DNA of 54,054 nt from Anaerolineae bacterium (GTDB lineage Bacteria > Chloroflexota > Anaerolineae > Anaerolineales > Villigracilaceae). The position numbers and the translations under genes are program-made. How positions within the stretch are numbered: the first letter of the stretch is position 1; each line of letters begins with the position of its first letter. The DNA lies in contig QEXW01000001.1 of assembly GCA_003130845.1 (NCBI GenBank), positions 1-54,054 of the forward strand, in the 5' to 3' direction. Of the stretch, positions 1 to 54,054 are shown one piece after another. Below the pieces are notes generated by a model, which saw only the letters and a program-made list of their open reading frames with translations, did not search any database and was not told the DNA's origin.

Positions 1-7
1 AAAGCCA

Positions 8-65
8 ATCCTACCCCTGTGTTGCAAAATTGTCATCCGTAAAATTACGGAATTTTTCCTCCGTA
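8..65 (-). promoter_or_regulatory. Promoter plus TACGGA operator, left copy
   Basis: On the minus strand a -35 ATGACA (31-36) and a -10 TAGGAT (8-13) are separated by 17 bases. Immediately upstream are three TACGGA-type half-sites at 36-41, 46-51 and 60-65; the first two form a near-perfect palindrome. The promoter points out of the window to the left, so an unseen minus-strand gene should begin there. The same arrangement recurs upstream of the gene at 966-1475, which argues that the two units share one regulator. The regulator itself is not identified. Confidence 0.55.
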
Positions 66-103
66 TTTTTACCAGGTCGTCAGACAATTCGGCGAGGCGT
101 GAG
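23..103. repeat. 81-bp direct repeat, copy 1
   Basis: Bases 23-103 match 1535-1615 with a single difference seen by eye (CAT versus CTT at 34-36). The repeat carries the -35 box and the operator half-sites of the left-pointing promoter. The two copies flank the two minus-strand exported-protein genes. It is not a coding repeat. Confidence 0.9.
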
Positions 104-114
104 CGCAAAAGAGC

Positions 115-140
115 AAAAAATCCCGGCGCGAGGCCGGGAT
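115..140 (-). terminator. Intrinsic terminator of the 164-931 gene
   Basis: Arms ATCCCGGC (120-127) and GCCGGGAT (133-140) form a GC-rich hairpin with a five-base loop. Read on the minus strand it is followed by six T (115-120). It lies 23 bases beyond the stop codon at 164. Confidence 0.85.
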
Positions 141-163
141 ACAGATTGTACGGAAATACTTCC

Positions 164-931
164 CTACTTGTTTTTCGCAACCACAAAAGTCCAATCGCCA
201 TTCACCTGGTTAAACATCGCATCTAAAATCATTTGATTGGCTTCCTCCTCAGAAAGGTTGTTTTGACTAGAAACAAGTTTAATTTGCGTGCCACCTGGCG
301 ATTGGTCGCAAATGACTTCAATGCCTGCCTCAGCAATTTTCTGATTTTCGTTGATGCGAACCAGATACTCCTCGCATTCATGGCCTTCTGCTGGGGCAAT
401 TTGCCCAATATTTCGAATGACCAGCGTAAGATTTGATAAGTCGGCATCGGCTTTGACATCGTAAAAATCTAATCGAAGGCAACGAAACCCTTTTTGCGGT
501 TTATCTTTGGCTACGTCAATCGAAGTTTCGTGGACGGCAAAGTTCCCTGTCTCGTTTTCCCCATAATAGAGCGTGGCGGCGTTGACATCCCACACATCTT
601 TGCTTGGCAGGTCATAGCAAACATCAACAAAGACATGGTTTTTCTCGGCATGAAAATTCGAAGCAGTAAAAGTTATCCCTTGCGCCTGCTGGGTTTGAGA
701 TGCCGGCAAATATTGTGACTCCTGGAAAACGGATGGCGTAGGAGTTGGTTTTTTCTCTACTGGCTCAGTTTCATCGTTTTGTTGCGCCTGAACAACCGAA
801 TCACTATATCCAAGGTTAATGTCGGAGCGAACTAACCCCAACTTCAAGGCTGCGCCTGAAGATAAGGCGAAAATAGCAGCCATTGCAATCAGCAAAATCT
901 GGGGTATTTTTTTATAAGAGTTTGATTTCAT
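164..931 (-). CDS. Exported protein of unknown function, 255 aa
   Basis: I do not recognise a family. The N-terminus has a basic stretch (KSNSYKK) and a hydrophobic segment at about residues 10-30, so it is either secreted or anchored by an uncleaved helix. A TP-rich linker (about 60-68) precedes a folded part rich in acidic and hydrophobic residues, containing four cysteines that could form disulfides. The start at 931 is supported by AAGGTGAT just upstream. It follows the DUF2690-like gene by 34 bases on the same strand, so both are probably transcribed from the promoter at 1520-1548, and it ends at a strong terminator. A role at the cell surface is inference. Confidence 0.75.
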   Translation of the reverse strand: MKSNSYKKIPQILLIAMAAIFALSSGAALKLGLVRSDINLGYSDSVVQAQQNDETEPVEKKPTPTPSVFQESQYLPASQTQQAQGITFTASNFHAEKNHVFVDVCYDLPSKDVWDVNAATLYYGENETGNFAVHETSIDVAKDKPQKGFRCLRLDFYDVKADADLSNLTLVIRNIGQIAPAEGHECEEYLVRINENQKIAEAGIEVICDQSPGGTQIKLVSSQNNLSEEEANQMILDAMFNQVNGDWTFVVAKNK

Positions 932-965
932 GTTTCATCACCTTTTCATTCTCTAGAATCAAACG

Positions 966-1475
966 CTACCATGCCCTGCAGCCGACATACTCTGGATAAG
1001 GGCTGTAAATTGGAAGGGACATGGCAGCTGTATTTGTGGCACCACAAGATAATACTGGTGTTCCTCGTAGTCCTTTCATCGGGGTATAAACCTGGGAATT
1101 ATTTGTGATTGCGCCATTCGATTGAATGCTTTGTTCGCCACAATCATACCTGGCGCAACCATAGTTCGTGCTTCCAGCGGTATATCTTGTAGAACCAGAG
1201 ACATTTGTTATACGAGTCCATTTGGCATCGCAATCTTTTGACTCCCGTCTCTCAATCTTTGCTCCCGAAAATGTCCAGTAATTTGGGTCACTTGCATTTG
1301 TGGCGGCGCAACCTTGGTAGCTCGCAAATTTTCCGGTGCATGATGGAAAAGTTGTTGTTCCCTCTCCTTTGCAGCTGACCACAGCCAATACTTTGCTCGG
1401 ATTCCATGGCGCAAAAAAGCCAATTACCAGGCAAATAGCACATACAAAAATCAAAATTTGACGTTGATACCGCAT
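966..1475 (-). CDS. Secreted Cys-rich protein, DUF2690-like, 169 aa
   Basis: A signal peptide (about residues 1-30, hydrophobic IFVCAICLVIGFF, cleavage plausible near LAVVS) precedes a mature part with eight cysteines. The motif CTGK...YQGC, followed by RRESKDCDAKWTR, matches the pattern of DUF2690, a small extracellular domain of Actinobacteria and Chloroflexi with C-x-G-K, GC and R-x-S-x-x-C-x-A-x-W-x-R. Function is unknown; four disulfides are likely. I chose the ATG at 1475 because AAGGAGA lies eight bases upstream; an upstream in-frame ATG at 1514 has no such site and would add a non-signal-like leader. First gene of a two-gene unit behind the duplicated promoter module. Confidence 0.8.
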   Translation of the reverse strand: MRYQRQILIFVCAICLVIGFFAPWNPSKVLAVVSCKGEGTTTFPSCTGKFASYQGCAATNASDPNYWTFSGAKIERRESKDCDAKWTRITNVSGSTRYTAGSTNYGCARYDCGEQSIQSNGAITNNSQVYTPMKGLRGTPVLSCGATNTAAMSLPIYSPYPEYVGCRAW

Positions 1476-1519
1476 AGCATCTTCTCCTTTTTGAAATTTG
1501 GATTTGATGAACAAAATCC

Positions 1520-1577
1520 ATCATACCCTCTTGCTGCAAAATTGTCTTCCGTAAAATTACGGAATTTTTCCTCCGTA
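1520..1577 (-). promoter_or_regulatory. Promoter plus TACGGA operator, right copy
   Basis: On the minus strand a -35 AAGACA (1543-1548) and a -10 TATGAT (1520-1525) are spaced by 17 bases. The palindrome TTCCGTAATTTTACGGAA (1547-1564) abuts and overlaps the -35, and a third half-site lies at 1572-1577. Predicted transcription start is about 1513, giving a leader of some 38 bases before the ATG at 1475. The operator position just upstream of and overlapping the -35 fits an activator, but a repressor is possible. Confidence 0.6.
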
Positions 1578-1615
1578 TTTTTACCAGGTCGTCAGACAAT
1601 TCGGCGAGGCGTGAG
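1535..1615. repeat. 81-bp direct repeat, copy 2
   Basis: Second copy of the 23-103 repeat with one substitution. Outside the repeat the sequences diverge at once, so the conserved block is confined to the operator, the -35 box, most of the -35/-10 spacer and about 40 bases further upstream. Confidence 0.9.
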
Positions 1616-1736
1616 TGGCGTCTTGGATTGCTGACGTGGCAACGAGTTTTTGGCTCGAAACTGCGGAGGGAACCCTTTGTCTTTGGGCGGCGTCTGTGGT
1701 ACAGTAAATTTGGCGATTAGAAAAGGAAAAGAGACC

Positions 1737-2645
1737 ATGAAACGCATCCCCTTTGTTTTCATCCTGGCGGTCTTGCTGCTCGCGGCTTGCGCGGCTGCTC
1801 CGCAGACTGCCCCGATTCCTGATGTTTACGGCGGCGCAGCGCCGATGGCGTATGAGCAGAAAGCCTACGAAGTGTCAAATACTTCTGTGAATGGCGTGGC
1901 CGTCCAGGAACGGAAGGTCATCGAAAATGCCGAGCTGGCGATTGTGGTCGCCGACCCCAAAGCCCGCAGCGCAGAAATTGCCCAATTGGCGCGCGAGTTG
2001 GGCGGGTTCGTGGTTTCGTCAAAAATCTACGAGCGGACGATGCCGAGCGGCGCGAGCGTGCCGGAGGCCAACATCACCATCCGCGTCCCAGCGGCCAGCC
2101 TGGATGAGGCGCTCGCTCGAATCAAGGCGGATGTGGTCGAAGTGCGGTGGGAGAACCGCAGCGGGCAGGATGTGACCAACGAATACGTTGATTTGCAGTC
2201 GCGGCTGAAGGCGCGCCAGGCAGCCGAAGCGCAACTGCTGAAGATGATGGAACAAGCGCAAAACGCCGAAGATGCGTTGGCGATTTTCAACCAGTTGATT
2301 GAAATTCAGAGCGAAATCGAAGTGCTGAAGGGACAAATCAAGTATTATGACGAGTCCATCGCCACGTCGGCGATTACGGTGCAGTTGATTGCCGAGGAAA
2401 GCATCCAGCCGATTCAAATCGGCGGGTGGAGGCCGCAGGGCGAGGTGCGCGATGCTTTGCAGGCGCTGGTGCGCTTCTTGCAGGGATTTGTCAACTTTAT
2501 TATCTGGCTGGTTATCTTCATCATCCCAGCAGGCGCGGTGATTATCACAATGCTGGCCCTGCTCTGGCGGCTGCTGCGCTGGTTTTGGCGCAAGGTCTTC
2601 CCGAAAAAGGTTCCGGCCCCGGCGGTAAAAGCAGCTGAGGAATAA
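1737..2645 (+). CDS. DUF4349 lipoprotein, 302 aa
   Basis: Predicted lipoprotein with a signal sequence ending in the lipobox LAAC (Cys about residue 20). It is followed by the DUF4349 domain, with the typical beta-rich part (ELAIVVADPKARS, GGFVVSS, ITIRVPAASLDEAL), then a coiled coil (about 155-200, LQSRLKARQAAEAQLL and onward) and a second strand region. A hydrophobic helix (about 250-280) and a basic tail follow. DUF4349 proteins are envelope proteins of unknown function. The ATG at 1737 is preferred over an in-frame start at 1650 because AAAAGGAAAAG precedes it and the signal peptide then sits at the N-terminus. An extended -10 (TGGTACAGT, 1697-1705) lies just upstream. Monocistronic, with a terminator immediately after. 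Confidence 0.9.
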   Translation: MKRIPFVFILAVLLLAACAAAPQTAPIPDVYGGAAPMAYEQKAYEVSNTSVNGVAVQERKVIENAELAIVVADPKARSAEIAQLARELGGFVVSSKIYERTMPSGASVPEANITIRVPAASLDEALARIKADVVEVRWENRSGQDVTNEYVDLQSRLKARQAAEAQLLKMMEQAQNAEDALAIFNQLIEIQSEIEVLKGQIKYYDESIATSAITVQLIAEESIQPIQIGGWRPQGEVRDALQALVRFLQGFVNFIIWLVIFIIPAGAVIITMLALLWRLLRWFWRKVFPKKVPAPAVKAAEE

Positions 2646-2648
2646 GGC

Positions 2649-2687
2649 AACGTCCCGAAGGATCTTTTACCCTTCGGGACGTTTTTT
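2649..2687. terminator. Bidirectional terminator
   Basis: Arms AACGTCCCGAAGG and CCTTCGGGACGTT close an eight-base loop, with a T tract on the plus side at 2682-2687. It separates the convergent DUF4349 and homoserine dehydrogenase genes and abuts the stop codon of the latter at 2688. Confidence 0.9.
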
Positions 2688-3710
2688 CTACGTTACCGCG
2701 TTGATAAAGTCGGCCAGCAGGCCATAGGCGGTGGTGTGCGGGCCAGGGTCGTTTTCGATGAGGGTCAGGTTGCCCAGCACATCGGTCTGAAATTCGATGA
2801 TGGAGGTGGTACCTTCCACACTAGCAAAGGGCGAAGTGAGCGGCACCAGTTCCGGCGCGACCTTGCCCCGCACGCTAGTTCCGTCTTTCTCCGCCGTGCA
2901 GATGAGTTTATAGCGTTTTCCTTCGGCTTTGGCGGCAGCAATCATGGCGGGTGTGACTTCGCGGATGCCGGTTCGGTCAATGTCCTGCGGCTTAAGGGGG
3001 ATGTCCATCAGGACGGTGGCCAGCGCGGCGACTTTGATGGCCGCATCCCAGCCATCAATATCGCCAGAAGGGTCTGTTTCAGCAATGCCAATTTCCTGGG
3101 CATATTTCACAGCGCCATCAAACGTATCGCCGTTTTCCATGCGCGTTAGAATCAGGTTGGTGGTGGAGTTGAGAATGGCCCGGAAGGCTTTCAACTGCGC
3201 CCCGGGCAGCGCGCCGCGAAATAGGGAGAAAATCGGCGCGCCGTCCATCACGGTTGACTCGAAGAAGAATTTCCGTCCCTTTTGGGAAGCCAGGGCCTTG
3301 AGTTCGTGATAGGCATGGACGACCGTTCCCTTGTTGGCGGTGGCGACGTGCATGCCCAACTCTAAGGCTGTGCGAACATGGTCAATGGCGGGCTGGCCGG
3401 TCTCGTAGTTAACCGGGGAATTTTCAAACAGGACATCTGCCCCACATTGTCGAATGAAATCAAGCGAGTTGCTGACTTTGACTTTGCTCAGTAAATCAAG
3501 TGTGCGCCCGGTGCGAAACAGGTCAAGCGCGCCATCTAAATCTATGCCACTGGGATTGATGGCGTACCCGTGCCTGCCTGTGGCAATGCCGGTGACGCTG
3601 TAGGTGATGCCGTAACGTTCTTTGAGCTCGGTGCGTTTTCGCATCAGCAGTTGGGCCAGAGCGCGGCCTACGTTTCCAAAACCAAGCAGAGCGAGTTTAT
3701 AGTGGGTCAT
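2688..3710 (-). CDS. hom: Homoserine dehydrogenase
   Basis: Catalyses NAD(P)-dependent interconversion of aspartate semialdehyde and homoserine on the way to threonine and methionine. The N-terminal Rossmann motif GFGNVGRALAQ (about 10-20) binds the nucleotide. The catalytic domain shows the family motif ATANKGTVVHAYHEL, ESTVMDGAPIFSL and LNSTTNLILTRME, and the signature region AETDPSGDIDGWDAAIKVAALATV. At 340 residues it is the short form without the C-terminal ACT domain, so no threonine feedback domain is present. It stands alone, with no thrB, thrC or asd neighbour in view. Confidence 0.95.
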   Translation of the reverse strand: MTHYKLALLGFGNVGRALAQLLMRKRTELKERYGITYSVTGIATGRHGYAINPSGIDLDGALDLFRTGRTLDLLSKVKVSNSLDFIRQCGADVLFENSPVNYETGQPAIDHVRTALELGMHVATANKGTVVHAYHELKALASQKGRKFFFESTVMDGAPIFSLFRGALPGAQLKAFRAILNSTTNLILTRMENGDTFDGAVKYAQEIGIAETDPSGDIDGWDAAIKVAALATVLMDIPLKPQDIDRTGIREVTPAMIAAAKAEGKRYKLICTAEKDGTSVRGKVAPELVPLTSPFASVEGTTSIIEFQTDVLGNLTLIENDPGPHTTAYGLLADFINAVT

Positions 3711-3774
3711 TCTAACAGTTCTCCAGTTTGTCGGTTCTCCGGTTTTTCATCATTTATCATTCCGCATTCATCAT

Positions 3775-4503
3775 TCACAAAGGCGGATAGGGGTAGGCAC
3801 GGCGGTAGGTGGGAGGCTGGGGAAAGCATCCACTTTTGAGAAGGGCTTGAGCACGAACATCCAGCGCAGCAATTTCATCCAATGAAAGATAAGCCTGCAG
3901 TGCAGTGTGCAAGTCACTACCGGGCAAAAGTTGTTTACGCAAACTTTCTAAGGCGTTGAGCAACGGCTCAGGTATCGCTTCGCCCGCGAAATCCCAAACC
4001 ACAGTGCGTAGTTTGTCTTGCTCGTGAAAACACAGGCCATGGTCAATCGCATACAGATGGCGTGTTCCTTTTTCGATAATGATGTGACTGCCTTTACGGT
4101 CAGCATTATTCACCAGATGGTCAAACAACGCCAAAGGACGCAGGCGGTCTTTATCGGCGGGCTTAAAACTGAAATAGTGATAGTGCGGATTGAACTCAAT
4201 ATACTCTTGCAGTGAACCAGGGCCGTAGGGGCCATCTTGGCGTAAGATGGTGTAAGGAACCAATTCCCATCCAAGCGCTTCACTGACCAAGTACGCCGCA
4301 ACTTCACGCCCGGCTAGGGTATTTTCAGGAAAATCCCACAACGGTTGTTCGCCTCGAATCGGCTTATAAACAGCCGGCAAGTTCCCGCTTTCATGCACAA
4401 GTTCCACCAGAAACGTGTAATTGGAACCAAGCATGAACCGACCCTTCAGCTCGAGGGGAGCCTGCTCAAAAAGGGGTTTCAGGTCGGCAGGAAAAGGCGT
4501 CAT
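3775..4503 (-). CDS. SCO1664-family PI3/4-kinase-like protein
   Basis: A 242-residue protein matching the SCO1664 family (TIGR03843), distantly related to phosphatidylinositol 3/4-kinase-like and HipA-like folds. Visible landmarks are LGSNYTFLVELV and AVYKPIRGEQPLWDFP (a K in the nucleotide-binding position), NNADRKGSHI (catalytic-loop-like Asp and Asn) and AIDHGLCFH (metal-binding DHG). The substrate is unknown. It lies 42 bases downstream of the DUF3090 gene on the same strand, the usual partner. The third member often found with them, a histidine-phosphatase-like protein, is absent here. Confidence 0.85.
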   Translation of the reverse strand: MTPFPADLKPLFEQAPLELKGRFMLGSNYTFLVELVHESGNLPAVYKPIRGEQPLWDFPENTLAGREVAAYLVSEALGWELVPYTILRQDGPYGPGSLQEYIEFNPHYHYFSFKPADKDRLRPLALFDHLVNNADRKGSHIIIEKGTRHLYAIDHGLCFHEQDKLRTVVWDFAGEAIPEPLLNALESLRKQLLPGSDLHTALQAYLSLDEIAALDVRAQALLKSGCFPQPPTYRRAYPYPPL

Positions 4504-4545
4504 GGTTCAGGCGCACGACAAAAAAGGAGTTCGGTAGGCAGGTGA

Positions 4546-5073
4546 TTAGTGCTTATGACCGTTCTTTTTGGGGCAAAAATGACCTTCTGGTTCCATCGGC
4601 TGGCCACACTGTGGGCAGATGGGACGTCCGCGCTGCACAACTTCAGCCCCCCAGCGAGCCAAGGCGCGCGCCTGCGAACGGCTGCACCAAAAGCGAATGA
4701 CCGCGGCTTCTTCTGGGTCATCCCCTTCCATGAGAATCTCACGAGTGACAATCACCACCAAGTCTCGTTCTCGGTCGTAACCCAGGCCAATCTCTCCGGC
4801 GCGAAAAACCGGTTCTACCGGCGGATGAATGCGCATTTGGGCCTCGTAAAAATCAGCCGAGGCTTCTGGCAGGTGAGGGTTCTGGCGTGCCAGTTGCGCC
4901 AAAAACTGCTCAATCCCCACGGATAAGGATTGCAGTTGAATTTTTTCAATCAGCACCGTCACCGTGCGAGCAGCCTGAAACGCCTGAATGTAAAAAACGC
5001 GCTGACCAGGCAGGCCAATCGCGTCCGCAGTAATATGGTCGCAGGGGTCAACGTCAATCTCAAAGCGAGGCAT
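4546..5073 (-). CDS. DUF3090 protein
   Basis: A 175-residue protein of the DUF3090 family (TIGR03847). Opening FEIDVDP, the central GQRVFYIQA and the C-terminal PICPQCGQPMEPEGHFCPKKNGH zinc-ribbon-like Cys pairs are family features; the terminal CxxC...C plus His could hold zinc. The ATG at 5073 is chosen because homology to the family begins at MPRFEIDV; upstream in-frame codons read AT-rich promoter-like DNA. Co-transcribed with the SCO1664-family gene. Function unknown; the constant pairing suggests a shared pathway. Confidence 0.88.
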   Translation of the reverse strand: MPRFEIDVDPCDHITADAIGLPGQRVFYIQAFQAARTVTVLIEKIQLQSLSVGIEQFLAQLARQNPHLPEASADFYEAQMRIHPPVEPVFRAGEIGLGYDRERDLVVIVTREILMEGDDPEEAAVIRFWCSRSQARALARWGAEVVQRGRPICPQCGQPMEPEGHFCPKKNGHKH

Positions 5074-5141
5074 ACACTCTATCCTAACAATATTGTCATT
5101 GTGCTGGAGTATACCAGAAATCGAACTGTAAGTTTTACAGG

Positions 5142-5171
5142 TTGCGAATTGTGAAAAATAAAGCATAATAT
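5142..5171 (+). promoter_or_regulatory. Sigma70-type promoter for the GGDEF gene
   Basis: TTGCGA at 5142-5147 and TAATAT at 5166-5171 with an 18-base spacer. The predicted start of transcription is about 5178, only some 13 bases ahead of the ATG at 5191, and no Shine-Dalgarno sequence is visible there. Confidence 0.6.
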
Positions 5172-5190
5172 CCGCTAGAGCGCATTAAAC

Positions 5191-7329
5191 ATGATACCTC
5201 TCACTATGCAGAAATCATCTTCATTCTTCGTGGCACATTTACGCGAAAACCAACGATTACATCTCTTGGGCGCAGGTGCGCTCGTTGTCGTTTTCTTAAT
5301 TCTCTATGGCTGGCGGTGGCCAGAACAAGCGCTTTGGCTTGTCATGGCAGCATTTGGTGTCGTGCTGCCATTTTCATTTTTTTACCACAGGATTGAACGT
5401 TCTGCCTGGTCACCCCAAAAACAATATCAGGCTGCTTTGCATACCGCATTTTTGCAAGGCTGCCTGGATGTACTCCTGATTGCTTTTTTAATTCACAACA
5501 CAGGTGGGTACGATAGTCCCTTGGCATTACTTTACCTGATTACCCTAGGTTCAGTTGCCGTATTTTTTCATCCCCGTCAGATGGTCATCCTGAATTTGTG
5601 GGCCATGGCAATCTACAGCGGGCTAATGCTCTCGTATGTGCAGGGCTGGCTGACACCCTCCTATTTACCCTTACAACCACAAAATACGCTGGGATTGCCT
5701 TTTGCGCCGCTGATTTGGGTCATTTACCTGATTGCAATGACGGTCAACTGGCTGGTTATTAAACCACATGCCGACCGCATTCATTCTGCCTGGGCAGATG
5801 TTGACCAACAAAACGAATACCTTCATCAGTTACTTAGCCTGACTCGCTTAGGATTGGAACGTAGAGATTTGCCCAACTTGTACCAAACGCTTGCCGATGA
5901 AGTTCGCGTCATCTTAAATGCAGATGCCATCTACCTAACCCGCTGGGAGGAAGACAACGCACAAGTGCATCAGGGTGCCAGTTCACACCGCAGCCAACAA
6001 CCACGTCCAGCCCTTGCCCCGCTTCAAAAACACGAGGCCAGTCTCACCCTTTCCGCATTGCGAGCGGGCATCCCCTTGCTGGTCAAAGATGTCAATTGCT
6101 CGCCCTATCTTTCGCAAACAACTGCGCAACGCTTTAGCGAAACATCTTTGCTGGCGGTGCCCCTGTATGGCCTGCCTGAACATCGCTACCTGGGTGCGTT
6201 GCTGGTCGGATATACCAACCCGCATGATTTCAGCCAAACAGAAATCAAACACGCCCAACAAGTGGCTGATGTGGCCGCTTTGCTAATCTCACGCATGAGT
6301 TTGTTTCACGAAACGCAGTACCGTGCCAGTTTGCTTGAACAAATGGCGGGACAAATCACCCTATTAACGTGCGACTTGCGCCGCACGACCTTGCTGCCCT
6401 CCATCGTCGAATCGGCGCGCAGTTTGCTAGATGCCCAACGTGCCGCTTTGCACCTGTATGACCCGGTGAGTAAAAAAATGGAGTGTCGCTACTCGGTTGG
6501 CCTTTCTGAAGAGTATTTGCAGTTTATGACAGAGCATTTCGAGAAATCACCCGAGGCAGCAACCTTTCAGGAACAACGCTTCGTCCTGATACCAGACGTA
6601 GGACGCGATGAACGCACCAGCCCGATGCGCGGGATGATTGCGCGTGAACGTTTTCACGCCTACGCCGTCTTTGCGTTAGAATCCGAAGAAGGTAGCCTAG
6701 GTACGCTTTCCTTATATTGGGATGAGCCACACGCCATTACTTCGGTAGATGTCACCGTCGGCCAATTGTTTGCCCGGCGCGCAGCCGCTATGCTCCAGAG
6801 TGCAACACTGTACGAACAAGCGGCAAAAGAATCTCTGACCGATTCCTTAACCAACCTCCCCAACCGCCGTTATTTCGACCGCCGGCTCAAAGAAGAATGT
6901 GAACGTGCCAGCCGCTCTGGGCGCCCCGTTGCACTGTTGATGATTGACCTGGATGGCTTCAAAGCCATCAACGATTCGTTTGGACACGCCATCGGAGACA
7001 GCGTCATCCAGCAAATCGGAACAGCCATCAGGCAATCTATCCGTTCTACGGATATGGTTGCACGCTTCGGCGGCGATGAATTTGCGATTATCTTCCCGGA
7101 AGCCGATAAGGAAGCGGCACTGCGTCTGGCCGAAAAAATTAAGAGTGTGCTGGCTTCTACCAAACTACACCTTCCACGCGACACCCAACGCTACGTTTCT
7201 GCCAGCATAGGCATTGCGTTGTGCCCGGTAGAAAGTGATAACCCCCAAACCTTATTTGAATTGGCGGACCAGCGCATGTTCCGCGCCAAACGCACGCAAC
7301 CAGGCACAATTGTCTCAGAGGGAAAGTGA
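5191..7329 (+). CDS. Membrane diguanylate cyclase, GAF-GAF-GGDEF
   Basis: A 712-residue protein predicted to make cyclic di-GMP from GTP at the membrane. An N-terminal hydrophobic region with about six helices (roughly 28-200) is followed by two GAF-like sensor domains (about 225-365 and 395-535) and a C-terminal GGDEF domain (about 545-705). The active-site motif GGDEF is intact at 627-631. RSTD at 618-621 is in the correct place for the product-inhibition I-site, so feedback control is expected. Other conserved GGDEF-domain motifs are DSLTNLPNRRYFDRRL and DLDGFKAINDSFGHAIGD. No EAL or HD-GYP enzyme is in view. An alternative start five codons downstream (MQKSSS) cannot be excluded. Confidence 0.93.
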   Translation: MIPLTMQKSSSFFVAHLRENQRLHLLGAGALVVVFLILYGWRWPEQALWLVMAAFGVVLPFSFFYHRIERSAWSPQKQYQAALHTAFLQGCLDVLLIAFLIHNTGGYDSPLALLYLITLGSVAVFFHPRQMVILNLWAMAIYSGLMLSYVQGWLTPSYLPLQPQNTLGLPFAPLIWVIYLIAMTVNWLVIKPHADRIHSAWADVDQQNEYLHQLLSLTRLGLERRDLPNLYQTLADEVRVILNADAIYLTRWEEDNAQVHQGASSHRSQQPRPALAPLQKHEASLTLSALRAGIPLLVKDVNCSPYLSQTTAQRFSETSLLAVPLYGLPEHRYLGALLVGYTNPHDFSQTEIKHAQQVADVAALLISRMSLFHETQYRASLLEQMAGQITLLTCDLRRTTLLPSIVESARSLLDAQRAALHLYDPVSKKMECRYSVGLSEEYLQFMTEHFEKSPEAATFQEQRFVLIPDVGRDERTSPMRGMIARERFHAYAVFALESEEGSLGTLSLYWDEPHAITSVDVTVGQLFARRAAAMLQSATLYEQAAKESLTDSLTNLPNRRYFDRRLKEECERASRSGRPVALLMIDLDGFKAINDSFGHAIGDSVIQQIGTAIRQSIRSTDMVARFGGDEFAIIFPEADKEAALRLAEKIKSVLASTKLHLPRDTQRYVSASIGIALCPVESDNPQTLFELADQRMFRAKRTQPGTIVSEGK

Positions 7330-7340
7330 CATGCTATAAT
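7310..7340 (+). promoter_or_regulatory. Promoter for the mutase gene
   Basis: A perfect TATAAT at 7335-7340 with a weak TTGTCT at 7310-7315 (19-base spacer). The leader is about 90 bases and contains a good ribosome-binding site, AAAGGAAAAGGAGAG, just before the ATG at 7435. Confidence 0.5.
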
Positions 7341-7434
7341 CATATCCTAGCGCACCCAATGGACGCTCGGCCCAAATCAGTTTCCCTAACATAGCGAGCC
7401 AGTCCGTATACCCGCCAAAGGAAAAGGAGAGAGC

Positions 7435-9114
7435 ATGTACGAACGCAAAAAACTTGCGGAAATTCAGGATTCTCTGCATGAATGGGAGGAAAACACACTC
7501 AAAAACGCCTGTGCTGCCCTGCCAGAACGCCGCGCCACTTTCGTCACCACCTCCTCCGAACCGATTAACCGCCTATATACCCCCCTCGATGTGCAAAATT
7601 TGGATTACCTGAAAGACTTAGGCCACCCTGGTGAATATCCCTTCACGCGCGGTATTCACGCCACCCTGCACCGTTCCAAACTGTGGACAATGCGCATGTT
7701 TGCCGGTTTTGGCACCGCCGAAGAAACTAACGCACGCTTTAAGTACCTGCTCGAACAGGGACAAACCGGTCTGTCAATCGCCTTCGACTTGCCAACCTTG
7801 ATGGGGTATGACACCGACGCACCCGAAGCCCTGGGCGAATTTGGCAAATGTGGAGTCGCCGTCTCGTCTCTGAGAGACATGGAAATCTTGCTCGAGGGTA
7901 TCCCGCTCGATAAAGTCTCAACTAGCATGACCATCAACTCACCGGCCGCGGTCATTTGGGCAATGTATATCGTGGCAGCCGAAAAGCAAGGCGTGCGCCC
8001 CGAACAGTTACGTGGCACTATCCAAAACGACATTCTGAAAGAATTTATCGCGCAAAAGGAATACATCTTCCCACCAGAGCCGTCCATGCGGCTGGTTGTT
8101 GATACGATGGAGTATGGCGCACGGCATGTACCACAGTGGAACACCATCTCCATTAGCGGCTATCACATCCGCGAGGCAGGTTCTACCGCCGCGCAAGAAC
8201 TGGCCTTCACCTTGGCCGATGGGATGGAATACGTCCGCTGGGGCATGGCGCGTGGCATGGAGATTGACGAATTTGCCCCACGCCTATCCTTCTTTTTCAA
8301 TGCGCACAACGACTTTTTCGAGGAAATTGCCAAGTACCGCGCCGCGCGTCGCATTTGGGCCAGAGAAATGCGCGAAACCTTTGGCGCACGTAACCCGCGC
8401 TCGTGGCTGCTGCGCTTCCACACCCAAACAGCCGGCGTTTCGCTCACGGCCCAACAACCCGAAATCAACGTTGTGCGGGTGGCCATTCAGGCGCTGGCAG
8501 CGGTCTTAGGTGGAACACAATCCCTGCACACGAACAGCCTGGATGAAGCCCTGGCCTTGCCCTCCGAACAAGCCGTGACGATTGCGCTGCGCACACAGCA
8601 AATCATCGCTGAAGAATCGGGAGTCACCAACACAGTGGACCCCTTAGGTGGCTCGTTCTTTGTAGAAGCACAGACCGACCGCCTAGAACGACAGGCGTAC
8701 GAATACTTCCAGCGCATCGAAGCCTTGGGCGGCGTCATTCCGGCCATAGAAAAAGGCTTTTTCCAAAGCGAAATTGCCGATGCTGCCTACCGGTATCAGC
8801 GCGAAATTGACAGCGGTGAGCGCAAAATTGTCGGCGTGAATGCCTTCGTCGAAGACAAACCCATCACCATCCCCATTTTGGAGATGGACCCGCATGGCTA
8901 CGATCGGCAAATCGCCCGCCTAAACCAAATCCGTCAAACCCGCGATAACGCCCGCGTGGGCCAAGCGCTCGACCGTTTGCGGATTGCCTGCCAAGGAACC
9001 GAAAACACCATGCCCTATATCTTAGAGGCTGTGCGCGCCTATGCGACCCTAGGAGAAATGATTGGTGTGATGAAACAAGCCTTTGGCGTATACGAAGAAC
9101 CAACCTGGATTTAG
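7435..9114 (+). CDS. Acyl-CoA mutase large subunit, isobutyryl-CoA mutase-like
   Basis: A 559-residue adenosylcobalamin-dependent mutase catalytic subunit of the methylmalonyl-CoA mutase superfamily, with the TIM barrel only; the B12-binding domain must be a separate protein and is not in this window. The numbering coincides with the Propionibacterium enzyme: T85, R87, T195, Q197, Y243 and H244 are kept. The two specificity residues differ: Tyr89 is Phe (codon 7699-7701) and Arg207 is Gln (codon 8053-8055), the pair described for isobutyryl-CoA mutase. Position 75 is His instead of Tyr. I therefore favour isobutyryl-CoA/n-butyryl-CoA interconversion over methylmalonyl-CoA. The LLM gene follows after two bases, so the two are co-transcribed. 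No MeaB chaperone is seen. Confidence 0.9.
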
Positions 9115-9116
9115 CC

Positions 9117-10142
9117 ATGAAACTGGATGCCGCCTTGCCCCCCGTGCCACTCTCCGCTGTGCCGGCGATTGCCCGCATGGCCGAACAAACCGGTTTCGAT
9201 TGCTTGTGGACAACCGAAACCATGCACGACCCCTTTCTGCCACATACACTCATCGCCGAACATACCACACACCTAGAAATGGGAACGGGAATTGCCGTCT
9301 CGTTTGCCCGCTCCCCCGCCACCCTCGCCTATACCGCCTGGGATTTGGCGGCTCAATCCGGTGGTCGCTTCATTTTAGGATTAGGGACTCAAGTTAAAGC
9401 ACACATTGAACGCCGCTTTGGGATGGAATGGCCCGATTCGGTCACCGGCAAACTGCGTGAGCAAATTCAGGTCATCCGCGCCTTATGGGATACCTGGCAA
9501 AACGGCACCCCGCTCAACTTTCGGGGCGAATATTACAAAATCACGCTCATGTCGCCGTTTTTTAACCCTGGCCCCATCAGAAGAGACAGGCAAGACGAGG
9601 CTGTGCAGATTCCCATTTACATTGCGGGCGTGAACACAGGGTTGGCCAAATTAGCCGGCGAGTTATGTGATGGTTTCTTAGTTCATCCGTTTCATACGCC
9701 GCGCTATCTCTCCGAAGTGCTGCTGCCGGCTATTGCGCAAGGGGCTGCCAAACAAGGTCGAACACGCAGCGAGCTGACAATTTCGGCTTCGGTCTTTGCC
9801 GCCACCGATGCGCTCGAGCGCGAATTTTGTCGCCAGCAAGTAGCATTTTATGCTTCTACCCCATCCTACCGCTCTGTGCTAGATCTGCACGGTTGGAGTG
9901 AGGTGGGTGAAAAACTCTCAGCCCTGGCCGCGCGCGGCAACTGGGCCGAAATGCCCAACCTGGTGAGCGATGACATGCTTTCTGCCTTCCTGACCGAAGC
10001 CGATTCCCCACAGGCGCTGGCTACCGCACTCAAAGCACGCTATGCCCATTTGGCCGACCGATTGACTCTCTATCTGCCTTTCCGCCCAGGAGAAAAAGAT
10101 GCCTGGTGGGCCGAGCTCGTCAGCGCATTTCGAAATGTTTAA
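9117..10142 (+). CDS. F420-dependent LLM-class oxidoreductase, TIGR03617-like
   Basis: A 341-residue luciferase-like monooxygenase-fold protein of the TIGR03617 type. Landmarks include FDCLWTTETMHDPFLP, MGTGIAVSFARSPATLAYTA, and GGRFILGLGTQVKAHIERRFG, the region that lines the F420/FMN pocket. The substrate is unknown; members are mostly from Actinobacteria and Chloroflexi. The ATG lies two bases after the mutase stop, so translation is probably coupled. Whether the pairing with an acyl-CoA mutase is metabolic or accidental cannot be told from sequence. Confidence 0.88.
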   Translation: MKLDAALPPVPLSAVPAIARMAEQTGFDCLWTTETMHDPFLPHTLIAEHTTHLEMGTGIAVSFARSPATLAYTAWDLAAQSGGRFILGLGTQVKAHIERRFGMEWPDSVTGKLREQIQVIRALWDTWQNGTPLNFRGEYYKITLMSPFFNPGPIRRDRQDEAVQIPIYIAGVNTGLAKLAGELCDGFLVHPFHTPRYLSEVLLPAIAQGAAKQGRTRSELTISASVFAATDALEREFCRQQVAFYASTPSYRSVLDLHGWSEVGEKLSALAARGNWAEMPNLVSDDMLSAFLTEADSPQALATALKARYAHLADRLTLYLPFRPGEKDAWWAELVSAFRNV

Positions 10143-10173
10143 ATCTTCTTAACCTTTTTGCGCATTTGAAAGA

Positions 10174-10179
10174 TATAAT
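10174..10179 (+). promoter_or_regulatory. -10 box giving a leaderless transcript
   Basis: TATAAT at 10174-10179 places the transcription start at the A of the ATG at 10186. There is no ribosome-binding site between them. A weak TTAACC lies 19 bases upstream. Confidence 0.55.
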
Positions 10180-10185
10180 TCAAAT

Positions 10186-10752
10186 ATGGAACTGTTGCTG
10201 GGAATTTTCTCTGCCTTCGGTCTATCAGCCAGCGCCGGGCTGAACGCCTATATTCCCCTCTTCACCATCGGCATCATCGCACACTTCTTCCCCCAAGCCT
10301 TCAAGTTAGCTGCACCGTTTGACCTGTTGGCCAATCCTTGGATACTCATCTTGCTGGGAATACTCATTATTATCGAATTCCTAGCCGATAAAATCCCCGC
10401 CATCAACCACATCAACGACCTGATTCAGACCTTTATCCGGCCCACCGCCGGAGCAATTGCCTTTGCTGCGGCAGCGCGTGTGCTAACGGATGTCAGCCCA
10501 TTCGTCTCCTTGGTGTGTGGCTTACTGGTAGCCGGCAGTGTTCACGCTGCCAAAGCCGGGGTTGTGCGTCCAGCGGTGACTGCCACCACCGGCGGAACGG
10601 GCAACGTACCCATCAGCATCCTAGAAGACATTGTCTCCACCATCACATCCATCTTAGCCATCATCTTGCCTGTTGTTATCGCCAGCTTCCTGGTCATCGT
10701 CACCGCTTTGTTCGTCTATTGGTTGTGGCGTCGTGCCAAATCTGGCGCTTAA
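10186..10752 (+). CDS. DUF4126 membrane protein
   Basis: A 188-residue integral membrane protein of the DUF4126 family. It opens with LSASAGLNAYIPLF, the family hallmark, and shows about four to five hydrophobic helices (roughly 2-25, 45-65, 90-125 and 145-180). DADK-like charged turns (FLADKIPAINHINDLIQ) and the AGSVHAAKAGVRP-like segment are also typical. Function unknown. It appears to be translated from a leaderless message and is followed by a small membrane protein after 26 bases. Confidence 0.88.
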   Translation: MELLLGIFSAFGLSASAGLNAYIPLFTIGIIAHFFPQAFKLAAPFDLLANPWILILLGILIIIEFLADKIPAINHINDLIQTFIRPTAGAIAFAAAARVLTDVSPFVSLVCGLLVAGSVHAAKAGVVRPAVTATTGGTGNVPISILEDIVSTITSILAIILPVVIASFLVIVTALFVYWLWRRAKSGA

Positions 10753-10778
10753 ATCACTCAACAAGGAGAAATTATACG

Positions 10779-10946
10779 ATGGAACCTACCCCCACGCCCC
10801 TGGCACCTGAATCACCCAAAAGCAACAACAAAACCATCATTATTGCTGTTGTGGCCGGGCTCTTGATTGTATGCTGCTGCTGTCTCGTCGTAACTGTTTT
10901 AGGCTGGACATACGGCGATGCCCTAATAGAAGCATTGGGCGGCTAA
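10779..10946 (+). CDS. Small membrane protein, 55 aa
   Basis: Not recognised. A Pro/Thr-rich N-terminus (TPTPLAPESP) is followed by one hydrophobic helix (about 20-42) containing four consecutive cysteines (IVCCCCLVV), then a short acidic tail. The start is well supported: AAGGAGA lies just upstream of the ATG. It is co-oriented with DUF4126 and ends at a terminator. The Cys cluster within the membrane segment suggests palmitoylation-like modification, metal binding or dimerisation; none of these can be shown here. Confidence 0.75.
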   Translation: MEPTPTPLAPESPKSNNKTIIIAVVAGLLIVCCCCLVVTVLGWTYGDALIEALGG

Positions 10947-10960
10947 ACAGAAAGCGCAAC

Positions 10961-10993
10961 AAACAACCCTCGACTCAAATCGGGGGTTGTTTA
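10961..10993. terminator. Shared terminator of convergent genes
   Basis: Arms AAACAACCCTCGA (10961-10973) and TCGGGGGTTGTTT (10980-10992) form a hairpin with T/A runs on both sides. The stop codon of the minus-strand DUF402 gene (10975-10977) lies inside the loop. Confidence 0.75.
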
Positions 10994-11439
10994 TTTTCAA
11001 ACAAGGCTGCCAATTGATGCAATGCATGACGCACCTGCACACGCGTCTGCCAATCTAACCGCAAGCGAGCATATTCATCCCAATCCAAAAACTCCTGCCA
11101 ACCCCTTGCCGAAACCCACAAATCGAGTGCCAAATCCACGTACGAAATCGTGTCCGTAGATTCCCACACAGCAGGACGGCCAATGTTGCAATACCAACCT
11201 TTGATATGGTCATCCTCGCGGTCGTGAATTTCAAAGATGTTGTACCAGCGGTCGGTATAGAATACCTCGATAAACCGGTCACCCTTTCGTAAGACAGTAT
11301 CATACAGTGGAAAATCTTGGTCACGGTTAAACCGCGCTTCAATGCGCACAAAATTTTCGCCGCGCTCCAAAATCTCACCGGGGTAGCGCCAGACTTCTCG
11401 ACCAGCCAGGTCACGCTTGATTACAATGACGGTAGACAT
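10975..11439 (-). CDS. DUF402 protein
   Basis: A 154-residue DUF402 protein, related to FomD and to bacterial nucleoside di/triphosphatases of that fold. Characteristic segments are VLRKGDRFIEVFYTDRWYNIFEI, KGWYCNIGRPAVW and DLALDLWVSARG, in which the Asp and Tyr residues of the family can be followed. Members hydrolyse nucleotide-type phosphoesters using metal, but no specific substrate can be assigned. The gene overlaps the 3' end of the upstream ABC ATPase by 19 bases, so expression is likely coupled. Confidence 0.85.
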   Translation of the reverse strand: MSTVIVIKRDLAGREVWRYPGEILERGENFVRIEARFNRDQDFPLYDTVLRKGDRFIEVFYTDRWYNIFEIHDREDDHIKGWYCNIGRPAVWESTDTISYVDLALDLWVSARGWQEFLDWDEYARLRLDWQTRVQVRHALHQLAALFENKQPPI

Positions 11440-12491
11440 TCAACCCTCGCTTTTAGTCTGACCACTTCACCCACACGCGGGGCAGCGGCCAAGAAAAAAT
11501 ACCAACCATTTTCCAATTCCACCCGAAACCCCTCACCACGAAAAAGCACATCGGTCACGCGACCGATTATCTCGCCAGAGTCTGAGATTTCGGCCTGGGG
11601 GCGAATCAGTAACGAAACACGCTCTCCGGGCGGACGATTGGTTTTTATAGAAAATCGGCCAAAAGAGGTTTCCACCAAACCGGTATGTACTTGCCCTTCA
11701 ACCACGTTTCCAAGCCCTAAAAACGTAGCAACCCAGCCCGAAGCAGGGCTGGTAAACACTTCCGGCGGGGTACCCGCTTGAACAATTTCTCCATCGCGCA
11801 ACAACAAGATTCGGTCAGCAATCGCAAAGGCTTCCTCCTGGTCGTGGGTGACGTAAATGGCAGGAATGCCCGTTTGACGCAGAATATGCCGTAATTCATC
11901 GAGCAGAGTCTCTTTGAGGGCGCGGTCGAGGGCGCCCAGCGGCTCATCGAGCATAAGCAGGCGCGGCTGGGGGGCCAAGGCACGCGCCAGCGCCACGCGT
12001 TGCTGCTCGCCGCCCGAAAGTTCTGTTACCCGGCGATGAGCAAAATGCTGCATTTTGACAAGCGAGAGGGCGGCAAGCACTTGGTGTTGAAGCAAATCGG
12101 TGCCAGAACCTGCCGGGGGTGAATTTTCCTGGTCCTGTGCTCGGCGCCTGGGCAGCTGATTTCCAAGGTTGACTACACGCTCTTTGCCGCGCATTCGCAA
12201 ACCAAACGCCACGTTATCGAACACCGAAAGGTGCGGAAACAGCGCATAATCCTGAAACATCAGCCCAAAGCGTCGCCGATGGGTTGGCACGCCCGCTAGC
12301 GATTGCCCTTTCCAGCGTACCTCCCCCGCTTCGGGGTCCTCTAAGCCAGCAATGATGCGCAGAATGGTAGATTTTCCTGAGCCAGAAGCGCCCAGCAAGC
12401 ACACGGTTTCACCGGGCGCCACTGAAAATGATATGCCACGCAACAAAGGCTGGTTCTCATAGGTTTTCGTGACTGCAATCAGTTCCAGCAT
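11421..12491 (-). CDS. ABC transporter ATP-binding protein, CUT1/Fe3+-type
   Basis: A 356-residue importer ATPase. Walker A GASGSGKST (about 33-41), Q-loop FQDYALFPHL, signature LSGGEQQR, Walker B LLMLDEP, H-loop YVTHDQEEA and a C-terminal TOBE-like region are all present, so it should be active. The architecture is that of the PotA/FbpC/CysA group. No permease or binding-protein gene is adjacent, so the substrate is open. An unusual insertion of about 30 residues, rich in Gln, Arg and Pro (VVNLGNQLPRRRAQDQENSP and onward), sits between the Q-loop and the signature, in the helical subdomain that contacts the permease. Confidence 0.93.
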   Translation of the reverse strand: MLELIAVTKTYENQPLLRGISFSVAPGETVCLLGASGSGKSTILRIIAGLEDPEAGEVRWKGQSLAGVPTHRRRFGLMFQDYALFPHLSVFDNVAFGLRMRGKERVVNLGNQLPRRRAQDQENSPPAGSGTDLLQHQVLAALSLVKMQHFAHRRVTELSGGEQQRVALARALAPQPRLLMLDEPLGALDRALKETLLDELRHILRQTGIPAIYVTHDQEEAFAIADRILLLRDGEIVQAGTPPEVFTSPASGWVATFLGLGNVVEGQVHTGLVETSFGRFSIKTNRPPGERVSLLIRPQAEISDSGEIIGRVTDVLFRGEGFRVELENGWYFFLAAAPRVGEVVRLKARVECLPSL

Positions 12492-12578
12492 TCAGCATTT
12501 CTCTCCTAGCGGCACGAAGACCGAACTCTGGCTGAGGCCTGGCAGAGCAAAGGCAGCCATGAGCAACAATGCTACCAT

Positions 12579-13865
12579 TCATCCCCATTTCTCCAGGGTT
12601 TCTTTAACTTTGGCCAAGAACCAATCGGCCGAGGCGCCGTCCAGGATTCGATGGTCGAATACAAAGGAAAGATAGACCATTGGGCGAATCGCAATCGAAT
12701 CGCGACCTAATTCATCGGTTTCAACAACGACGCGTTTTTGCATCGCGCCCACGCCCAAAATGCCGCACTGTGGCTGGTTAATGACCGGAAAGGCAAACAG
12801 GGAACCGCTAATACCGTGATTCGTGAGGGTAAAGGTGCCGCCTCGCACTTCATCCGGTTGGAGCTTCCGATTGCGAGCGCGGTTGGCCAAGTCGTTGACG
12901 ACGCGCGCCATACCCAGCAATGAAAGTCCATCCGCATTCTTGATGACCGGCACAATCAACCCCTCTTCACCAAGCGAGGTGGCCATGCCCAGGTTAATCT
13001 GTTTGTGCAAAAGAATTCCTTGTTCGCTCCAAGATGAGTTGACGATTGGGTAAGCTTTGAGCGCAGCCACCAGAGCCATCATAAAGTATGCCGTAAAGGT
13101 CAGGTTAACGCCATCTCGAGCAAAGGCCTCTTTGTTCGCAGCGCGATGGGCAATGACACGGCTCATATCGGCTTCCATGACCGTCAACACATGGGGCGAA
13201 GTGCGTTTGGATTCAACCATGTGCGCTGCAATTGCTTTGCGAATGGGGGTCAAAGGCAAGAGCGAGGCGGTATCAGACGAGGAAATGGTAGGCGGCAGAT
13301 GGAGCGGGGCAGGCTGTGGAGCAGGAGGCGCCATCACCGGTTCCGCTGGCTTGCCGACCGTTTTTCTCGCCTCGATAAATTTCAAGACATCATTTTTGGT
13401 AATACGACCATTCAAGCCGGTGCCGACGACTTGTTGCAGGTTGACACCATGCTCTGCCGCGATTTTAGCGACAACGGGCGAGATAAAGCCCAGTTCGCGC
13501 GTTTCTGCCAAACCTGGCGCGCTCCATGCCGTTTCAGAGACTGGCGGCTGAACTGCGACGTTTTCATTTAACTTTACTGGCGGATGCTCTGCTTTGGGTA
13601 AGGCACCCGTTTCCGCATCTGCTTCCTCGGCTGTGCCAATGACCGCCAGCAGTTCTCCCACGCGCGCCGGTTGGCCTTCGGGCTTATGAATAGACAGAAC
13701 AATCCCCGAAGCCGGGGCCGGGATTTGGGTATCCACTTTGTCTGTGTTCACCTCAAGCAGTGGCTCTAATTCGTTGACTGCCTCGCCGACTTGTTTGAGC
13801 CACTTCATAATCGTTACTTCTTCGACACCCTCGCCAAGCAGGGGCACAAGGACGTTGGTTGGCAT
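12579..13865 (-). CDS. Dihydrolipoamide acyltransferase (E2) of a 2-oxoacid dehydrogenase
   Basis: A 428-residue E2 component. The lipoyl domain (1-77) carries the lipoylated Lys43 in NTDKVDT. A peripheral-subunit-binding domain (about 127-163, FISPVVAKIAAEHGVNLQQV) and a catalytic acyltransferase domain (about 205-428) follow, with the active-site His405 in DHRILDG. Flexible Ala/Pro-rich linkers join them. It lies 49 bases downstream of the fused E1 gene on the same strand, so they form an E1-E2 operon. The acyl group carried (branched-chain, acetyl or other) is not determined by sequence I can see; no E3 is nearby. Confidence 0.93.
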   Translation of the reverse strand: MPTNVLVPLLGEGVEEVTIMKWLKQVGEAVNELEPLLEVNTDKVDTQIPAPASGIVLSIHKPEGQPARVGELLAVIGTAEEADAETGALPKAEHPPVKLNENVAVQPPVSETAWSAPGLAETRELGFISPVVAKIAAEHGVNLQQVVGTGLNGRITKNDVLKFIEARKTVGKPAEPVMAPPAPQPAPLHLPPTISSSDTASLLPLTPIRKAIAAHMVESKRTSPHVLTVMEADMSRVIAHRAANKEAFARDGVNLTFTAYFMMALVAALKAYPIVNSSWSEQGILLHKQINLGMATSLGEEGLIVPVIKNADGLSLLGMARVVNDLANRARNRKLQPDEVRGGTFTLTNHGISGSLFAFPVINQPQCGILGVGAMQKRVVVETDELGRDSIAIRPMVYLSFVFDHRILDGASADWFLAKVKETLEKWG

Positions 13866-13914
13866 ATTTGCTCCTCGGTTTCACCATAAATCGTGGACGC
13901 GCTTTGTGGTGGTG

Positions 13915-16329
13915 TTAAAGAATTTTCGGATATTCCGACGGCGAAACTTCGTTCATCATCTCATACACCGCATCAAAAATCGCTTCCGCATTGGGCTTGC
14001 TCCAGTAATCGCCATCGTTGCCGTAGGCCGGGCGATGTTCGGCGCCAGAGAGAGTTTTGGGAGCGGAATCGAGGTAATAATATCCACCTTGCTCTTCGAT
14101 GACTTTTTGTAGCATATAGGCAGTGGTTCCACCTGGCACATCTTCATCTACAAAGAGAATGCGGTTGGTTTTCTTGAGCGATTGCAGGATTTTGCCATGC
14201 AGGTCGAATGGCAGTAGCGATTGGACATCTATCACTTCAGCCTCGATGCCCACTTTAGAGAGTTTGTCAGCAGCATCTAACGCAATGCGACAACAGGCGC
14301 CGTAAGTTACAACCGTGACGTCTGTTCCCGCCCGCAATACTTCTGGCACGCCCAGCGGCACAGTAAATTCACCAATGTTTTTCGGCAAACGTTCTTTGAT
14401 GCGATAACCATTCAACACTTCGACGACAATCGCCGGTTCATCCGCCAGAAGCAGCGTATTGTAGAAACCAGCAGCACGGGTCATATCACGCGGGACGAGC
14501 ACGTACATTCCACGAACCAAGTTGATAATGCCGGCCATCGGCGAGCCACTGTGCCAAATTCCCTCTAGGCGGTGACCCCGTGTACGGACAATCACCGGCG
14601 CTTTTTGTCCACCAACGGTGCGCCAGGTGAGTGTGGCCAGGTCATCTGACATTAATTGCAGGGCATACAGCAGGTAATCCAAATACTGGATTTCGCAAAT
14701 CGGGCGTAAGCCACGCATGGCTATGCCAATCGCTTGGCCCAGAATGGTTGCCTCGCGAATCCCCGTATCGGTCACGCGCAGCGCACCATACTTCTCTTGC
14801 ATACCGCGAAAGCCCTGATTGACATCCCCTAATTTGCCCACATCTTCACCAAAGGCTATGACACGCGGGTCACGAGCAAAGGCAGCATCAAAGCAGGCAT
14901 TAATCACTTCAAAGCCCATCAACGTGGGGGAATCGTTGTCATAGACCGGCGGCGTAACGGGGATGGTGAGCGCCGAACCGGTGTAGAGATGCGAACCGAG
15001 GCGTTCCGCAATGCCGGCATAGTGGGTCTGCTTCCAATGGCGCAAAGGTTGAAAGAGGGAGGGTGGTTCATGGCGGGTCAGGCGCAGGGCCTCATGCACG
15101 GCCATGTGCAAATCGCGCCGTGTAAAATTGGGCAGGGCGAAAATTCCGTTACGGATGCGGGTTAATTCGCCAGCGTGCTGACTTTGGGGGATAATCGCAT
15201 CAAAAATCTGCAGTAATTCACGCCGTTCCGCCTGCAATGGTGCCTGGTACGCCTCCCAGGCTGCTTTGCGCAAGCCTTCCATCCGCTCCCGGGCATCGGC
15301 TTCCAGCGCGTTTAATTCCGCTTCGGTCGCCACACCATTCTCAGTCATCCACTCGCGCATTTTTCTGAGACAATCGAACTCGGCTTCCCACTTTAAGCGC
15401 TCTGGTGATTTATAGCGTTCGTGCGAACCGGAGGTACTGTGACCTTGCGGTTGGGTCACTTCAGTGACATGCACGAGGGCCGGAATGTGATACTCACGGG
15501 CGATTTCGGCGGCGGTGGCGTAGGTTTCGAGCAAGGCCGGGTAATCCCATGCGCGCACGTTGTAAATGTCGTAGCCGTGTTCAATCTTATCCGGCGGGGC
15601 ATTCGGGTCACGTTCAAAGCCCTTTAGAATGGCACTGATGTTTTCTTTTACCATCTGAAATTGGTTCGGCACCGAGATGCCGTAGCCATCATCGTAAATG
15701 GTAATAATCGCCGGTGCTTTTAATACACCAATCGCGTTCACGGCTTCCCAAAACAAGCCTTCGGCAGTGGAAGCATTGCCGATGGTGGCCCAGGTGACTT
15801 CATCTCCACGATGTGAAAATTGTGGAAATTGGGCTAGCTCAGGAAGGTTTCGATACAAAACCGAAGCATACGCCAGCCCAACAGCACGCGGCATTTGCGC
15901 CGCCGTGGGTGAAACATCCGCAGCGATGTTATACAGTTCGGTCTGGTTCTTCCACGAACCATCGGGGTTAATAAAGCGGGAAACAAAATGGCCGACCATC
16001 GAGCGTCCCCCTGTAGCAGGTTCAGCGTTCAGGTCGGCATGAGCGTAGAGTTGCGCAAAAAAGGCCTGGAAGTCCAGCACGCCCAGGGCGTTAACCCAGG
16101 TCTGGTCACGATAATACCCGGAGCGCCAATCGCCTTTGCGAAAAGCGCGGGCAATCGCCAGTTGTACAACCTCCTTTCCATCACCAAAAATACCAAATTT
16201 GGCTTTGCCGCTCAACACTTCACGGCGTCCGATGAGTGAGACCTGGCGGCTCTGATAGGCCAGGCGATAATCGCGCAGGATTTCTTCCGGCGCGAGGGGC
16301 AGAAGCGCAGAACCCTTCTGTTTGGGCAT
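13915..16329 (-). CDS. 2-oxoacid dehydrogenase E1, fused alpha and beta subunits
   Basis: An 804-residue thiamine-diphosphate-dependent E1 in which the alpha-type part (about 1-430) and the transketolase-like beta part (about 460-804) are fused, as in the branched-chain/pyruvate dehydrogenase E1 of Bacteroidetes and some Chloroflexi. Alpha landmarks are GHFVSRF, IGNASTAEG, DDGYGIS and GHSTSGSHERYK; beta landmarks are FGEDVGKLGDVNQGF and RVTDTGIREATILG. The Mg/ThDP motif reads GN at 184-185 where GD is usual, from a single-base change (codon 15775-15777, AAT). Ribosome-binding site GAGGAGA precedes the ATG. Upstream promoter is divergent to the DDAH gene. Confidence 0.92.
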   Translation of the reverse strand: MPKQKGSALLPLAPEEILRDYRLAYQSRQVSLIGRREVLSGKAKFGIFGDGKEVVQLAIARAFRKGDWRSGYYRDQTWVNALGVLDFQAFFAQLYAHADLNAEPATGGRSMVGHFVSRFINPDGSWKNQTELYNIAADVSPTAAQMPRAVGLAYASVLYRNLPELAQFPQFSHRGDEVTWATIGNASTAEGLFWEAVNAIGVLKAPAIITIYDDGYGISVPNQFQMVKENISAILKGFERDPNAPPDKIEHGYDIYNVRAWDYPALLETYATAAEIAREYHIPALVHVTEVTQPQGHSTSGSHERYKSPERLKWEAEFDCLRKMREWMTENGVATEAELNALEADARERMEGLRKAAWEAYQAPLQAERRELLQIFDAIIPQSQHAGELTRIRNGIFALPNFTRRDLHMAVHEALRLTRHEPPSLFQPLRHWKQTHYAGIAERLGSHLYTGSALTIPVTPPVYDNDSPTLMGFEVINACFDAAFARDPRVIAFGEDVGKLGDVNQGFRGMQEKYGALRVTDTGIREATILGQAIGIAMRGLRPICEIQYLDYLLYALQLMSDDLATLTWRTVGGQKAPVIVRTRGHRLEGIWHSGSPMAGIINLVRGMYVLVPRDMTRAAGFYNTLLLADEPAIVVEVLNGYRIKERLPKNIGEFTVPLGVPEVLRAGTDVTVVTYGACCRIALDAADKLSKVGIEAEVIDVQSLLPFDLHGKILQSLKKTNRILFVDEDVPGGTTAYMLQKVIEEQGGYYYLDSAPKTLSGAEHRPAYGNDGDYWSKPNAEAIFDAVYEMMNEVSPSEYPKIL

Positions 16330-16364
16330 GACTTCTCCTCTAGTGATTGGATAGATATGGTCTG

Positions 16365-16370
16365 ATTATA
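16365..16370 (-). promoter_or_regulatory. -10 box for the E1-E2 operon
   Basis: On the minus strand TATAAT occupies 16365-16370, about 36 bases ahead of the E1 start codon. No clear -35 hexamer is seen. The promoter is divergent from that of the DDAH-like gene. Confidence 0.5.
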
Positions 16371-16402
16371 ACATCCACGCTCAAGAGTGCATGGCATTCG
16401 TG

Positions 16403-16408
16403 TATAAT
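16403..16408 (+). promoter_or_regulatory. -10 box giving a leaderless transcript
   Basis: A perfect TATAAT seven bases from the ATG at 16415 puts the predicted transcription start exactly on the start codon. There is no ribosome-binding site. Confidence 0.6.
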
Positions 16409-16414
16409 GACGGC

Positions 16415-17185
16415 ATGAGCCGAACCATTGCCATCACCCGTGCAATTAGTCCACGCTTTGCGGAATGTGAATTAACCCACATTGAACGAACACCGATTGA
16501 TTTGGAACTGGCACGCGCCCAGCACCGGGCCTATGAACAAGCCCTGGCTTCTTTAGGTGTAGAAGTTCATCACCTGCCGGAGGAGCCAGAGTTTCCGGAT
16601 TCGGTCTTCGTAGAAGATACAGCTCTGGTCCTGGATGAAGTGGCCTTGCTAACTCGCCCCGGCGCCGACTCGCGCAAAGGGGAGGTTGAATCCATCGCCC
16701 CTGCGCTGGCGCCGTATCGCAAGTTGCTGCGCATCGCAGCGCCCGCCAGCGTAGATGGGGGGGACATCTTGCAGTTAGGAAAAGACATCTACGTTGGTCT
16801 GACCACACGCTCTAACCAGGCTGCGCTGGAGCAAATGCAAAGCCTGTTAGCACCCTATGGCTACCGAGTGCATGGTGTGCCGGTCACAGGTTGTCTTCAC
16901 TTAAAAAGCGCTGTGACCCAAGCCAGTCAAGATACCTTGCTTATTAACCCCGCCTGGGTGGATAAGAACAACTTCCCCGGCTGGAAGTTTATCGAAGTAG
17001 ACCCGCAAGAGCCTTCAGCAGCCAATATCGTACTGGCACCCGGTGGCGCTATTTTTCCGGCGCATTTTCCTAAAACGCAGCAGAAGCTAGAAGAAGCCGG
17101 GGTCAAACTAACGATTGTCCCGGCGACTGAGGTTGCTAAAGCAGAGGGGGCAGTCACTTGTTGTTCGCTCATTTTCAGGGCATAA
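16415..17185 (+). CDS. Dimethylarginine dimethylaminohydrolase-like (DDAH) protein
   Basis: A 256-residue guanidino-group-modifying enzyme. Catalytic His162 (GCLHLKSAV) and Cys249 (GAVTCCSL; Cys249/250) fall at the positions of the Pseudomonas enzyme. FVEDTAL (about 65-71) is the substrate-binding loop, and ASVDGGD puts Asp at position 114 where Glu is usual. Expected reactions are hydrolysis of methylated arginines or a related guanidino compound to citrulline or its analogue. The ATG at 16415 is preferred over an ATG at 16391 because a TATAAT lies between them. It converges with the AstE/AspA-like gene. Confidence 0.9.
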   Translation: MSRTIAITRAISPRFAECELTHIERTPIDLELARAQHRAYEQALASLGVEVHHLPEEPEFPDSVFVEDTALVLDEVALLTRPGADSRKGEVESIAPALAPYRKLLRIAAPASVDGGDILQLGKDIYVGLTTRSNQAALEQMQSLLAPYGYRVHGVPVTGCLHLKSAVTQASQDTLLINPAWVDKNNFPGWKFIEVDPQEPSAANIVLAPGGAIFPAHFPKTQQKLEEAGVKLTIVPATEVAKAEGAVTCCSLIFRA

Positions 17186-17245
17186 CAAGCGCCCTTCCAG
17201 TGCATGGTCAAAATCAAACGCTGATAGGATGGGATTGGGCTGTCT

Positions 17246-18343
17246 TCAGTCAAAAAACGAATCTGGGTAAGGGCCAACCAGCGGCTCATCATCGCGAATG
17301 GCAAGCAGTAAGGTAGATTGACCAGGGTAAAACAAAATGCCAGTTGGTCGGGCAATCACAAAGCCGTCATATTCCGAGTGCAATACGCCCAACACCCTTC
17401 CCCAGGCATCGCGCATTTCAACCAGAGGGTCACCCACCTTGACCATATCACCGGGTTCAACCAGGTAATGAACAATACAGGCTTGCGGCACCCGTGCCAC
17501 ATTCCGCCGGCGCGTAGGGTACCCTGGGTCAATCACGCGTATGCCGGTAATCGGCTCCATCTCGCCGGGTAACATGCCTGCCCAGCGCAAGACGTTCTTC
17601 AGGCCGGTCAAGGCAGCGTTAACGTATTCCGGGTTGGGCGTGTAGGAGCCACCAATTTCTGCCGTCAGCGCCGGAATACCCGCCAAAGTAGCCACTGCAG
17701 CCGTCGTAGCGCGATGCAATTTTTCGTCAATGTATTTATTGACCGAAAAATCAGCAATAATGGTATGCCCATAGGCCCGCGCCATCTCTTCCATTTTGTG
17801 GGAAGTGGCTTCGGCGCGCTGCTTGGCGGCTTCATCCCCGGCACGGTATAACAGCCGGTCGCGAAAGACAAACGAAAGCGAGTTGATACTAATACAGTGC
17901 AAATCGAAGAAATAATTGGCCGTTTTTTTGATTTCTTCAAACAACCGCCCGTAAGCCAGTTCTAGCGCCGAGGCAGGCGCTCGATCAGGGTCAGGCTTGG
18001 GGTCACGCCCATCGGGGAAGAGACGATTCGGGTCGGCATCATCATAGTAGGCGCGTCGCTGCAACGTTCGCAAGCCGGCCGGGTTCAGTGCCGGGATGGC
18101 AACAATCGTCCCGCGCAACGCCTTGACCAACTCAGGCGTAATCAGTTTATGGATAACCTGAATACCAGCATGTTCAATGCCATGAATGCCGGCCGTAACC
18201 CAAAAGACCGGGCCATCGGCCTGGCCCTGCGCCAAGATGACCGGTAGCGTATCCATGCCACCCACCGGGTGTTGCACCAGCGGAAACTCGCCATAGGTGA
18301 TTTCGCCGCGCCGTGCGGCAGCCGTGCCAAGCGTCAGTGTCAT
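17246..18343 (-). CDS. Succinylglutamate desuccinylase/aspartoacylase-family metallohydrolase
   Basis: A 365-residue M14-type zinc hydrolase of the AstE/AspA group. Zinc ligands are visible as GIHGIEH (H-x-x-E) and FFDLHC (second His). Other landmarks are the substrate-binding NPAGLRTLQRRAY and DPNRLFPD, and the general-base region LTAEIGGSY. A C-terminal biotinyl/lipoyl-like barrel (YLVEPGDMVKVGDPLVEM) is typical of the longer members. The substrate is probably an N-acyl amino acid or peptide-like amide, but cannot be named. The neighbouring DDAH-like gene converges on it; both act on amino-acid derivatives, but they are not in one transcript. Confidence 0.88.
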   Translation of the reverse strand: MTLTLGTAAARRGEITYGEFPLVQHPVGGMDTLPVILAQGQADGPVFWVTAGIHGIEHAGIQVIHKLITPELVKALRGTIVAIPALNPAGLRTLQRRAYYDDADPNRLFPDGRDPKPDPDRAPASALELAYGRLFEEIKKTANYFFDLHCISINSLSFVFRDRLLYRAGDEAAKQRAEATSHKMEEMARAYGHTIIADFSVNKYIDEKLHRATTAAVATLAGIPALTAEIGGSYTPNPEYVNAALTGLKNVLRWAGMLPGEMEPITGIRVIDPGYPTRRRNVARVPQACIVHYLVEPGDMVKVGDPLVEMRDAWGRVLGVLHSEYDGFVIARPTGILFYPGQSTLLLAIRDDEPLVGPYPDSFFD

Positions 18344-18618
18344 ACGCCTCCTCGCAAGAGATAGAGATTTGGGATGGAACGATTATACTTGCTCAATTTT
18401 TCGTTCAGACATGCGGTGCATTTGGCTGTAAAATATTTTTACCTTTCTATATTTGGAGAATAAAAGCAGAACAATTTGTTTACAAAACTCACCCATTTGG
18501 ATAACTTGCTGATAACAGCATTTTTGATTTTTTCGAGTAAAATCGCGCTCTGCTTATGATGCACATCTCGTCCGTCGCGCAGTGCCATTCTTGCGCAACA
18601 GATTAAGAAACGAAAACT

Positions 18619-20283
18619 ATGGAATCTCGAACTGATAATTTTCGTCAGGCCGTTCAAGATTTCCACCAAGCCCGCCAGCGAGCGGCTTTTGAGGAAATCT
18701 TGGCGCGCATGACCGGCAAATCGAACCAATTGCTTTCTTACGAAGAAGTTGCCCAAAAGCTCAAACTGCAGGCGCGTGCAGAACGCGGCATCCAGACCAT
18801 CCCGGTCAAAGCGATTGTTGGCAGTGTGGGGCGTTATACCGATTTCACCCGCACCTTTCTGCCCCGTCAAGCAGTGGATGAAGACCGCTGGGCGCGAGTG
18901 AAGGCTTCGCTCGATGACAATCCAACCGGTTGGCCACCCATCGAAGTATACAAAGTGGGCGAGGTCTATTTTGTGCTAGACGGCAATCATCGCGTTTCGA
19001 TTGCAAGACAAGAAGGATGGGAAACCATCGAAGCACGTGTGATTGAGGTCAAAACCAATGTCCCCCTCACACCGGATGTCAGCCCAGACGACTTAATTGT
19101 AAAGGCCGAGTATGCTGACTTCCTAGATGAAACGCAACTACACACCCTGCGCCCTGAAGCCGACTTGAGCGTTTCCATTCCTGGCCAATATGACAAGCTG
19201 CGCGAGTACATCCAAGTGCATCGCTATTACATGGGGATTGATTTTCAACGCGATATTTCTTACGAAGAAGCGCTGACGCACTGGTACGATACCGAATATC
19301 TGCCCCTGGTCAACATCATCCGCGAACGCGGCTTGTTGCGCTGGTTCCCTGGTCGTACGGAAACCGACCTGTATCTGTGGCTTTCAGAGCATCGAGCTGC
19401 CCTGCAAGAAGAACTCGGCTGGCAGCTGCGCCCGGATGTAGTGGCCGATGTCATCGTGCAGGAACAAGCCGGGGGCTCGCTCGATAAAACCGGTGCCTGG
19501 CGGCAAGCGCGCCTGATAGACCGCTACACCGAGCATCTCTTTCAGGACATCTTAGTGCCGATTAGCGGCGAAGTAGAGGGTTGGCGTGCATTACAACAGG
19601 CTATCCTGGTGGCTCAACGGGAAGGCGCAAAACTCAATGGGTTGCACATCGTCCCTGACGAAAAACAAGCCGCCAGTCCCAAGGCCCAACAAGTCAAAGA
19701 AAAATTCCTGGCAATGTGCCAAGAAGCCAACATCCAGGGCGCGCTGGCCATTGAAGTGGGCGAACCGGCCAAAAAGATATTGGAGCGTGCCATTTTGACC
19801 GACTTGGTCATGCTGAAAATTGTTTACCCACCTGGGTCGGGGCTTTCCGGATTGGCCTCGCCGTTGCGGGCAATCATCTCACGCTCGCCGCGCCCCGTGT
19901 TGGCCTTGCCCACCGGCGCCACCAACTTAGACCGTGCGATATTGGCCTTCGATGGCAGCGCGAAATCGAAAGAGGCCCTGTTTGTCGCCGCCTATCTGGC
20001 CGAACAATGGAAGACTGCGCTGGTAGTTTATACCGGTGAGGGGACGCACGCGGCTGAAACGCAAAAAATCGCCCGTGAATACCTGGAGCTGCACGAAATT
20101 CAGGCGAAATATGTGCTGGCCAAAGCCTCGCCTGAAACTCTGCAACGGATTGCAACAGAACACCAGGCTAACTTGATTTTAATGGGCGGATATGGCAGCG
20201 CCATCCTGAAAGAAGTAACCCTGGGCAGTTGGGTAAATTACATGTTGCGCGAGCAAAGCGCCCCGGTGCTCATTTGCCGTTAA
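18619..20283 (+). CDS. ParB-like domain fused to two universal stress protein domains
   Basis: A 554-residue cytoplasmic fusion. Residues about 90-145 form a ParB/Srx-like module with PPIEVYKVGEVYFVLDGNHR and VSIARQEG, the DGNHR matching the nucleotide-binding turn of that fold. A helical region (about 150-300) follows, then two UspA domains (about 305-430 and 432-554). The last carries the ATP-binding motif GGYGSAILKEVTLGS, a clean G-2x-G-9x-GS; the first has a poorer version (PPGSGLSGLASPL), so only one may bind ATP. Its role is unknown; stress or energy sensing through the Usp domains is inference. DUF2892 follows in the same transcript. Confidence 0.85.
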   Translation: MESRTDNFRQAVQDFHQARQRAAFEEILARMTGKSNQLLSYEEVAQKLKLQARAERGIQTIPVKAIVGSVGRYTDFTRTFLPRQAVDEDRWARVKASLDDNPTGWPPIEVYKVGEVYFVLDGNHRVSIARQEGWETIEARVIEVKTNVPLTPDVSPDDLIVKAEYADFLDETQLHTLRPEADLSVSIPGQYDKLREYIQVHRYYMGIDFQRDISYEEALTHWYDTEYLPLVNIIRERGLLRWFPGRTETDLYLWLSEHRAALQEELGWQLRPDVVADVIVQEQAGGSLDKTGAWRQARLIDRYTEHLFQDILVPISGEVEGWRALQQAILVAQREGAKLNGLHIVPDEKQAASPKAQQVKEKFLAMCQEANIQGALAIEVGEPAKKILERAILTDLVMLKIVYPPGSGLSGLASPLRAIISRSPRPVLALPTGATNLDRAILAFDGSAKSKEALFVAAYLAEQWKTALVVYTGEGTHAAETQKIAREYLELHEIQAKYVLAKASPETLQRIATEHQANLILMGGYGSAILKEVTLGSWVNYMLREQSAPVLICR

Positions 20284-20348
20284 GCAACTTTTTCGCACCT
20301 CGCGCATCTAACAAAACAGAAACCGTCTATTTATTACAGGAGAAACCT

Positions 20349-20546
20349 ATGAAACCAAACATGGGAACTGCCGACCGAATCATCCGCGTGGTGATTGCCG
20401 TCTTGTTTGCTTACTTATACTTCAGCGGAACCGTTACCGGTGCATTGGGCATTGTTCTTTTAGTGCTAGGAGTCATTTTTGTAGCGACCAGCGCGGTTGC
20501 GTTCTGCCCGCTGTATCTGCCCTTTAAACTCAGCACACGCAAGTAA
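20349..20546 (+). CDS. DUF2892 small membrane protein, 65 aa
   Basis: A DUF2892 protein: MGTADRIIRVVIAV, a first hydrophobic helix, a second helix and the conserved FCPLY motif near the C-terminus (about 52-56). These proteins often carry or accompany rhodanese domains; the free-standing form is of unknown function. AGGAGAAACC just upstream supports the ATG at 20349. It follows the ParB-Usp gene by 65 bases and ends at a very strong terminator. Confidence 0.9.
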   Translation: MKPNMGTADRIIRVVIAVLFAYLYFSGTVTGALGIVLLVLGVIFVATSAVAFCPLYLPFKLSTRK

Positions 20547-20580
20547 CGCGCCTTTTTCTCTCATCACTCGCCCACCATAG

Positions 20581-20630
20581 CTTTCCTCGTTCATCTTTCT
20601 TTGTCTAGAGGGATGAACGAGGAAAGTTTT
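20581..20630 (+). terminator. Intrinsic terminator
   Basis: Perfect 15-base arms, CTTTCCTCGTTCATC (20581-20595) and its complement (20612-20626), followed by TTTT. It ends the ParB-Usp/DUF2892 unit. Confidence 0.9.
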
Positions 20631-20644
20631 GCTTTATTTCATTG

Positions 20645-20650
20645 TACAAT
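20645..20650 (+). promoter_or_regulatory. -10 box ahead of the WD40 gene
   Basis: TACAAT at 20645-20650 predicts a start of transcription near 20657. That is after the in-frame ATGs at 20642 and 20654 but six bases before the ATG at 20663. There is no ribosome-binding site, so this is another near-leaderless start. Confidence 0.45.
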
Positions 20651-20662
20651 TCAATGTACATC

Positions 20663-21748
20663 ATGCCTGCCCACACCCGCTCTCACTCTCAGGTTGCTCA
20701 CATCCTGCCATTCTTGGCAGCGTTCATCACTTGGCTATACATCGCTGCGAGCATGTGGTACGCAGTTGTGCAGGTTACACACACCATCCAAACAGGTCAA
20801 GAACGCGAGACCCAAGCCTGGAGTATGCTCAAGCCCATCGAAGCCGAAATGTTAGCCAGGCTGCAAATCGTCCGTCAAAATTTTCTACTCTCGCGAGTCA
20901 CTTCAGTCGCATTTTCTTCTTCAGGGCGTTATCTCGCAGCCGGGTCTGACCTGACAGGTGTGATGGTGGTCGAAACAGCATCAAATCGCCCCATCCGCTG
21001 GCTGCCTGGAAACGGTGTTTACATTTTGGATGTCGCCTTTGCCCCTGGTGAAAATGTGATTGTAGCGTCTGAAGCAGAGGGTCTCATCCGGCTGTGGGAA
21101 ATATCAAAAGGTACTCTCTTGCGCCTTTTGCATGGACACACCGCCGAAGTCAATAGCGTATCCTTCCATCCGCAGGGCAACTGGTTGGCAAGCGGCGGAA
21201 GCGATGCGACTGTGCTGGTTTGGGAATGGGAACAAGGACAAATTATCCGCACAGAGCAAATGAATGGCATCGTTTCAGTAGTAGCGTTTAGTCCAAACGG
21301 TGATTGGCTGGCAACTGGCGACTTGACAGGACAAGTCTGGCTGCTCGATGTAGAGCAAGACGAACCGGTGTGTCAATGGTTTCAGGCAGGGGGCGTAACC
21401 GACCTGCGCTTTACACCCGATTCAACACACGTGTACGCCGCCGGTAGCACAGCAATGTCTTCATGGCGCACATCAGATTGTGCACCAACCACCATGTTAG
21501 AGACACCCAACCAAGAACCGCTTAGCAAAATTGCCGTTTCGCCTGACGGCCGCCTGTTAGCCGGTGTGGGTGGAGCATGGCGGGAGCCGCGCCTATGGGT
21601 ATGGAGCCTGCCCGAAGGCGTGCTCTTGCTTTCTGGGAAACTGCCTGCTCGCGTCGAGGCCTTGCGCGATGTGGTATTCGACCCAAGCGGACGGGTCTTT
21701 CTCACCGCTTCGCACGATGGCTATCTCCGGTGGTGGGGCCAGAGGTAG
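20663..21748 (+). CDS. Membrane-anchored WD40-repeat protein
   Basis: A 361-residue protein with one N-terminal transmembrane helix (about residues 15-38) and a beta-propeller made of WD40 repeats. Blades are visible as VTSVAFSSSGRYLAAGSD, ILDVAFAPGE...IRLWE, VNSVSFHPQGNWLASGGSDATVLVW, VSVVAFSPNGDWLATGDLTGQVWLL, VTDLRFTPDST, SKIAVSPDGRLLAGVGG and LRDVVFDPSGRVFLTASHDGYLRWW, seven in all. It is most likely a scaffold facing outward, but topology and partner are unknown. The gene starts a plus-strand group with a PT-rich anchored protein and, behind its own promoter, an orphan receiver. Confidence 0.88.
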   Translation: MPAHTRSHSQVAHILPFLAAFITWLYIAASMWYAVVQVTHTIQTGQERETQAWSMLKPIEAEMLARLQIVRQNFLLSRVTSVAFSSSGRYLAAGSDLTGVMVVETASNRPIRWLPGNGVYILDVAFAPGENVIVASEAEGLIRLWEISKGTLLRLLHGHTAEVNSVSFHPQGNWLASGGSDATVLVWEWEQGQIIRTEQMNGIVSVVAFSPNGDWLATGDLTGQVWLLDVEQDEPVCQWFQAGGVTDLRFTPDSTHVYAAGSTAMSSWRTSDCAPTTMLETPNQEPLSKIAVSPDGRLLAGVGGAWREPRLWVWSLPEGVLLLSGKLPARVEALRDVVFDPSGRVFLTASHDGYLRWWGQR

Positions 21749-21757
21749 TAACAGAAA

Positions 21758-22273
21758 ATGAAAGAGCAAAATATCCGCCGTCTCAATGCATTGGCTACGC
21801 TGGTTGGAATGCTCGCCGTGGCGCTTTCTCTGGTGATGATGAGCATAGCGGTGTTTTCTCCGCCACCATCCACCATCCCCACCGCCTCGCCGACGCGCAC
21901 CCTCACCCCTAGCCGTACCCCTACACCCACGCTCACTCCCTCACCGACAGTTACTCCAGTTCCACTGGTTGTACTGGTCTCTGTCGAATATCTGCCCTCG
22001 AGCACGCAGTGCCAGGTAGATGTAACCGTGCAGGTCAATGGTGAAGAATTGACAGGTATCTTCCATGTCTGGAACACATCGTCTGAAGACTCTATCGGTC
22101 ATCTTTCGGAACCAATTCGCCTGCCGCCTGGACAGAGTAGCGGCTATCTTCTGACGCTCAATGACAAAACTCCGCTCTCTTCCACATACGAAATCTGGTT
22201 CACCTATCCAAACGGCCAATCGAACCGACTAAAGAATTTGGTCTGCCCACAGGAAACCCCTGGCGCAGAATAG
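21758..22273 (+). CDS. Anchored exported protein with PT-rich stalk, 171 aa
   Basis: Not recognised as a family. One N-terminal hydrophobic helix (about 13-34), a Pro/Thr/Ser stalk (about 35-68, TPTPTLTPSPTVTP), then a small beta-rich domain of about 100 residues with two cysteines (CQVDVTVQV and NLVCPQ) that may form a disulfide. The composition suggests an immunoglobulin-like extracellular domain. It begins nine bases after the WD40 stop and is probably co-transcribed. The PT stalk resembles that of the protein at 34805-35695. Confidence 0.75.
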   Translation: MKEQNIRRLNALATLVGMLAVALSLVMMSIAVFSPPPSTIPTASPTRTLTPSRTPTPTLTPSPTVTPVPLVVLVSVEYLPSSTQCQVDVTVQVNGEELTGIFHVWNTSSEDSIGHLSEPIRLPPGQSSGYLLTLNDKTPLSSTYEIWFTYPNGQSNRLKNLVCPQETPGAE

Positions 22274-22284
22274 ACCTATCAGCG

Positions 22285-22312
22285 TTGATTTGATAGATGA
22301 TTACTGTATAAT
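22285..22312 (+). promoter_or_regulatory. Promoter for the receiver gene
   Basis: TTGATT at 22285-22290 and a perfect TATAAT at 22307-22312 with a 16-base spacer. The predicted leader is about 34 bases. Confidence 0.55.
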
Positions 22313-22352
22313 CAAAAAAACGGGAAACACTGACCCAGCAGATGGAAACAGC

Positions 22353-22718
22353 ATGGCACTCAAAATTTTATCCATAGATGACGACCCCTCGATTACCAAA
22401 CTCATCCGCATTCTGCTTGGCATTTACGGAATGGAAGTGATAACTGCCAACAGTGGCAAGGAGGGTTTAGAACTCGCCCGTTCGCAAGCGCCTGATCTCG
22501 TGTTGTTGGATATTATGATGCCCGAAATGAACGGCTGGGAAGTCTGCCAGGCCATTCGGTCGTTCAGCAGTGTTCCCATCATCGCCTTTTCGGCTTTGGG
22601 CAGCCCGCAAGAAGTGGAAAAAGCACTGCGGCTGGGATTCAATGACTTTATCGAAAAGCCCTCTTCCGCAGAGATTTTAGTCGAACGAATTCAAAAACTG
22701 ACCGCCGGAAAAGGCTAA
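22353..22718 (+). CDS. Single-domain response regulator
   Basis: A 121-residue receiver domain alone. The acidic pocket (SIDDDPS), the phospho-acceptor Asp in LVLLDIMMPEMNGWE, the Ser of FSALG and the Lys of EKPSS are all present, so it should be phosphorylatable. No output domain and no histidine kinase are nearby. The start is placed at the ATG at 22353 because the receiver fold begins there and the TATAAT lies upstream. Confidence 0.92.
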   Translation: MALKILSIDDDPSITKLIRILLGIYGMEVITANSGKEGLELARSQAPDLVLLDIMMPEMNGWEVCQAIRSFSSVPIIAFSALGSPQEVEKALRLGFNDFIEKPSSAEILVERIQKLTAGKG

Positions 22719-22764
22719 AAACGCGAACATCTCTTGTTCAATCTTTCTACGCTAGAAACCACAA

Positions 22765-22786
22765 CGGCCGCCAAATCTGGCGGCCG
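22765..22786. terminator. GC hairpin between convergent genes
   Basis: Perfect nine-base arms CGGCCGCCA and TGGCGGCCG with an AATC loop. T runs on either side are short, so termination strength is uncertain, but its place between the convergent receiver and giant surface-protein genes fits a bidirectional terminator. Confidence 0.6.
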
Positions 22787-22809
22787 CTGGGTTTGTTTAT
22801 CATTTGCGA

Positions 22810-25800
22810 TTAGCGGTCTGAGCCACGCGAGGGGGTGCGAGCGACCCCTTCATATTCGACTTTCATCAAGACAGCACGCACGGCATAGCGGTAGTTGTAG
22901 GTATCGAGCCAGGGGACGTAGCCCTTACAGGTGAGCAGGGTCAGCCAAGTGTAGCCATCTTCTTTGAAGACCGAGAAGTCGCTAGGCAAAACAGTGCGCA
23001 TTTCGCGGACTTCATAGGTGTACCGATAGCCATCGGCATGCAAGATAATCACATTGCCCCAATAGAGTTTATCCAAATTGCGGAAGGGGCCAGGCGTGCC
23101 ATCTGCTAGGGTGACGTGCGCGGTGAGACCGGTCGTGCCAACCTGCCCTGGGAAGGTGGTGCCGGTCAGGTAGCCGGCCTGGTTGGAGAGCCAGGTCAGG
23201 TCCCAGCCATCTTCGGTGAGCGGAACGCCGGTGATGGGTAGGTTCAGGCCGAGCGAGGGGATTTCCAGCCACATGTTGCCCAGATTGGTATAGGCTTTCT
23301 CAGCAGGCTGAGCGGGCAGTTGCGTCATTCGACCAGGTGCAAAACCGGTAGCCGGCAGGGCTGCTGGGGCATTGATGGTGATTGTAGACGAAGCACCATA
23401 ATTATTAATCCCTGCTGCATCTGCTGGGTCGTACCAGCGTTCGTTGGCAAAATCGTTGTAATCTGAAAGCGATACCGGCTGTCCATTTGGCTGTGGGTCA
23501 ATCGGCAGGCTGGTCCAAGCGACATTGGCCGTGTTGGTGGCCGGAGATGGGCCAACAAAGATAGCCTGGAAGGTGATGGTGGCGGTTTGCCCTAGCGGGA
23601 AGACATCCCAAACAAAGGTGAGCGTGCGCGTGGCCGGATTGTAATTGGTGGAGGTGGGCGCCAAGCCATCGGTTTGGATGCTGCCAGGGATGAGTTCAAA
23701 GTTCAACGCCAGGACATCGGTTACCACCACATCATAGGCATCTACGCGGCTTTCAGGGGTGTGCGCAATGGAAAGCGAGAAGGTGACCGGGCTGCCAAAG
23801 GGCAGGGTGGTCGGTTGAGCGCTTTTGTCAATGCTCAAATCAGGTTCGATGATTTCGAGCGGAAGCGCAGAAGCTGCCAGCGAGCCGCCATCCCAACTCC
23901 ACAGAACCGTGTTGTTTAGACCGCCGACTCCGTTGACGTTTGCAGCAATATCTAGCACCACGACTTCGTAGGTGATGAGCAGCGTTTCGCTCTGAATGGC
24001 CGATGGGTTGGTCACATCGCCAAAATCGAAGGTGATGCGGCGGCCTTGGTTGACCGGCAAGGGGTTGCCCAATGGTTCAGCCTGGACGGTGGGATTGAGC
24101 GGGTCGTTACAAGAATCGGCAAAGCCGCCGAGCAGAGTGGTGGTCAGATTGCCGCCATCCACGCTGACACAGCTGACGAAGGCCAGGCCCGAGTCGAGGA
24201 TGTCGAGCGCTTGCAGATTGGTCAGGGTGGCGCCGGCGGGAACATCCAGGCTAATCTGATAGGTGACCACTTCGCCAATCAGGACGCGCGGCAGGGGCGG
24301 CGGCGCGGGGTGAGAGGGGTCATCGGGGTCAACGTCAATATCGCCGCCGATGATGATTTTTCCATTGGTAGATGCCACGATGTCAATGTCGTCATCGCTG
24401 TCGGTCAGGCCGGGGATGGCGTCATCCATGACGGTCACGCTGTTGATGAGCGTTGGCCCAACGGCAGTGTCATTGACGCGCACGGTGACGGTAATGGTGG
24501 TGGAAGCACCAGAGGCCAGGCTGATGCCCGTCCATTCGAGCGTGCTGCCGGAAATGCTGGATGGAGCAGGCACGGCGCTCTGGAAGGTGACTTCGGCAGG
24601 CAGGGTATCCGTCACGCGCACGGCGGTCAGGTCTTGTAAGCCAACGTTTTGAACATCAATGGTGTAGGTGATAACCGAGCCGGGAGCAACAGTGGTCAGG
24701 CCGTCGTCTTTCTCAACCGAGAGAATGGCGTCGCGGTCGCTATCAGTATCGCTGTTGTCGGAGGGGTCGGTTTCGATGACGCCAGTCGGCGGGGTGACGG
24801 TGACGGTATTGTTGAGTGTGCCGGTGGCTGCCGCAGCGATGTTTGCATTGACGGTGTAGGTGATGGTGGACCCTACCGGCATACTCACCATATTGGTGAA
24901 GTTGGTGGCGATGAAGCCACCCGAACCACTGCAGGTAGCCCCACCGGTGGTGACACACGTCCATTCCCAGCTGGCAATTTGGGCTGGAAGGTTATCTGTG
25001 ACGGTAGCGCCGCCCACATCTGCCGGGCCGTCATTGCGAACCACAATGGTGTAGGTCAGCGTGCCGCCGGGCAGGTAGTAGCCGATGCCATCATCTTTGG
25101 TCACGGTCAGGTCAACCCGTTGCTGGTTGTAGACACCGAAGTCCACACGGAATTCGGTGGTTGAGCCATTGGCAGGATTGGTGGTCTGTTCTGCTGCCGG
25201 CGTGAGGGCAAAGACGCCGCTTTGGATGTAGCCGCCGGGGAAGCCCAGGCTGCCGACTTCCGTGCCGTTGTCGTCATCATCCACGGTGACGGCATCCGGG
25301 TTGGGGGCAGGTTCGTATGCGCCACCGCCGGTGCTGGAGTAGAAGTCACGCAGCGCGCCTGCGCCCTGGAAGTTGCCCTCCGGCAAGCGGACGATGTAAC
25401 TCCCTTGTGGTAGACCGGTGAAGGTGTAGAGGCCGCCGCCTGCGGTGGTGGTTGTGGCGAGCAGGGTCGAGCCATCGGCAGACCACAGTTGCACAGTCAC
25501 GCCATCGATGCCGGTTTCGCCGCCATCCAGCAGGCCGTTGTTGTTCGCATCGTTCCAGACCTGGTTGCCAAGGCGGATGGTGTAGAAGCCGAAGTCCACG
25601 GTCATGTTGGCGCGGGCATCGGGTTGGCCCTGTATGCCGCCATCCAGGTCGGTTTCGCCGGTGGGTTCGACCGGGCCCAAGCCGAGGGTGACTGGAGAGG
25701 ATGCCACCGCGCCGGGCAGGCTGCCGAACAGGTTCAATTGGCCGTTGTCATCAGAATCGGTATCGTTATCCGGGTCAGGGGCGGCGATTTCGGTCAGCGA

Positions 25801-28800
25801 GCCGTCATTGTTGCGTGTCGTGCCAGAGGACCAGTAGCCGTTGAGGACGGTCGCAAAGTTGGAGGCTGGCAGGACAACGATGTAATTGCCAGAAGCCAAG
25901 TTATTGAACAGGTAGTAGCCGCCGTTGGCGGTGATGGTCGTTGCCAGCGCCGCGCCGGTGGGGTTGCCAGAACCATCGGCGGCGTAGAGTTGCACCATCA
26001 CGCCGTCAATGCCGACTTCGCCGGCGTCAATTTGGCGGTTGTTGTTGGTATCGTACCAGACACGGTTGCCGAGCGCGTATTGCGGGATGAAGCCGAAGTC
26101 AACGGTCGGGTCGTGGGTGGAGCCGCTGGCATGGGTGACGGTGTTGTTGTTGAGCGCGCCGGTCGAGCCGGGGGTGAGCGTGAAGACGGCAGAAGAGACC
26201 GTGCCTGCGCCAGTGCCAAGGCCGTTATCGTTGTTGTCGGCATTGGTGTTCGGGTTGGCGCTGTCGGCGGCGTTGTAGGTGTCAATGGTGCTAGTGGTGG
26301 AGGACGGTGCATCGACTAGCACGATGTAGTTGCCTTGCGGCAGGCCGTCGAAGCGGTAATTGCCACCCGCATCGGTGACAACGCCACCAGGGGCATCATC
26401 CGCCGTGCCGAGGATGCCATCCGGGCCGACGAAGATTTCGGTCACGCCATCGGAGGCATATAAGTAGACGGTAATACCGGGCAGGGGCGCATCAAGCGGG
26501 CCGCCATCGTAGTTACCGTTCTCATCGCCATCGGTATAGACCAGGTTGCCGACCGAGACGCGGTAGAAGCCGAAGTCGACGGTCATGTTGGCGCGGCCAT
26601 CGGGCTGGGTGCCCTGGCCGAGACCCGTTTCCAGGTCGGTTTCGCCGGCCGGTTCGGTCAGACCGGTGGGGCCAAGCGTGACCGGCAGGGAAATGACCTG
26701 CCCAGTGAAGACGCCGGAGGTCTGGAGTGTGCCGTTGTCGTCCGAGTCCTGGTCATTATCGGGATCGGGGGCAGCGGCTTCGGTGATGGCACCTGTTCCG
26801 TTCAGGGTCGTGCCCGACGACCAGTAGCCATCCAGCACGCCGCCGGCAGCAAAGTTAGAAACAGGCAGAGCGACAATGTATTCGCCGGGCAGCAGGTTGT
26901 CGAACAGGTAATAGCCACCGTTGGCAGTGGTGTCGGTCGCTATGAAGACGTAGCTTCCCGTGCCATCGTTGCGGTACAGGTTCACCACCACTCCGTCCAC
27001 GCCGAGTTCTGTGCCAAAGTCAATTTGGCTGTTGTTGTTGGTATCGAACCAGACGCGGTTGCCGAGGGCGTAGGCAAAGACGAAACCGAAGTCAACCGTT
27101 GGGTCGGTGGTGGTGCCATTGGCATTGGTCACGGTGATGTTGGCAGCCACTTCCCCGGCTTGCATGGTGAGTTGATTGGAAGAAACTACCCCACCCGCTG
27201 TGCCAAGGCCGTTGTCGTTGTTGTCGGTATTGGTATCGGGGTCTGCCGTATCAGCAGGGGCGTAGGCATCAATGGTGCTAATCATGCCGCTGGGGGCGGT
27301 GACGCGCACGATGTAATTCCCCGCTGGCTGACCGCTAAAGAGATACAGCCCGCCGATGGAGGTGGTCGTTGTGGCCAAGACGGTCGAGCCATCGCCGGAG
27401 AGCAGTTCCACCGTCACGCCGCTGAGCACGTTATCGGTGCCGCTATCGAAGTTTCCATTGACGTTAATGTCTTCAAAGACAAGGTTGCCTATCTCGGTGC
27501 GGTAGAAGCCAAAGTCCACAGTCAGGTTGGCGCGGTTATCGGGTTGCGCGCCTTGACCCACGCCGCTTTCCAAATCGGTTTCGCCGGTTGGTTCAGCAGC
27601 CCCCCCGAGCGTAACCGCACGCGAAAGCACCGCGCCGCTGAACGCCCCAGCGGTCTGGAGCGTGCCGTTGTCGTCCGAATCGACATTATTGTCTGGGTCA
27701 GGCGCGAGAGTTTCAGTGATTGTTCCAGTGTTGGCACGAGTGGTTTGCGATGACCAGTAGCCTTCTAAGACGCCGCCTGAAGCGAAGTTGGAGACCGGCA
27801 GGACAACGACGTAATCACCAGGCAATAGGAAATCAAAATGATAGTAACCGCCGCCGGAAGTGGTGTCCGTTGCCAAGACGGGGCCGGTGGGGTTGCCGCT
27901 CCCATCTGCCGCATACAGCTGAACGATGACCCCATTCACCCCAACTTCACCCGAATCGATTTGGGCATTGTTATTGGTGTCAAACCAGACGCGGTTGCCG
28001 AGGGCGTAGTACTGTTCCAGGCCGCCGGTTTCGCCATCGCTGTCGCGGTAGTCGTTCACGCCGCCGGAGCCATCGCGCTCATCGGGATTGGCGCCGGGCA
28101 GGGAGGTCCAGGTCAGGTTGGCGGTGTTGGTGACGGTAGTGTCGCCAGTCAGGAAGGGCGGCGGGCCGGGCGGGCTGTTGACCGTGACCTGGTAGGTGAG
28201 CGTGGCGGTGCTGGCTAACGGCAGGGTGGCGCAGGTCCAGGTCAGCGTAGGCGCGCCGGTATCATCGGCCACACAACCCGCCGAAGCGGTGATGGAGCCA
28301 GGAACGTATGTCAGGACATTCGGGATGGTATCGGTAATCGTCAGGTCACGGGCATCCGCTGTGCTGGAGGCCAGGTGAGAGACGGTGATGGTGTAGGTGA
28401 CGGTCTGCCCGTAGAGCCAGGATGTGTCGTTGGCGGCTTTCTGGATGTCCAGTTCTGGCTCACGCAAGGTGATGGGGGTAGTGTCATTGGCCGAGCCGCC
28501 GGTCCACGAGACGGTTGCGGAGTTGGTAAGCGTTGTGCCGTTCTGGTTACCGGCCACATTGAGAACGCGCGCCACCACGCGGACGAGGAAGGCATTGTTA
28601 TTGGCCACATTATCGGCAGCGGTGGTGGTGTTGCCAAAGGCCAGGGTCAGGTCGCCGCCTGAGCCGCCGGGGGCCGTGACGGTGGGCGCGGGGAGCGTGC
28701 CGTTGTAATCTGCCACCAACACGCCGCCACTGGCAGCCGCTGTGGTAATCACCTGGTGGCTGACGTATTCCAGGCCAAGCGGCAGGTCATCCACCACCTG

Positions 28801-31800
28801 TAGGTTAGGCGTCAGCCCTTCGGGCAACGTGACGAGGATATCGAATGTGACCTGTTCGCCAATCACATAGAAGGTCGGGTTGGGCGCCAGTTTGTCAATT
28901 TGCGGCACAGAGAGCGGCGTATTGACCGTGGAAGTCGCGGCGTAATCATCCACTGCGCCACCCGGGCCGTCTGATCCGTCGCGTTCGCCGGTGTCCGAAC
29001 CAGATGTACCAGGAGTGGAAGAGCCAGTGGGGTTGCTGGTGGTGCCGTTGGGACCTGGCAGGGAGGTGTAGACCAGGTTGGCCGTGTTGGGGATGACGTA
29101 GCCGACCGGCGCGGTGGCGGCAACCGTTCCGGTGATGGTGATAGTGATGGTTTGACCGGGGTCGAGACAGGTGGCCGTGAAGGTGAGCGTGCTGCCGCTA
29201 AAAGAACCACCGTTGTGGCTGAAGGCGGTCGTCCCGGCGCCGTTGCCCACGCAGGTTGGGCCTTGCGAGGCGGTCACGCCAGAGACGGTCAGACCGGTCA
29301 GATTGGCGTCGAAGGTGTCTGTCAGGGTCAGGTCGAAGGCGGTGGAGCGGTTGGCGCCGGAGGCGGAGGTAATCGTCAGGGTGTAGGTAATCGGGTCGCC
29401 GGCGTCGGTGGGGATGGTCGCCAGGGTTTTGGCGAGGCTGAGGAAGGGTTCGGCAACAATGGTCTGCACCGGGTTCGAGTTCGGGCCGTTTTGCGTCCCG
29501 CCAATGAACACGCTAAAGGTGTTATTGTGAGGGTCGCCAGCGTCATTGCTCCCGGCGGCGGAATTGTTGACGAGGGCGTTGAACTCGATGATGACGTATT
29601 CGGCATCGGCGTCGTTGTCGTTGTTGGTCAGTGTGCCGAGTTTGAAGAAGGGGTCGGTGCCGTTGCCGTAGACATCAGGGTCTGCCGTAAGCGAGTTCGA
29701 CGACCCCACATTCGGGTCGGGCAGGGCGTAGGTGGGCGTAACCAGGGTTGGGTCGTTGCCATTGACCCAGGGGCCAGAACCAAACGAGCCGCTGCCGAGC
29801 GCCAGGCCAAGCGTGCTGCCGGTCGGTTCGGTGGAGGCAATCGGTGAACCATTAGAAAGCAGCGCCAGGCGGGCGGTGCCGTCATCCAGATAGTTCAGGC
29901 CACCAGGCAGGTTATCCCGAATCTGGAAGTTGAGGCTGGTGCCTTCGGGCAACTGCACCACCATGCGGTAACGGATGATTTCACCAATGGCAACCCGCTG
30001 GGTGCCGCTGACCAGGCCGGTATGGGCTTCGGAGGTGGAGGCCAGGAATTTCTGTGGCTGCACGCTGTTGATGGTGAGGTTGACCGCGCCTTGGCTGGCG
30101 TAATCGTTGAGCGCGCCGCCCACGCCATCGGCGCCGGTGCGCTCATCGGAATCGGTGTTGAAGGAGGAACGGTCATTGACATCGCCGGGCAGGCTGGTCC
30201 AGCGTGAGATGGCCGTGTTGGTGATTGTTTGCCCCGGCGCGGCGGAGTAGTTGACCGTTGCCTGGAAGGTGATGGTACACGATTGCCCGGGCTGGAATAG
30301 GCCGCCCGAACCGGTCAGGGTAGGCGCGCCACTATCATTAAGCGTGAGCGGGGTTGCCGCGCTGCACGCACCGAGGGCCAGCGTGCCGGGGAGGTAAGTC
30401 AGCGTGGCGGGTAAGGTATCGCTAAACGAGACATCGTGCGCAGTGGTAGAACCCGCCGCCGGGTTGGTGAGCGTGATGGTAAAGGTGACGGTATCGCCCG
30501 CGTCGGCGGTGGCGGGGGCAACGGCTTTGGCGGTGTTGATGACTGGCTCGATGATGGTGATGTTGGGCGCGGAGACGGCGGGCAGGCTGTCGTTCAGCCA
30601 GGTGAGCGCGGCTTCGTTGTTGCGCAAGCCGCCGCCCTGATTGCCGACCACGTTGATGACAACGGCGCGGTAGGTGAGGGTGATGGTTTCGACTACGTTA
30701 TTATCCCGATTGGTGTTGACCAATGTACCCAGGTCGAACGCAATGCGGCGGCCATCCTGCCCGCCAAAGGCTGAAATGAGCGGGTTGCTGCCGGCGCCTG
30801 TGCCGGGGGTACAGTTGGTACAGTTGCCCCCCGCGTTGAAGGTCATCACGCTGCTGTAAATGCCGTCATCCCCCGCTCCGGCGCCATCGGTATCGGGATT
30901 GGAGACGACCACCGATTGTAGGTCAACAAAGGCCAGTCCGGCATCGAGGGTATCTACAATTTGAGCGTTGGGCAGCGTGCCTTCCGGCGCGGTCAGGGTG
31001 ACGGTGTAGGTGACGAATTCTCCGATGACTGCCTGGGTGTTAGAGTTTTGGGGTGTGTTGATTTCCGTGCCAACCAGGGTTTTGGCGAGCAGCGGGTCAT
31101 CCGTAGTCACCGTTGCGTCATCGGATTGCGGCTGTGGCAGAAAATTGGGGCCGCCTTCGGAGCCAGAATAGTTCACGAGCGTGGCGGTATTGGGGTATGT
31201 GCCGGGCGAAACGTCGCTGCGCATGCGCAGGTCATAGGTGATGACAATCACATTGTTGCCCAGGTTGGGGTCGTGCGCCGAACCAACGCCTTGACCCACC
31301 GGGTCTACCAGTTTAATGCCTGCGCCGAACAGGTTGCCAGGCGTGGCGGGCGTATCGGCGGGCGTGGTGTATGAAATCGGCCCAGAGCCGTTGCCATAAT
31401 AGATTTGCAGGTTAATGCTGTTTGGGTCGCCAGCGATGGGATATTCGAAGCCGAGCGCATCGAAGGTATCTTGAATGACAATATCGAACGCGCCGTTGAT
31501 GCCCGTGCCTTCGTTGACCAGGAAAATTGCAAAAGTCACCAGGTCGCCGGCATCCACGCCGCTCAGGTCACTATCAATCGGGGTGGCCGTGAGCAGGGCC
31601 GAATTAATCGTCCCGCTCCAGCGTGGGCCTGGAGAACCTGGCGCGGTGAACGCAATCGGCAGGGGCGGGGTGAAGGTCGGCGCGGGGTTGTCGGTGGCAA
31701 CCACGCTCTTGGTGGTGGTCATAACCGGCGAGGTGTAGGTGATTTCCACAATGGAGGCCGCTTCGCCGGGCTGGCCGTTGGTCGAGCCTTCCGTCACATA

Positions 31801-34005
31801 GGCTTGGTTGGTCAGGTGCAGGTTATCGGCAAAGGGGTCATTGCGAACGGTAACGGTGAACAGAATATCAATGACGGAGAAGGTGTTGTTGGGGCCATCG
31901 TAATTGCCATACGACCAGCGTACCCAGTTGCTCGTGCCGTTGTTGCTGACGGTCGGGGTGTTGGCGGCTGGCAATCCGTCATAGGTATCCGCCGGACCAA
32001 GACAGGAGGTTCCCGCTGCTGGGACGCCACAGACTGAATCAATGTGGCTGGTTACTTCGGTCGCGCTAAAAATGGGCAGAGGCAGGTAATCGGTGAGGAC
32101 CAGGTTCTCGAAATCGCTGGTGACGAGGGTATAGGTCAGGCGGAAGGTGACGGTATCGCCCGCGCCCACGCGCACCGGGGTTGAAAAGGAAGTGTTGCCA
32201 TTGACGGCATACACAGCCTTGGTCAGCGCGCCGCGCCCAATGGTAACGCTGGCACTGGAGCCATCCGGCTCGGTAAAACCGGTCGGCGTGGAGGCATCGG
32301 TCGTGGAAAGAATGCGCCCATTGACAAACTCGGTGTTGTTCAGCACATCCCCCTGGTCCACGCTGGGGTCACCGGAGGGGAAGGTATCGCTAAAGTTTTC
32401 CTGAATGACCGCGCGAAAAACGACACGGGCTGTGGTGGGACCGTCATTGTAGCCGCTGCACGCTGGGTCACCGACTACGCCGCCGGGCGGCACACAGCCA
32501 CCGATGAGACGACCATTGCCAGAGCGCAGAATCATTTCATCAGAAATACGGAAGGTGATGGTGGTCGTGCCATCGTTAGGGGCCGGGTCGGCGGGGGTGT
32601 AGTTGGGGCTGACGGTGTAGTTGGCAGCGTTGAACGCGCCAGAGGAGTTGTAGGAGGCGGGATTGCCGATGATTTGGAGCGTAGGCGTAAAGGTGGTATC
32701 AAAGCGCTGTCCGTCGGAAATGGTATCCGTCAGCACCACCTGGTCGAAGACGAAGAAATCGGAAATCTGGATGTCAATGACATATTCGAGCGTGCGTCCG
32801 GGCGCAGGCTGACCGCCGCCCACCACGCTGACGCCCTTTTGGGTGGCGATGGATTTGGGCGTGAGGGTATGTTCACAACCGGCTGGATTCTGCGTGAAGG
32901 TCGCGCCGGTATCGCGCGGGTCAAGCGGCGTCCATGTTCCTCCGCTGCTGGCATTGTTGCAGGAGAGGGCATCATCGCCGGTGGAGGGGTTGATGACCGA
33001 GCCGCCGCCCGCCTCACGCAACGGGATGTAGTACGAGAAGGTCATACTGACCGTGCCGCTGACCGAGGCGAAATTACAAGAAAGCGTGCCACCGGGGGTA
33101 GCGGTTGAGGGCGTGGAGCATGTTGCGCCGCCGGGGGTCGTGCCAATCAGCGAGACAAATTGCATATTCGCCGGCAACACATCCGTCAAGTTAAAGGCGG
33201 TCATGGTCTGTCCGGGGGCAATTTGCGCCGTGACGGTGTACTGACGAGGGAAGTTCGGCCCGGTGGCGGTTTCGTCTTCTGGCCCGTTGTAGGATTTGGA
33301 AAGCGTGAACAGGGTGGGAGTGACGCTGCCATTCACCCAGCTGCTAAAGGTCACACTGGGGTCGTCACCGCAACACCAGTCGTTGAGCGGGGTGTAGCCG
33401 AATTGATAGCCACCGCGCGCCTGGATGGTAAGCGGCGTGCCGAGGTCGGCCAGGTTGCTCATTGAAACAGTGATGTTCGCCGTCAGCGGGGGCTGGTCGG
33501 GCGTGAACGAACCAAAGGGCAGGCGCAAGGCCACCAGCGTATCGCCTGCGTTGCCACACACCTGCACCGGGTTGCCGGTATTGTTGACCATGTAGGGATG
33601 GTTGACACAGGTCACGCCGCCGGAGCCGGGGAAGGTCAGCACGGTGTTTTCGATGGACGAACCCAAATACGTCGCACTAACGAAGGTCAGGCCGTCGAGC
33701 GGCGGATTGGTGTTCTGGTTCCCATCGGCCCCGTTCCGAGGAATAATCAGGTCAATTAAGGGGCCATAACCAGGGTCGTTCAAATCCGGGTTATCAAAAG
33801 TCACCGTAAAATTAACAGTGCTCCCGATGAAAGCTTGCGCTGGCACATTCAGAGAAACAGCAGGGGGTTGGGCAAGCAACAAGCGCTCCTGGGGTGCCGC
33901 CACAGCCTCTGTCACAGGCTGCCACCAGGCAGTCTGTGCCAAAAGCAGAAACAACACCAGGAGTGCCCGGAGAAAAAAGAAACGATTGCGTGAAAAAAAT
34001 ATCAT
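22810..34005 (-). CDS. Giant exported DUF11/SdrD-B repeat protein with LPATGF and C-terminal sortase domain
   Basis: A 3,731-residue protein in one frame. A signal segment (about 10-37, FFFLRALLVLFLLLAQTAWW) is followed by about ten DUF11-type modules, six SdrD-B-type modules (about 1998-2959) with DTNNN calcium-loop-like turns, and four further DUF11-type modules. LPATGF, a canonical LPxTG sorting motif, is at 3550-3555 (bases 23341-23358). Instead of the usual hydrophobic helix and basic tail, a sortase domain follows (about 3578-3720): His3630 (GLTAHV), Cys3693 (LLTCKGY) and Arg3706 (YNYRYAV) are the expected triad. The start at 34005 has GGGAG eight bases upstream; an in-frame ATG at 34056 would lengthen the signal. 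It is a single-gene unit behind a structured leader. Surface location is inferred; the sortase may process its own LPATGF or other substrates. Confidence 0.9.
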   Translation of the reverse strand: MIFFSRNRFFFLRALLVLFLLLAQTAWWQPVTEAVAAPQERLLLAQPPAVSLNVPAQAFIGSTVNFTVTFDNPDLNDPGYGPLIDLIIPRNGADGNQNTNPPLDGLTFVSATYLGSSIENTVLTFPGSGGVTCVNHPYMVNNTGNPVQVCGNAGDTLVALRLPFGSFTPDQPPLTANITVSMSNLADLGTPLTIQARGGYQFGYTPLNDWCCGDDPSVTFSSWVNGSVTPTLFTLSKSYNGPEDETATGPNFPRQYTVTAQIAPGQTMTAFNLTDVLPANMQFVSLIGTTPGGATCSTPSTATPGGTLSCNFASVSGTVSMTFSYYIPLREAGGGSVINPSTGDDALSCNNASSGGTWTPLDPRDTGATFTQNPAGCEHTLTPKSIATQKGVSVVGGGQPAPGRTLEYVIDIQISDFFVFDQVVLTDTISDGQRFDTTFTPTLQIIGNPASYNSSGAFNAANYTVSPNYTPADPAPNDGTTTITFRISDEMILRSGNGRLIGGCVPPGGVVGDPACSGYNDGPTTARVVFRAVIQENFSDTFPSGDPSVDQGDVLNNTEFVNGRILSTTDASTPTGFTEPDGSSASVTIGRGALTKAVYAVNGNTSFSTPVRVGAGDTVTFRLTYTLVTSDFENLVLTDYLPLPIFSATEVTSHIDSVCGVPAAGTSCLGPADTYDGLPAANTPTVSNNGTSNWVRWSYGNYDGPNNTFSVIDILFTVTVRNDPFADNLHLTNQAYVTEGSTNGQPGEAASIVEITYTSPVMTTTKSVVATDNPAPTFTPPLPIAFTAPGSPGPRWSGTINSALLTATPIDSDLSGVDAGDLVTFAIFLVNEGTGINGAFDIVIQDTFDALGFEYPIAGDPNSINLQIYYGNGSGPISYTTPADTPATPGNLFGAGIKLVDPVGQGVGSAHDPNLGNNVIVITYDLRMRSDVSPGTYPNTATLVNYSGSEGGPNFLPQPQSDDATVTTDDPLLAKTLVGTEINTPQNSNTQAVIGEFVTYTVTLTAPEGTLPNAQIVDTLDAGLAFVDLQSVVVSNPDTDGAGAGDDGIYSSVMTFNAGGNCTNCTPGTGAGSNPLISAFGGQDGRRIAFDLGTLVNTNRDNNVVETITLTYRAVVINVVGNQGGGLRNNEAALTWLNDSLPAVSAPNITIIEPVINTAKAVAPATADAGDTVTFTITLTNPAAGSTTAHDVSFSDTLPATLTYLPGTLALGACSAATPLTLNDSGAPTLTGSGGLFQPGQSCTITFQATVNYSAAPGQTITNTAISRWTSLPGDVNDRSSFNTDSDERTGADGVGGALNDYASQGAVNLTINSVQPQKFLASTSEAHTGLVSGTQRVAIGEIIRYRMVVQLPEGTSLNFQIRDNLPGGLNYLDDGTARLALLSNGSPIASTEPTGSTLGLALGSGSFGSGPWVNGNDPTLVTPTYALPDPNVGSSNSLTADPDVYGNGTDPFFKLGTLTNNDNDADAEYVIIEFNALVNNSAAGSNDAGDPHNNTFSVFIGGTQNGPNSNPVQTIVAEPFLSLAKTLATIPTDAGDPITYTLTITSASGANRSTAFDLTLTDTFDANLTGLTVSGVTASQGPTCVGNGAGTTAFSHNGGSFSGSTLTFTATCLDPGQTITITITGTVAATAPVGYVIPNTANLVYTSLPGPNGTTSNPTGSSTPGTSGSDTGERDGSDGPGGAVDDYAATSTVNTPLSVPQIDKLAPNPTFYVIGEQVTFDILVTLPEGLTPNLQVVDDLPLGLEYVSHQVITTAAASGGVLVADYNGTLPAPTVTAPGGSGGDLTLAFGNTTTAADNVANNNAFLVRVVARVLNVAGNQNGTTLTNSATVSWTGGSANDTTPITLREPELDIQKAANDTSWLYGQTVTYTITVSHLASSTADARDLTITDTIPNVLTYVPGSITASAGCVADDTGAPTLTWTCATLPLASTATLTYQVTVNSPPGPPPFLTGDTTVTNTANLTWTSLPGANPDERDGSGGVNDYRDSDGETGGLEQYYALGNRVWFDTNNNAQIDSGEVGVNGVIVQLYAADGSGNPTGPVLATDTTSGGGYYHFDFLLPGDYVVVLPVSNFASGGVLEGYWSSQTTRANTGTITETLAPDPDNNVDSDDNGTLQTAGAFSGAVLSRAVTLGGAAEPTGETDLESGVGQGAQPDNRANLTVDFGFYRTEIGNLVFEDINVNGNFDSGTDNVLSGVTVELLSGDGSTVLATTTTSIGGLYLFSGQPAGNYIVRVTAPSGMISTIDAYAPADTADPDTNTDNNDNGLGTAGGVVSSNQLTMQAGEVAANITVTNANGTTTDPTVDFGFVFAYALGNRVWFDTNNNSQIDFGTELGVDGVVVNLYRNDGTGSYVFIATDTTANGGYYLFDNLLPGEYIVALPVSNFAAGGVLDGYWSSGTTLNGTGAITEAAAPDPDNDQDSDDNGTLQTSGVFTGQVISLPVTLGPTGLTEPAGETDLETGLGQGTQPDGRANMTVDFGFYRVSVGNLVYTDGDENGNYDGGPLDAPLPGITVYLYASDGVTEIFVGPDGILGTADDAPGGVVTDAGGNYRFDGLPQGNYIVLVDAPSSTTSTIDTYNAADSANPNTNADNNDNGLGTGAGTVSSAVFTLTPGSTGALNNNTVTHASGSTHDPTVDFGFIPQYALGNRVWYDTNNNRQIDAGEVGIDGVMVQLYAADGSGNPTGAALATTITANGGYYLFNNLASGNYIVVLPASNFATVLNGYWSSGTTRNNDGSLTEIAAPDPDNDTDSDDNGQLNLFGSLPGAVASSPVTLGLGPVEPTGETDLDGGIQGQPDARANMTVDFGFYTIRLGNQVWNDANNNGLLDGGETGIDGVTVQLWSADGSTLLATTTTAGGGLYTFTGLPQGSYIVRLPEGNFQGAGALRDFYSSTGGGAYEPAPNPDAVTVDDDDNGTEVGSLGFPGGYIQSGVFALTPAAEQTTNPANGSTTEFRVDFGVYNQQRVDLTVTKDDGIGYYLPGGTLTYTIVVRNDGPADVGGATVTDNLPAQIASWEWTCVTTGGATCSGSGGFIATNFTNMVSMPVGSTITYTVNANIAAAATGTLNNTVTVTPPTGVIETDPSDNSDTDSDRDAILSVEKDDGLTTVAPGSVITYTIDVQNVGLQDLTAVRVTDTLPAEVTFQSAVPAPSSISGSTLEWTGISLASGASTTITVTVRVNDTAVGPTLINSVTVMDDAIPGLTDSDDDIDIVASTNGKIIIGGDIDVDPDDPSHPAPPPLPRVLIGEVVTYQISLDVPAGATLTNLQALDILDSGLAFVSCVSVDGGNLTTTLLGGFADSCNDPLNPTVQAEPLGNPLPVNQGRRITFDFGDVTNPSAIQSETLLITYEVVVLDIAANVNGVGGLNNTVLWSWDGGSLAASALPLEIIEPDLSIDKSAQPTTLPFGSPVTFSLSIAHTPESRVDAYDVVVTDVLALNFELIPGSIQTDGLAPTSTNYNPATRTLTFVWDVFPLGQTATITFQAIFVGPSPATNTANVAWTSLPIDPQPNGQPVSLSDYNDFANERWYDPADAAGINNYGASSTITINAPAALPATGFAPGRMTQLPAQPAEKAYTNLGNMWLEIPSLGLNLPITGVPLTEDGWDLTWLSNQAGYLTGTTFPGQVGTTGLTAHVTLADGTPGPFRNLDKLYWGNVIILHADGYRYTYEVREMRTVLPSDFSVFKEDGYTWLTLLTCKGYVPWLDTYNYRYAVRAVLMKVEYEGVARTPSRGSDR
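25130..28015 (-). repeat. Three tandem two-module SdrD-B super-repeats
   Basis: Six SdrD-B modules alternate between two types. Type A begins ALGNRVWFDTNNN at about 27982-28007, 27045-27072 and 26050-26080; type B begins GNLV or GNQV at about 27470, 26534 and 25555. The A+B unit recurs every 930-995 bases, with long stretches conserved at the DNA level, such as the segments near 25590, 26573 and 27511. This shows expansion by duplication of a two-module unit. Confidence 0.85.
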
Positions 34006-34153
34006 AAAAGAGTCTCCCGGCATATTTAGATTGATCCCGCTGGGCCGGTTTCGCACTGACTCCCTAGTGGCTTAGCCCCAATTCAAGGCAGCGACCAATT
34101 CGGCCAACTAGTTCACCGTCTCCCAAACTATGTTCAGTTTCTTTTCCATTATA
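34006..34153 (-). promoter_or_regulatory. Promoter and structured 5' leader of the giant gene
   Basis: TATAAT on the minus strand (34148-34153) gives a predicted start near 34141 and a leader of about 135 bases. The RNA has several complementary segments: GGCC/GGUC around a five-base loop, CUAG(U)UGG with CCACUAG, and CACU with AGUG. Two blocks, GGGAGACGGTGAA and GGAGTCAGTGCGAAACCGG, faintly resemble the cobalamin riboswitch core and B12 box in the right order and spacing, but other core elements do not match. I call it an unidentified structured leader. Confidence 0.45.
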
Positions 34154-34267
34154 CGGCGAATTTATAAAATACCCTTACAGACTATCAAAATCGTATAGCA
34201 AAACATACACGTGCACAACTTTTTTGCAAAAGTCATCCCCCACATGGCTATAGCCACTTGGCGAAAG

Positions 34268-34296
34268 TTGACATTCCACCACACATCGAGTATGCT
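34268..34296 (+). promoter_or_regulatory. Promoter of the SRP RNA gene
   Basis: Consensus TTGACA at 34268-34273, a 17-base spacer and TATGCT at 34291-34296. Transcription should begin near 34303-34305, at the 5' end of the SRP RNA stem. Confidence 0.8.
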
Positions 34297-34305
34297 TGCA
34301 CCCTG

Positions 34306-34407
34306 TCCGGGCAGGCCCGGCGCGGCAGGACTCTCCGAACCTTGTCAGGTCCGAGAGGAAGCAGCAATAAGGGGAAGTTCCTGGGTGCCGCCGGTCTCCT
34401 GCCCGGA
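34306..34407 (+). ncRNA. ffs: Signal recognition particle RNA (4.5S-type)
   Basis: The universally conserved SRP domain IV hairpin is unmistakable: TTGTCAGGTCCGAGAGGAAGC followed by AGCA (about 34342-34364). The closing stem pairs CCGGGCAGG (34307-34315) with CCTGCCCGG (34398-34406). At about 102 nucleotides it is the short bacterial form without an Alu domain. The RNA binds Ffh and directs membrane proteins to the translocon. It is divergent from the giant surface-protein gene. Confidence 0.93.
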
Positions 34408-34453
34408 TATTGATTCGATATGGGCCCTGCCGCCTCGAATGCCCAAACAGCGG

Positions 34454-34459
34454 TAGAAT
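34454..34459 (+). promoter_or_regulatory. -10 box giving a leaderless transcript
   Basis: TAGAAT at 34454-34459 puts the predicted transcription start at 34466, one base before the ATG at 34467. There is no ribosome-binding site. Confidence 0.5.
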
Positions 34460-34466
34460 TATCCCC

Positions 34467-34808
34467 ATGACCGCGAAACGCTGGGTTTTGTTCTTTTTAT
34501 CTATCCTGGTTGGTACTGGCCTAGGCTTATATTATGGCTGGGTGGTCAGCCCGGTAGAGTATGTAGATACCATCCCCTCCAGTTTGCGCGCCGATTACAA
34601 AGCCGATTATTGCCTGATGGTAGCTGAAGTATTCGAAAGCGAAAAAGATGTCGAAGCCGCCGCACGCCGCCTGGCCTTGCTCGGCAGCCAGCCACCCGCC
34701 GCAATCGCCTCTGCTGCGCTGGATTTTGCCCGCCAGAACGGATACGCTCCCGCAGATATTCAACTGCTGCAAGACCTGACCCTCGCCCTGCAGGTGTGGC
34801 AACCATGA
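34467..34808 (+). CDS. Small membrane-anchored protein, paralogue of the next gene
   Basis: 113 residues: one N-terminal transmembrane helix (about 5-28) and a helical extracellular domain of about 80 residues. It aligns end to end with the N-terminal half of the next protein: GTGLGLYYGW versus GIGLGVAIAW, SLRADYKADYCLM versus SLRADFKDEYRFM, ARRLALLG versus ARLATLG. The pair therefore arose by tandem duplication. Its stop overlaps the next start (ATGA), so translation is coupled. I recognise no characterised family. Confidence 0.82.
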   Translation: MTAKRWVLFFLSILVGTGLGLYYGWVVSPVEYVDTIPSSLRADYKADYCLMVAEVFESEKDVEAAARRLALLGSQPPAAIASAALDFARQNGYAPADIQLLQDLTLALQVWQP

Positions 34809-35695
34809 GCGAGAAGCGCGGGCCTTGGTTCCTCTTCACCGGCCTGTTGCTTGGCATTGGCCTGGGGGTTGCAATTGCCTGGGGAATACCGCAATCTGAG
34901 CCGGTAAATACAGCACCGGCCTCGCTGCGCGCAGATTTCAAAGACGAATATCGCTTCATGATTGCAGCGGCCTATACCGTTAGTGGTGACTTGGGACGTG
35001 CTCGCGCTCGGTTAGCGACCTTAGGCGACCCCGACCCGCTCTTGGCACTTGGCGAACAGGCACAACGTCTGCTAGCAGCGAACGTCTCGATTGAAAGAGT
35101 GCGCATCTTGGCCAACTTATCCGAAGCGCTTCAATCTCAACCACTAGCGACACCCAACGACAAGACCACCCCCCCGCTGGAAACAAGCACACCATCGGAG
35201 CAACAACCCCCTGCCGTAGAACCACTGCCTACCACCCTGGAACCGACCGAAGATTCCAATCAACCATCACCCACTCCCACCACCACCGATACACCCTTTC
35301 CAACCCGCCCCTTGTTCCCGACGGCCACCTTGCGTCCTACCCGCACCCTTACCCCTACGCCCGGCGCCCCCTTTGCGCTGATAAACCAATCCACGTTCTG
35401 CGACCCCCAAAAACCGGGCTTGCTTCAAGTGAATTTGAAAAATGCCCTGGGGCAGCCTGCCGCCGGGCAAGAATTGGTCATCACCTGGTTCGCAGGCGAA
35501 GAGCACTTCTTTACCGGTTTCAAGAACGAAATCAGTCCCGGCTACGCTGATTTCAAATTAACAAGCGAGATAGAATACGCCCTCAGCCTATCCGAGGGAC
35601 GTACCCGCATTACCGGCCTGATTGCCCCCGTCTGCACGAGTGAAGACGGCAAACCGTACCCAGGTTCCATCTTGTTAGAGTTCCGCCAGCCCTAA
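34805..35695 (+). CDS. Membrane-anchored protein with PT-rich stalk and C-terminal domain
   Basis: 296 residues: a transmembrane helix (about 8-28), a helical domain paralogous to the preceding protein (about 30-105), a long Pro/Thr/Ser/Glu linker (about 110-195) and a C-terminal beta-rich domain (about 200-296) with two cysteines (STFCDPQ and APVCTSE). The C-terminal domain opens with a segment about gene products consumed as linear strands (GLLQVNLKNALGQPAAGQELVITW), resembling an Ig-like or Big-type fold. The ATG at 34805 overlaps the upstream stop by four bases; an in-frame GTG at 34796 is less likely. Function unknown, probably exported and membrane-tethered. Confidence 0.82.
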   Translation: MSEKRGPWFLFTGLLLGIGLGVAIAWGIPQSEPVNTAPASLRADFKDEYRFMIAAAYTVSGDLGRARARLATLGDPDPLLALGEQAQRLLAANVSIERVRILANLSEALQSQPLATPNDKTTPPLETSTPSEQQPPAVEPLPTTLEPTEDSNQPSPTPTTTDTPFPTRPLFPTATLRPTRTLTPTPGAPFALINQSTFCDPQKPGLLQVNLKNALGQPAAGQELVITWFAGEEHFFTGFKNEISPGYADFKLTSEIEYALSLSEGRTRITGLIAPVCTSEDGKPYPGSILLEFRQP

Positions 35696-35699
35696 AAAC

Positions 35700-36263
35700 A
35701 TGTCCCGCCCTTTGGCCCGCCTCGTGCTGCTTTTGATTGCCTTCATCCTGCTAGGCACTGTATGTAGCTTGCCCAGGGCATTTCCCCCACCTAACCCAAC
35801 CGCCCTGCCGCCGCCGGAAACCCCAACCGAAACAGTAAACACCTGCGCATTTGTATGGGCCAGCCAAGACTTAACGCAACTTTCGGAGCAACTGCTTAAA
35901 CAGCTCAAAGAGGCGGAATTACCGGTCAGGGTTGCGCGCGCCTCGGCCTATGGGGAGAATTGTGTCTTTGGTGATGGGCGGATAGAGCGCTTCGTAGCCA
36001 GACAAACAGACTTTTATATCACGCTGGAAATAGACACACTCAACAACCCGATTACGTTAGGCAAACTGCTAGAACAAACCCTAGACGTGATTGACGGCTT
36101 GCCACTAGATAAAATACTCGGTTCCAATCCCGGACAAATTGGCATCACCTTTCGGGCCGGTGACACAGAAGACAATCTCTGGTTCGAGCGAACCCGTGCA
36201 AAAACCTTGCGTGAACAAGGGCTAAGCGGGGCAGCATTGTACCAGGCGCTAAAGGAAAAATGA
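35700..36263 (+). CDS. Exported protein of unknown function, 187 aa
   Basis: An N-terminal hydrophobic segment (about 6-21, LVLLLIAFILLGTVC) ends in a lipobox-like LGTVC. A Pro-rich stretch (about 28-45) and a mixed alpha/beta domain of about 140 residues follow. The ATG is four bases after the stop of the previous gene, so it is the third member of a three-gene unit of exported proteins. I do not recognise the domain. It ends 14 bases before the convergent HisN-like gene. Confidence 0.78.
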   Translation: MSRPLARLVLLLIAFILLGTVCSLPRAFPPPNPTALPPPETPTETVNTCAFVWASQDLTQLSEQLLKQLKEAELPVRVARASAYGENCVFGDGRIERFVARQTDFYITLEIDTLNNPITLGKLLEQTLDVIDGLPLDKILGSNPGQIGITFRAGDTEDNLWFERTRAKTLREQGLSGAALYQALKEK

Positions 36264-36277
36264 CCTCCCGGCCCGAT

Positions 36278-37069
36278 TTACTGACCTGCCACGCGGCGCA
36301 CCAACTCCTCTTTCAATGCTGCGTTGCAAGCCATCGCTTCCCCATAGGTATGTCCTTCGCGGCCATCCCAACTGCCAAAATAGCCACCCGCTTCTCTTAA
36401 GATAACCGGGAAAGGTGCGCAATCCCAAATCTGCATCACGGGGTCAAACATGGCTTCGGCGCGCCCCGTAGCGACCAACAGGTATCCATAGGCATCGCTC
36501 CAACCGCGTGATTCATAGGCAGCCTGGCTCAATTCTTCCCACACAGCCCCACGCCCATAGCGATACATGCTGCGCTCGTTGGTATAACAAAGATAAGCAC
36601 GCTCCAGCTGCTTGGTCTGTGAAACATGTGCACGGCGACCATTCCACCACGCGCCCAAGCCGGTTGCCGCACAAAGCAATTCATCCGTAGCCGGATAGTA
36701 AGCCACACCCACCTCAATCAGGCCATCAATTTCTAAACCAACCAAGACACCATACAAAGGCACGCCGCGCAAAAAGGCCTTGGTACCGTCTATTGGGTCT
36801 AGAATCCAGCGCATTGCCCCCCCTGCTGCTTCTGGCGCATCAGACAAAGCGCGATTCTGACCAAACTCTTCCCCCAAAATCGCATGGTGCGGATACCGTT
36901 TTTCAATTTCGGCGCGCAAAAATTCTTCGGCAGCGCGGTCTGCCGCAGTCACAGGAGTATCATCCGGCTTGTAATCCGGGCGAACGCCGGCGTTAAAATA
37001 ACCCAGTGTGATTTTTCCGGCACGATACGCAATGTCAGACGCAAAGTCGAGATACGGTTGCAGATTCAT
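36278..37069 (-). CDS. Inositol monophosphatase-family phosphatase, HisN-like
   Basis: A 263-residue Mg-dependent phosphatase. Metal ligands are clear: E67/E68 in ILGEEFG, D91 and D94 in DPIDGTKAF, and a C-terminal Asp in IWDCAPF. DDTPVTAADRAAEEF precedes them. The sequence resembles the histidinol-phosphatase type (HisN, TIGR02067) more than SuhB, but no histidine gene is nearby, so the substrate is uncertain. Start and the upstream alr stop overlap (ATGA, four bases), indicating coupled translation. Confidence 0.88.
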   Translation of the reverse strand: MNLQPYLDFASDIAYRAGKITLGYFNAGVRPDYKPDDTPVTAADRAAEEFLRAEIEKRYPHHAILGEEFGQNRALSDAPEAAGGAMRWILDPIDGTKAFLRGVPLYGVLVGLEIDGLIEVGVAYYPATDELLCAATGLGAWWNGRRAHVSQTKQLERAYLCYTNERSMYRYGRGAVWEELSQAAYESRGWSDAYGYLLVATGRAEAMFDPVMQIWDCAPFPVILREAGGYFGSWDGREGHTYGEAMACNAALKEELVRRVAGQ

Positions 37070-38223
37070 TCTTCCTCCTGAAAAAATACGCGCGGCACAC
37101 GCGCTGAGATATTTGTCATCACTTCATACGCATTGGTTCCGGCCCATTCAGCCAAATCTTCGGGCAAAATTTGTTCGCCACTCGCAGCCTTGCCAAGCAA
37201 AATCACCTCATCACCCAAGTCAGCATCATCCGATTCCAGATTGACCATAAACTGGTCCATGCAAATCCGTCCAACCTGTTGATATTTCTTGCCATTCACA
37301 ATCACTTTGGGCTGATTGGTCATGCGCCGAAAGTAACCATCAGCATAACCGCACGGAACCGTAACGGTGCGCACCGCATGGTCCGAAACCCATAGCGAGC
37401 CATAACTGACCGGATGCCCGGCTTGCGTGATTTTGCTATACACGACCTGCGATTTCCAAGTAGCCGCCGGGGCGACCTGCACCGAACGCAAAACGCCTCG
37501 ATCAGGGTAAATTCCATAAAACAGAATGCCCGGCCGCACCATATCAAAAAAACTCTCCGGCAGATTGAGAATCGCCCCCGAATTGGCCGCATGAACCAAG
37601 CGTGGCCGCGGCAGGCTGTGCTTTTCATAAAACGACAACACCTCGTGAAAACGCGCGAGTTGCTCGCTCGGATAGGCATATCCCCATTTTTTGGGCGTTT
37701 CATGAGATTCCAAGGTTTCGGAATTGGCAAAATGCGTGTAAATCCCCTCAATATCCAGCTGTCGGCAGCGCAGCGATTGTTGCAGCAACGCTTTGGCCTC
37801 ATACCAACGCACACCAGAACGTTCCATACCCGTATCAATCTTAAGATGCACTTTCATCTGCTTGCCTGCCGATTCGGCAGCAGCCGCGGCGGCTTGCAAC
37901 ACCGCCGGATGTGAAACCGTCAAGGTCAAGTCATAGGCTAGGTAATAGGGGACATGCTCTGGCAGAGTTCCACCGGCCACCAACACCGGCTTGGTGATTC
38001 CAAGTTCTCGCAAACGAACACCTTCGTCCAAAACCGCGACCCCGATATAATCTACATACGGCTCAATATACGGTGCGACACCCTCCACGCCATGACCATA
38101 CGCATTGGCCTTAAGCATAACCAACACCTTTGCCGGCTGAACCCTGGCACGAATCGCCTCCACATTGCGGCGCAACTGAGTCAAATTCACTAACAAATGA
38201 GTCGGGCGCAGGGGAATCTTCAT
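37066..38223 (-). CDS. alr: Alanine racemase
   Basis: A 385-residue PLP enzyme making D-alanine for cell-wall synthesis. The PLP lysine is Lys38 in MLKANAYGHG. The catalytic Tyr lies in VSYGSLW, and VGRICMDQFMVN is the conserved C-terminal motif. The ATG at 38223 is favoured because the family N-terminus begins at KIPLRPTHLLVN and AAGGTAAGA lies just upstream; earlier in-frame codons run into the divergent degV promoter. The start divides the region with degV, which is divergent. A D-Ala requirement implies peptidoglycan, relevant to the sortase-bearing protein. Confidence 0.95.
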   Translation of the reverse strand: MKIPLRPTHLLVNLTQLRRNVEAIRARVQPAKVLVMLKANAYGHGVEGVAPYIEPYVDYIGVAVLDEGVRLRELGITKPVLVAGGTLPEHVPYYLAYDLTLTVSHPAVLQAAAAAAESAGKQMKVHLKIDTGMERSGVRWYEAKALLQQSLRCRQLDIEGIYTHFANSETLESHETPKKWGYAYPSEQLARFHEVLSFYEKHSLPRPRLVHAANSGAILNLPESFFDMVRPGILFYGIYPDRGVLRSVQVAPAATWKSQVVYSKITQAGHPVSYGSLWVSDHAVRTVTVPCGYADGYFRRMTNQPKVIVNGKKYQQVGRICMDQFMVNLESDDADLGDEVILLGKAASGEQILPEDLAEWAGTNAYEVMTNISARVPRVFFQEEE

Positions 38224-38308
38224 GAAAATCTTACCTTTGCGTGTAAAATGGGGGCGTCTCATGTGAGATTCTATCAAAAGAACCCCTCCCCTCAGAAAGC
38301 GAGATTTC

Positions 38309-39172
38309 ATGAAAATTGTAACCGATTGCGCCGCCGATATGCCCACCAGCGAGCTAGAAGAACTGGACATAACACAAGCGCCGCTCTTCATTCAATTTCC
38401 GGAAGGCGAAGTCAACTCCGCCGACATCAGCGCCGATGATTTTTACAACCGTCTGGAAGCCATGCGCCCGGCCATCCCAAGCACAGCCCAACCTTCCAGC
38501 GGGTTGTTCGAACAACTCTACCGCAAACTCGCCGAGAGCAGCAAAGAAATTTTCTCTATTCACATCTCTTCGGGCTTAAGCGGCACGCTCAATTCGGCGC
38601 AAGTCGGCGGAGAGCAAGCCAGAGAGGCAGCCAATGTCCACTTTTGGGATACGATGACCCTCTCGGGTGGACAGCGCTTTCAAGTATTGGCGGCAGCGCT
38701 CGGACAGCGCGCCGGCTGGACGATGGAAAAAATCCAAGAGCGCATGGCAGCCATTCGCGAGCAAACCGAAGTCATCTACACCCTCGAAACGCTGGAATAC
38801 CTGGCACGCGGTGGCCGCATTGGACGGGTACAAGCTTTGCTAGGCTCGGTCTTAAAACTCAAACCGGTCATCCATGTTTCACACGAAGATGGCAAATACA
38901 GCACGGTCAGCAAAGCGCGCACCATCCCGGCCGCGCTACAATCGCTCACCGACTACTTGGTCAGCGTCTATCAGCGTACCCCGCTGTGGGTCAACGTCTT
39001 GCATGGGCGCTTCCAACAAGGCGCAGAAATGCTCTCAGAGATGGTAGAAGAACGATTGAATGTTGCGAAACTAGAAGTAAACCGTATTTCACCGGTGCTT
39101 GGTGTCCATACCGGCCCGGGCATCGTCGGTTGCGCCGTAGTACCCATGAAGTTAATGGAAGACCTGATTTAA
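38309..39172 (+). CDS. DegV-family fatty-acid-binding protein
   Basis: A 287-residue DegV/FakB-type protein. The N-terminal KIVTDCAADMP is the DegV signature, followed by STAQPSSGLFEQLY, SIHISSGLSGTLNSAQ and ETLEYLARGGRIGR, all of which line the fatty-acid pocket. Such proteins present acyl chains to the FakA kinase; no FakA is in view. TAAAAT near 38244 could be its -10, with a leader of about 55 bases. A strong terminator follows. Confidence 0.93.
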   Translation: MKIVTDCAADMPTSELEELDITQAPLFIQFPEGEVNSADISADDFYNRLEAMRPAIPSTAQPSSGLFEQLYRKLAESSKEIFSIHISSGLSGTLNSAQVGGEQAREAANVHFWDTMTLSGGQRFQVLAAALGQRAGWTMEKIQERMAAIREQTEVIYTLETLEYLARGGRIGRVQALLGSVLKLKPVIHVSHEDGKYSTVSKARTIPAALQSLTDYLVSVYQRTPLWVNVLHGRFQQGAEMLSEMVEERLNVAKLEVNRISPVLGVHTGPGIVGCAVVPMKLMEDLI

Positions 39173-39207
39173 TAGCAGAACCGCGAAAAACCTGCCTTTT
39201 AGCAAAC

Positions 39208-39240
39208 GAGCAGCGAGAACAAACTCGCTGCTCTGCTTTT
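39208..39240 (+). terminator. Intrinsic terminator after degV
   Basis: Ten-base arms GAGCAGCGAG (39208-39217) and CTCGCTGCTC (39224-39233) with an AACAAA loop, then TGCTTTT. Confidence 0.85.
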
Positions 39241-39260
39241 AGCGCACACAACACGCTCAA

Positions 39261-40085
39261 TCACGTTCCCCAATCGCGCAAATATAAAAAATCATATCCT
39301 ACCGTGCGGGTAGTGATTTTAGCAACCGGCGGCATCACACGCTTAAAGTGATTACGACGCACACGTCGAACCACCGTCTCCACAAAAGCGCGCTCAAAAC
39401 CGGCCTGCACACACTCCTCAGGCGTATAACGCTGGTCTACCAGCAAGTAAAGCAATTTATCTGCCTCTTCATAGGTAAAACCTAGCTCCTGTTCATCGGT
39501 CTGCCCAGCCCACAAATCGGCCGAAGGGGCTTTCTCCAGAATCGGCTGCGGCACGCCGACCTCCCGCGCCAGTTGCCGCACCTGCGCTTTATACAAATCC
39601 CCAATGGGGTTGAGCGCATGCGCCGAATCGCCATACAAGGTCGAATAACCAAGCAGAATTTCGGTCTTATTTCCTGTACCAATGACCAATCCCTTAAACG
39701 CCTCCGACTGATCATACAAAACAATCATCCTGCAGCGCGCCATAATGTTGCCCTTACGGACATTTGACATGTCGGGAAAACGAGCAATCAGGCCATCGGC
39801 CATCTCGCTAATCGGCACATCGAGATAAGGCACGCCCAAATCCTGAATCACCAGCATCGCATGGTCAAGCGAATCTTGTGAAGAGGTCTTATACGGCATA
39901 CGCACACATAGCAAATTTTCCGGCCCCAGCGCTTCCGCAGCCAAATACGCCACCAGCGCCGAATCAATCCCCCCTGAAAGACCCAACACCCCACGTGAAA
40001 AGCCGGTGCGCGTAATTTCCGTGCGAATAAAGCGCGTCAGCAAACCGCGCACCAAAGAAGGATTGATAGAAAGGTCAATGTTCAT
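39261..40085 (-). CDS. nadE: NAD synthetase, stand-alone synthetase domain
   Basis: 274 residues. The ATP-pyrophosphatase P-loop is LSGGIDSAL (36-44); KTEILLGYSTLYGDSAHALNPIGDLYK is the conserved NAD-synthetase segment. It amidates nicotinic acid adenine dinucleotide to NAD. There is no fused glutaminase domain, so by itself it would use ammonia. The nitrilase-family gene directly upstream, 21 bases away, is a candidate separate glutaminase. Confidence 0.95.
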   Translation of the reverse strand: MNIDLSINPSLVRGLLTRFIRTEITRTGFSRGVLGLSGGIDSALVAYLAAEALGPENLLCVRMPYKTSSQDSLDHAMLVIQDLGVPYLDVPISEMADGLIARFPDMSNVRKGNIMARCRMIVLYDQSEAFKGLVIGTGNKTEILLGYSTLYGDSAHALNPIGDLYKAQVRQLAREVGVPQPILEKAPSADLWAGQTDEQELGFTYEEADKLLYLLVDQRYTPEECVQAGFERAFVETVVRRVRRNHFKRVMPPVAKITTRTVGYDFLYLRDWGT

Positions 40086-40106
40086 TCACCACCTACCTGG
40101 CCTTCA

Positions 40107-40955
40107 TTATTTTAGCGCATCTATTCGTTGCAGTGCTTTCAGCAAAACTTCGGGCCTTTCATCGCGCAACAAAGGCAATCGAACACGCGTGCGACGCAAT
40201 TGAGCCAAGTCAATTTCGCACAACGTCAGGGCCTCCTCGTTATAAGGCGCGCGAGCAATCATACGACCATCCGGGTCAAAAATGGTCGAACCACCAAAGA
40301 AATTCAGCCCATCCTCAAACCCTACCCGATTGGCATGCGCAAAAAAGGAAGTAAACAAACCAGAATAGGCCCGATTGACATCCTGCACCCATTGCGCCGA
40401 GCCAAGAATTTCATCCGTCACGCCACGCCCAGGCGAGGCAGAAGTCATCAAAAATACGTCCGCCCCATCCAACCAGAGCGCATAAGGCGAAGAAACGTGC
40501 CAAAAATCCTCACAAATCAACATTCCGACCCGACCAAAGCGCGTCTCAAAAGCACGGAAGCAATCTCCCGCCGCAAAGTAACGTCGCTCATCGAAAATAC
40601 CATACGTCGGCAAATACACCTTGCGATGAACATGAACCACTCGCCCGGCCGAAAGATACGCCGCCGCAATGTAATAGCGGTAGCGGCGGTCCTCTTCGAC
40701 AAACCCAACCACCATATCCAAATCGTTAGAAGCCTGCAACAGCGGGCGAAACACAGGGTCTTCCGCCACGGGGCGGTGAGCAACCGTAGCGGCGATGTCT
40801 TGCAAAACGTAACCGGTCAGCGAAAGCTCAGGAAAAACTATCAATTCCGCGCCAGATTGAGCGGCTTCACGCGCCAGAATCAGATGTTTCTCCAAATTGG
40901 CTTCTACATCCCCCAGGCGGGTGCTAATTTGGGCTAAGGCTAGAGTAAATTTCAT
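40107..40955 (-). CDS. Nitrilase-superfamily amidohydrolase, candidate NadE glutaminase partner
   Basis: 282 residues. The catalytic triad is intact: Glu43 in FPELSLTGY, Lys112 in HRKVYLPTYG, and Cys148 in LICEDFWH. The TGYVLQDI and YLPTYGIFDERRYF segments are those of the glutaminase domain of glutamine-dependent NAD synthetases. With nadE 21 bases downstream on the same strand, this looks like a glutamine-dependent NAD synthetase split in two. Another nitrilase-type amidase role (for example N-carbamoylputrescine amidohydrolase, given the nearby spermidine genes) is possible. Confidence 0.88.
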   Translation of the reverse strand: MKFTLALAQISTRLGDVEANLEKHLILAREAAQSGAELIVFPELSLTGYVLQDIAATVAHRPVAEDPVFRPLLQASNDLDMVVGFVEEDRRYRYYIAAAYLSAGRVVHVHRKVYLPTYGIFDERRYFAAGDCFRAFETRFGRVGMLICEDFWHVSSPYALWLDGADVFLMTSASPGRGVTDEILGSAQWVQDVNRAYSGLFTSFFAHANRVGFEDGLNFFGGSTIFDPDGRMIARAPYNEEALTLCEIDLAQLRRTRVRLPLLRDERPEVLLKALQRIDALK

Positions 40956-41236
40956 AGCAATACTCGCATCAGACGGTCAGAGGCATCACAACAAACCCAA
41001 CCATCTGACCAGCCAAACAGAATTTTCTAACATATCTAAGAATATAATCATACCATATCCGATTTTTGCAAAATCAGAATTTAGACCCTGTGTTTTATGC
41101 GCATTCGTCAAAGCACATCCGAGAGAAACAAAGCAATTGCAAAAATTTATGCGTTTAATGAATCAAAAAACCGTATAAATAACAATTACGCAAACAAAAA
41201 TCAAAAAATATAACCAAAATTCATAGGCTGCAAGGA
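40956..41236. other. AT-rich intergenic region, nothing identified
   Basis: About 280 bases rich in A and T between divergent transcription units. It holds no gene or hairpin that I can support; it should carry the minus-strand promoter of the nitrilase-nadE unit. Confidence 0.6.
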
Positions 41237-41264
41237 TTGACACAGAGCGATTCTGCGAGATAAT
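41237..41264 (+). promoter_or_regulatory. Promoter of speD-speE
   Basis: TTGACA at 41237-41242 and GATAAT at 41259-41264 with a 16-base spacer. The leader is about 27 bases and ends with AAGGAGG four bases before the GTG start. Confidence 0.7.
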
Positions 41265-41297
41265 GCGCATTCGTTATTACCCTTTCAAGGAGGCAGA

Positions 41298-41708
41298 GTG
41301 AACGATTCTCTCAAACTTGGCGAACATTACATCGTAGACCTATCGAACTGCAACCGTGAATTGCTGTTCGATAGCGAACGTGCCTATCAGACCTTTTCCC
41401 GAGCCATTCACGCCAGCGGACTAACCGTCGTAGATGAAGGCTTTTACAAATTCAGCCCGCATGGCTTTACCTGCTTTTTACTCCTAGCCGAATCACACGC
41501 CAGCTTACACGCCTGGCCTGAATACGGCTACTGCGCCATTGACTTATTCACCTGCGCCATTGACCGCGACCTGCTGCCGCTCATCCAACAAATCCGAGAG
41601 GCTTTTGGCGCCACCCATTTCACCTTCCGCAAACTAGACCGCGACGCCGAATTGATTGGGCGCATGTCCATCACCTTTGCCTCACCGCACCTGACGGAGG
41701 CGGCATGA
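41298..41708 (+). CDS. speD: S-adenosylmethionine decarboxylase proenzyme, bacterial SpeH type
   Basis: 136 residues. It self-cleaves to a pyruvoyl enzyme: the cleavage Ser66 is in AESHASLHAWPEYG, with His71 and Cys86 (DLFTCAI) as the other catalytic residues. Its product, decarboxylated AdoMet, supplies the aminopropyl group to SpeE. The start codon is GTG, chosen on the strength of AAGGAGG at 41287-41293. It overlaps speE by four bases (ATGA), so the two are a translationally coupled polyamine operon. Confidence 0.95.
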   Translation: MNDSLKLGEHYIVDLSNCNRELLFDSERAYQTFSRAIHASGLTVVDEGFYKFSPHGFTCFLLLAESHASLHAWPEYGYCAIDLFTCAIDRDLLPLIQQIREAFGATHFTFRKLDRDAELIGRMSITFASPHLTEAA

Positions 41709-42535
41709 GCATTTGGTTTACGGAAGAATTACATCCCTATTACCGCAAATCACTACGAGTCAAGCGCATCTTGGCCGAAGAACAAACAGAATACCAACAC
41801 TTACAGGTGGTCGAAACAGAATTCTTCGGCAATGCACTGATTTTGGATGGCATCATCCAACTGACCGAACAAGACAACATGGGCTACCATGAAATGATTG
41901 TTCACGTTCCCATGTTAGCCGTCGGCGCGCCCAAACGCGTGCTGATTGTGGGCGGTGGAGATGGCGGCTCCTTGCGGCAAGCCTTGCGTTACCCATCCGT
42001 TGAACAAGTCGTAGTCTGTGAGCTCGACCGACGCGTAGTAGAACTCAGCCGCCAATACTTCCCCAAATTTGGCGACCCCTGGTCAGACCCGCGCACCACC
42101 TTGCTCGTGCGTGATGCTTTTGGCTACCTAGAAGAAAACCCTGGTCAGTTCGACGTCATCATCTCCGACACAACCGACCCGATAGGCATGGCCGAACGCT
42201 TATTCTCAGATGAATTCTATCGGCTCATGGTGCGCGCCCTGGCCCCTGGCGGAGCCGCTGCTACCCAATGCGAACAGCCCTACTTTGATACCGCCCTCAT
42301 CAAAAGCATCTACCAATCCGCACGCGCCCTAACCAAAAACCCAGCCTACTACTACGCCCAGATTCCCACCTACCCTGGCGGCGGCATTGGCTTCATGTAC
42401 GTTTCAGATACCCCTTGGCAGAACGGCCTAAACACCCCTTACCCGCCTGGCGAAAACCAATATCTCAACCCTGACGTGCACCGCGCCGCCTTTGCCCTAC
42501 CGGAATTCTTCCGCAAAGAATTATACGGCGCCTAA
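41705..42535 (+). CDS. speE: Polyamine aminopropyltransferase (spermidine synthase)
   Basis: 276 residues. The opening WFTEELHPYYRKSLRVKRIL, then LDGIIQLTEQDNMGYHEMIVH, the AdoMet-binding VGGGDGGSLRQAL and the catalytic ISDTTDP are those of SpeE. The catalytic Asp lies in VIISDTTDPIGMA. It transfers the aminopropyl group to putrescine or a related diamine. The N-terminal helix order is normal and the length is typical. A terminator follows 23 bases after the stop. Confidence 0.95.
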   Translation: MSIWFTEELHPYYRKSLRVKRILAEEQTEYQHLQVVETEFFGNALILDGIIQLTEQDNMGYHEMIVHVPMLAVGAPKRVLIVGGGDGGSLRQALRYPSVEQVVVCELDRRVVELSRQYFPKFGDPWSDPRTTLLVRDAFGYLEENPGQFDVIISDTTDPIGMAERLFSDEFYRLMVRALAPGGAAATQCEQPYFDTALIKSIYQSARALTKNPAYYYAQIPTYPGGGIGFMYVSDTPWQNGLNTPYPPGENQYLNPDVHRAAFALPEFFRKELYGA

Positions 42536-42557
42536 CCCAACACACAGCAGCGCCCCC

Positions 42558-42603
42558 AAAACGCAGAAGCCTGGTGATAAGATAGACCGGCTTCTGCGTT
42601 TTC
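42558..42603 (+). terminator. Intrinsic terminator after speE
   Basis: Fourteen-base arms AAAACGCAGAAGCC (42558-42571) and GGCTTCTGCGTTTT (42589-42602), loop of 17 bases, ending in a T run. Confidence 0.9.
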
Positions 42604-42687
42604 GCATTCTAGACAGCCAGCCATTACAGATTCGAGATAAACGCTTCCTTCAAGCCAATCATCTCAAACGATTTCGACAAACCGCAG

Positions 42688-42693
42688 TAAAAT
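42688..42693 (+). promoter_or_regulatory. -10 box near the uvrC start
   Basis: TAAAAT at 42688-42693 predicts transcription from about 42700, five bases before the ATG at 42705, with no ribosome-binding site between. Confidence 0.4.
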
Positions 42694-42704
42694 CACTCCT
42701 AATT

Positions 42705-44573
42705 ATGGAACTCTCGGCCCATCTGCAAGGCATCCTAGCCACCTTACCGGCCAAACCCGGCTGCTACCTCATGAAGAACGCCGCCGGCGCGATTATTTAC
42801 GTTGGCAAAGCCGTCAATCTTCGCAACCGGGTGCGCTCCTACTTCCACGCCGAAGCCAGCCATAACAACAAAACCCGGCGCTTGGTGCGCGAAATCGCCG
42901 ATATCGAATGGATTGTGGTTGGCTCAGAACTCGAGGCGCTCATCCTCGAGATGAACCTCATCAAACAGCACCGCCCCCGCTACAACGTCCGGCTCAAAGA
43001 CGATAAACGCTATCCGTACATCAAAGTGCATTGGCACGAAGCCTACCCCAAAGTGACCGTCACCCGCCAAATGATAAATGACGGCTCACGCTACTTCGGG
43101 CCGTACACTTCCGCTTGGGCTGTATACCAAACCCTAGACGTACTGCGCAAAATCTTTCCCTACCTAACTTGTGACCGCGAAATTAACGGACACGACGCGC
43201 GCGCCTGCCTATATTACGACATCAAACTATGCGCCGGGCCGTGCATTGGCGCCATAGACCAAGCCGGCTACCGCCAAATGATAGCCGACCTGATGTCATT
43301 CCTAGAAGGACGCAGCGAAGAAATCGTCAACCGGCTGACCCACGAAATGCAACAAGCCGCCGAAGAACTGCGCTTCGAGAAAGCCGCCGCCCTGCGCGAC
43401 CAACTCAAAGCCATTCACAGCATCATCGAACGACAAAAAGTCATCTTTGGAGCCGAGTACAAAGACTCGGACGTTATCGCCATGGCGCGCAGCGATAGTG
43501 AAGCCTGCGTACAAGTCTTTTTTATCCGCAGCGGAAAACTGATTGGGCGCGAATATTTCGTGCTAGACGGCACCGAAGATACCCCGAACACCGAAGTCCT
43601 GGCCGGTTTTCTCAAGCAATTCTATACCGAAGCAGCCAGCATCCCACAGCAGGTCATGCTTCCAGAAGAAATCGAAGAAACCAAAATCATCCAAGAATGG
43701 TTGCGTTCCCGACGTGGCGGCGAAAAAGTAGAAATGTTCGTCCCCAAAGAAGGCCAACCGCATGAACTCGTGCAAATGGCAGCCGAAAACGCCGCCGAAA
43801 CACTGCAAGCCCTGCGCGCCCAATGGCAAGCCGATACCCACCGCCAGGAACTCGCGCTGGCCGAGCTACAATCGGCACTGAGCCTGCCCACCCCACCCAA
43901 CCGCATTGAATGTTACGACGTTTCCCATACACAAGGCGTTGCCACGGTTGGCGCAATGGTCGTTTTCGAGCAAGGCGTGCCGGCCAAACGCCTCTATCGC
44001 AAATTCAACATTGATTCCACCTCCATCGGCGCACCCGATGACTTCGCCAGCATGGAAGAAATGCTCACCCGCCGCTTTCGCCGTTGGCAAGCCGCCCAAC
44101 AAACACAGTCACAATCTCCCGGCGCAAAAATAGACGAGTCCTTTGCCCTCTTGCCCGATTTAATCATCATAGATGGCGGCAAAGGCCAGTTAGGACGAGC
44201 CATCAAAGTATTAGAAACCTATGGACTGCATGAAAAAATACCGGTCATTGGCCTAGCGAAGCGAGAAGAAGAAATTTTCTTCCCGCACAAATCGGAATCG
44301 CTCCGTCTGCCACGTCACTCACAAGCACTGTACCTACTCCAACGCATTCGAGACGAAGCCCATCGCTACGGAATCACCGCCCATCGCGCGCGCCGCGCAA
44401 AGCAAGGCATGGCCTCGGTGCTAGATGCCATCCCCGGCATCGGCCCAACACGCCGCAAAGCCCTCTTGAAACATTTTGGCAGTCTAGATAAGATAAAAAC
44501 AGCCTCCTTAGAAGAACTCACCGCCATCATACCGCGCACAGTAGCCGAAATGCTTCAGGCACAGTTGGAATGA
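42705..44573 (+). CDS. uvrC: Excinuclease ABC subunit C
   Basis: A 622-residue nucleotide-excision-repair nuclease. The N-terminal GIY-YIG domain is recognisable (CYLMKNAAGAIIYVGKA, about 15-31). A UVR motif (EKAAALRDQLKAI), an RNase-H-like domain (ECYDVSHTQG, DGGKGQL) and a C-terminal helix-hairpin-helix (IPGIGPTRRKALLKHFGS) follow. The in-frame extension upstream to 42492 overlaps speE and a terminator, so I reject it. The ATG at 42705 is supported by a family-typical N-terminus. Confidence 0.95.
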   Translation: MELSAHLQGILATLPAKPGCYLMKNAAGAIIYVGKAVNLRNRVRSYFHAEASHNNKTRRLVREIADIEWIVVGSELEALILEMNLIKQHRPRYNVRLKDDKRYPYIKVHWHEAYPKVTVTRQMINDGSRYFGPYTSAWAVYQTLDVLRKIFPYLTCDREINGHDARACLYYDIKLCAGPCIGAIDQAGYRQMIADLMSFLEGRSEEIVNRLTHEMQQAAEELRFEKAAALRDQLKAIHSIIERQKVIFGAEYKDSDVIAMARSDSEACVQVFFIRSGKLIGREYFVLDGTEDTPNTEVLAGFLKQFYTEAASIPQQVMLPEEIEETKIIQEWLRSRRGGEKVEMFVPKEGQPHELVQMAAENAAETLQALRAQWQADTHRQELALAELQSALSLPTPPNRIECYDVSHTQGVATVGAMVVFEQGVPAKRLYRKFNIDSTSIGAPDDFASMEEMLTRRFRRWQAAQQTQSQSPGAKIDESFALLPDLIIIDGGKGQLGRAIKVLETYGLHEKIPVIGLAKREEEIFFPHKSESLRLPRHSQALYLLQRIRDEAHRYGITAHRARRAKQGMASVLDAIPGIGPTRRKALLKHFGSLDKIKTASLEELTAIIPRTVAEMLQAQLE

Positions 44574-44715
44574 ACGTTGCCCACCCAACACACCACAAAA
44601 CTGACCAAAAACCATCAGCCTAGCAATCACCACCACGCACCTCCTTTTCAAAAACAGAGCAAACACACAACCACCAACAGCAAATGCGCCGTTTCAAAAT
44701 CGAGTGAACTTAACC

Positions 44716-45096
44716 ATGAAACAAGTCTGGATTATAGATGATGACGAAGAAATGGCAAAAGCAGTCGGCCTCATGCTGAAATTGCTCGATTGTCAATCGC
44801 GCCACTTCCTCAATGCCCGCAGCGCCGCACAAGAACTGCTCACAGGCAAACGCCCCGATTTAATCATTCTCGATATGAGCATGCCCGAAGTCACCGGTCT
44901 GATGATGCTCGAATTCATCCGCCGCCGAGCGGAGTGGAACAACCTACCCATCATCATGCTCTCCTCCGAAGCCGCCGAAGTACAGGTAGACCAAGCCATT
45001 CAGCTGGGCGCCGATGGCTACGTCACCAAACCGGTTAGCCTAGAAGAACTCGAAAACGCCATGCAAACAGCATTCCAAAAACACGGTAAAATATAG
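44716..45096 (+). CDS. Single-domain response regulator
   Basis: 126 residues, a receiver only: IIDDDEEM acidic pocket, phospho-acceptor Asp in LIILDMSMPEVTG, Ser/Thr in LSSEA and Lys in TKPVSL. A second orphan receiver, distinct from that at 22353-22718. The ATG at 44716 is preferred to an in-frame GTG at 44704. No histidine kinase is adjacent. Confidence 0.9.
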   Translation: MKQVWIIDDDEEMAKAVGLMLKLLDCQSRHFLNARSAAQELLTGKRPDLIILDMSMPEVTGLMMLEFIRRRAEWNNLPIIMLSSEAAEVQVDQAIQLGADGYVTKPVSLEELENAMQTAFQKHGKI

Positions 45097-45154
45097 CTTC
45101 AATTTGGTTACCATAAACCATTTTGAATTTTAGACCGTGAAAGGCACAACCAGC

Positions 45155-45292
45155 ATGGCAGGTAAAAGCAAGAACCCCAAAAACGAAAACGATTACTACA
45201 CCCGGCAACTGCGGCGTAACCAGATTCTGTTTGCAATTATTGCCGTCCTATTGATACTCTCCCTCACCCTCTCAGCCATCACTGCCCTCTAA
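45155..45292 (+). CDS. Small single-span membrane protein, 45 aa
   Basis: A charged N-terminus (AGKSKNPKNENDYYTRQLRR) precedes one hydrophobic helix (about 23-45, ILFAIIAVLLILSLTLSAIT). The composition fits a real small protein and there is a clean stop followed by a GC hairpin. The ribosome-binding site is weak. Not recognised as a known family. Confidence 0.6.
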   Translation: MAGKSKNPKNENDYYTRQLRRNQILFAIIAVLLILSLTLSAITAL

Positions 45293-45315
45293 CGAAGCAT
45301 TTCATCGCACCCCAG

Positions 45316-45340
45316 GCGCGGCTTCCGGCCGCGCTTTCTG
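45316..45340 (+). terminator. GC hairpin after the 45-aa gene
   Basis: Seven-base arms GCGCGGC (45316-45322) and GCCGCGC (45328-45334) followed by a short TTTCT; a weak intrinsic terminator ahead of prfA. Confidence 0.6.
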
Positions 45341-45385
45341 TCGCTTTTCCCTCAACGAACATGAGAGGCCCGCACAAAGGTTTGT

Positions 45386-46459
45386 ATGCTCGATAAACTG
45401 ACCGGAATTGAACAACGCTACGAAGAACTCACCCGTCAGCTCATGGAATTGGCGGATGACTATCAGCGAGTCGCAGAACTAAACCGCGAACGCACGGAAC
45501 TCGAACCACTGGTCGAAAAAGCACGCGAATATCGCCAGGCGCTACAGCGCCAACAAGAAGCGCGCGACCTGCTGGAAAGTGATGACGCCGAACTGCGCGA
45601 ACTAGCCGAACTAGAACTTGCCGAGATGGAAGAGCAAATTCCAGCCCTTGAAAAACAACTCAAGGCCATGCTCATTCCCAAAGACCCGCGAGATGAAAAG
45701 AACGTCATCATGGAAATTCGTGCCGGAGCCGGGGGCGATGAAGCCGCCTTATTTGCCGCCGACCTGTTCCGTATGTACACCCGCTACGCCGAACGCCAGC
45801 GCTGGAAAACCGAAGTCCTTTCTGCCAGCGAAATTGGCATCGGCGGCTTCAAAGAAATCATCTTTGAAATCAAAGGCAAAGGCGCTTTCTCCAAACTCAA
45901 ATGGGAATCAGGCGTACATCGCGTCCAGCGCGTACCGGCCACCGAAGCCCAGGGCCGCATCCACACCTCCACCGTCACCGTTGCCGTGCTGGCCGAAGTG
46001 GATGATGTCGAAATTCACATCCCCGAAAGCGACATCGAAATCGAAGTCTTTCGTTCCGCCGGCGCAGGCGGTCAAAACGTACAGAAAAACTCCACCGCCG
46101 TGCGTCTCTACCACAAACCAACCGGCATGGTCGTCACCTGTCAAGACGAACGCTCCCAACTGCAAAACAAAATGCGCGCCATGAGCATCCTGCGCGCCCG
46201 ATTGTACGAAATCGAAGAAAACAAACGCCGCGCCGAACTCGAAGCCGAACGCCGCTCCCAAGTCGGCAGTGGAGAGCGCTCCGAAAAAATCCGCACCTAC
46301 AACTACCCCCAAAGCCGCGTCACCGACCATCGCATTGGCATCTCCTCCTACAACCTACCTGCTGTCATGGATGGCGAAATTGACCTGTTCATAGAAGAAC
46401 TCGCCACCCGCGACGAAGCCGACCGGCTCTCGGCAGGCGGAGACGACGAAGAAGAATAA
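45386..46459 (+). CDS. prfA: Peptide chain release factor 1
   Basis: 357 residues. The stop-codon recognition tripeptide PAT is at 184-186 (VPATEAQG), which makes it RF1 (UAA and UAG). The catalytic GGQ is at 228-230 ([10 protein letters not shown]). The length is normal. The prmC gene, whose product methylates this glutamine, lies about 1.4 kb downstream on the same strand, but a terminator and two other genes separate them. Confidence 0.97.
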
Positions 46460-46481
46460 TCCCAACACACCAACCGCACCC

Positions 46482-46525
46482 ATCCGCAGCAGACGCAGTC
46501 ACACCAAGTCCCTGCGGATTTTTTT
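46482..46525 (+). terminator. Intrinsic terminator after prfA
   Basis: Arms ATCCGCAG (46482-46489) and CTGCGGAT (46512-46519) with a seven-base T tract at 46519-46525. Confidence 0.85.
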
Positions 46526-46542
46526 CATCAGGGAGAGTTTCC

Positions 46543-47691
46543 ATGGCCAAAAGAATCATGCTCGGCTTCGTGGCTGTCGTCGTCTTTGCCTTGGCCTTCG
46601 CCCTTCGGGAACGCGCCGCGACCTTCCTTCCCAGAGATTCCGACGAAGGCGTATACCTAGATGCCGGCGGTGCCTTTGCGCTTCTCATCCGCCAGAGCCA
46701 CTGGAGCGGTTTTTTACAGACCAACCCCAACCCCGAACATCCTCCCTTGAACAAAATCCTGTTCGGGCTGGCCATCAGCAGGACAAACGCCTCCCTGCCC
46801 TTCCCTGACCCCCACGAGGCAGTTCACACCCCACCTGGGGCAGCTGCCCGTCGCGTATCCGTCTGGCTGGGCGCGCTGACCGCCGGCTTACTCACCCTGG
46901 TCAACCCCCTGGGCGGCTTATTCTACGCCATCCACACCATGAGCATCAAATACACCGCCGAAATCATGCTAGAAGGCCTGCCCTCACTCACCAGCCTGGG
47001 CGCCGTGCTGGCTTACCTGCAATTCCAACGCACCGGCAAGCACAGATGGTGGCTGGCTTCGGCGCTCCTATTGGGGCTAACCGCCTCGGGCAAATATCTC
47101 TACGCCCTGGTCGGATTGGCCATCCTGCTCGATTGGTACTTTCGACGCTGGTATCGGCCTTCCCCACCACATCAACCAGAAAAACCACCCACTGCCGGAC
47201 TTCTGCGGCATCTTGCCCCCCCGCGCGAAATACTCCTGTGGGGACTTTCCGCCCTGCTCTTCTTCCTCCTCACCAACCCCTACCTTTGGCCCAACCCCCC
47301 TGGGCGCCTGGCCGACTCGCTTTTTTTCCACTCCAGATATTCCACCGGCGCCCCAGAAGTCATCGAAGCCGCCTTCCCTGTGTACCAGCCATTCATCTGG
47401 CTGGTCACTTCGGCTGCCGATTGGCATCCGCAAGACGTTTTCCTCTTCTCGCTCGACCTTTTCATCATCGGGTTGGCAGCCTTCGGCCTGGTGCGCCTGT
47501 GGAAAAAAGCCCCCGTCTTCATACTCTGGCTGGCAGTCGGCATGCTCTTCTTACTGGCCTGGCCCACCAAATGGCCGCAATACATCCTCGTCCTCACCGC
47601 CCCACTTTCACTCGCCGCCGGAGAAGCGCTCCTCATCTTGCTCCAAGCCATCTGGCACGACCTCGCCACCCTGAAAAAAGGAACCACATGA
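46543..47691 (+). CDS. GT39-like membrane glycosyltransferase
   Basis: 382 residues with about nine transmembrane helices. The first periplasmic loop carries DSDEGVY (an acidic pair expected of the GT39/PMT_2 group) and EHPPLNKILFGL, the HPP motif of that group. It should transfer sugar from a polyprenyl-phosphate donor to protein or lipid. GGGAGAG precedes the ATG. The stop overlaps the next start by four bases. The acceptor cannot be inferred from the neighbours; modification of exported Thr/Ser-rich proteins is a guess. Confidence 0.8.
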   Translation: MAKRIMLGFVAVVVFALAFALRERAATFLPRDSDEGVYLDAGGAFALLIRQSHWSGFLQTNPNPEHPPLNKILFGLAISRTNASLPFPDPHEAVHTPPGAAARRVSVWLGALTAGLLTLVNPLGGLFYAIHTMSIKYTAEIMLEGLPSLTSLGAVLAYLQFQRTGKHRWWLASALLLGLTASGKYLYALVGLAILLDWYFRRWYRPSPPHQPEKPPTAGLLRHLAPPREILLWGLSALLFFLLTNPYLWPNPPGRLADSLFFHSRYSTGAPEVIEAAFPVYQPFIWLVTSAADWHPQDVFLFSLDLFIIGLAAFGLVRLWKKAPVFILWLAVGMLFLLAWPTKWPQYILVLTAPLSLAAGEALLILLQAIWHDLATLKKGTT

Positions 47692-47894
47692 CTTCGCCCA
47701 TTTCCCCCTCTGCCATGCGCCGGGCTGGCTGGCTCCTGTCCATCCGACTGGTCGCTTTGCCAGCCTGGAACCTACGCGCCACCTTCCAAGCCATCCCCCG
47801 CAAGACCGAACAAGCCGCCCACCTGGACGGCGCGGGCGACCTGGCGACCTTTGCCTACACTGCCCCAGCAAATCATGTCCGGAGCCGCCAATGA
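47688..47894 (+). CDS. Short gene between GT39 and prmC, 68 aa
   Basis: No recognised family. The start overlaps the GT39 stop (ATGA) and its own stop overlaps the prmC start (ATGA), so it sits in a chain of three translationally coupled genes. A hydrophobic stretch (about 10-29, AGWLLSIRLVALPAW) may be a signal or membrane segment; the rest is basic and then acidic. It could be a real small protein or a coupling device for prmC translation. Both four-base overlaps favour that it is translated. Confidence 0.6.
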   Translation: MTSPISPSAMRRAGWLLSIRLVALPAWNLRATFQAIPRKTEQAAHLDGAGDLATFAYTAPANHVRSRQ

Positions 47895-48709
47895 TTGACC
47901 AATTCCGGCGCACGCTCGAAGGGCAGGTACTCCTGGCGCATATCACGGGCAAAAATCGCGCCTGGGTTCTGGCACACCCCGAACTAACTCTCACACCAGA
48001 GCAAGAAACCGCTCTCCAAGCAGCCTCCCGCCAACTCCAGGCCGGAGTCCCGTTGCCATACATTCTCGGTCACTGGGAATTTTTCGGTTTGGATTTCGAC
48101 CTCTCGCCCGACGTCTTAATCCCGCGCCCGGAGACCGAACTGCTCATCGAAACCGCCCTGGCCTGGGCGCGGACACATCCCCCACTTCATCCGGTTTACC
48201 GTTTCATAGACATCGGCACCGGCTCAGGCATCATCCCCATCACCCTGGCCGTACACCTTCCATCGGCAGAAATCATCGCCACCGACATTTCCCCCGCCGC
48301 TCTGGCAGTTGCCCGCCACAACGCGCAAAAACACGGCATCCAGGAGCGCATCCGTTTCCTGGAAGCCGACTTGCTGCCAGACAACTTGCCGCCCTTCCCC
48401 TTCGACATCCTCACCGCCAACCTACCCTACATCCCCACCGAAACCCTCCAAACGCTAGAAATCTATGGCCGTGAACCAACCCTGGCCCTGGATGGCGGCC
48501 CGGACGGCTTGCAACTCATCCGCCGGCTGCTTGACCAGATAACGGCGAGACAGGTTTCAGTCCGGTTAATCTTGCTTGAAATCGAATACCGGCAGGGAGT
48601 GGCGGTCAGCGCCTTGGCGCGGCAACACTTCCCAGCCGCCGACATCCAAATTAAAAAGGATTTGGCCGGGCAAGACCGCCTGGCCATGATTTTCTTATCA
48701 AACGTTTAA
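47891..48709 (+). CDS. prmC: Peptide chain release factor N5-glutamine methyltransferase
   Basis: 272 residues. AdoMet-binding DIGTGSGIIPITLA and the preceding DVLIPRPETELL are the PrmC signature. The catalytic motif, normally NPPY, reads NLPY at 177-180. It methylates the GGQ glutamine of RF1 and RF2. It is coupled by a four-base overlap to the small gene upstream. Confidence 0.93.
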   Translation: MIDQFRRTLEGQVLLAHITGKNRAWVLAHPELTLTPEQETALQAASRQLQAGVPLPYILGHWEFFGLDFDLSPDVLIPRPETELLIETALAWARTHPPLHPVYRFIDIGTGSGIIPITLAVHLPSAEIIATDISPAALAVARHNAQKHGIQERIRFLEADLLPDNLPPFPFDILTANLPYIPTETLQTLEIYGREPTLALDGGPDGLQLIRRLLDQITARQVSVRLILLEIEYRQGVAVSALARQHFPAADIQIKKDLAGQDRLAMIFLSNV

Positions 48710-48767
48710 GTTTGGTTCAGGTTACGCTTAAGCAAATCCGTAAAATAACAATCAAGCATTCTCCTCA

Positions 48768-48807
48768 CAAACCCCGCACGGACTTGGGCCAGTCCAAGCG
48801 GGGTTTG
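48768..48807. terminator. Bidirectional terminator, prmC/tsaD
   Basis: Arms CAAACCCCGC (48768-48777) and GCGGGGTTTG (48798-48807) with an internal GGACT/AGTCC stem. Between convergent genes. Confidence 0.8.
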
Positions 48808-48829
48808 GGCTTAAGTGGCGCAAACGGCA

Positions 48830-49846
48830 TCACGAGAGCGGCCAAGTCGGCAAGACATCCACATCCAGCGGCGAGACCTGCCCCATCCGATAACGCGCAT
48901 ACCCGGCAGCAGCCACCATAGCGGCATTATCGGTGCAATATTTGAGCGGCGGGATATGAACCTTAAACTCATTCTGGCCTTCAAATGCAGCACGTAAAGC
49001 CTGGTTGGCCGACACCCCACCGCCGATGACAATTTCCTTCACCCCATATTGCCGTGCCGCCTGCATGGTTTTTGTGTAAAGCACGTCAATCACAGCCGCC
49101 TGAAAACTAGCAGCCAAATCGGGGACGGGCAGCGGCTTGCCTTCGGCTTCCAGGCGGCGCACTTCGCGCAAAACGGCAGTTTTCAGCCCACTGAACGAGA
49201 AATTGTACGAGCCTTCCAGCCAGGCGCGGGGAAAATGGAAAGCGTCCGGGTTGCCATTGCGGGCTTCTTTTTCAATCATCGGCCCGCCAGGATAGGGCAA
49301 TTTTAGCAGGCGGGCGACCTTGTCGAAGGCTTCCCCGGCGGCGTCATCCAGGGTCGCGCCCAGGCGCTGATAATCAAGATGACCACGCATCAGGTTCAGC
49401 TCGGTATGCCCACCGGAAACAAGCAACGCCATCAGCGGAAATTGCGGCTCCGGCGGCGGATTCTGCTCCTGCGCATCATACAGCCAAGCCGAATAAATGT
49501 GCCCCTCCAGGTGATTGACGCCCACCAGCGGCTTTCCCAGCCCCAGCGCCAACCCCTTGGCGGCATTCATCCCCACCACCAGCGAGCCGGGCAACCCCGG
49601 CCCGCGCGTCACCACAATCGCGTCCACATCCTTCAGGGTAATCCCTGCATTTTGGAGTGCCTGCTCAATCACCGGCGTAATACTCAAAACATGCTGGCGC
49701 GAGGCCACTTCAGGGAACACACCGCCATAACGGGCATGGATATCCATTTGCGAGGCCACAACGGAAGTAACCAGCGCGCGCCCGTCTTTCAAAATGGCGC
49801 AGGCGGTTTCATCACACGAGGTTTCGAGGGCCAGCAAAAGCGACAT
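48830..49846 (-). CDS. tsaD: tRNA threonylcarbamoyladenosine transferase TsaD
   Basis: 338 residues. The metal-binding H-x-x-x-H is at His112/His116 in VNHLEGHIYSAWL; LALETSCDETACAIL is the opening of the ASKHA fold, and GPGLPGSLVVGMNAAKGLA the nucleotide-binding segment. It puts the t6A modification on tRNA position 37. The ATG at 49846 is preferred over an in-frame upstream start at 49879, because the family opening begins at SLLLALETSCDET. Other t6A genes (tsaB, tsaC, tsaE) are not adjacent. Confidence 0.95.
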   Translation of the reverse strand: MSLLLALETSCDETACAILKDGRALVTSVVASQMDIHARYGGVFPEVASRQHVLSITPVIEQALQNAGITLKDVDAIVVTRGPGLPGSLVVGMNAAKGLALGLGKPLVGVNHLEGHIYSAWLYDAQEQNPPPEPQFPLMALLVSGGHTELNLMRGHLDYQRLGATLDDAAGEAFDKVARLLKLPYPGGPMIEKEARNGNPDAFHFPRAWLEGSYNFSFSGLKTAVLREVRRLEAEGKPLPVPDLAASFQAAVIDVLYTKTMQAARQYGVKEIVIGGGVSANQALRAAFEGQNEFKVHIPPLKYCTDNAAMVAAAGYARYRMGQVSPLDVDVLPTWPLS

Positions 49847-49888
49847 CCCTAAACAATTCCCTTTCACACAAACACGCACAACCGTTGG

Positions 49889-52423
49889 CTAACCGCGCAG
49901 TTTAGCGCCGAGCTCATTCTCCAGCCGACGCACAATCCGATTGCGAATGGCGGCGGCTTCTTTATCGGTTAACGTCCCTTCAAGCGACTGATACGTCAAA
50001 GCATACGCCAGACTCTTCTTACCGGCACCAATTTGCTCGCCCCGGAACACATCAAACAAACGCACCGAGGCCAACAACTTGCCACCGGTCTGCCAAATGA
50101 GCGCTTCTACTCGGTCAGCAGGCAAGCTTTCATCTACGATCACAGCAATATCTTCCAAAACTGGCGGGAATTCACTCACCGGTCGAACAGCATAACCAGC
50201 CGGCAGAGCGGTCAGAATGGCTTCCAAGTCAAATTCAGCAGCCTGCACTGGCGAGACAAAATCATAATTTTCGGCTACCTGCGGATGTAATTCACCAAAC
50301 ACGCCCAAGGGTGCCCCATTTAACAACACAGAAGCACACTTCCCCGGATGAAAAGAAGGATGTTCGGCCGGCACATAACTCACCTGCAAGTGTAAAGCCT
50401 CCATCAACGCTTCAATCATCCCTTTCAAATCGTAGAAATCGAGTTTGACGCCTACCTTAACATCCCAGGCCGGTTCGTAGCGACGACCAGCAAGAGCGAT
50501 AGCCAAGCGACGTGGTTCAAGCGGCAACGCGCCAGGCTGTGGAATATACACCGCCCCAATTTCAAAAAATGCCAAGGTCTCGCGCAAACGCGCATTACGC
50601 TCTAGCACGTTCAACACCGAAGAGAGAAGAGAACGGCGCAGAACACGTTTTTCCGGAGCAATTGGATTCGCCAGTTGAACGTAGTCCACAGACCGAGCGC
50701 CATCACTCGCCTCGCGCGGCAACAACCTCGCCTCAATCTCAGGCGCCGTCATACGATGTGTAATCACTTCCTGCAAGCCAAGCGTCACCAATATATCCCG
50801 TATTCGCTCTTCCGCCTCCAAAGAGGGATTACCGCGTTGTGGTGGGAGCGGGTCAGCCATGCGCGTTTCGGGGATATTATCATAGCCATACAAGCGCGCA
50901 ATCTCTTCCATCACATCCGCCATCCCCACCAGGCCTTCTCCAATATCCATACGAAAAGCGGGGGCCGTAACCCGTAGTCCGCCATCCGCTCCCACTTCAC
51001 AGGCAAATTCCAAGCGCTCAAGCAACGCTTTGACATCGCCCAACGGAATTTGAATGCCCAAAACCCGATGAACATCTCTCTCTCGAATTTCAACCACCGG
51101 CTGTTGGGGCGGCAAAGGATAGTTATCTACAATACCGGGGGCAACCTTCCCGGTGCTCCAGGCGCTCATCCAATACAATCCGCACCGTAGGCCCTGCTCA
51201 GCCAGCGCCGGATGAACCCCACGCGAAAAACGGAAAGAAGCTTCAGAAGGAAGATTATGTTGATTGGCCGTGCGGCGAATATTAATAAAATTCCAGGCCG
51301 CTGCTTCCAGCAAAACATTACGCGTCTGCTCGGTCACTTCACTTTCGGCCCCACCCATCACCCCAGCCAGCGAGAGCGGCCCCGCAGAATCACAGACCAA
51401 CACATTCGTTTCGCTTAACGTACGAGTAACACCATCTAAAGTAACCAGAGTTTCTCCAGGCCGGGCGACACGCGTCGAAATCACCACCGGCCCCCCATTG
51501 GCACGGCGCAACAAAACGTCATAATCAAAAGCATGGAGCGGCTCACCAATTTCCAACATAGCATAATTGGTTGCATCTACGATATTGTTAATCGGCCGCA
51601 TACCGGCAGCACGCAAGCGGCGCTGAACCCAATACGGACTGGGTTTAATCTCCACATCGCGAATCAGCGCCAGCATAAAGCGCGGATTCAGTTGCGGGTC
51701 GGTGATTTCGATTTTGACTTTGCCCTCAATCGATTCGCCCTGTACCGGTACCTCGTAGCTGAACTTTTTCAGTTCACGCCCGGTAAGAGCCGCCAATTCT
51801 CGAGCAACCCCCAACACATTTGCGTTACGCGCCATATTCGGGTTGATTTTAACTTCCAAAATCGCATCCCCAATATAATCGGCCAATGGCATACCCACTG
51901 GAGCATCATCGTCCAAAAAAATAACACCCTCGTGCTCCTCGCTAATCCCCAGTTCCTTTTCAGAACAGACCATCGAATACGATTCCACGCCACGAATTTT
52001 GGCGCGCTTAAGCGTGGTCAACACTTGTCCGTCAGCATGACCATCATAAATCTGCGCACCTTCTTTGGCATAGGCAACTTTAATTGGCTTTTCGAGCTTT
52101 CCCAAGCCTTTATAGGGATATAAGTTCGGTGCACCGGTCAAGACAATATGTTCGCGCTCACCATCAAACAAATCACATAAGGTCAAACGGTCAGCGTTAG
52201 GGTGCGGGTTGACAGCACGAATTTCAGCCACCACAATTTTCTCGCGATCCCAAGCCAGGCCAGAGACCTTAAAACCATGATCCTCACGCACCGGCAGAGG
52301 TAAACCAGCAAAAGTAATCGCCTCTACTTCCATGCCTGCCATCGTCAACAGGCGGGCAATTTCGACAACTTCTAAACCAGATAGATCTACAAAATCATTT
52401 AACCATGAGACAGATAGTTTCAT
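49889..52423 (-). CDS. pheT: Phenylalanyl-tRNA synthetase beta subunit
   Basis: 844 residues, a normal length for bacterial PheT. An N-terminal OB-type tRNA-binding domain (about 40-160, VVAEIRAVNPHPNADRLTLC) is followed by B3/B4 editing domains, the B5 domain and a C-terminal anticodon-binding-like FDX-ACB domain (about 750-844, PVSEFPPVLEDIAVIVDESL). It pairs with PheS as an alpha2beta2 enzyme. The start lies 44 bases after the pheS stop; both read from the T-box leader. Confidence 0.97.
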   Translation of the reverse strand: MKLSVSWLNDFVDLSGLEVVEIARLLTMAGMEVEAITFAGLPLPVREDHGFKVSGLAWDREKIVVAEIRAVNPHPNADRLTLCDLFDGEREHIVLTGAPNLYPYKGLGKLEKPIKVAYAKEGAQIYDGHADGQVLTTLKRAKIRGVESYSMVCSEKELGISEEHEGVIFLDDDAPVGMPLADYIGDAILEVKINPNMARNANVLGVARELAALTGRELKKFSYEVPVQGESIEGKVKIEITDPQLNPRFMLALIRDVEIKPSPYWVQRRLRAAGMRPINNIVDATNYAMLEIGEPLHAFDYDVLLRRANGGPVVISTRVARPGETLVTLDGVTRTLSETNVLVCDSAGPLSLAGVMGGAESEVTEQTRNVLLEAAAWNFINIRRTANQHNLPSEASFRFSRGVHPALAEQGLRCGLYWMSAWSTGKVAPGIVDNYPLPPQQPVVEIRERDVHRVLGIQIPLGDVKALLERLEFACEVGADGGLRVTAPAFRMDIGEGLVGMADVMEEIARLYGYDNIPETRMADPLPPQRGNPSLEAEERIRDILVTLGLQEVITHRMTAPEIEARLLPREASDGARSVDYVQLANPIAPEKRVLRRSLLSSVLNVLERNARLRETLAFFEIGAVYIPQPGALPLEPRRLAIALAGRRYEPAWDVKVGVKLDFYDLKGMIEALMEALHLQVSYVPAEHPSFHPGKCASVLLNGAPLGVFGELHPQVAENYDFVSPVQAAEFDLEAILTALPAGYAVRPVSEFPPVLEDIAVIVDESLPADRVEALIWQTGGKLLASVRLFDVFRGEQIGAGKKSLAYALTYQSLEGTLTDKEAAAIRNRIVRRLENELGAKLRG

Positions 52424-52467
52424 GAGTGCTCCTCGTGATTGAAATCAACCGCTTACAGTCAACCTTG

Positions 52468-53529
52468 CTAAAATTGCTCAAGAAAACGCACATCGTTATT
52501 CCAGAAATAGCGGATGTCATTGATTTTGTGGCGCAGCATTAACTGACGCTCTGGCCCCATGCCAAAGGCAAAGCCAGTATAGCGCGCCGGGTCATAGCCG
52601 CCGTTCTGTAAAACAAGTGGATGAACCATGCCACATCCCAAAATTTCAAGCCAACCCGACTTCTTACACACCGAACAACCCTTACCCCCACACACAAAGC
52701 ACTCTATATCCATTTCTGCGCTTGGCTCAGTGAATGGAAAGTGATCGGCACGGAAACGCACTTTCACATTGCGCCCAAACATCCGCCGTACAAACTCAGA
52801 AAGCGTGCCCTTCAAATCAGCAAACGTAATGTTCTGCCCAACAACCAACCCCTCTACCTGATGAAATTGCACTTCAGAACGAGCAGTAATCTGCTCAAAC
52901 CGATAACACATCCCAGGCAGCGCAATACGGATAGGGGGTGGATTTTGTGGGTTCTGCGCCGAAAATTCACGCATCGCGCGAATCTGCCCTGGCGAAGTGT
53001 GCGTACGAAGAACAAGTCGCCGGGCTTCATCCGTTTCACCGGTTTCGATGTAGAAAGTATCCTGCATTTCACGCGCCGGATGATGGGGAGGAATGTTCAA
53101 AAGTTGAAAATTATACTCATCCGTTTCAACATCACGCGCAGTATATACCTGAAACCCCATCTCGGCCAAAATCGAAAGAATGCGCCGCAGATTTTGCACC
53201 GCCGGATGCAATCGCCCACGCCGCACGGGTCGGCCTGGCAAAGTGACATCCAAGCGTTCCGCAGCCAGCGAACGCGCCAGCGCCATTTGCTTGAGAGATT
53301 CTTTCTTTTCCGCAAACGCAGATTCGAGTGCAGCCTTCACCTGATTAGCACGCTGACCAACGAGCGGACGCTCTTCTTTGGGTAAACTGCCCAACTGACT
53401 AAACACATTCATCACCGGCGAGGAGCGGCCAATGTTCGCTACGCGCCAGGCCTCCAGCGCTGCTTCATCTTCGATGTGCGAAAGCGCCTCCAGCGCTTCT
53501 TTTTCAATTTGTGCTAACGTTTCGAGCAT
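52468..53529 (-). CDS. pheS: Phenylalanyl-tRNA synthetase alpha subunit
   Basis: 353 residues. Class II motifs are visible: HPAREMQDTFYI, motif 2 CYRFEQITARSEVQFHQVEGLVV, and motif 3 GFAFGMGPERQLML. The N-terminal coiled coil (about 1-80) binds tRNA. First gene of pheST; its leader is a T-box, so expression follows the charging state of tRNA-Phe. Confidence 0.97.
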   Translation of the reverse strand: MLETLAQIEKEALEALSHIEDEAALEAWRVANIGRSSPVMNVFSQLGSLPKEERPLVGQRANQVKAALESAFAEKKESLKQMALARSLAAERLDVTLPGRPVRRGRLHPAVQNLRRILSILAEMGFQVYTARDVETDEYNFQLLNIPPHHPAREMQDTFYIETGETDEARRLVLRTHTSPGQIRAMREFSAQNPQNPPPIRIALPGMCYRFEQITARSEVQFHQVEGLVVGQNITFADLKGTLSEFVRRMFGRNVKVRFRADHFPFTEPSAEMDIECFVCGGKGCSVCKKSGWLEILGCGMVHPLVLQNGGYDPARYTGFAFGMGPERQLMLRHKINDIRYFWNNDVRFLEQF

Positions 53530-53606
53530 GAAAACCTCCGAAGTACAGAATTCATCATTGGCGGTTGGTCATTCGTCTGGCTCGAAGCGAATTCCCCAAT
53601 CCCAAT

Positions 53607-53639
53607 AAAAACCCTCCCGCCCGGCTTGGGACGAGAGGG
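53607..53639 (-). terminator. T-box-controlled terminator
   Basis: Eleven-base-pair helix (three G-U pairs) between 53629-53639 and 53612-53622 followed by TTTTT. It is in competition with the antiterminator formed by the T-box sequence. Confidence 0.85.
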
Positions 53640-53908
53640 AGAGTCTCGCGGTACCACCCAAATTGACAACCCGAAAGGGCGTCCACTTATGCGCCGACCA
53701 TCATCGGCTTCCCCTATAACGTAGGGGACACGGCTCTGACTACTGGTAGAGCAAAAAGCGGTTGCTCTCCGTTCCCCAGAGCGGCTCGCGGGGGAACTTC
53801 AACTGGGTGGGGTTGAGCGCAGATTTCAGCCCGGCGTCTGCACTTCTCTGGCAACCCACCGCCAGCCTACTTTCCCCGGTCCGTGCCGTTGGAAAGGCTC
53901 GCCTGTTA
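53607..53908 (-). promoter_or_regulatory. T-box riboswitch of pheST, Phe-specific
   Basis: The T-box sequence GGGTGGTACCGCG is present (53647-53659 region), with the UGGU that pairs with the tRNA acceptor end (discriminator A, as for tRNA-Phe). In stem I, AGTA faces GAAGTTC, and the specifier triplet TTC (53794-53796) encodes Phe. The terminator is arms CCCTCTCGTCC and GGGCGGGAGGG with a T run (53607-53639). Uncharged tRNA-Phe should bind, prevent this terminator and switch pheST on. Confidence 0.93.
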
Positions 53909-53914
53909 GCGATA

Positions 53915-53942
53915 ATTATCGCCAAAAAGGGAAGGCTGTCAA
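53915..53942 (-). promoter_or_regulatory. Promoter of pheST
   Basis: On the minus strand TTGACA (53937-53942) and GATAAT (53915-53920) with a 16-base spacer, the same spacing as the speD promoter. Predicted start near 53908, at the base of the T-box. Confidence 0.65.
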
Positions 53943-53980
53943 GGTCAAAAAAACTCCCTCGACTTTGGCCTTTTCGTTTT
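53941..53980 (+). terminator. Possible plus-strand terminator
   Basis: Arms AAGGTCAAA (53941-53949) and TTTGGCCTT (53964-53972) with one G-U pair, then TTCGTTTT. It would stop plus-strand transcription entering the right-hand gene, or simply be a chance hairpin overlapping the pheST promoter. Confidence 0.3.
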
Positions 53981-53994
53981 GGGTCTTGAAAAGT

Positions 53995-54049
53995 GAAAGC
54001 CTTCTGAATAGAGTGTAGTTGCGAAACAAAACTCTGTCAGGAGGCTTTC
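53995..54049 (+). promoter_or_regulatory. Hairpin covering a ribosome-binding site
   Basis: GAAAGCCTTCTGA (53995-54007) pairs with TCAGGAGGCTTTC (54037-54049) with one mismatch, and AGAGT (54010-54014) with ACTCT (54031-54035) extends it. AGGAGG (54039-54044) is inside the 3' arm and the ATG is the next base after it, so a fold in the RNA would hide the translation start. Confidence 0.6.
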
Positions 54050-54054
54050 ATGAT
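54050..54054 (+). CDS. Start of a gene cut by the window end
   Basis: ATG at 54050 with AGGAGG six bases upstream. Only one codon and two bases are visible, so the product is unknown. A mobile-element transposase is possible because the start is preceded by an inverted repeat, but nothing in the window proves it. Confidence 0.45.

Follow-up and report, generated by a model that had tools for sequence, protein, structure and literature searches.

Accounts of covalent protein sorting treat the enzyme and its substrate as two distinct molecules. What, then, is a secreted protein that carries a sorting signal and a sortase on one chain? The question is raised by the window, the whole analysed stretch of 54,054 nucleotides from an Anaerolineae bacterium (contig 5 of a 3.77-Mb genome in 159 contigs), in which a giant protein was predicted to have LPATGF placed directly before a sortase domain. 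The original prediction took enzyme and substrate motif to be one polypeptide and a candidate for an undescribed system. The reading favoured here, with a probability of about 0.6, is that the giant is a self-sorting, c-di-GMP-switched adhesin, whose own sortase would cut between the Thr and Gly of LPxTG, either within the same chain or in a sister copy, and join the giant to peptidoglycan or to another giant.

The giant protein and its terminal sortase

The open frame of the giant, read directly, runs from an ATG at 34005 to a stop at 22810 and encodes 3,731 residues (3,748 from an upstream GTG start). Pfam and NCBIfam profiles resolve it into DUF11, RrgB_K2N_iso_D2 and SdrD_B-type domains and a terminal sortase (Table 1). 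LPATGF lies at 23358–23341, the motif beginning at residue 3,550; LPATGFAP is followed by about 20 residues and then by the sortase barrel with His, Cys and Arg. Direct reading confirmed the motif and the three catalytic codons where they had been predicted. The predicted lack of a membrane helix behind the motif was likewise borne out: hydropathy gave no transmembrane (TM)-like stretch between the window's motif and the C-terminus, and the helix and basic tail of the Pfam PF00746 anchor are absent from the giant after LPATG. A TM scan of 126 distinct modules flagged two (L168 and L169), neither being the window's. Two terminator-like sites, one per strand, were found in 301 bases, against a mean of 0.4 in shuffles.

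Table 1. Features of the giant's locus, in window coordinates.
Feature	Positions	Strand	Basis and remarks
c-di-GMP-II riboswitch-like aptamer (RF01786)	34035..34132	(-)	Rfam match; within the 5' leader, separated from the start codon by 29 nt
Secreted giant, 3,731 aa	22810..34005	(-)	Signal peptide, DUF11/isopeptide-type and SdrD_B-type stalk domains, LPATGFAP, sortase
Likely signal peptide, first 37 residues	33895..34005	(-)	Inferred from sequence and hydrophobic stretch
DUF11/RrgB_K2N_iso_D2-type (isopeptide-forming fimbrial) stalk domains	28105..30531	(-)	Profile matches; extent approximate
SdrD_B-type stalk domains	25054..27495	(-)	Profile matches; extent approximate
Further DUF11-type domains	23488..24723	(-)	Last one stops just short of the sorting motif
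LPATGFAP sorting signal	23335..23358	(-)	Predicted cut between T and G
Docked arm joining signal to barrel	23269..23334	(-)	AlphaFold2 pLDDT 89-97 over 10-residue blocks
Sortase domain PF04203	22867..23268	(-)	Pfam profile and fold
Catalytic His codon	23116..23118	(-)	Present in 30/30 aligned rows
Catalytic Cys codon	22927..22929	(-)	Present in 30/30 aligned rows
Catalytic Arg codon	22888..22890	(-)	Present in 30/30 aligned rows
Terminator-like stem-loop right behind the giant's stop codon	22762..22789	(-)	Sequence prediction

The sortase of the giant passes the general sortase models and no class C, D, E or F cut-off. It scored 73–80 bits with PF04203 (cut-off 26.6) and 40.3 and 44.3 bits with TIGR01076 (cut-off 39.35); the class C model NF033745 gave 40.5 bits, or 44.9 for the C-terminal segment alone (cut-off 160), and the NCBIfam class D, E and F models gave 36.5, 36.7 and 39.2 bits (cut-offs 165, 160 and 166). 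No NCBIfam class A model was among the matches listed at E 0.001 or E 1. The closest solved sequences are those of class C sortases (E 1e-13).

Structure prediction of the C-terminal part yielded the expected sortase barrel. AlphaFold2, run on the last stalk domain, motif and sortase, gave barrel blocks of pLDDT 84–97 and 93 for the block behind the motif; with 84 aligned rows (the window and 83 of 84 references, L046 being left out) the module reached a mean of 94.6 and LPATGFAPGR 97. The top 50 Foldseek matches in the PDB were all sortases (best E 8.8e-10), and VIA-align superposed the model on solved sortases with Z 15–18 and rmsd 1.9–4.0 over 129–165 residues. In the model, the giant's C-terminal domain is a sortase β-barrel with an intact triad, and the central claim of the original prediction, sortase and LPxTG in one polypeptide, is upheld by profile, fold, triad and the conserved signal described below.

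The N-terminal arm of this module appears to be placed much as in class C enzymes. VIA-align rows against class C sortases begin at model residues 1–7, ahead of LPATG at residues 11–15; most rows against class A and E sortases begin at residue 29 or later. Individual alignments pair model residues 5–179 with residues 52–214 of S. pneumoniae SrtC1 (2w1j; Z 15.7, rmsd 2.8, 148 aligned), 7–180 with 46–206 of GBS SrtC1 (3tbe; Z 17.4, rmsd 2.9, 144 aligned), 5–178 with 78–239 of 3o0p (Z 16.3, rmsd 2.6, 146 aligned) and 7–181 with 53–210 of B. anthracis SrtA (2kw8; Z 15.8, rmsd 3.3, 155 aligned). The SrtC1 lid, Asp58-Pro59-Trp60 in S. pneumoniae and Asp49-Pro50-Tyr51 in GBS, is reported to dock at the catalytic Arg (PMC3166054). 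If the first aligned stretch is free of gaps, LPA would fall on the Asp-Pro-Trp of this lid, and LPATGFAPGR apparently docks in the groove of the model, roughly at the place of the class C lid.

Docking of LPATGFAPGR at pLDDT 97 argues for self-sorting. It also fits the main rival, in which LPxTGFAP would be an uncut lid, a pseudo-substrate that guards the Cys and opens for an outside substrate, the giant then displaying an active sortase. Lid-bearing class C sortases align from the first few model residues, and class C lids are described as filling the groove, from which they must be displaced (PMC3166054, PMC5640630). In B. anthracis SrtA, access is reported to be regulated by an N-terminal appendage (PMC8361268). 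A lid need not, however, preserve T-G together with a free x, and class C lids are DP(W/F/Y): no such lid precedes the barrel in the 84 rows, where the arm reads LPxTGFAP with at most single changes. We consider the uncut lid unlikely, for these reasons and for others given below.

Conservation of the signal and two one-chain forms

LPxTGFAP occurs once in the 3.77-Mb genome, and the reversed control pattern does not occur. P-x-[TS]-G-F stands ahead of the barrel in all 84 aligned modules, at a spacing of 20–23 residues in the 80 rows whose first strand was recognised. Over the 84 rows the entropy is 0 for P, G, F and the second P, 0.09 for T (one change) and 0.26 for A; the first position has 0.83 bits (L 71, I 9), x has 3.07 bits and the eight residues preceding the motif have 2.9–3.6 bits. 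The invariant positions are encoded by up to four synonymous codons. By this pattern of conservation, the motif is a sorting signal under strict protein-level selection, and the degenerate linker that the original prediction had allowed for is refuted. That the scissile signal is selected, with invariant P, G and F, near-invariant T, free x and synonymous codons, argues for self-sorting. The F, A and P behind the G are almost as conserved as LPxTG itself; like the docked arm, this conservation would also suit a lid that stays uncut. Two points go beyond what had been predicted: the motif extends as far as GFAP, and it is part of a conserved family with many members.

A count at named loci used modules found by barrel patterns instead of the motif, with a score ranking that still favours full modules; seven of 92 rows were chance matches below 10 bits and were left out. 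Among the remaining 85 modules, 81 have [LIMPA]PxTGFAP and four are variants (IPVTGFPP, LPSSGFAP, IPPTGFTP and LPATGFTP). LPSSGFAP belongs to L070 of Leptolinea sp. HRD-7, a relative in culture. Position x of the 81 motifs is A in 24, E in 14, V in 10, K in 8, D and S in 6 each, N in 4, R in 3, Q and G in 2 each, and L and F in 1 each. These 81 of 85 modules, with twelve divergent members that keep PxTG, also argue for self-sorting. The twelve comprise two divergent fused members in one genome, IPDTGY (L149) and IPQTGF (L150), both in G263, whose profile hits began past the motif, and ten in G622 and G626 (L192, L193, L200, L201, L207, L211, L215, L217, L219 and L221).

Motif and triad are both present in 121 of 133 distinct rows, so that LPxTG is kept in homologues with the sortase domain, as had been expected. 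An inactive sortase-like domain is not supported, since the triad is kept in these rows and in 30 of 30 aligned ones. The 12 rows without full motif and triad include two truncated frames (L146, L104) and five without such a motif, which are separate sortases or belong to other lineages (L147, L148, L153, L154, L160); an LPGTG in L153 was not counted, another frame there being probably the coding one. The triad is intact in L157, which has ILDTGFAP, and in L169 and L189, in which the first motif position is altered. L158 and L159 are near-identical paralogues with full fused rows that have lost T-G and have Trp in place of the catalytic Arg. Because these rows are close copies, the co-loss is, on their sequences, counted as one event in one lineage. 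Loss of T-G together with the Arg argues for self-sorting and against an uncut lid. A canonical fused gene lies within about 9 kb of each of L157, L158 and L159.

The nearest named relative of the window is an Anaerolineales MAG (L041, 92% identity), which would place the host in this order of the Chloroflexota. The C-terminal module was matched in 97 of 100 genomes of the same family, weak matches including separate sortases. The best 80 of 322 relatives in the genome collection represent 78 distinct loci, all labelled Chloroflexota or its genera except for one labelled Acidithiobacillus (L094), probably a misbinned genome. In 400 genomes of the phylum, matches listed as beginning at the motif (model positions 1–3) all fall within the same order; among the matches listed, those from elsewhere in the phylum start no earlier than position 7. 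Neighbouring fused genes occur among the named loci. In a tree of 90 sortase cores built without the motif columns, all 63 rows with a motif near the barrel fall into one group (SH-aLRT 98), which also holds four others (L147 and L157–L159), and three changes suffice to explain the labels, where shuffled ones take 23.4 on average. The tree is limited by its small number of columns, a rapid method and unresolved forks, and four short rows of 94 were dropped; its label 'none' denotes no motif within about 65–75 residues before the barrel. As judged from these comparisons, the fused giant is a member of a large conserved family in its relatives, not an oddity.

A second one-chain form is found in two other families of the order, f97 and f100, whose C-terminal sortases lie on other branches of the tree; a further family, f98, showed short sortases alone (L198, L199 and L205). 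In six of seven f97 and f100 proteins examined (L202, the 2,230-aa frame of L226, and L227 to L230), hydropathy gave the order [LI]PxTG, TM, TM, sortase. In full, an N-terminal hydrophobic segment leads into the cargo, behind which stand LPGTG, LPETG, IPVTG or IPNTG and then two TM-like stretches. The loop between these stretches is short, with basic residues in the five loops read, and a linker joins the second stretch to the sortase. No such motif accompanies the C-terminal sortase of the seventh protein, an 843-aa frame of L226, and this counts against self-sorting. Because the f97/f100 motif lies about 125–190 residues ahead of the estimated barrel start, with helices between, it is by sequence not a lid, which tells against the uncut lid for the giant as well. 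By hydropathy, motif and barrel would both lie outside, linked via a membrane hairpin, as if a classical LPxTG substrate and a membrane sortase had been fused directly. The comparison suggests that the window's helix-free form descends from one whose hairpin was lost, or the other way round; the tree gives no order. Co-inheritance of signal and enzyme in two one-chain architectures argues for self-sorting.

Proposed cleavage, acceptor and control by c-di-GMP

The self-sorting reading can be set out as a series of steps. The giant would be exported by its signal peptide, and the DUF11/SdrD_B stalk is predicted to fold with the sortase behind it, the linker LPATG sitting in the sortase groove approximately at the lid place of class C enzymes. 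The sortase Cys would attack the T-G bond in its own chain or in a sister copy, and a thioester would then link it to the Thr at which the giant now ends. An amine would then accept the giant, most likely that of a peptidoglycan precursor and possibly a Lys of another giant. The sortase would be the leaving group, beginning with GFAP, lacking a membrane anchor and used a single time. Cis cleavage is supported by an engineered fused sortase reported to cleave in cis (PMC2901362). One enzyme spent on each substrate is a costly arrangement, which speaks against this reading.

Substrates other than the giant are not apparent. The LPxTG anchor PF00746 had no match over its cut-off in the genome, with seven weak matches (E 0.2–2.4) among those listed; together with the single occurrence of the motif, the lack of another obvious substrate argues for self-sorting. 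In 25 relatives the extended motif occurs at 58 places (reversed control 12), of which 55 start a fused module; the other three are unrelated frames, two short stop-to-stop (L154 and L155) and one transporter-like by reading (L156). Trans substrates bearing the extended motif were rejected on these counts, and no sign of it was seen in a protein without a sortase in the 25 relatives. That no outside substrate with the extended motif was found in the genome or these relatives weighs against an uncut lid. A shorter motif pattern was too unspecific as a substrate probe.

The genome has two PF04203 matches. One is the giant; the other is a separate sortase of 298 aa (L001, on contig 11) whose N-terminal part has a hydrophobic segment. 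A frame of separate-sortase size (299–470 aa) is listed in 24 of the 25 relatives. This membrane sortase could cut the signal, a point against self-sorting; LPATG would then be cleaved in trans, with the fused domain a passenger or in another job. Such a reading seems quite improbable, as a passenger would hardly keep its triad and a signal 20–23 residues away.

Seven PF00905 matches over cut-off, by sequence wall-synthesis transpeptidases, are present in the genome and are the reason for favouring peptidoglycan as acceptor. Pilus-like polymerisation differs from the self-sorting reading in acceptor only: the fused sortase would join the LPxT end to a Lys of the next giant, enzyme and pilin being one chain. 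Class C sortases as the closest solved sequences, stalk domains matching isopeptide-forming fimbrial and pilin-backbone models, and the neighbouring fused genes are consistent with it, but an invariant Lys is absent from the last stalk domain in 28 rows (30 loci, L025 and L031 left out) and no downstream partner gene is widely shared in 62 loci, so that we regard polymerisation as rather unlikely. Of the outcomes named in the original prediction, the polymer or surface sheet is thus supported indirectly, by the pilin-like stalk domains and the class C-like sortase. Candidates for dedicated partner genes were discarded, the commonest downstream families being present in 18 of the 62 loci and looking like ordinary synteny.

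Thioester-domain adhesins bring to mind a further possibility, that both ends remain associated after the cut, the giant persisting as a reactive acyl-enzyme, a stored thioester that would couple to any surface amine it meets. Docking of GFAP and the arm in the model would allow the leaving group to be held back and ligated again. Sortase thioesters normally hydrolyse, however, and we hold a stored one to be very improbable.

Upstream of the giant, the RF01786 match in 501 nt scored 32.8 bits (E 3.1e-5) and so fell short of the Rfam gathering score, which is 53.5. With E of at most 0.01, RF01786 was found at 59 places in 36 of 61 genomes of the family and in none of 14 control genomes; three of the 59 places, in two of the 61 genomes, exceeded the gathering score. 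In all 13 further regions suggested by coordinates (L251–L263), the aptamer lies 2–157 nt before a frame of 912–6,052 aa that ends in [LI]PxTGF[AT]P and a sortase. L264 has just a short sortase frame, and in L265 the frame reaches the end of the region. For most of the 20 other riboswitch places examined, the protein that follows has a signal-like N-terminus; many of these frames continue past the end of the region, so that some of the genes may be fused too. An alignment of 14 aptamer rows, chosen by the Rfam model, has a conserved core, with 11 of 15 predicted pairs changed on both sides. A stricter core pattern matched, in the sequence compared, the window alone and none of 39 fused genes with upstream sequence, the others being found by the Rfam model.

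Among 36 listed fused frames of at least 1,500 aa, the window included, 13 have the riboswitch, 20 have no match and three could not be judged; the pairing expected by chance is about 0.0001 per frame. Precedence of the riboswitch in these 13 argues for a self-sorting adhesin. The 20 frames without a match and the sub-threshold score in the window count against c-di-GMP switching, but c-di-GMP probably controls synthesis of the giant by way of a class II riboswitch, for which homology and covariation speak. Such a switch would tie synthesis to the attached or biofilm state; by analogy an attached-state role is likely, because class II switches in C. difficile are reported to turn on sortase-dependent adhesins (PMC6366702). 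Overall, the balance tips slightly towards a natural and widespread self-sorting system in Anaerolineales, with two forms, a disposable self-removing enzyme, fixing to the envelope or between giants and, often, control by a c-di-GMP riboswitch.

Comparison with known systems

If true, a conserved one-chain family would imply that surface proteins can come with the enzyme for their own anchoring. The family also offers a simple system for how sortase lids control access, a candidate c-di-GMP-controlled adhesin for Anaerolineales and possibly a ready-made self-ligating fusion tag.

MSCRAMM/Sdr-type adhesins have a signal peptide, an SdrD_B-type stalk and LPxTG near the C-terminus, and are wall-anchored by a separate sortase. 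The giant differs in lacking the helix and basic tail and in that the sortase follows the motif; f97 and f100 have the helix and then the sortase. In C. difficile, CD630_28310 (CD2831) and CD630_32460 are not known to be fused to their sortase. Both are reported to be sortase-dependent adhesins with class II c-di-GMP riboswitches (PMC6366702, PMC6447587).

Class C sortases such as S. pneumoniae SrtC1 (2w1j) and GBS SrtC1 (3tbe, 3rbk) are the giant's best sequence neighbours and among its best fold neighbours. They share with it an N-terminal arm over the groove and fimbrial-type partner domains, whereas they have a DP(W/F/Y) lid with enzyme and pilin separate, and the giant has an LPxTGFAP arm on one secreted chain. 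In a GBS SrtC1 lid mutant (3rbj), the KDPYS lid was replaced by IPNTG to mimic bound substrate (PMC3166054), which is much the natural layout of the giant family. The mutant differs in its Cys184Ala change, in not being fused to a substrate protein and in a motif that was disordered in the crystal, this last being a point against self-sorting (PMC3166054). Engineered self-cleaving fusions (Mao; BISOP) likewise combine sortase, motif and cargo in one polypeptide, with correct-site cleavage reported; there the sortase is N-terminal and the cargo leaves (PMC2901362), whereas in the cargo-LPxTG-sortase order of the giant the cargo would be transferred. A Chloroflexus protein described in 2006 has an N-terminal sortase-like region, which is another arrangement (PMC1586193). 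No published precedent for a natural fusion of a sortase to its own substrate was found among the papers listed in searches of the open literature, which agrees with the expectation of an undescribed system. Sortase, LPxTG, stalk domains and riboswitch are each known; their union in one chain would be the new part.

Fused sortase genes and their degenerate copies

At five of seven loci that hold two such genes (L053, L056, L068, L082, L099, L104 and L109), one of the genes that join an LPxTG-type motif and a sortase in a single chain reads IPVTGF[AP]P; the two fused genes are closely spaced at all seven. The largest fused giant among those listed, at L263 (contig 47 of genome G057), reaches 6,052 aa.

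The near-identical paralogues L158 and L159 lie close to canonical giants, contain GGFGFAP in place of the motif, and have the catalytic Arg replaced by Trp. Judged from these substitutions, they are natural dead copies.

RNA and c-di-GMP elements

The riboswitch-like RNA that lies ahead of the window giant is also placed ahead of 13 fused genes in relatives.

RNA and c-di-GMP features of the window
Feature	Position	Strand	Remark
c-di-GMP-II riboswitch-like RNA	34035-34132	-	precedes giant
GAF-GGDEF diguanylate cyclase	5191-7326	+	same window as giant
bacterial small SRP RNA gene	34309-34407	+	RF00169, 65.5 bits

Other sortase layouts

A second one-chain layout, found at L202 and L226-L230 in the Anaerolineales families f97 and f100, runs from cargo through LPxTG and two membrane helices to the sortase. 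At L226 (G481 contig 134), seven sortase frames in a row, several with an N-terminal membrane anchor, surround a 2,230-aa giant; this giant itself ends C-terminally in a sortase.

The short sortases L198 and L199 start with a lipobox-like signal (LACAGC, LSAC) and are possibly lipoproteins. The separate membrane sortases L160, L154, L204, L205, L206, L209 and L210 share a VVLP[SG]GHTPP segment, positioned after the membrane anchor and before the barrel, which is perhaps another lid.
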